This document shows, piece by piece, positions 1 to 13,626 of a stretch of DNA of 13,626 bases (the stretch's first letter is position 1; every line of letters starts with the position of its first letter). The notes beneath the pieces were generated by a model that was not told the origin of the DNA, did no database searches, and saw nothing but the letters and a program-made list of their open reading frames with translations. The stretch covers positions 1-13,626 of the forward strand of contig JAHEIA010000019.1 in assembly GCA_024639625.1 (NCBI GenBank). Reading direction: 5' to 3'. Both the position numbers and the translations under genes were made by a program. This DNA comes from Chromatiales bacterium (GTDB lineage Bacteria; Pseudomonadota; Gammaproteobacteria; Chromatiales; Chromatiaceae).

Positions 1-825
1 CAGATCGCTGTGACCAAGCAGCATCTGCACCACTCGCAGATCCGCTCCGTGGTTGAGCAAGTGGGTCGCGAACGCGTGGCGCAGGGTGTGCGGGGAAAGC
101 GGTTTCTCCACGCCGGCACACCGAGCGTGGCGCTTGATCAGATGCCAGAAGGCCTGACGGGTCATGCCAGCCCCGCGGCGCGTTGGAAACAACTCCACAC
201 ATAATCGCGCGCCGAGAAGATCGCTGCGCGGCCCTCGAGAAAATTGCTGCAGCCAGGTCAATGCCTCTTCGCCAAGAGGCACCAGGCGTTCCTTACCGCC
301 CTTGCCGAGGACTCGCCCCAGGCCCTGGGTGAGGCTCACCTGTTCCGGGCAAAGTTGCACCAGCTCCGACACCCGCAGACCGGTGGCATAGAGTACTTCG
401 AGCATGGTTCGGTCGCGAAATCCCTCCGGCGTCGCAACGTCCGGAGCGTCCAACAGCGCCTCCACTTCGGCCTCGGTCAACGAGTGGGGGAGCGGGCGGC
501 CCAGCTTTGGCGAGTCGATGCGCGCACAAGGATCGGCCCGCACCCAACCCTCACGCAGCGCGTGTTGATAGAACTGACGCAGGCAAGAGAGCAGGCGTGC
601 CGTCGAGCGCGGCTTTCGGCCGAGTAAAGAAAGGCCCGCCAGATAGTCGAGCAGATCTTGCCGCCGGGCGCCTGTCAGGCCGCGCCCGCGCGCCTCGCGC
701 AGCCAGCGGGCGACCGACTTGAGATCTGACTGATAGGCCGCGAGCGTGTTGTTGCTGAGCCCCCTTTCCATCCACAGGGCATCGGCAAAAGATTCGATCA
801 AGGCGCTGTCCGCCGCCTGCTTCAT
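1..825 (-). CDS. xerD: Site-specific tyrosine recombinase XerD (C-terminus cut by window edge)
   Basis: With XerC this enzyme resolves chromosome dimers at dif during division. The reading frame is open from an ATG at 825 to the window edge and gives 275 residues; the E. coli protein has 298. The N-terminal core-binding domain covers about residues 1-105. The catalytic domain shows R151 in ATGLRVSEL, K175 in LGKGGKERLVP, H246 and R249 in SPHTLRHAFATHLLNHG, and H272 in LLGHSDL. The nucleophilic tyrosine would lie just beyond base 1. The opening (MKQ...FADALWMERGLS..T) and the LPHSLTEAEVEALL linker match XerD rather than XerC. The start codon overlaps the ogt stop as ATGA, so the two are probably translationally coupled. 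The protein could be confirmed as XerD and not a mobile integrase by its housekeeping neighbours. Confidence 0.95.
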   Translation of the reverse strand, partial: MKQAADSALIESFADALWMERGLSNNTLAAYQSDLKSVARWLREARGRGLTGARRQDLLDYLAGLSLLGRKPRSTARLLSCLRQFYQHALREGWVRADPCARIDSPKLGRPLPHSLTEAEVEALLDAPDVATPEGFRDRTMLEVLYATGLRVSELVQLCPEQVSLTQGLGRVLGKGGKERLVPLGEEALTWLQQFSRGPRSDLLGARLCVELFPTRRGAGMTRQAFWHLIKRHARCAGVEKPLSPHTLRHAFATHLLNHGADLRVVQMLLGHSDL

Positions 826-1310
826 GCCCGCTCAGGAACCCCTTCGTGACGCAGCAGCCAGCGCTTTGCAGCAAGCTTCTTGCCACCCTTCGCTCCCGCA
901 TAGCCTCCCCAGCCATGCACCGCCACCACCCGGTGACAGGGCACGACGATCGGCACAGGGTTGGCCCGGCAGGCGTTCCCGATGGCGCGCGGGCTGGTGC
1001 CGAACTCCCCTGCCAATGCGCCATAGGTGCAGACGGTTCCTAGCGGAATCTGTTGCAGCCGCTGCCAGACCCGTTGCTGGAACGCGCTACCCTGCAGCGA
1101 CAGCGGGAGATCGAAACCGGGTCCCGGGTCCGCAAAGTACCGCCCGAGTTGGGCAGCAACCGCATGCTCGAATTCGGATCGTGCCGGGGCCTCTCGCAGC
1201 GGCCCATCGATATAGCGAATCTCGCTCAACGCGCCGCTCACGACCTGGAACGCAAGCCCCCCCAGGGGGGACCGCACAATGACCGAGGAGTCTGCTTGAA
1301 TGTTTCCCAT
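822..1310 (-). CDS. ogt: Methylated-DNA--[protein]-cysteine S-methyltransferase (Ogt/AGT type)
   Basis: A suicide repair protein that moves the alkyl group from O6-alkylguanine (and O4-alkylthymine) in DNA onto its own cysteine. The 162-residue product has the acceptor Cys125 in the signature IVVPCHRVV. The DNA-binding helix with the arginine finger is at SPRAIGNACRANP (R108), the asparagine hinge is N117, and the HEG segment at 155-157 supplies the conserved glutamate. Residues 1-70 form the poorly conserved N-terminal domain. There is no Ada-type regulatory domain, so this is a stand-alone Ogt-like enzyme. A GGAG Shine-Dalgarno lies 7 nt before the ATG, inside the 13-bp gap after sbcB. The 3' end overlaps xerD by 4 bp. 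The middle position in sbcB-ogt-xerD suggests co-expression with other DNA-maintenance functions. Confidence 0.95.
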   Translation of the reverse strand: MGNIQADSSVIVRSPLGGLAFQVVSGALSEIRYIDGPLREAPARSEFEHAVAAQLGRYFADPGPGFDLPLSLQGSAFQQRVWQRLQQIPLGTVCTYGALAGEFGTSPRAIGNACRANPVPIVVPCHRVVAVHGWGGYAGAKGGKKLAAKRWLLRHEGVPERA

Positions 1311-1323
1311 GCGCCGTCTCCGT

Positions 1324-2778
1324 CTATTGGTTCGCGCTCCCCGGGACTAGCTGCTTCGCATAACTCCTCAGCTCCTCAAGCACTTGTCGCTGTTCCGCGG
1401 TGTGGCTCGGGTCCGCCAGGAGTTCCGCGACACGCGCGAAGCACTCGTCTAAGGTGATAGAACCTGTATCGATTGTACCCGTAAGCCTGGCGATCCGCTG
1501 TTGCTCCCATCGCGCCTGTTCCTGCGGGGTAAGCGTATCCGGCCAGTTTCGCGCCCGATAACGCAGCAAGAGCTGCGGCAGTCGCGGGTCGTCGAAACCC
1601 GCTTCCAGGCTCGCCAGGCGCTGCGGTGAGGAACGGCGTACCATATCGATGCGCTTGCGATCTGCGTCGGAGAAGAAGCCGTCATACAGGGCTTGATCGG
1701 GATCGACTGCCGGCGGGAAAAAATCGACCGAGTAGATTCGCTCCAGCTTCTGCCGCAAGCCGTCCGCTGCCAGAAGCTGGTGACGTCTTGCCTCCGCCTG
1801 TTCGAGATCGATCTCCCACTCGCGAGCCCGATCCACGGTCAGGGTACGAATCGGGGCCAGCACCGGAGATTTATTCAGATGGATCTCCTTCAAACCGATC
1901 CTTTGCTCGCCGTCGGGAAGATCGCTCGATGCACGGTACATGCGTTCGCGTACCGCGTCCGGCTCTAGCGCCAGCAATGGCTCCGCATCATGGCGCAGAT
2001 CGAATACGACCACGCTGTTGCGGTTTCTCGGGTGGGCAGCAAGCGCCACCACCGGGCTGACGCACCCCAGGCGGGCCGGAATCCGCCGCGATACATGTAG
2101 CAGCAGCGGTTGACGACCCAGGTCCAAGAGACGGCTCGCAGCCGGCTTGCTCCGGTGGGCAACGGCATACTCGTAGAGTCGAGGTTGCCGGGCGCGCACC
2201 AGCTTGGCCAGCGCGATCGTGGCGTAGACGTCCGCCATTGCGTCGTGGGCCTCGCTGTGCTCGATGCCGTTGGCTGCCGAGAGGTCCTCGAGCCGGAAGC
2301 TCGGCGCGCCATCCTCGCGGATCGGCCAGGCGATGCCTTCCGGACGCAGGGCCCGGGCCAGACGCACGACATCGATGATGTCCCAACGGGAGTTTCCGTT
2401 TTGCCATTCCCGCGCATAGGGGTCGAAGAAGTTGCGATAGAGGGTAAAGCGGGTGACCTCGTCGTCGAAGCGGAGGCTATTGTAGCCGACCCCGCAGGTC
2501 CCGGCCCGCGCCAGCTGCTCGTGGATGAGTGAGATGAACTCCGCTTCACACAACCCCATGCGCAAGGCTCGCTGCGGTGTGATCCCGGTGATCAGACAGG
2601 CATCCGGCTCGGGGAGACAATCGCTCGCGGGTTTACAGTAGAGGAGCAGGGGTTCGCCGACGACATTCAATTCCAGGTCAGTGCGCACACCACCGAACTG
2701 GGCCGGACGGTCGCTGCGCGGATTCGCCCCCCAGGTCTCGTAGTCGTGCCAGTAATAGGTTCCGGAGTTCATGCTCAT
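1324..2778 (-). CDS. sbcB: Exodeoxyribonuclease I (SbcB)
   Basis: A processive 3'-5' exonuclease on single-stranded DNA, used in recombination and mismatch repair. With the ATG at 2778 the product is 484 residues (E. coli 475). Counting from the next ATG at 2772, DnaQ-fold catalytic residues align with E. coli: D10 and E12 in HDYETWG, D103 in RFDDEVTRF, H176 and D181 in EHSEAHDAMADV. SRWDIIDVVRLARALRPEGI and the PSFRLEDLSAANGIEHS block are typical of ExoI. The SH3-like and C-terminal helical domains follow. The frame extends to 2823, but that start has no Shine-Dalgarno and sits inside an inverted repeat; GGA 9 nt before 2778 favours the shorter form. The choice between 2778 and 2772 is open. 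The gene heads sbcB-ogt-xerD and lies just downstream of the rplS terminator. Confidence 0.95.
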   Translation of the reverse strand: MSMNSGTYYWHDYETWGANPRSDRPAQFGGVRTDLELNVVGEPLLLYCKPASDCLPEPDACLITGITPQRALRMGLCEAEFISLIHEQLARAGTCGVGYNSLRFDDEVTRFTLYRNFFDPYAREWQNGNSRWDIIDVVRLARALRPEGIAWPIREDGAPSFRLEDLSAANGIEHSEAHDAMADVYATIALAKLVRARQPRLYEYAVAHRSKPAASRLLDLGRQPLLLHVSRRIPARLGCVSPVVALAAHPRNRNSVVVFDLRHDAEPLLALEPDAVRERMYRASSDLPDGEQRIGLKEIHLNKSPVLAPIRTLTVDRAREWEIDLEQAEARRHQLLAADGLRQKLERIYSVDFFPPAVDPDQALYDGFFSDADRKRIDMVRRSSPQRLASLEAGFDDPRLPQLLLRYRARNWPDTLTPQEQARWEQQRIARLTGTIDTGSITLDECFARVAELLADPSHTAEQRQVLEELRSYAKQLVPGSANQ

Positions 2779-2810
2779 GACGCTTCGTCCGGCTTCCCTC
2801 GACGGCGGCT

Positions 2811-2840
2811 GCGCATAGACCATCGCATGGGTCTATGCGC
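2811..2840. repeat. Perfect 11-bp inverted repeat in the sbcB leader
   Basis: The arms GCGCATAGACC (2811-2821) and GGTCTATGCGC (2830-2840) are exact reverse complements around an 8-nt loop. The repeat sits between the rplS terminator and the sbcB start at 2778. No U-run follows the hairpin on either strand, so it is not an intrinsic terminator. It could be an operator or a 5'-UTR hairpin of the sbcB transcript. No clear sigma-70 promoter could be placed around it. Confidence 0.6.
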
Positions 2841-2843
2841 GGC

Positions 2844-2878
2844 AAAAAAAAACCATCCGGCGCAGACCGGATGGTTTT
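2844..2878 (-). terminator. Rho-independent terminator of the rpsP-rimM-trmD-rplS operon
   Basis: Read on the minus strand, a 12-bp stem (AAAACCATCCGG paired with CCGGATGGTTTT, 2867-2878 with 2849-2860) closes a 6-nt loop and runs into nine consecutive T (2852 down to 2844). It starts 28 bp after the rplS stop. The A-run on the other side also makes it symmetrical, but no plus-strand gene ends here. Confidence 0.93.
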
Positions 2879-2905
2879 CTTGATACGCGCCGTATCGGCG
2901 AGATG

Positions 2906-3250
2906 TCAAATCTTTTCTTTGATTCTCGCCGCCTTCCCGGTACGCCCGCGCAGGAAGTAGAGTTTCGCCCGACGCACGTCTCCCCGACGCACCACCTTGA
3001 TGTCGTTGAGCAGTGGACTATAAGTCTGGAAGCTGCGTTCCACACCCTCGCCGTGGGACATCTTGCGAACCGTGAAAGAGGAATTCAGACCGCGGTTGCG
3101 CTTGCCGATCACCACCCCTTCGAAGGCCTGCAGACGCTCGCGCGTCCCTTCCTTCACCTTTACCTGGACGACCACCGTGTCCCCTGGAGCAAAATCGGGT
3201 ACCTCGCGGGTGCTCTGCTCGGATTCGATTTCCTGGATCAGCTTGCTCAT
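2906..3250 (-). CDS. rplS: 50S ribosomal protein L19
   Basis: A large-subunit protein near the interface with the 30S subunit. The product from the ATG at 3250 is 114 residues, the normal family length (E. coli 115). Conserved blocks are [54 protein letters not shown] and the basic tail [13 protein letters not shown]. An in-frame TTG at 3259 would add three residues, but the AGGAG motif at 3260-3264 is spaced 9 nt from the ATG at 3250 and would abut the TTG. It is the last gene of the operon: 20 bp after trmD and followed by a strong terminator. Confidence 0.97.
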
Positions 3251-3270
3251 GGCTATCAACTCCTGATTAC

Positions 3271-4014
3271 TTAGGCGTCCAAATGCGCCCGGATAAATTC
3301 TTCAAGTAAATCCCGCTCTTCTTGCGTCAAACTGCGCGCTTGCAGCAGATCGGGACGACGCGACCAGGTGCGGCCCAGGGACTGCTTTAGCCGCCACCGG
3401 CGTATGACCTCATGATTCCCGCCCAGCAACACTTCCGGTACCCGCTGTCCTGCGAACTCTTCCGGCCGGGTGTAGTGCGGGCAGTCGAGCAGGCCTGCCA
3501 TGTGCGAATCCTGCTCCGCCGAATCCGCGTGCCCCAGCGCCCCGGGAAGCATGCGGATCACCGCATCCATCAACGCCATCGCGGCAAGCTCCCCGCCGCT
3601 CAGGACATAATCTCCGAGCGACCACTCTTCGTCCACTAACAGGTCGCTTATCCGCTCGTCGATCCCTTCGTAGCGACCGCAGACCAGGATCATGCCGGCA
3701 CGTTCGCGAGCGATCTCCCTGATCCGCTCCTGGGTCAACCGGCGTCCCTGCGGGCTGAGATAAGCTACCAAGGAACCCGGGGCCGCCCGTTTCGCAGCCT
3801 CGATCGCCGCCTGCAACGGCTCGGGCTTCATCAGCATACCCGGTCCGCCGCCATAGGGACGGTCGTCCACTGTCCGGTGCACGTCGCTGGTGTAATCCCG
3901 CGGGTTCCACAGGGTCATCCGCGCGATACCCCGCGCCAACGCCCGGCTGCTCACGCCATATTCCGCGAGCGCAGAGAACATCCCCGGCAACACGCTGACC
4001 ACATCGAAACGCAT
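3271..4014 (-). CDS. trmD: tRNA (guanine-37-N1)-methyltransferase TrmD
   Basis: Methylates G37 next to the anticodon with SAM, which prevents +1 frameshifting. The product is 247 residues, as expected for the family. The trefoil-knot SAM site is seen as YLSPQGRRL (85-93), [10 protein letters not shown] (112-121) and [11 protein letters not shown] (132-142). R154 and D169, catalytic residues in characterised TrmD, are conserved, as are [13 protein letters not shown] and [16 protein letters not shown]. The C-terminal tRNA-binding helical domain is complete. The start lies 19 bp after the rimM stop, with only a weak purine-rich ribosome-binding site. It forms the usual rpsP-rimM-trmD-rplS order, which couples ribosome synthesis with tRNA and 16S maturation. 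Confidence 0.97.
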
Positions 4015-4033
4015 GGGCTCGCCGAGCTCCGGC

Positions 4034-4552
4034 TCAGAAATCCCGATCCCAGTCCACCACCAACAGGCCGGCGCTGAGATCCACTTTGCGGACCACCCTT
4101 TGCCAAAGAAAGGGGATCAGCCGCTCGCGCTCCCCGCGCACGACCATGACGTCGTTCGCGCCGGTCGCAAACAGGTGGTCGATTCGACCCAGCTCGACCC
4201 CATCGGTCGTCTCGACCCGCAACCCCTGCAAGTCGGCCCAATAAAACTCATCCTGCGGCAGATCCGGCAGCTCCGCCCGGCTGACACCGATGTCGCACCC
4301 GACGAGGTCCGCCGCTTGATCGCGGCTCGAACAGCCTTCGAGTTTAGCGAGAATCCCTTTCCCGTGAACCTGACCCTCGCTCAGCCGGTGCGCCGCCCAG
4401 CCGCCCGCCCGGCCAAGATACCAGTGCGAATACTCGAGAATATTGCTCCGCGGCACCGTGTGGGAGAAGACGCGCACCCAGCCGCGAACGCCAAAAACGC
4501 CGCTCACCCGGCCCATGACAACGATCTCGGGGGCGGAGTATTCCTCAACCAT
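4034..4552 (-). CDS. rimM: 16S rRNA maturation factor RimM
   Basis: Binds S19 and helps mature the 30S head domain. The 172-residue product has the N-terminal RimM beta-barrel ([20 protein letters not shown], about 10-29) and the C-terminal PRC-barrel ([48 protein letters not shown]). The frame is open upstream to 4672, but that extension would run antiparallel to nothing and overlap the end of rpsP in another frame. The ATG at 4552 matches the family N-terminus and has GGGAG 9 nt upstream. The gap to the rpsP stop is then 56 bp. Confidence 0.95.
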
Positions 4553-4608
4553 GAGCCCGCGCTCCCGCACCGCGCGCCGACAAGGCGCGCAAGCGCCACC
4601 CAAGCCGG

Positions 4609-4848
4609 TCAGGCTCCCTTTTTCAACAGCTTGGCGACAGCCTCCGAGGGCTTCGCCCCGGTCGACATCCAATGCTCAACCCGCTCGCGGTCGATGCGCA
4701 GGGCTTCCGCGGCGCCGCGCGCCACCGGATTATAGAACCCGACACGTTCGATAGAGCGCCCATCGCGACCGTTGCGGTTGTCGGTAACGACGATGTGATA
4801 GAACGGCTGCTTCTTCGCGCCGGCTCTCGAAAGACGAATGCTTACCAT
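4609..4848 (-). CDS. rpsP: 30S ribosomal protein S16
   Basis: A small-subunit protein needed for early 30S assembly. The product is 79 residues (E. coli 82). [20 protein letters not shown], then [19 protein letters not shown] and the [16 protein letters not shown] segment are family hallmarks. A GGTGG ribosome-binding site lies about 5 nt before the ATG. It is the first gene of the rpsP-rimM-trmD-rplS operon and has its own promoter and a hairpin-bearing leader in the 101-bp gap behind ffh. Confidence 0.97.
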
Positions 4849-4877
4849 ATTCCACCCTGAGACAAATTCTCTGCGAG

Positions 4878-4897
4878 CCCGCTGCCCAAGCAGCAGG
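4878..4897 (-). promoter_or_regulatory. Hairpin at the 5' end of the rpsP leader RNA
   Basis: In the minus-strand RNA, eight consecutive pairs (one G-U) close a UUGG tetraloop (4886-4889). With transcription starting near 4901, the hairpin begins about four nucleotides into the message and ends about 30 nt before the ATG. No U-run follows, so it is not a terminator. Protection of the 5' end or autoregulation by a ribosomal protein is possible; nothing here decides between them. Confidence 0.5.
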
Positions 4898-4907
4898 GGA
4901 ACCGCGC

Positions 4908-4935
4908 ATTGTACTGAATTTCCGCGAAATGTGAA
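4908..4935 (-). promoter_or_regulatory. Sigma-70 promoter of the rpsP operon
   Basis: On the minus strand, -35 TTCACA (4930-4935) and -10 TACAAT (4908-4913) are separated by 16 bp. The predicted start near 4901 gives a leader of about 52 nt to the rpsP ATG. No terminator for ffh is visible between 4936 and 4949, so some read-through from ffh is likely. Confidence 0.7.
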
Positions 4936-4949
4936 GGCCTGTGATGCGC

Positions 4950-6311
4950 TTAGAAAGGGAATCCCCCGGGGGGCATGCGACCGCGCATACCCCGCATCAT
5001 CTTCGCCATACCTCCGCCCTTCATCCTTTTCATCATCTTCTGCATCTGATCGAACTGTTTGAGCAGCCGATTCACGTCCTGCACCTGGGTGCCGGAGCCC
5101 GCCGCGATGCGCCGCTTGCGGGAACCCTTGATCACTGCCGGGAAGCGCCTCTCTTGCCGGGTCATCGAATTGACGATGGCGATCATCTTGCCCATTTCCT
5201 TATCGTTGACCTGATTCTTCACCTGCTCCGGCACCTGCTGCATCCCCGGGAGCTTGTCCAGCAGGGCGCCGACGCCGCCTAGATTGTTCATCTGCTGCAT
5301 CTGCTCGCGAAAGTCGTCCAGGTCGAATCCCTTCCCCTTCTTCAGCTTGCTCGCGAGATGCTCCGCCTTGTCGCGGTCGATCCTGCGTTCCACGTCCTCG
5401 ACCAGACTGAGTACGTCCCCCATCCCGAGGATCCGCGAAGCGACCCGGTCTGGGTAGAAGGGCTCCAGAGCCGCCGTCTTCTCTCCCACACCGAGGAATT
5501 TGATCGGCTTGCCGGTGATCTCACGGATCGAAAGCGCCGCACCGCCACGGGCATCGCCGTCCGCCTTGGTCAAGATCACACCGGTCAGCGGTAACGCCGC
5601 ATCGAACGCCTTGGCGGTATTAGCGGCATCCTGGCCGGTCATGCTGTCGACGACGAACAAGGTCTCGGTCGGCTGCAGCAACCCGTGCAGCTCGCGGATC
5701 TCACCCATCATCTCCTCGTCCACGTGCAACCGGCCGGCGGTGTCGACGATCAACACGTCGGCGAAGCGCTTGCGCGCGTCGGCGAACGCCTGCTCGGCGA
5801 TGGCAGACGGACGCTGATCCGCTTGGCTGGGGAAGAAATCAACCCCGACCTCTCCCGCCAGGGTCGCAAGCTGCTCGATGGCGGCGGGACGATAGACGTC
5901 GCAGCTGACCACGCTGACCGACTTTTTCTGCCGCTCCTTCAACCAGCGGGCCAGCTTGGCGACCGTGGTGGTCTTGCCGGAACCCTGCAGGCCGGCCATC
6001 AGGATCACCACCGGCGGCTGGGCCGCCAGGTTCAGTCCCTCGTTGGCCTCGCCCATGACGGCAACCATCTCGTCGCGCACGATCTTGATCAGCATCTGAC
6101 CGGGGCTGAGGCTCCTGAGCACCTCCTCGCCCATGGCCTTCTCGCGCACCTGGTCGACGAAGCGACGAACTACCGGAAGCGCGACGTCCGCCTCGAGCAG
6201 CGCCATGCGCACCTCGCGCAGGGTGTCCTTGATGTTGTCCTCGCTGAGTCGAGCCTGCCCGCGCAGGTCTTTGAGCACCCTACCGAGGCGTTGCGTAAGA
6301 TTGTCGAACAT
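4950..6311 (-). CDS. ffh: Signal recognition particle protein Ffh (SRP54 GTPase)
   Basis: Binds 4.5S RNA and signal sequences of nascent membrane proteins and delivers ribosomes to FtsY at the inner membrane. The 453 residues equal the E. coli length. Domains in order: N domain (1-95); G domain with P-loop GLQGSGKTT (107-115), DVYRPAA (138-144), DTAGR (190-194) and TKADG (248-252); and the methionine-rich M domain from about 328, with the RNA-binding [12 protein letters not shown] (397-408) and a Met-rich tail. The frame stays open to 6365, but the start at 6311 gives the canonical [10 protein letters not shown]-terminus. The likely promoter would start transcription at about 6366, leaving no room for the long form. 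Confidence 0.97.
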
Positions 6312-6507
6312 GGGGCTTGGTGTCCTGCAGCCGCAGCTGCCTGTGATTAACCTGAAACGGCACAAACTTTAAATTATAACCAAATTCGGCCCCGATCCCG
6401 ATTGCCGGAAGCGAGTATCCGGCACCCGCGGCCGCCCGGCACCCTGCGGAGCCTCTTCCCATCGCGGCGAAATCTATGCAATCATCAGCGCTCCATGGGA
6501 AACGGCA
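6312..6507. other. Divergent intergenic region between ffh and ypjD
   Basis: This 196-bp spacer must hold the promoters of both ffh (minus) and ypjD (plus). It contains the TATAAT box for ffh and a short inverted repeat GCCGGA/TCCGGC (6404-6409 and 6418-6423, 8-nt loop). For ypjD only a weak TATGCA at 6474-6479 was found, so its promoter is not convincingly located. No small gene is supported. Confidence 0.6.
6373..6378 (-). promoter_or_regulatory. -10 box of the probable ffh promoter
   Basis: TATAAT on the minus strand is a perfect -10 hexamer and would start transcription near 6366, about 54 nt before the ffh ATG. The -35 region at the right distance (about 6396-6401) is poor, so activity may depend on an activator or the box may be fortuitous. 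Confidence 0.5.
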
Positions 6508-7314
6508 ATGCATTACACACTGATCGCAATCCTCGCTGTCGCCGCTTATCTGGTTAGCGGTCTGATCATCGCCGTTCGGCTGTTCCGCGGCGATCAACAC
6601 GCCCCGCCGCGGGCCCTGGGGATTCTCGTTGGCCTGGCGGCGATCCTGCTGCACGCAGCCGTTCTGTTCCAGGACATCTTCACCGCAAGCGGAATCAATC
6701 TTGCGTTCTTTAACGCGCTCTCCCTTATCGCCTGGACCATCGCGCTGCTGCTGCTGATCTCGAGCCTGGGCAAGCCGGTGGAGAATCTCGGTATCCTGCT
6801 GCTGCCCCTTGCAGCAATCGCTATCGTGCTGGAACTACGTTATCCGTCCGTGCGCCCGCTCGGCGAAACTGCGACCTTGGGACTCAAGGTGCACATCCTG
6901 GTCTCGCTGCTCGCGTACAGCCTGTTGACGCTGGCCAGCGTGCAAGCAGTCCTCTTGGCAATTCAAGATCAGCACCTGCGCAATCGCCATCCGGGAGGCT
7001 TCATTCGGGCCCTGCCGCCGCTGCAAACCATGGAAACGCTGCTGTTCGAGATGATCGCTGTGGGATTCTTTCTGCTCAGCCTGGCGCTGGTAAGCGGCTT
7101 CATGTTTCTCGAGGACCTGTTTGCCCAACATCTAGTGCACAAGACCGTATTGTCCATCACCTCATGGATCGTCTTCGGTGTGCTGCTTTGGGGCCGCTAC
7201 CGTTTCGGTTGGCGTGGCCGCACCGCGATCGGCTGGACCTTGGGGGGGGTCGCCGTTTTGATGCTCGCCTATCTGGGCAGCAAAGCGGTGTTGGAGCTGA
7301 TCCTCCAGCGCTGA
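6508..7314 (+). CDS. ypjD: YpjD-type inner-membrane protein of the CcsA/HemX cytochrome c assembly family
   Basis: The 268-residue product is an integral membrane protein with about eight hydrophobic segments (roughly 3-26, 36-55, 65-88, 93-110, 126-152, 183-201, 211-228, 239-264). Histidines H129 and H211 occupy positions typical of heme-handling CcsA-like proteins. The C-terminal LLWGRYRFGWRGRTAIGW and LAYLGSK segments closely resemble E. coli YpjD, which also sits next to ffh. The exact function of YpjD is not established; a role in heme or cytochrome c handling is inferred from the superfamily. GGGA about 7 nt before the ATG is a plausible ribosome-binding site. The last 153 bp overlap, tail to tail, the 3' end of the transferase gene on the other strand. 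Confidence 0.9.
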   Translation: MHYTLIAILAVAAYLVSGLIIAVRLFRGDQHAPPRALGILVGLAAILLHAAVLFQDIFTASGINLAFFNALSLIAWTIALLLLISSLGKPVENLGILLLPLAAIAIVLELRYPSVRPLGETATLGLKVHILVSLLAYSLLTLASVQAVLLAIQDQHLRNRHPGGFIRALPPLQTMETLLFEMIAVGFFLLSLALVSGFMFLEDLFAQHLVHKTVLSITSWIVFGVLLWGRYRFGWRGRTAIGWTLGGVAVLMLAYLGSKAVLELILQR

Positions 7315-7911
7315 GCCCGGGAGGTCCTCCGGGCGATCCAAGTCCCGCATCACCGGCAACTCCCGCCACCGCCAACCCAGGCTGCGAAGCCGCGCACGGG
7401 TTTGCTCGAGCACCCGAGGCCCACCCCAGGCGATCCCTCGGAACAGCCTTGGGTCCAAGCGTCGCAATCCCATGAGTACATAGCCGCCGTCCGCCGCTGG
7501 CCCGAGCACTGCGGCACTGCCTCGGCCCAGCCAGCGCAAGGCGCACGCCACCGCGACGGAATCGAGCTCGGGACAATCCGTGCCGATCAAGACCGCCGGT
7601 TCGCCACGCCTTAGGGCAGCCCGGGTGGCATTGCACATGCGGCGGCCCAGATCGCCCTCCCCTTGCGCATGGAGCGTGAGCCGAAATTCAGCCGCCAGCG
7701 CTGCGAACAGGGGATGACGAGTATCCGGTGCACACCAGAGCTGAATCGGGCACAGCCGCGCCCGCGCATGACGCTCCACCGTTTGCAGCAACAAGTGTCG
7801 CGCCAAATCCGCCGCCGCCTGCGCGCCAAGCCGGGGAATCAGGCGCGTCTTCACCGCCCCCGGTTCCGGTGCCTTGGCGAAGATCAGGAGTCGGGCCCGG
7901 GGGAACCGCAC
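7162..7911 (-). CDS. rSAM/selenodomain-associated transferase 1 (TIGR04282, DUF2064 glycosyltransferase-like)
   Basis: A small GT-A-like nucleotidyl/glycosyl transferase of unknown substrate. The GTG at 7911 gives 249 residues; the longer open frame up to 8235 lies inside the preceding gene and shows no family similarity. Core motifs are LLIFAKAPEPGAVKTRL (8-24, like nucleotide-sugar pyrophosphorylases), GEGDLGRRM (84-92), VLIGTDCPEL (107-116) and LGPAADGGYVLMGL (136-149), ending with LPVMRDLDRPEDLP (185-198). Family similarity stops about there. Residues 200-249 are polar, low-complexity, and wholly antisense to the last codons of ypjD. The start overlaps the upstream transferase by 28 bp. 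The family is named for co-occurrence with the radical SAM protein encoded upstream, which supports a shared pathway. The GTG start is the least certain point. Confidence 0.85.
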   Translation of the reverse strand: MRFPRARLLIFAKAPEPGAVKTRLIPRLGAQAAADLARHLLLQTVERHARARLCPIQLWCAPDTRHPLFAALAAEFRLTLHAQGEGDLGRRMCNATRAALRRGEPAVLIGTDCPELDSVAVACALRWLGRGSAAVLGPAADGGYVLMGLRRLDPRLFRGIAWGGPRVLEQTRARLRSLGWRWRELPVMRDLDRPEDLPGSALEDQLQHRFAAQIGEHQNGDPPQGPADRGAATPTETVAAPKQHTEDDP

Positions 7912-8600
7912 GTTCGGTAGATCCGCGCCAGCCGCTCGGGATCCGCTCCCAGGGTATACGCAAGACGCAGACGCCACATCAGGAACACCGTGCGTAGGAT
8001 GCCCTGGCGCTCCCAGCGGCGACTGGAGGCGGTCAGCGCGCGCCGGATGCGCGCAGGGCGCCCCTTGCGTTTCAGCAGACGGCTCAGCGCCACATCCTCC
8101 ATGAGGGCGATCTGCGGAAACCCGCCTACCGACTGGAAACATTCCCGGGTGACGAAAATACCCTGGTCCCCGGTGGCGATGCCGCTCCATGTGGAGCGCA
8201 GATTCATCATCCGTTCGATTACCCGCAGCAGCCAATCGCGGCCGCTGAGACGCACCTCGAAGCGCCCCCAGCAGGCACCCTCCCCGATCGCCCGCCGGAT
8301 CGCCTGATCCGCATTCAGAGGGGCAACACTGTCCAGATGGAGAAACCAGAGAATCGGATGGCGCGCGGCCTGGGCCCCGGCGTTCATCTGCCGCGCCCGG
8401 CCCGGCTCGGTCCGCAGGATTCGATCCACCAGCCCGCGCGCCAGCTCGGCCGAGGCATCCCGACTGCCGCCGTCCACGAGGATCAATTCATCGCCGCGCT
8501 GGCGCATGAATTGCAGCCGGCGCAGCGCCGTACGCAGGATCCGCCCTTCGTTCAGGCAAGGCAGCACCACCGAAATCGATGTCGCCGCAGCGTCAGCCAA
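7884..8600 (-). CDS. rSAM/selenodomain-associated transferase 2 (TIGR04283, GT2-family glycosyltransferase)
   Basis: A GT-A glycosyltransferase of about 238 residues. It shows ISVVLPCLNEGRILRTAL (9-26), VDGGSRD (42-48), GRARQMNAGAQAA (67-79), the nucleotide-sugar HLDS region (88-91), WGRFEVRLSG (111-120), ATGDQGIFV (142-150), MEDVALSRLLKR (167-178) and SSRRWERQGILRT (192-204), the typical order for this family. No ATG is available upstream of the core. TTG at 8600 (behind GGTGG), GTG at 8609 and GTG at 8660 are all possible; the first two fit the family length best. The gene overlaps the end of the radical SAM gene by 8 bp or more and the next transferase by 28 bp, so the three are one translationally coupled operon. 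The sugar and the acceptor are unknown. Confidence 0.88.
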   Translation of the reverse strand: MADAAATSISVVLPCLNEGRILRTALRRLQFMRQRGDELILVDGGSRDASAELARGLVDRILRTEPGRARQMNAGAQAARHPILWFLHLDSVAPLNADQAIRRAIGEGACWGRFEVRLSGRDWLLRVIERMMNLRSTWSGIATGDQGIFVTRECFQSVGGFPQIALMEDVALSRLLKRKGRPARIRRALTASSRRWERQGILRTVFLMWRLRLAYTLGADPERLARIYRTCGSPGPDS

Positions 8601-9558
8601 GCGCCCCACCGCAACCGCTGCCCTGCCCCGCGGTGCACCCGAAGCAATGCCCTGCCACACCGATCGCTCGACCGCTCAACTCTTCCTGCAGCACAGAGCT
8701 GATATGGCGAAGATTCGTGCCCCTATCCCCGCCGAGGCCGATGCCTAACATCTGGTTGAAGTCGCAGTCGAAAAGATACCCCCGCCAGTCGATGCTCACC
8801 AGACTGCGACACATCACTGCCTCGAGATTCTCCTCTTGGTGCGCGGTGCGCAGAAGGTCTAGATAGCCAGCCAATTGCCCCTTGCTGAGAAGCGTGCTGC
8901 CGAAGCGCTGGATCGGCATGTTGGCGATGCAGAGCAAACGGGTGAAAGCGATGCCGTAGCGTTCCCCAAGGTGCTTGCGGTAATCCGCCTCCAGCTCCGG
9001 CTGGCTCGGCGGCAGGCTGGGTCCGGGCGGGTTGTACACAAGACTCAGCCCGAGGCCCGACTGCCTGTCGCCGTACCCCAGCCCATTGAGCCGCCGCAGG
9101 GCGCGAATGCTCTTCTCGAAAACACCTTTGCCGCGCTGTGCGTCGACGTTTTCTTCCAGGTAGCAGGGGAGAGAGGCCACGACCTCGACTTGCTGAGCGG
9201 CCAGGAAGTCCGCCAGATCCTCGTAGCCCGGCTCCTCTAGGATCGTCAGATTGCAGCGATCCATCACATGGACGCCGAATCTGCGGGCGCGCATCACCAA
9301 ATCGCGGAAATTCGGGTTGAGCTCCGGAGCCCCGCCGGTCAAGTCCAAGGTGGCCACCCCTTGGCGGTGGACAAATTCCAGCACCTGTTCGATGGTCTCC
9401 GGCTGCATCTGCTCCGAGCGTTTGGGACCGGCCGCGACATGGCAGTGGAGACAGGACTGGTTGCAGCGATACCCCAGGTTGACCTGGACCGCCTGCAATC
9501 TGCCGCGGCGAATCGAGGGAAAACCGGATTGGAGAAGAAAAGGGACGGTGTCGAGCAT
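8593..9558 (-). CDS. arsS: Radical SAM/Cys-rich protein, ArsS-like (TIGR04167 with DUF3641 C-terminal domain)
   Basis: The 321-residue product has the [4Fe-4S]/SAM motif CNQSCLHC (C32, C36, C39) in the context [14 protein letters not shown], then [13 protein letters not shown] (72-84). The C-terminal Cys-rich domain has C250, the [12 protein letters not shown] block with C265, and [13 protein letters not shown] (C305, C308, C316). This is the ArsS family, implicated in arsenosugar biosynthesis; some members are selenoproteins, but here all key positions are cysteine. The ATG at 9558 gives the usual N-terminal length but lacks a clear Shine-Dalgarno; in-frame starts at 9648 (ATG) and 9663 (TTG) exist. 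No arsM or ars operon gene is in the window, so arsenic chemistry is inferred from the family only. It heads the operon with the two transferases. Confidence 0.88.
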
Positions 9559-9641
9559 CGGTTTGCGGTTTTTTCTGGGGCGCTGGGCGCGGATGACCCA
9601 ATGGTAGCTAGAGCACAAGCGCAACGACAAGCGATCGGCTG

Positions 9642-9672
9642 TTGCCATGAGGCCGAAGAGCAATGATACAAT
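9642..9672 (+). promoter_or_regulatory. Possible promoter of tRNA-Ala
   Basis: TTGCCA (9642-9647) and TACAAT (9667-9672) resemble sigma-70 boxes, with a long 19-bp spacer, followed by a C-rich stretch. Transcription would start near 9679 and give a precursor leader of about 47 nt. The same segment contains the upstream in-frame start codons of arsS on the other strand. Confidence 0.35.
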
Positions 9673-9681
9673 CGACCCCTG

Positions 9682-9714
9682 GCGCCGACGTGCGGTTTAT
9701 CCGCGCATCGGCGC
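9682..9714 (+). repeat. Hairpin immediately upstream of tRNA-Ala
   Basis: GCGCCGA (9682-9688) pairs with TCGGCGC (9708-9714), and GCGG (9692-9695) with CCGC (9701-9704), with a G-C and a G-U between them and one mismatch, around a TTTAT loop. The stem spans 14 positions and ends 11 nt before the tRNA. In a tRNA precursor it would be a 5'-leader hairpin close to the RNase P site. Confidence 0.55.
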
Positions 9715-9725
9715 ACCCAGGTCAT

Positions 9726-9801
<76 letters not shown>

Positions 9802-10176
9802 ATCGAATCGAGGGGTCAGGCAGATCCCTCGATCGGGTTGCATCCTTGCGCCTGCTCGGCGGCCGCTTCGGCTAGGATCTCACCCGGGACTTTCGCCTTC
9901 CACCCACGCCTTCGGGCCGCAGGCCGGCATCCGGGGATGGCCGTCTGGCGCAAAGTGATTTCCGTATGAATCCGCGGGTACGCTATCATGGACGCCATAC
10001 TGGGTAGCGCCCCGACCCGGCAAGTCTGAAACCTCTGCAACACCGCCATCCGAGCCCACGCCGTTGCGTTTGCGGATTGCACAACCCCGGTCGAGGCGTG
10101 CTGAAGCGTAGGACCTGTAACAGGCCCTGGAGACCGATGTTTGTCGTAGTCTGCAATCCATCACGAGGCCGCTGCA
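9802..10176. other. 375-bp non-coding stretch between tRNA-Ala and the glycosyltransferase operon
   Basis: No reading frame here shows recognisable similarity or a convincing ribosome-binding site. Immediately after the tRNA an 8-bp inverted repeat ATCGAGGG/CCCTCGAT (9807-9814 and 9826-9833) could be a weak terminator, but no T-run follows it. A possible plus-strand promoter is TTTCCG (9959-9964) with TATCAT (9984-9989), 19-bp spacer, which would leave a leader of about 180 nt before 10177. Both are weak. There is no direct repeat of the tRNA 3' end that would mark an integrated element. Confidence 0.5.
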
Positions 10177-12660
10177 ATGGCAGTTGAGCACCATGTCACA
10201 CCCTCCGAATGGACGGAACTCGAGCGCAACACCACCCCTTGGGACGAGGCGTCGCCGCTGGAGCGCGTGGTGCTCGGCGTGCGCAACGGCCATACAGCAA
10301 GCGCTTTACCGCCGGTGCGGATCTTTCTCGGCACCGAGACCGGGCAGTTCCGAGCGGAGCGGGTGTTCGTCTGGTCGATCGAGCAGCTGCGCGATCCGTC
10401 TCGAGTCTACGAAATCACATTGATGAAGGAGCTTCCCGGGTTTGACCGGCGGAAATGGCTCACCGGCTTTACCAATTACCGCTTCGCTATTCCGGAACTC
10501 GCAGGACGCACCGGACGCGCGATCTACAACGATGTCGACCAGATCTATCTCAGCGACCCGGCCGACCTGTTTGACACCCCGATGGGGGAGCACGGATTTC
10601 TCTCGATTTCGGATCGCGATACCTCGGTGATGCTGATCGACTGCGCCCGCATGGCGCGCTTGTGGACCATCGAAGCCGCCCGCAGCCGGCGCCGCAAGAA
10701 GCTCGAAGCGATGGCGCGCGAGATCCCGGGTCTATGGGGCCGCATGGACGGGGGCTGGAATGCGCGCGACGAGGAGTACCAGGCCGGCCAGTCGCATCTG
10801 ATCCATTACACGATCATCCACTCGCAACCCTGGCGCCCCTTTCCGCAACGCTTCGTCTACCAGCGCAATCCGATCGCCGAAGTCTGGCAAGCCCTGGAAC
10901 GAGCCGCGGACGCTGCCGGCTATCAATTGTTTAGCGCCGCAGAACCGAGCAATAAATTTCGCACCCTGGCCATGCGTTGCCGTTCGCGCGAGCGAACGGA
11001 GGAAAGCCAGGCCGCAGCCCGGCCGCCACTCGCGGCAGCACCGGGCGGCACGAAAGCGGCGCCCTGGCAGGGTCTGCAAGACCTCATGGCCCAGACCAAT
11101 GCCCGGCAGTTGCTGCACTACACCTTGGGGCCGGAGGTTCCTGCTACCATGCGCGCCACCGATCCCGCAGCGGCAGACTGGACGGCTTGCAACCCCTTGC
11201 TAGAACCCTCGGACCTCGAGGCCGCACGAAACGTCGATGGCACTGTCTGCAGCGCCTTGCTGGAGTACTTGCCCGACGAAGACGTGCCCTGGGTGCTCAA
11301 CCAGATGTTCGACCGGGCGCAGCGCTTCGTCTTCGTAGTGGTGGACGGCAACGCAGGCCCGTTGGAATTGCCCGATGGCAGCCAAGCGGCCCCTAGGGAG
11401 CGTTCGCGCAGTTGGTGGGATTCGGTCTTCGAGCTTCCGGGCATGCGTCATCCGCAGATCCACTGGCGGCTGCTCGTGCGCGAGCATGCCTCACCGGGAA
11501 GAACGGACTGGGCGGCGCAAGGCGGTGGGCGCAGCCTGGCCGCAACGCCAAAGGTCTGGGTACTGGCCGACGACAAAACCGGTCACAATATCCAGTCGGA
11601 GGGCCTGGCGCGCACCCTGGGTTGGCCTTATGAGGTCAAACGCCTGCGCTTCAATCATCGAAACCGCCTGAGCAACGAGCTGCTGGGTGCGAGTCTGCGC
11701 AGCCTGGATCGCAACAACTCGGACCCACTCGATCCGCCCTGGCCCGACCTGGTGATCTCCACCGGTCGGCGCGAAGCGCCGATCGCGCGCTGGATCGGGC
11801 GGCAGAGCCAGGGCGGAACCCGGCTCGTGCATCTCGGCCGCAAGGGGGGAGAGACCGCTGATCAGTTTGACCTGGTGGTGAGCTGCAGCCATTTTCGGCA
11901 GCCCTATCACCCGCGCAGGATGGAGACGTTGGTCCCACTGAACAACCTGGGCCCGGCGGAACTGCGGGCGGCCGCCGACCATTGGCGAGGACTGTTTGCG
12001 GACGCCCCTGCGCCGCACCTGGCCCTGGTGGTGGGCGGCCCCTCGGCGCTGCACAGGCTCGGCCCGGCTAGCGCGTTGCGGATCGGCCGCGAGGTTGCTC
12101 GATTCGCGGAGACGCTCGGCGGATCGGTATTCGCGATCACTAGCCCACGTACCGGGGAGCGGGCAACCCAGGCGCTGCGCGAGGGGCTCGGAGAGCAACA
12201 TTCAGTCTACGCCTGGGAACCAAACGATCCGTCCAACCCCTATCTGGGGTACCTGGCGCTGGCCGATATCCTGGTGGTCACCGGGGAAAGCGAATCGATG
12301 CTGAGCGAAGCCGCGACGACCGGGAAACCCTTGCTGATCTACCCGTTACCGGATCGTAGGCCCGGGCTGCGCGCTCGTGTCGCCGAGGCGGTAGTGCGCA
12401 TCTCCCAGGCGCCCCGCTACAACAAACGGGGAACCATCAAACCGCAACGCGGGCTGCAGTATTGGTGCGCCCGACTGATCGATCGCGGCTGGGTGCGTCC
12501 GCGCCGGGATCTCAACAAGATGCATGCGGCATTGGTCGCCAGCGGTGTCGCTCAGATGTTCGGCAGCGAGCTCAAGACCGGGGAGCGACCGCGGCTCGCG
12601 GAGGCGCGCAAGGTTGCGGAACGGATCCGCAGGCTCATGGGTTTCGCGGGCGAGGCATGA
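10177..12660 (+). CDS. Three-part protein: GT-A-like domain, degenerate SAM-methyltransferase-like domain, ELM1/GtrOC1-type putative glycosyltransferase
   Basis: An 827-residue cytoplasmic protein without signal peptide or membrane segments. Residues about 46-250 resemble a GT8-like glycosyltransferase: VRIFLGTETGQ, then IYNDVDQIYLSDPADLFD with a DVD metal-binding motif (119-121), and a HYTIIHSQPWRPF segment. Residues about 300-437 resemble the C-terminal half of a class I methyltransferase (LLEYLPDEDVPWVLNQMFDRAQRFVFVVV, written here as two parts: 361-379 and 380-389), but motif I is replaced by LLHYTLGPE. Residues about 457-800 match the ELM1 family (PF06258): KVWVLADDKTGHN, LVISTGRREAPIA, LALVVGGPSALHRL, and TGESESMLSEAATTGKPLL. 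GAGG 8 nt before the ATG supports this start. The stop overlaps the next gene as ATGA. The substrate is unknown; assembly or decoration of a surface glycan is the likeliest role. Confidence 0.8.
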   Translation: MAVEHHVTPSEWTELERNTTPWDEASPLERVVLGVRNGHTASALPPVRIFLGTETGQFRAERVFVWSIEQLRDPSRVYEITLMKELPGFDRRKWLTGFTNYRFAIPELAGRTGRAIYNDVDQIYLSDPADLFDTPMGEHGFLSISDRDTSVMLIDCARMARLWTIEAARSRRRKKLEAMAREIPGLWGRMDGGWNARDEEYQAGQSHLIHYTIIHSQPWRPFPQRFVYQRNPIAEVWQALERAADAAGYQLFSAAEPSNKFRTLAMRCRSRERTEESQAAARPPLAAAPGGTKAAPWQGLQDLMAQTNARQLLHYTLGPEVPATMRATDPAAADWTACNPLLEPSDLEAARNVDGTVCSALLEYLPDEDVPWVLNQMFDRAQRFVFVVVDGNAGPLELPDGSQAAPRERSRSWWDSVFELPGMRHPQIHWRLLVREHASPGRTDWAAQGGGRSLAATPKVWVLADDKTGHNIQSEGLARTLGWPYEVKRLRFNHRNRLSNELLGASLRSLDRNNSDPLDPPWPDLVISTGRREAPIARWIGRQSQGGTRLVHLGRKGGETADQFDLVVSCSHFRQPYHPRRMETLVPLNNLGPAELRAAADHWRGLFADAPAPHLALVVGGPSALHRLGPASALRIGREVARFAETLGGSVFAITSPRTGERATQALREGLGEQHSVYAWEPNDPSNPYLGYLALADILVVTGESESMLSEAATTGKPLLIYPLPDRRPGLRARVAEAVVRISQAPRYNKRGTIKPQRGLQYWCARLIDRGWVRPRRDLNKMHAALVASGVAQMFGSELKTGERPRLAEARKVAERIRRLMGFAGEA

Positions 12661-13424
12661 TCAACCTGGTCCTAGTCCGGCACGGGCAAAGCGTCTGGAA
12701 TCGCGACCGCAGGTTGACCGGCTGGAGCGATGTCCCCTTGAGTGATCGCGGACGCGCCGAGGCCCGGGCCGTCGGACTCATGCTGGCTGGCGAGGAATAC
12801 CAGTTCGACGTCGCCTTCACCTCGTGTCTCGAGCGCGCGGAAGAGACCCTCTCGATCGTGCTCGAATCCTTGGAGAAGCAAGACATCCCAATCCACCGCA
12901 GCTGGCGTCTGAACGAGCGTCATTACGGGGCCATGCAGGGCATGAGCCGGCCGGAGGCGGCGCGCGAATTCGGACTGAAGCAACTCCTGGCCTGGCAGAG
13001 CGGCTACGGCGAGCGCCCACCTCCGGTCCCACTGACAGACCAGCGGCATCCGCGCAACGACCCCCGCTACGCCGGCCTTCCGCAAGAGGTATTACCCGCC
13101 ACAGAAAGTCTGCGCGACACCCTGGAGCGCGTGCTGCCGTTCTGGCAGGAGACGGTCCTGCCCGAGATACGCTCCGGCCGGCGCGTTCTCCTGGTCGCTC
13201 ACAAGACCAGTGTGCGCGCCCTGCGTAAGCACCTGGAGGGCATATCGGACGAGGATATCGCGCGACTCACGGTGCACACCGGCGAGCCCATCGCCTACCG
13301 CTTGGACACCGAGGGCCGGGCGTTGTGGCACCGGTCGCTCAATCCCAGCGGTCGTTTGAAGCGCTGGACCCAGGCGGCCCTGGGGAAATGGATTCAGACA
13401 TCGTCGCGGAGAAGCTACCGATGA
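12657..13424 (+). CDS. Phosphoglycerate-mutase (GpmA-type) homologue with altered substrate pocket
   Basis: A 255-residue histidine phosphatase superfamily protein with overall dPGM length and order. Catalytic residues are kept: R8-H9 in LVRHGQSVWN, R60, E87 in NERHYG, and H182. Residues that hold phosphoglycerate in E. coli GpmA differ: K100 is R98, the R116-R117 pair of QWRRG is Q114-S115 (AWQSG), and the G-N after the second histidine is K183-T184 (AHKTSVRAL). This suggests a phosphatase or mutase on another phosphorylated compound, although a GpmA annotation would be returned by most searches. The ATG at 12657 overlaps the stop of the fusion gene and its own stop overlaps the next gene, so it is tightly coupled to glycosyltransferase-type neighbours and not to glycolytic genes. 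An open frame upstream to 12462 is only overlap with the previous gene. Confidence 0.85.
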   Translation: MINLVLVRHGQSVWNRDRRLTGWSDVPLSDRGRAEARAVGLMLAGEEYQFDVAFTSCLERAEETLSIVLESLEKQDIPIHRSWRLNERHYGAMQGMSRPEAAREFGLKQLLAWQSGYGERPPPVPLTDQRHPRNDPRYAGLPQEVLPATESLRDTLERVLPFWQETVLPEIRSGRRVLLVAHKTSVRALRKHLEGISDEDIARLTVHTGEPIAYRLDTEGRALWHRSLNPSGRLKRWTQAALGKWIQTSSRRSYR

Positions 13425-13626
13425 ATTATCTCAACTACGAACTGATGGACGCCATCGATGGGGCGAGTTTTCGCGCAGCGGAGCCCTATCCCTGGTTGAA
13501 CCCGGAGGGTTTCCTGACCGAGGAGGCATACCAGCGCCTGCGCAGCGAGCTGCCCGACCTATCCCTGTTCCGCAGTTCCTTCGACGTGCAGCGGGCGCAC
13601 GGACAGCAGAGCCACGACCGTTACTC
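13421..13626 (+). CDS. Probable 2OG-Fe(II) oxygenase family protein (N-terminal part, cut by window edge)
   Basis: The frame is open from an ATG at 13421 to the end, giving 68 codons. The start overlaps the upstream stop as ATGA. Residues 19-49 (AEPYPWLNPEGFLTEEAY, then RLRSELPDLSLF) and the segment AHGQQSHDRYS resemble the N-terminus of bacterial proteins annotated as 2OG-Fe(II) oxygenases. The iron-binding HxD...H motif would lie beyond the window, so the assignment cannot be confirmed here. By context it would hydroxylate a sugar, lipid or peptide made by this operon. Confidence 0.6.
   Translation, partial: MNYLNYELMDAIDGASFRAAEPYPWLNPEGFLTEEAYQRLRSELPDLSLFRSSFDVQRAHGQQSHDRY

Follow-up and report, generated by a model that had tools for sequence, protein, structure and literature searches.

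A predicted GT8-fold/ELM1 glycosyltransferase fusion, the first gene of a three-gene operon, belongs to a family that accompanies bacterial ceramide loci

Relatives of the first gene of a three-gene operon lie within ceramide loci or co-occur with them in several phyla. The operon lies at the right-hand end of a 13,626-nucleotide stretch of DNA from a Chromatiales bacterium (the window, by which we mean the whole stretch analyzed), and it probably constitutes a head-group glycosylation and assembly module for an outer-membrane sphingolipid, putatively a glycolipid based on ceramide or ceramide phosphate. An earlier note on this DNA had proposed a system for a phosphorylated surface glycan. Its notion of a conserved system for a surface glycoconjugate stands, but the partner is apparently sphingolipid synthesis and export, which had not been foreseen.

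All three genes are on the forward strand. Gene 1 (10177..12660) encodes a predicted fused glycosyltransferase of 827 residues, with a GT8-fold GT-A and an ELM1/KdoT-type GT-B domain, and gene 2 (12657..13424) a GpmA-like protein of the histidine phosphatase fold with an altered substrate pocket. Gene 3 is represented by its first 68 codons (13421..13626), which would encode the N-terminus of a member of the 2-oxoglutarate/Fe(II) oxygenase family. As the earlier note had it, the genes are joined by two ATGA overlaps, one between the gene 1 stop and the gene 2 start (12657..12660) and one between the gene 2 stop and the gene 3 start (13421..13424), and the window stops within the operon, the contig ending inside gene 3; the fixed stoichiometry that it read from the overlaps is unsupported. 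The recurrence in the same order that it had named as its own check was found in 3 of 80 other loci (L013, L016, and L018, from Pseudomonadota and Binatota), with a 4-bp gene 1/gene 2 overlap identical to the window's in L016 and L018. Gene 3 immediately follows a fused gene 1 in 18 further loci among the 80; the 28 loci with gene 3 immediately downstream comprise these, nine with a tandem ELM1 gene and one with a GT-A-only gene. For the 30 window-type gene 3 members, the immediate predecessor is gene 1 (18), a tandem ELM1 gene (9), or a GpmA-like gene (3). Eight of the 80 loci hold GpmA-like genes, five of them away from gene 1. A search of 55 genomes, 34 of them members of the window's family, gave a full-length match to gene 1 in none but the window's own genome, which makes the distribution of the operon there patchy. 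Base composition gave no signal of recent acquisition (GC of 0.655 for genes 1 and 2 versus 0.636 for positions 1-9663).

Profile, motif, and fold comparisons bore out the gene identities first suggested, namely a glycosyltransferase/ELM1 fusion, a phosphoglycerate mutase (PGM) homolog, and a 2-oxoglutarate (2OG) oxygenase-like protein. Gene 1 is best described as a predicted GT8-fold glycosyltransferase (GT-A, approximately residues 30-270) fused to an ELM1/KdoT-type GT-B domain (approximately residues 455-825). It matches PF06258 at 205.8 bits (cut-off 27), while PF01501 stays below its cut-off of 24.3, with 15.6 bits for the whole protein and 19.1 for the domain; the GT-A domain has the GT8 GT-A fold with a DxD motif present. 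The middle region (approximately residues 312-450; 11110..11526, forward strand) has an alpha/beta secondary structure pattern with a closing beta hairpin. The earlier note called it MT-like, and it is at most a candidate methyltransferase domain: Pfam gave no match to the region at E<=1, and the glycine-rich SAM motif is not conserved in the aligned gene 1 sequences. Bacterial ELM1 proteins owe their annotation name to a plant mitochondrial fission factor, and the only assayed function of a bacterial ELM1 protein that we found in the literature is that of KdoT. This Acinetobacter baumannii protein is a CMP-Kdo transferase that targets the lipid A core, and mutagenesis has shown the second arginine of its SxRT motif to be required for full activity (PMC12856342). 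The motif reads SPRT in the window's gene 1, in which R658, equated with the KdoT arginine by motif and not by alignment to the KdoT sequence, is the second arginine. Of the 35 gene 1 sequences aligned, 34 share it, and position 657 is R in 21 and P in 14.

Gene 2 belongs to a sharply bounded GpmA offshoot in which the catalytic residues are kept and the substrate side is changed. It matches PF00300 at 126.9 bits and passes TIGR01258, the 2,3-BPG-dependent PGM subfamily, but fails the NCBIfam equivalog PRK14115 (280.4 bits versus a cut-off of 305). R8, H9, R60, E87, and H182, which we take to form the catalytic phosphohistidine site of GpmA, are retained in gene 2 and in all HKT-clade rows having those columns (two rows are N-terminally truncated). 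On the substrate side, R98, Q114, S115, K183, and T184 replace K, R, R, G, and N, positions that presumably bind 3-phosphoglycerate in canonical GpmA; the changed pocket described earlier is thus present. The clade pattern is R..Q..HKT versus the canonical K..RR..HGN, with K98R, R114Q, G183K, and N184T found in 26/26 window-clade members and position 115 (canonical R) variable. The 120 nearest proteins divide into 26 of the HKT type (query included), 93 canonical, and one intermediate, and the gene 2 clade is monophyletic in the tree. Since the host genome carries two GpmI-type genes, gene 2 need not serve glycolysis. No second GpmA-type gene was found in that genome, the next match scoring 21 bits, and a housekeeping mutase is disfavored on both counts. 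A plasmid search with gene 2 returned 322 records, all below 60% identity, 4/5 of the matches listed being annotated gpmA.

What remains of gene 3 is predicted to encode the N-terminal part of a 2-oxoglutarate oxygenase whose fold most resembles those of PasI and PolD. The window's 68-codon fragment has no Pfam match and is 66% identical to gene 3 of L013. Full-length relatives score 28.9 (L013), 28.0 (L060), and 22.9 bits (L018) against PF13640 (cut-off 27), and the divergent L077 scores 26.2. The metal triad HxD...H and the 2OG arginine (H125, D127, H197, and R210) occur in 17/17 aligned full-length relatives, and the window copy ends before them. For the L013 relative, the nearest solved folds are PasI and PolD (TM 0.65-0.73, E 4e-12 to 1e-11), which are also the best sequence-profile matches (9ei6 at 2.6e-15). 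Membership of the Kdo hydroxylase family KdoO gained no support, PF13640 and PF13661 being the sole matches of three full-length relatives at E<=1; KdoO is kept as an analogy.

Of the 370 genomes in class-wide samples, 12 carry the gene-1 family and 23 serine palmitoyltransferase (SPT), 10 having both. SPT is present in 10/12 carriers versus 13/358 non-carriers (Fisher p ~6e-12, in a test that ignores shared descent). The 13 SPT-bearing genomes without a gene-1 relative at E<=1e-60 indicate that SPT loci often do without gene 1, and one carrier, G448 (95% complete, GT-A part only), had no SPT in this test. In G215 and G314, the SPT and gene 1 matches are 59 bp apart. When SPT was separated from the epimerase-type CerR-like reductase, it lay within the locus stretch in 25 of the 80 carrier loci; it was found in the genome in 44 of 48 other carrier genomes searched (E<=1e-70) and was missing at that limit in 4. 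By either route, SPT accompanies 66 of the 70 carrier loci examined, the remaining 10 of the 80 being left out, compared with 3 of 54 relatives that served as controls under this limit; two of these three have pieces of the gene-1 family themselves. A sphingolipid marker of any kind, with SPT and the CerR-like reductase counted as one cluster, occurs in 57/80 loci. Other neighbors in the 80 loci are ABC (38), NTP transferase (35), LptF/G (26), CerS-like (25), AMP ligase (22), LpxL-like (21), and lipid kinase genes (20), together with CMP-sugar synthetase-type (17) and NeuB-like genes (10); the CerS, CpgD, and CC_1153 labels used here denote Pfam class plus gene order, not alignment to the Caulobacter proteins. 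In the Binatota genomes G058 and G060, CerS-like, SPT-type, reductase, and kinase genes share a contig with the gene 1-PGM-gene 3 set, and in the closest relative genome, G055, a ceramide-type locus (L115) is on a separate contig. Culturable environmental bacteria with a gene-1 homolog include Salinisphaera shabanensis, Wenzhouxiangella limi, Pelagibius litoralis, and Nitrococcus mobilis. Among the papers listed by our literature searches, which reached few subscription journals, none linked ELM1 fusions to sphingolipids.

In the window's own genome, an 88% complete draft, we did not find SPT, a CerS-like gene, a CC_1153-type NTP transferase, or the gene-1-type ABC gene. SPT, CerS-type, and CC_1153-type genes occur in the same genome, as in the Caulobacter-type locus, in relatives and not in this draft. 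The genome bin also lacks the remainder of gene 3, which goes some way to explain why the sphingolipid genes are missing.

In the module that we favor, the GT-A domain of gene 1 would add one nucleotide-activated sugar, and the ELM1 domain would transfer an acidic ulosonic sugar, either Kdo-like or nonulosonic, from its CMP-activated form. Gene 3 may hydroxylate a sugar or lipid part, and gene 2, with its phosphohistidine chemistry intact and its pocket new, may act on a substrate outside glycolysis by removing or moving a phosphate. Export of the product would fall to the MsbA-like ABC transporter and the LptF/G-type proteins whose genes neighbor many of the relatives. More tentatively, it is conceivable that such loci build a widespread, unrecognized class of outer-membrane lipid, a ceramide-built lipopolysaccharide look-alike, in which the fused GT-A/ELM1 protein decorates a (phospho)ceramide anchor with two sugars, one of them a ulosonic acid (Kdo or nonulosonate) derived from its CMP form, and the oxygenase and the repurposed glycolytic mutase trim the head group, in Pseudomonadota, Nitrospirota, Binatota, and others.

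We consider it unlikely that the operon instead modifies the ordinary lipopolysaccharide core, with gene 1 as a fused KdoT-like core glycosyltransferase, gene 3 as a Kdo- or core-sugar hydroxylase, and the sphingolipid link as a clustering of outer-membrane lipid genes. KdoT does work on the lipid A core, the gene immediately upstream is LpxL-like in 17 loci and of the MsbA-like ABC kind in 11, and these genes and LptF/G would suit lipopolysaccharide too, as would the failure to detect the sought sphingolipid genes in the window genome; yet the class-wide association is with SPT itself, SPT/CerR-type genes (merged cluster) are immediately upstream in 10 loci, and the Caulobacter sphingolipid region holds its own second LptC/F/G copies and a potential flippase gene (PMC11324152). 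That gene 2 feeds the pathway, supplying D-2-phosphoglycerate to a CpgD-type cytidylyltransferase for CDP-glycerate and then ceramide phosphoglycerates, seems to us quite improbable. CpgD favors D-2-phosphoglycerate in vitro (PMC12275187), and CpgD-like NTP transferases occur in 22/80 loci and GpmA-like genes in 8/80, but the residues differing from canonical GpmA are those of the substrate side, the host already has its GpmI-type genes, and the CC_1153-type transferase was not found in the window genome. An accidental neighborhood of carbohydrate genes moved between genomes, sharing no joint pathway, is very hard to credit: the patchiness of gene 1 and the GpmA-like genes lying away from it would fit, but the order 1-2-3 recurs in two phyla, 30/30 window-type gene 3 members adjoin gene 1, a tandem ELM1 gene, or a GpmA-like gene, and the gene 2 sequences form one clade that shares an invariant pocket.

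A sphingolipid head-group module of this kind would connect bacterial sphingolipids, in several phyla with Nitrospirota and Binatota among them, to a large fused ELM1 family, a neofunctionalized glycolytic enzyme, and an oxygenase family. It makes of hypothetical proteins a lipid pathway open to direct test, and it bears on the use of anionic sphingolipids in or beside lipopolysaccharide by some Gram-negative bacteria.

PasI and PolD, presumably enzymes of nucleoside antibiotic pathways, are the closest known structures to the gene 3 relative of L013, but identity is 19-21% and the gene 3 neighborhoods are lipid loci. The PasI structure was solved with octanosyl acid 2-phosphate (PasI/PolD entries 9ei6, 9ei7, and 9blq). 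Gene 2 shares its family and catalytic residues with GpmA and differs from it in the replaced pocket residues and the missed PRK14115 cut-off. WbbM, whose product we take to be an O-antigen glycan and whose second domain is presumably not ELM1, offers a parallel to gene 1. It is a bifunctional glycosyltransferase with a GT8-fold domain (6u4b). KdoT and gene 1 have in common the ELM1 GT-B fold and the second SxRT arginine, whereas gene 1 carries the extra GT8-fold domain and its relatives associate with sphingolipid genes. Another close system is the ceramide diphosphoglycerate region of Caulobacter, CC_1152-CC_1168, with CpgA-D, Spt, CerS, and LptF2/G2 (PMC11324152, PMC12275187); the main text of PMC11324152 gave 0 matches to ELM1, glycosyltransferase, or phosphoglycerate mutase. 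Like that region, the neighborhoods of gene-1 relatives carry SPT, ACP, an acyl-AMP ligase, an epimerase-type reductase, a GNAT-type CerS-like protein, a lipid kinase, NTP transferases, a CDP-alcohol transferase, and LptF/G, but they add to it two predicted glycosyltransferase domains, a GpmA offshoot, and an oxygenase.

Contig C611 (13,626 bp), one of 626 in a draft assembly that is 88% complete, corresponds entirely to the window and ends inside a run of three forward-strand genes: gene 1 (10177-12660; 827 aa), gene 2 (12657-13424; 255 aa), and gene 3 (from 13421 to the contig end; first 68 codons only). The earlier note had described three genes joined by two ATGA overlaps and a contig ending inside their operon, and the sequence agrees, with this overlap at the gene 1/gene 2 and gene 2/gene 3 junctions alike. 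The two start-stop overlaps point to a single transcript with coupled translation; they do not show the fixed stoichiometry that had also been proposed. Upstream of gene 1, on the opposite strand, are three arsenosugar-biosynthesis-type genes (7162-9663) matching the ArsS radical SAM family TIGR04167 (442 bits; cut-off 300), TIGR04283 (261; cut-off 182), and TIGR04282 (202; cut-off 134), with a tRNA-Ala gene (anticodon cgc; 9726-9801, forward strand) between this set and gene 1. A relative of the window ArsS (56% identity) lies near serine palmitoyltransferase (SPT)-type and ceramide synthase (CerS)-like genes in a Binatia genome (G057, locus L136, 4314-5441); the proximity of ArsS to sphingolipid-type genes in two neighborhoods may be due to chance.

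Gene-1 loci were surveyed in one genome per species, and the best 80 of the 110 confirmed loci were analyzed. Recurrence of the same order had been set beforehand as a test, and among these 80 the complete order 1-2-3 was found in three further loci, one from Gammaproteobacteria (L013) and two from Binatota (L016 and L018), with gene 1/gene 2 overlaps of 8 bp (using an ATG start that we chose), 4 bp, and 4 bp, respectively. Of the 80 loci, 38 contained gene 3 family members and eight contained a GpmA-like gene; the five GpmA-like genes outside the three complete-order loci were not adjacent to gene 1. Thirty of the gene 3 members were of the window type: 18 lay directly 3′ of the fused gene 1, nine directly 3′ of a stand-alone ELM1 gene in tandem, and three directly 3′ of the GpmA-like gene. 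The other eight were divergent, and three of these, when aligned, were 23-25% identical to that of L013. Directly after gene 3, L013 encodes a stand-alone GT-A protein (13854-14582) related to the gene 1 N-terminal domain, possibly the fourth gene of the window's operon.

The N terminus of gene 3 is 66% identical to the 234-aa L013 protein, which matches PF13640 (28.9 bits; cut-off 27) and whose predicted fold (pLDDT 92.5) is nearest to PolD and to PasI, the latter solved with octanosyl acid 2-phosphate. Together with the HxD...H...R motif, present in 17/17 aligned full-length relatives, this is in line with the earlier description of gene 3 as iron-oxygenase-like. Gene 2, described as GpmA with a changed pocket, retains R8, H9, R60, E87, and H182 and has R98, Q114, and H-K-T in place of the canonical residues; in GpmA itself, the residues at the altered positions contact 3-phosphoglycerate. 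Among the 120 best proteins of the matches listed, query included, 26 carry the altered set (again with the query), 93 the canonical K..W-R-R..H-G-N, and one is intermediate. A midpoint-rooted tree that included 24 canonical rows (of 93) placed the H-K-T rows in one clade (support 100/99) adjoining the GpmA-like proteins of Binatota and Nitrospirota gene-1 loci (92/86); those from four Pelagibius-type loci were placed apart from these, next to the canonical rows and on a long branch. Because the window's draft genome has two GpmI-type matches above the family cut-off, and no GpmA-type gene other than gene 2 was found in it, gene 2 is free of a glycolytic job. The earlier observation is confirmed and its interpretation partly supported: the changed-pocket GpmA and the oxygenase-type gene 3 agree with it, and the gene order recurs, but fixed stoichiometry is not supported.

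The Acinetobacter ELM1 protein KdoT is reported to transfer Kdo from CMP-Kdo (PMC12856342, PMC10936431); for full activity, the second arginine position of its SRRT motif (R180) must be positively charged, and a change to only the first arginine was without effect (PMC12856342). Gene 1 carries SPRT, equated with SRRT by motif. Of 35 aligned gene 1 sequences, 34 retain the second arginine (R658); at the first position, 21 have R and 14 have P. Since the motif keeps R658, a carboxylated CMP-sugar is a plausible donor for the ELM1 domain. Of the best 80 of 110 gene-1 loci, 17 contain CMP-sugar synthetase-type genes and 10 contain NeuB-type genes. In Nitrospirota, the genes that follow in the SPT-gene 1 loci (L019, L022, and L024-L029) are NeuB-like and MocA-type; most of these loci also include CMP-sugar synthetase-type genes, and some include HAD genes. 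This suggests that a nonulosonic-type acid sugar is produced on site. At eleven loci (L032-L034, L038-L042, and L044-L046), a stand-alone ELM1 gene lies directly 3′ of the fused gene 1, so that one pathway there may include two different ELM1 steps. A second stand-alone ELM1 gene adjoins a sulfotransferase-like gene both in the window's genome (L002, contig C121; sulfotransferase labeled by eye) and in L013 (18359-20651), a pair common to this genome and its closest relative.

Neighbors of gene 1 across the 80 loci include SPT, ACP, acyl-AMP ligase, GNAT-type CerS-like, lipid kinase, and NTP transferase genes, as well as a fused NTP transferase/CDP-alcohol transferase, an LpxL-like acyltransferase, an MsbA-like ABC transporter, and LptF/G. 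The assignment of the query as an SPT is firm (419.6 bits against the top-scoring SPT structure versus 219 against the top-scoring non-SPT structure). A true SPT lies inside the fetched stretch in 25 of the best 80 of 110 loci, and at E ≤ 1e-70 SPT was detected in 44 of 48 carrier genomes searched (misses, L063, L073, L079, and L081); stretch and genome combined, it was found for 66 of the 70 loci covered, of 80, a few loci coming from one genome. At the same limit, SPT was present in 3/54 relatives of the window's genome, one more just missing (1.1e-69), and two of the three, G005 and G046, have pieces of the gene-1 family themselves. G005 has a GT-A homologue next to ACP and SPT; in G013, of the window's family, an ABC transporter near SPT shares 62% identity with the L013 transporter that adjoins gene 1. 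Ten of the 44 carrier genomes scored only 272-301 bits. All seven of these checked had the SPT model SerpalmtaseCFB as best match (512-527 bits, under its cut-off of 640), and in four genomes, of which three are titled Binatia and one Desulfurellaceae, the weak SPT-type gene lies beside CerS-, kinase-, and reductase-type genes, with gene 1 on the same contig.

The association was also seen in 370 genomes of the window's class, covered by two like-set searches taken as one set (their listed handles agree), with limits of E ≤ 1e-60 for gene 1 relatives and E ≤ 1e-90 for SPT. Gene 1 relatives occurred in 12 genomes, SPT in 23, and both in 10, that is, SPT in 10/12 carriers versus 13/358 non-carriers (p ~6e-12, or ~1e-12 when the window's genome is left out, kinship among genomes being ignored in both); weaker carriers such as G046 fall under the gene 1 limit. 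Six carriers had a fused-gene match and one had two contig pieces, with SPT in six of these seven, the window's genome being the one without; the four carriers of the ELM1 part only all had SPT, and G448, with the GT-A part only, had none. In G215 and G314, 59 bp separate the SPT and gene 1 matches.

In the window's 88% complete draft genome, we found no SPT (best score 191 bits, in the range of related enzymes), no CerS-like or CC_1153-type gene, and no gene-1-type ABC gene (best ~30% identity). Because the other 70% of gene 3 is likewise missing from the bin, what follows the window on its right side lies outside the assembly, and the lack of sphingolipid genes therefore cannot be read as true absence. 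In the closest relative (G055), the operon (L013) is on contig C49 and a ceramide-type locus on C10, where the SPT matches NF047599 (605.7 bits; cut-off 500).

No link between a gene 1-3-type module and sphingolipids was found in the literature searched. On balance and with moderate confidence, we favor as the best explanation a novel variation on sphingolipid assembly for the bacterial outer membrane. The module would decorate a sphingolipid related to that of Caulobacter with two sugars, one acidic; gene 3 might provide an oxidation step and gene 2 phosphate chemistry, all on putative substrates. In Caulobacter, ceramide is reported to be phosphorylated and then extended with phosphoglycerates, CpgD producing CDP-glycerate, and second copies of LptC/F/G, together with a candidate flippase, have been proposed to carry out export (PMC11324152, PMC12275187, PMC13228409). 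The main text of PMC11324152 has zero mentions of ELM1, glycosyltransferase, or phosphoglycerate mutase, whereas the operon described here has genes of these kinds.
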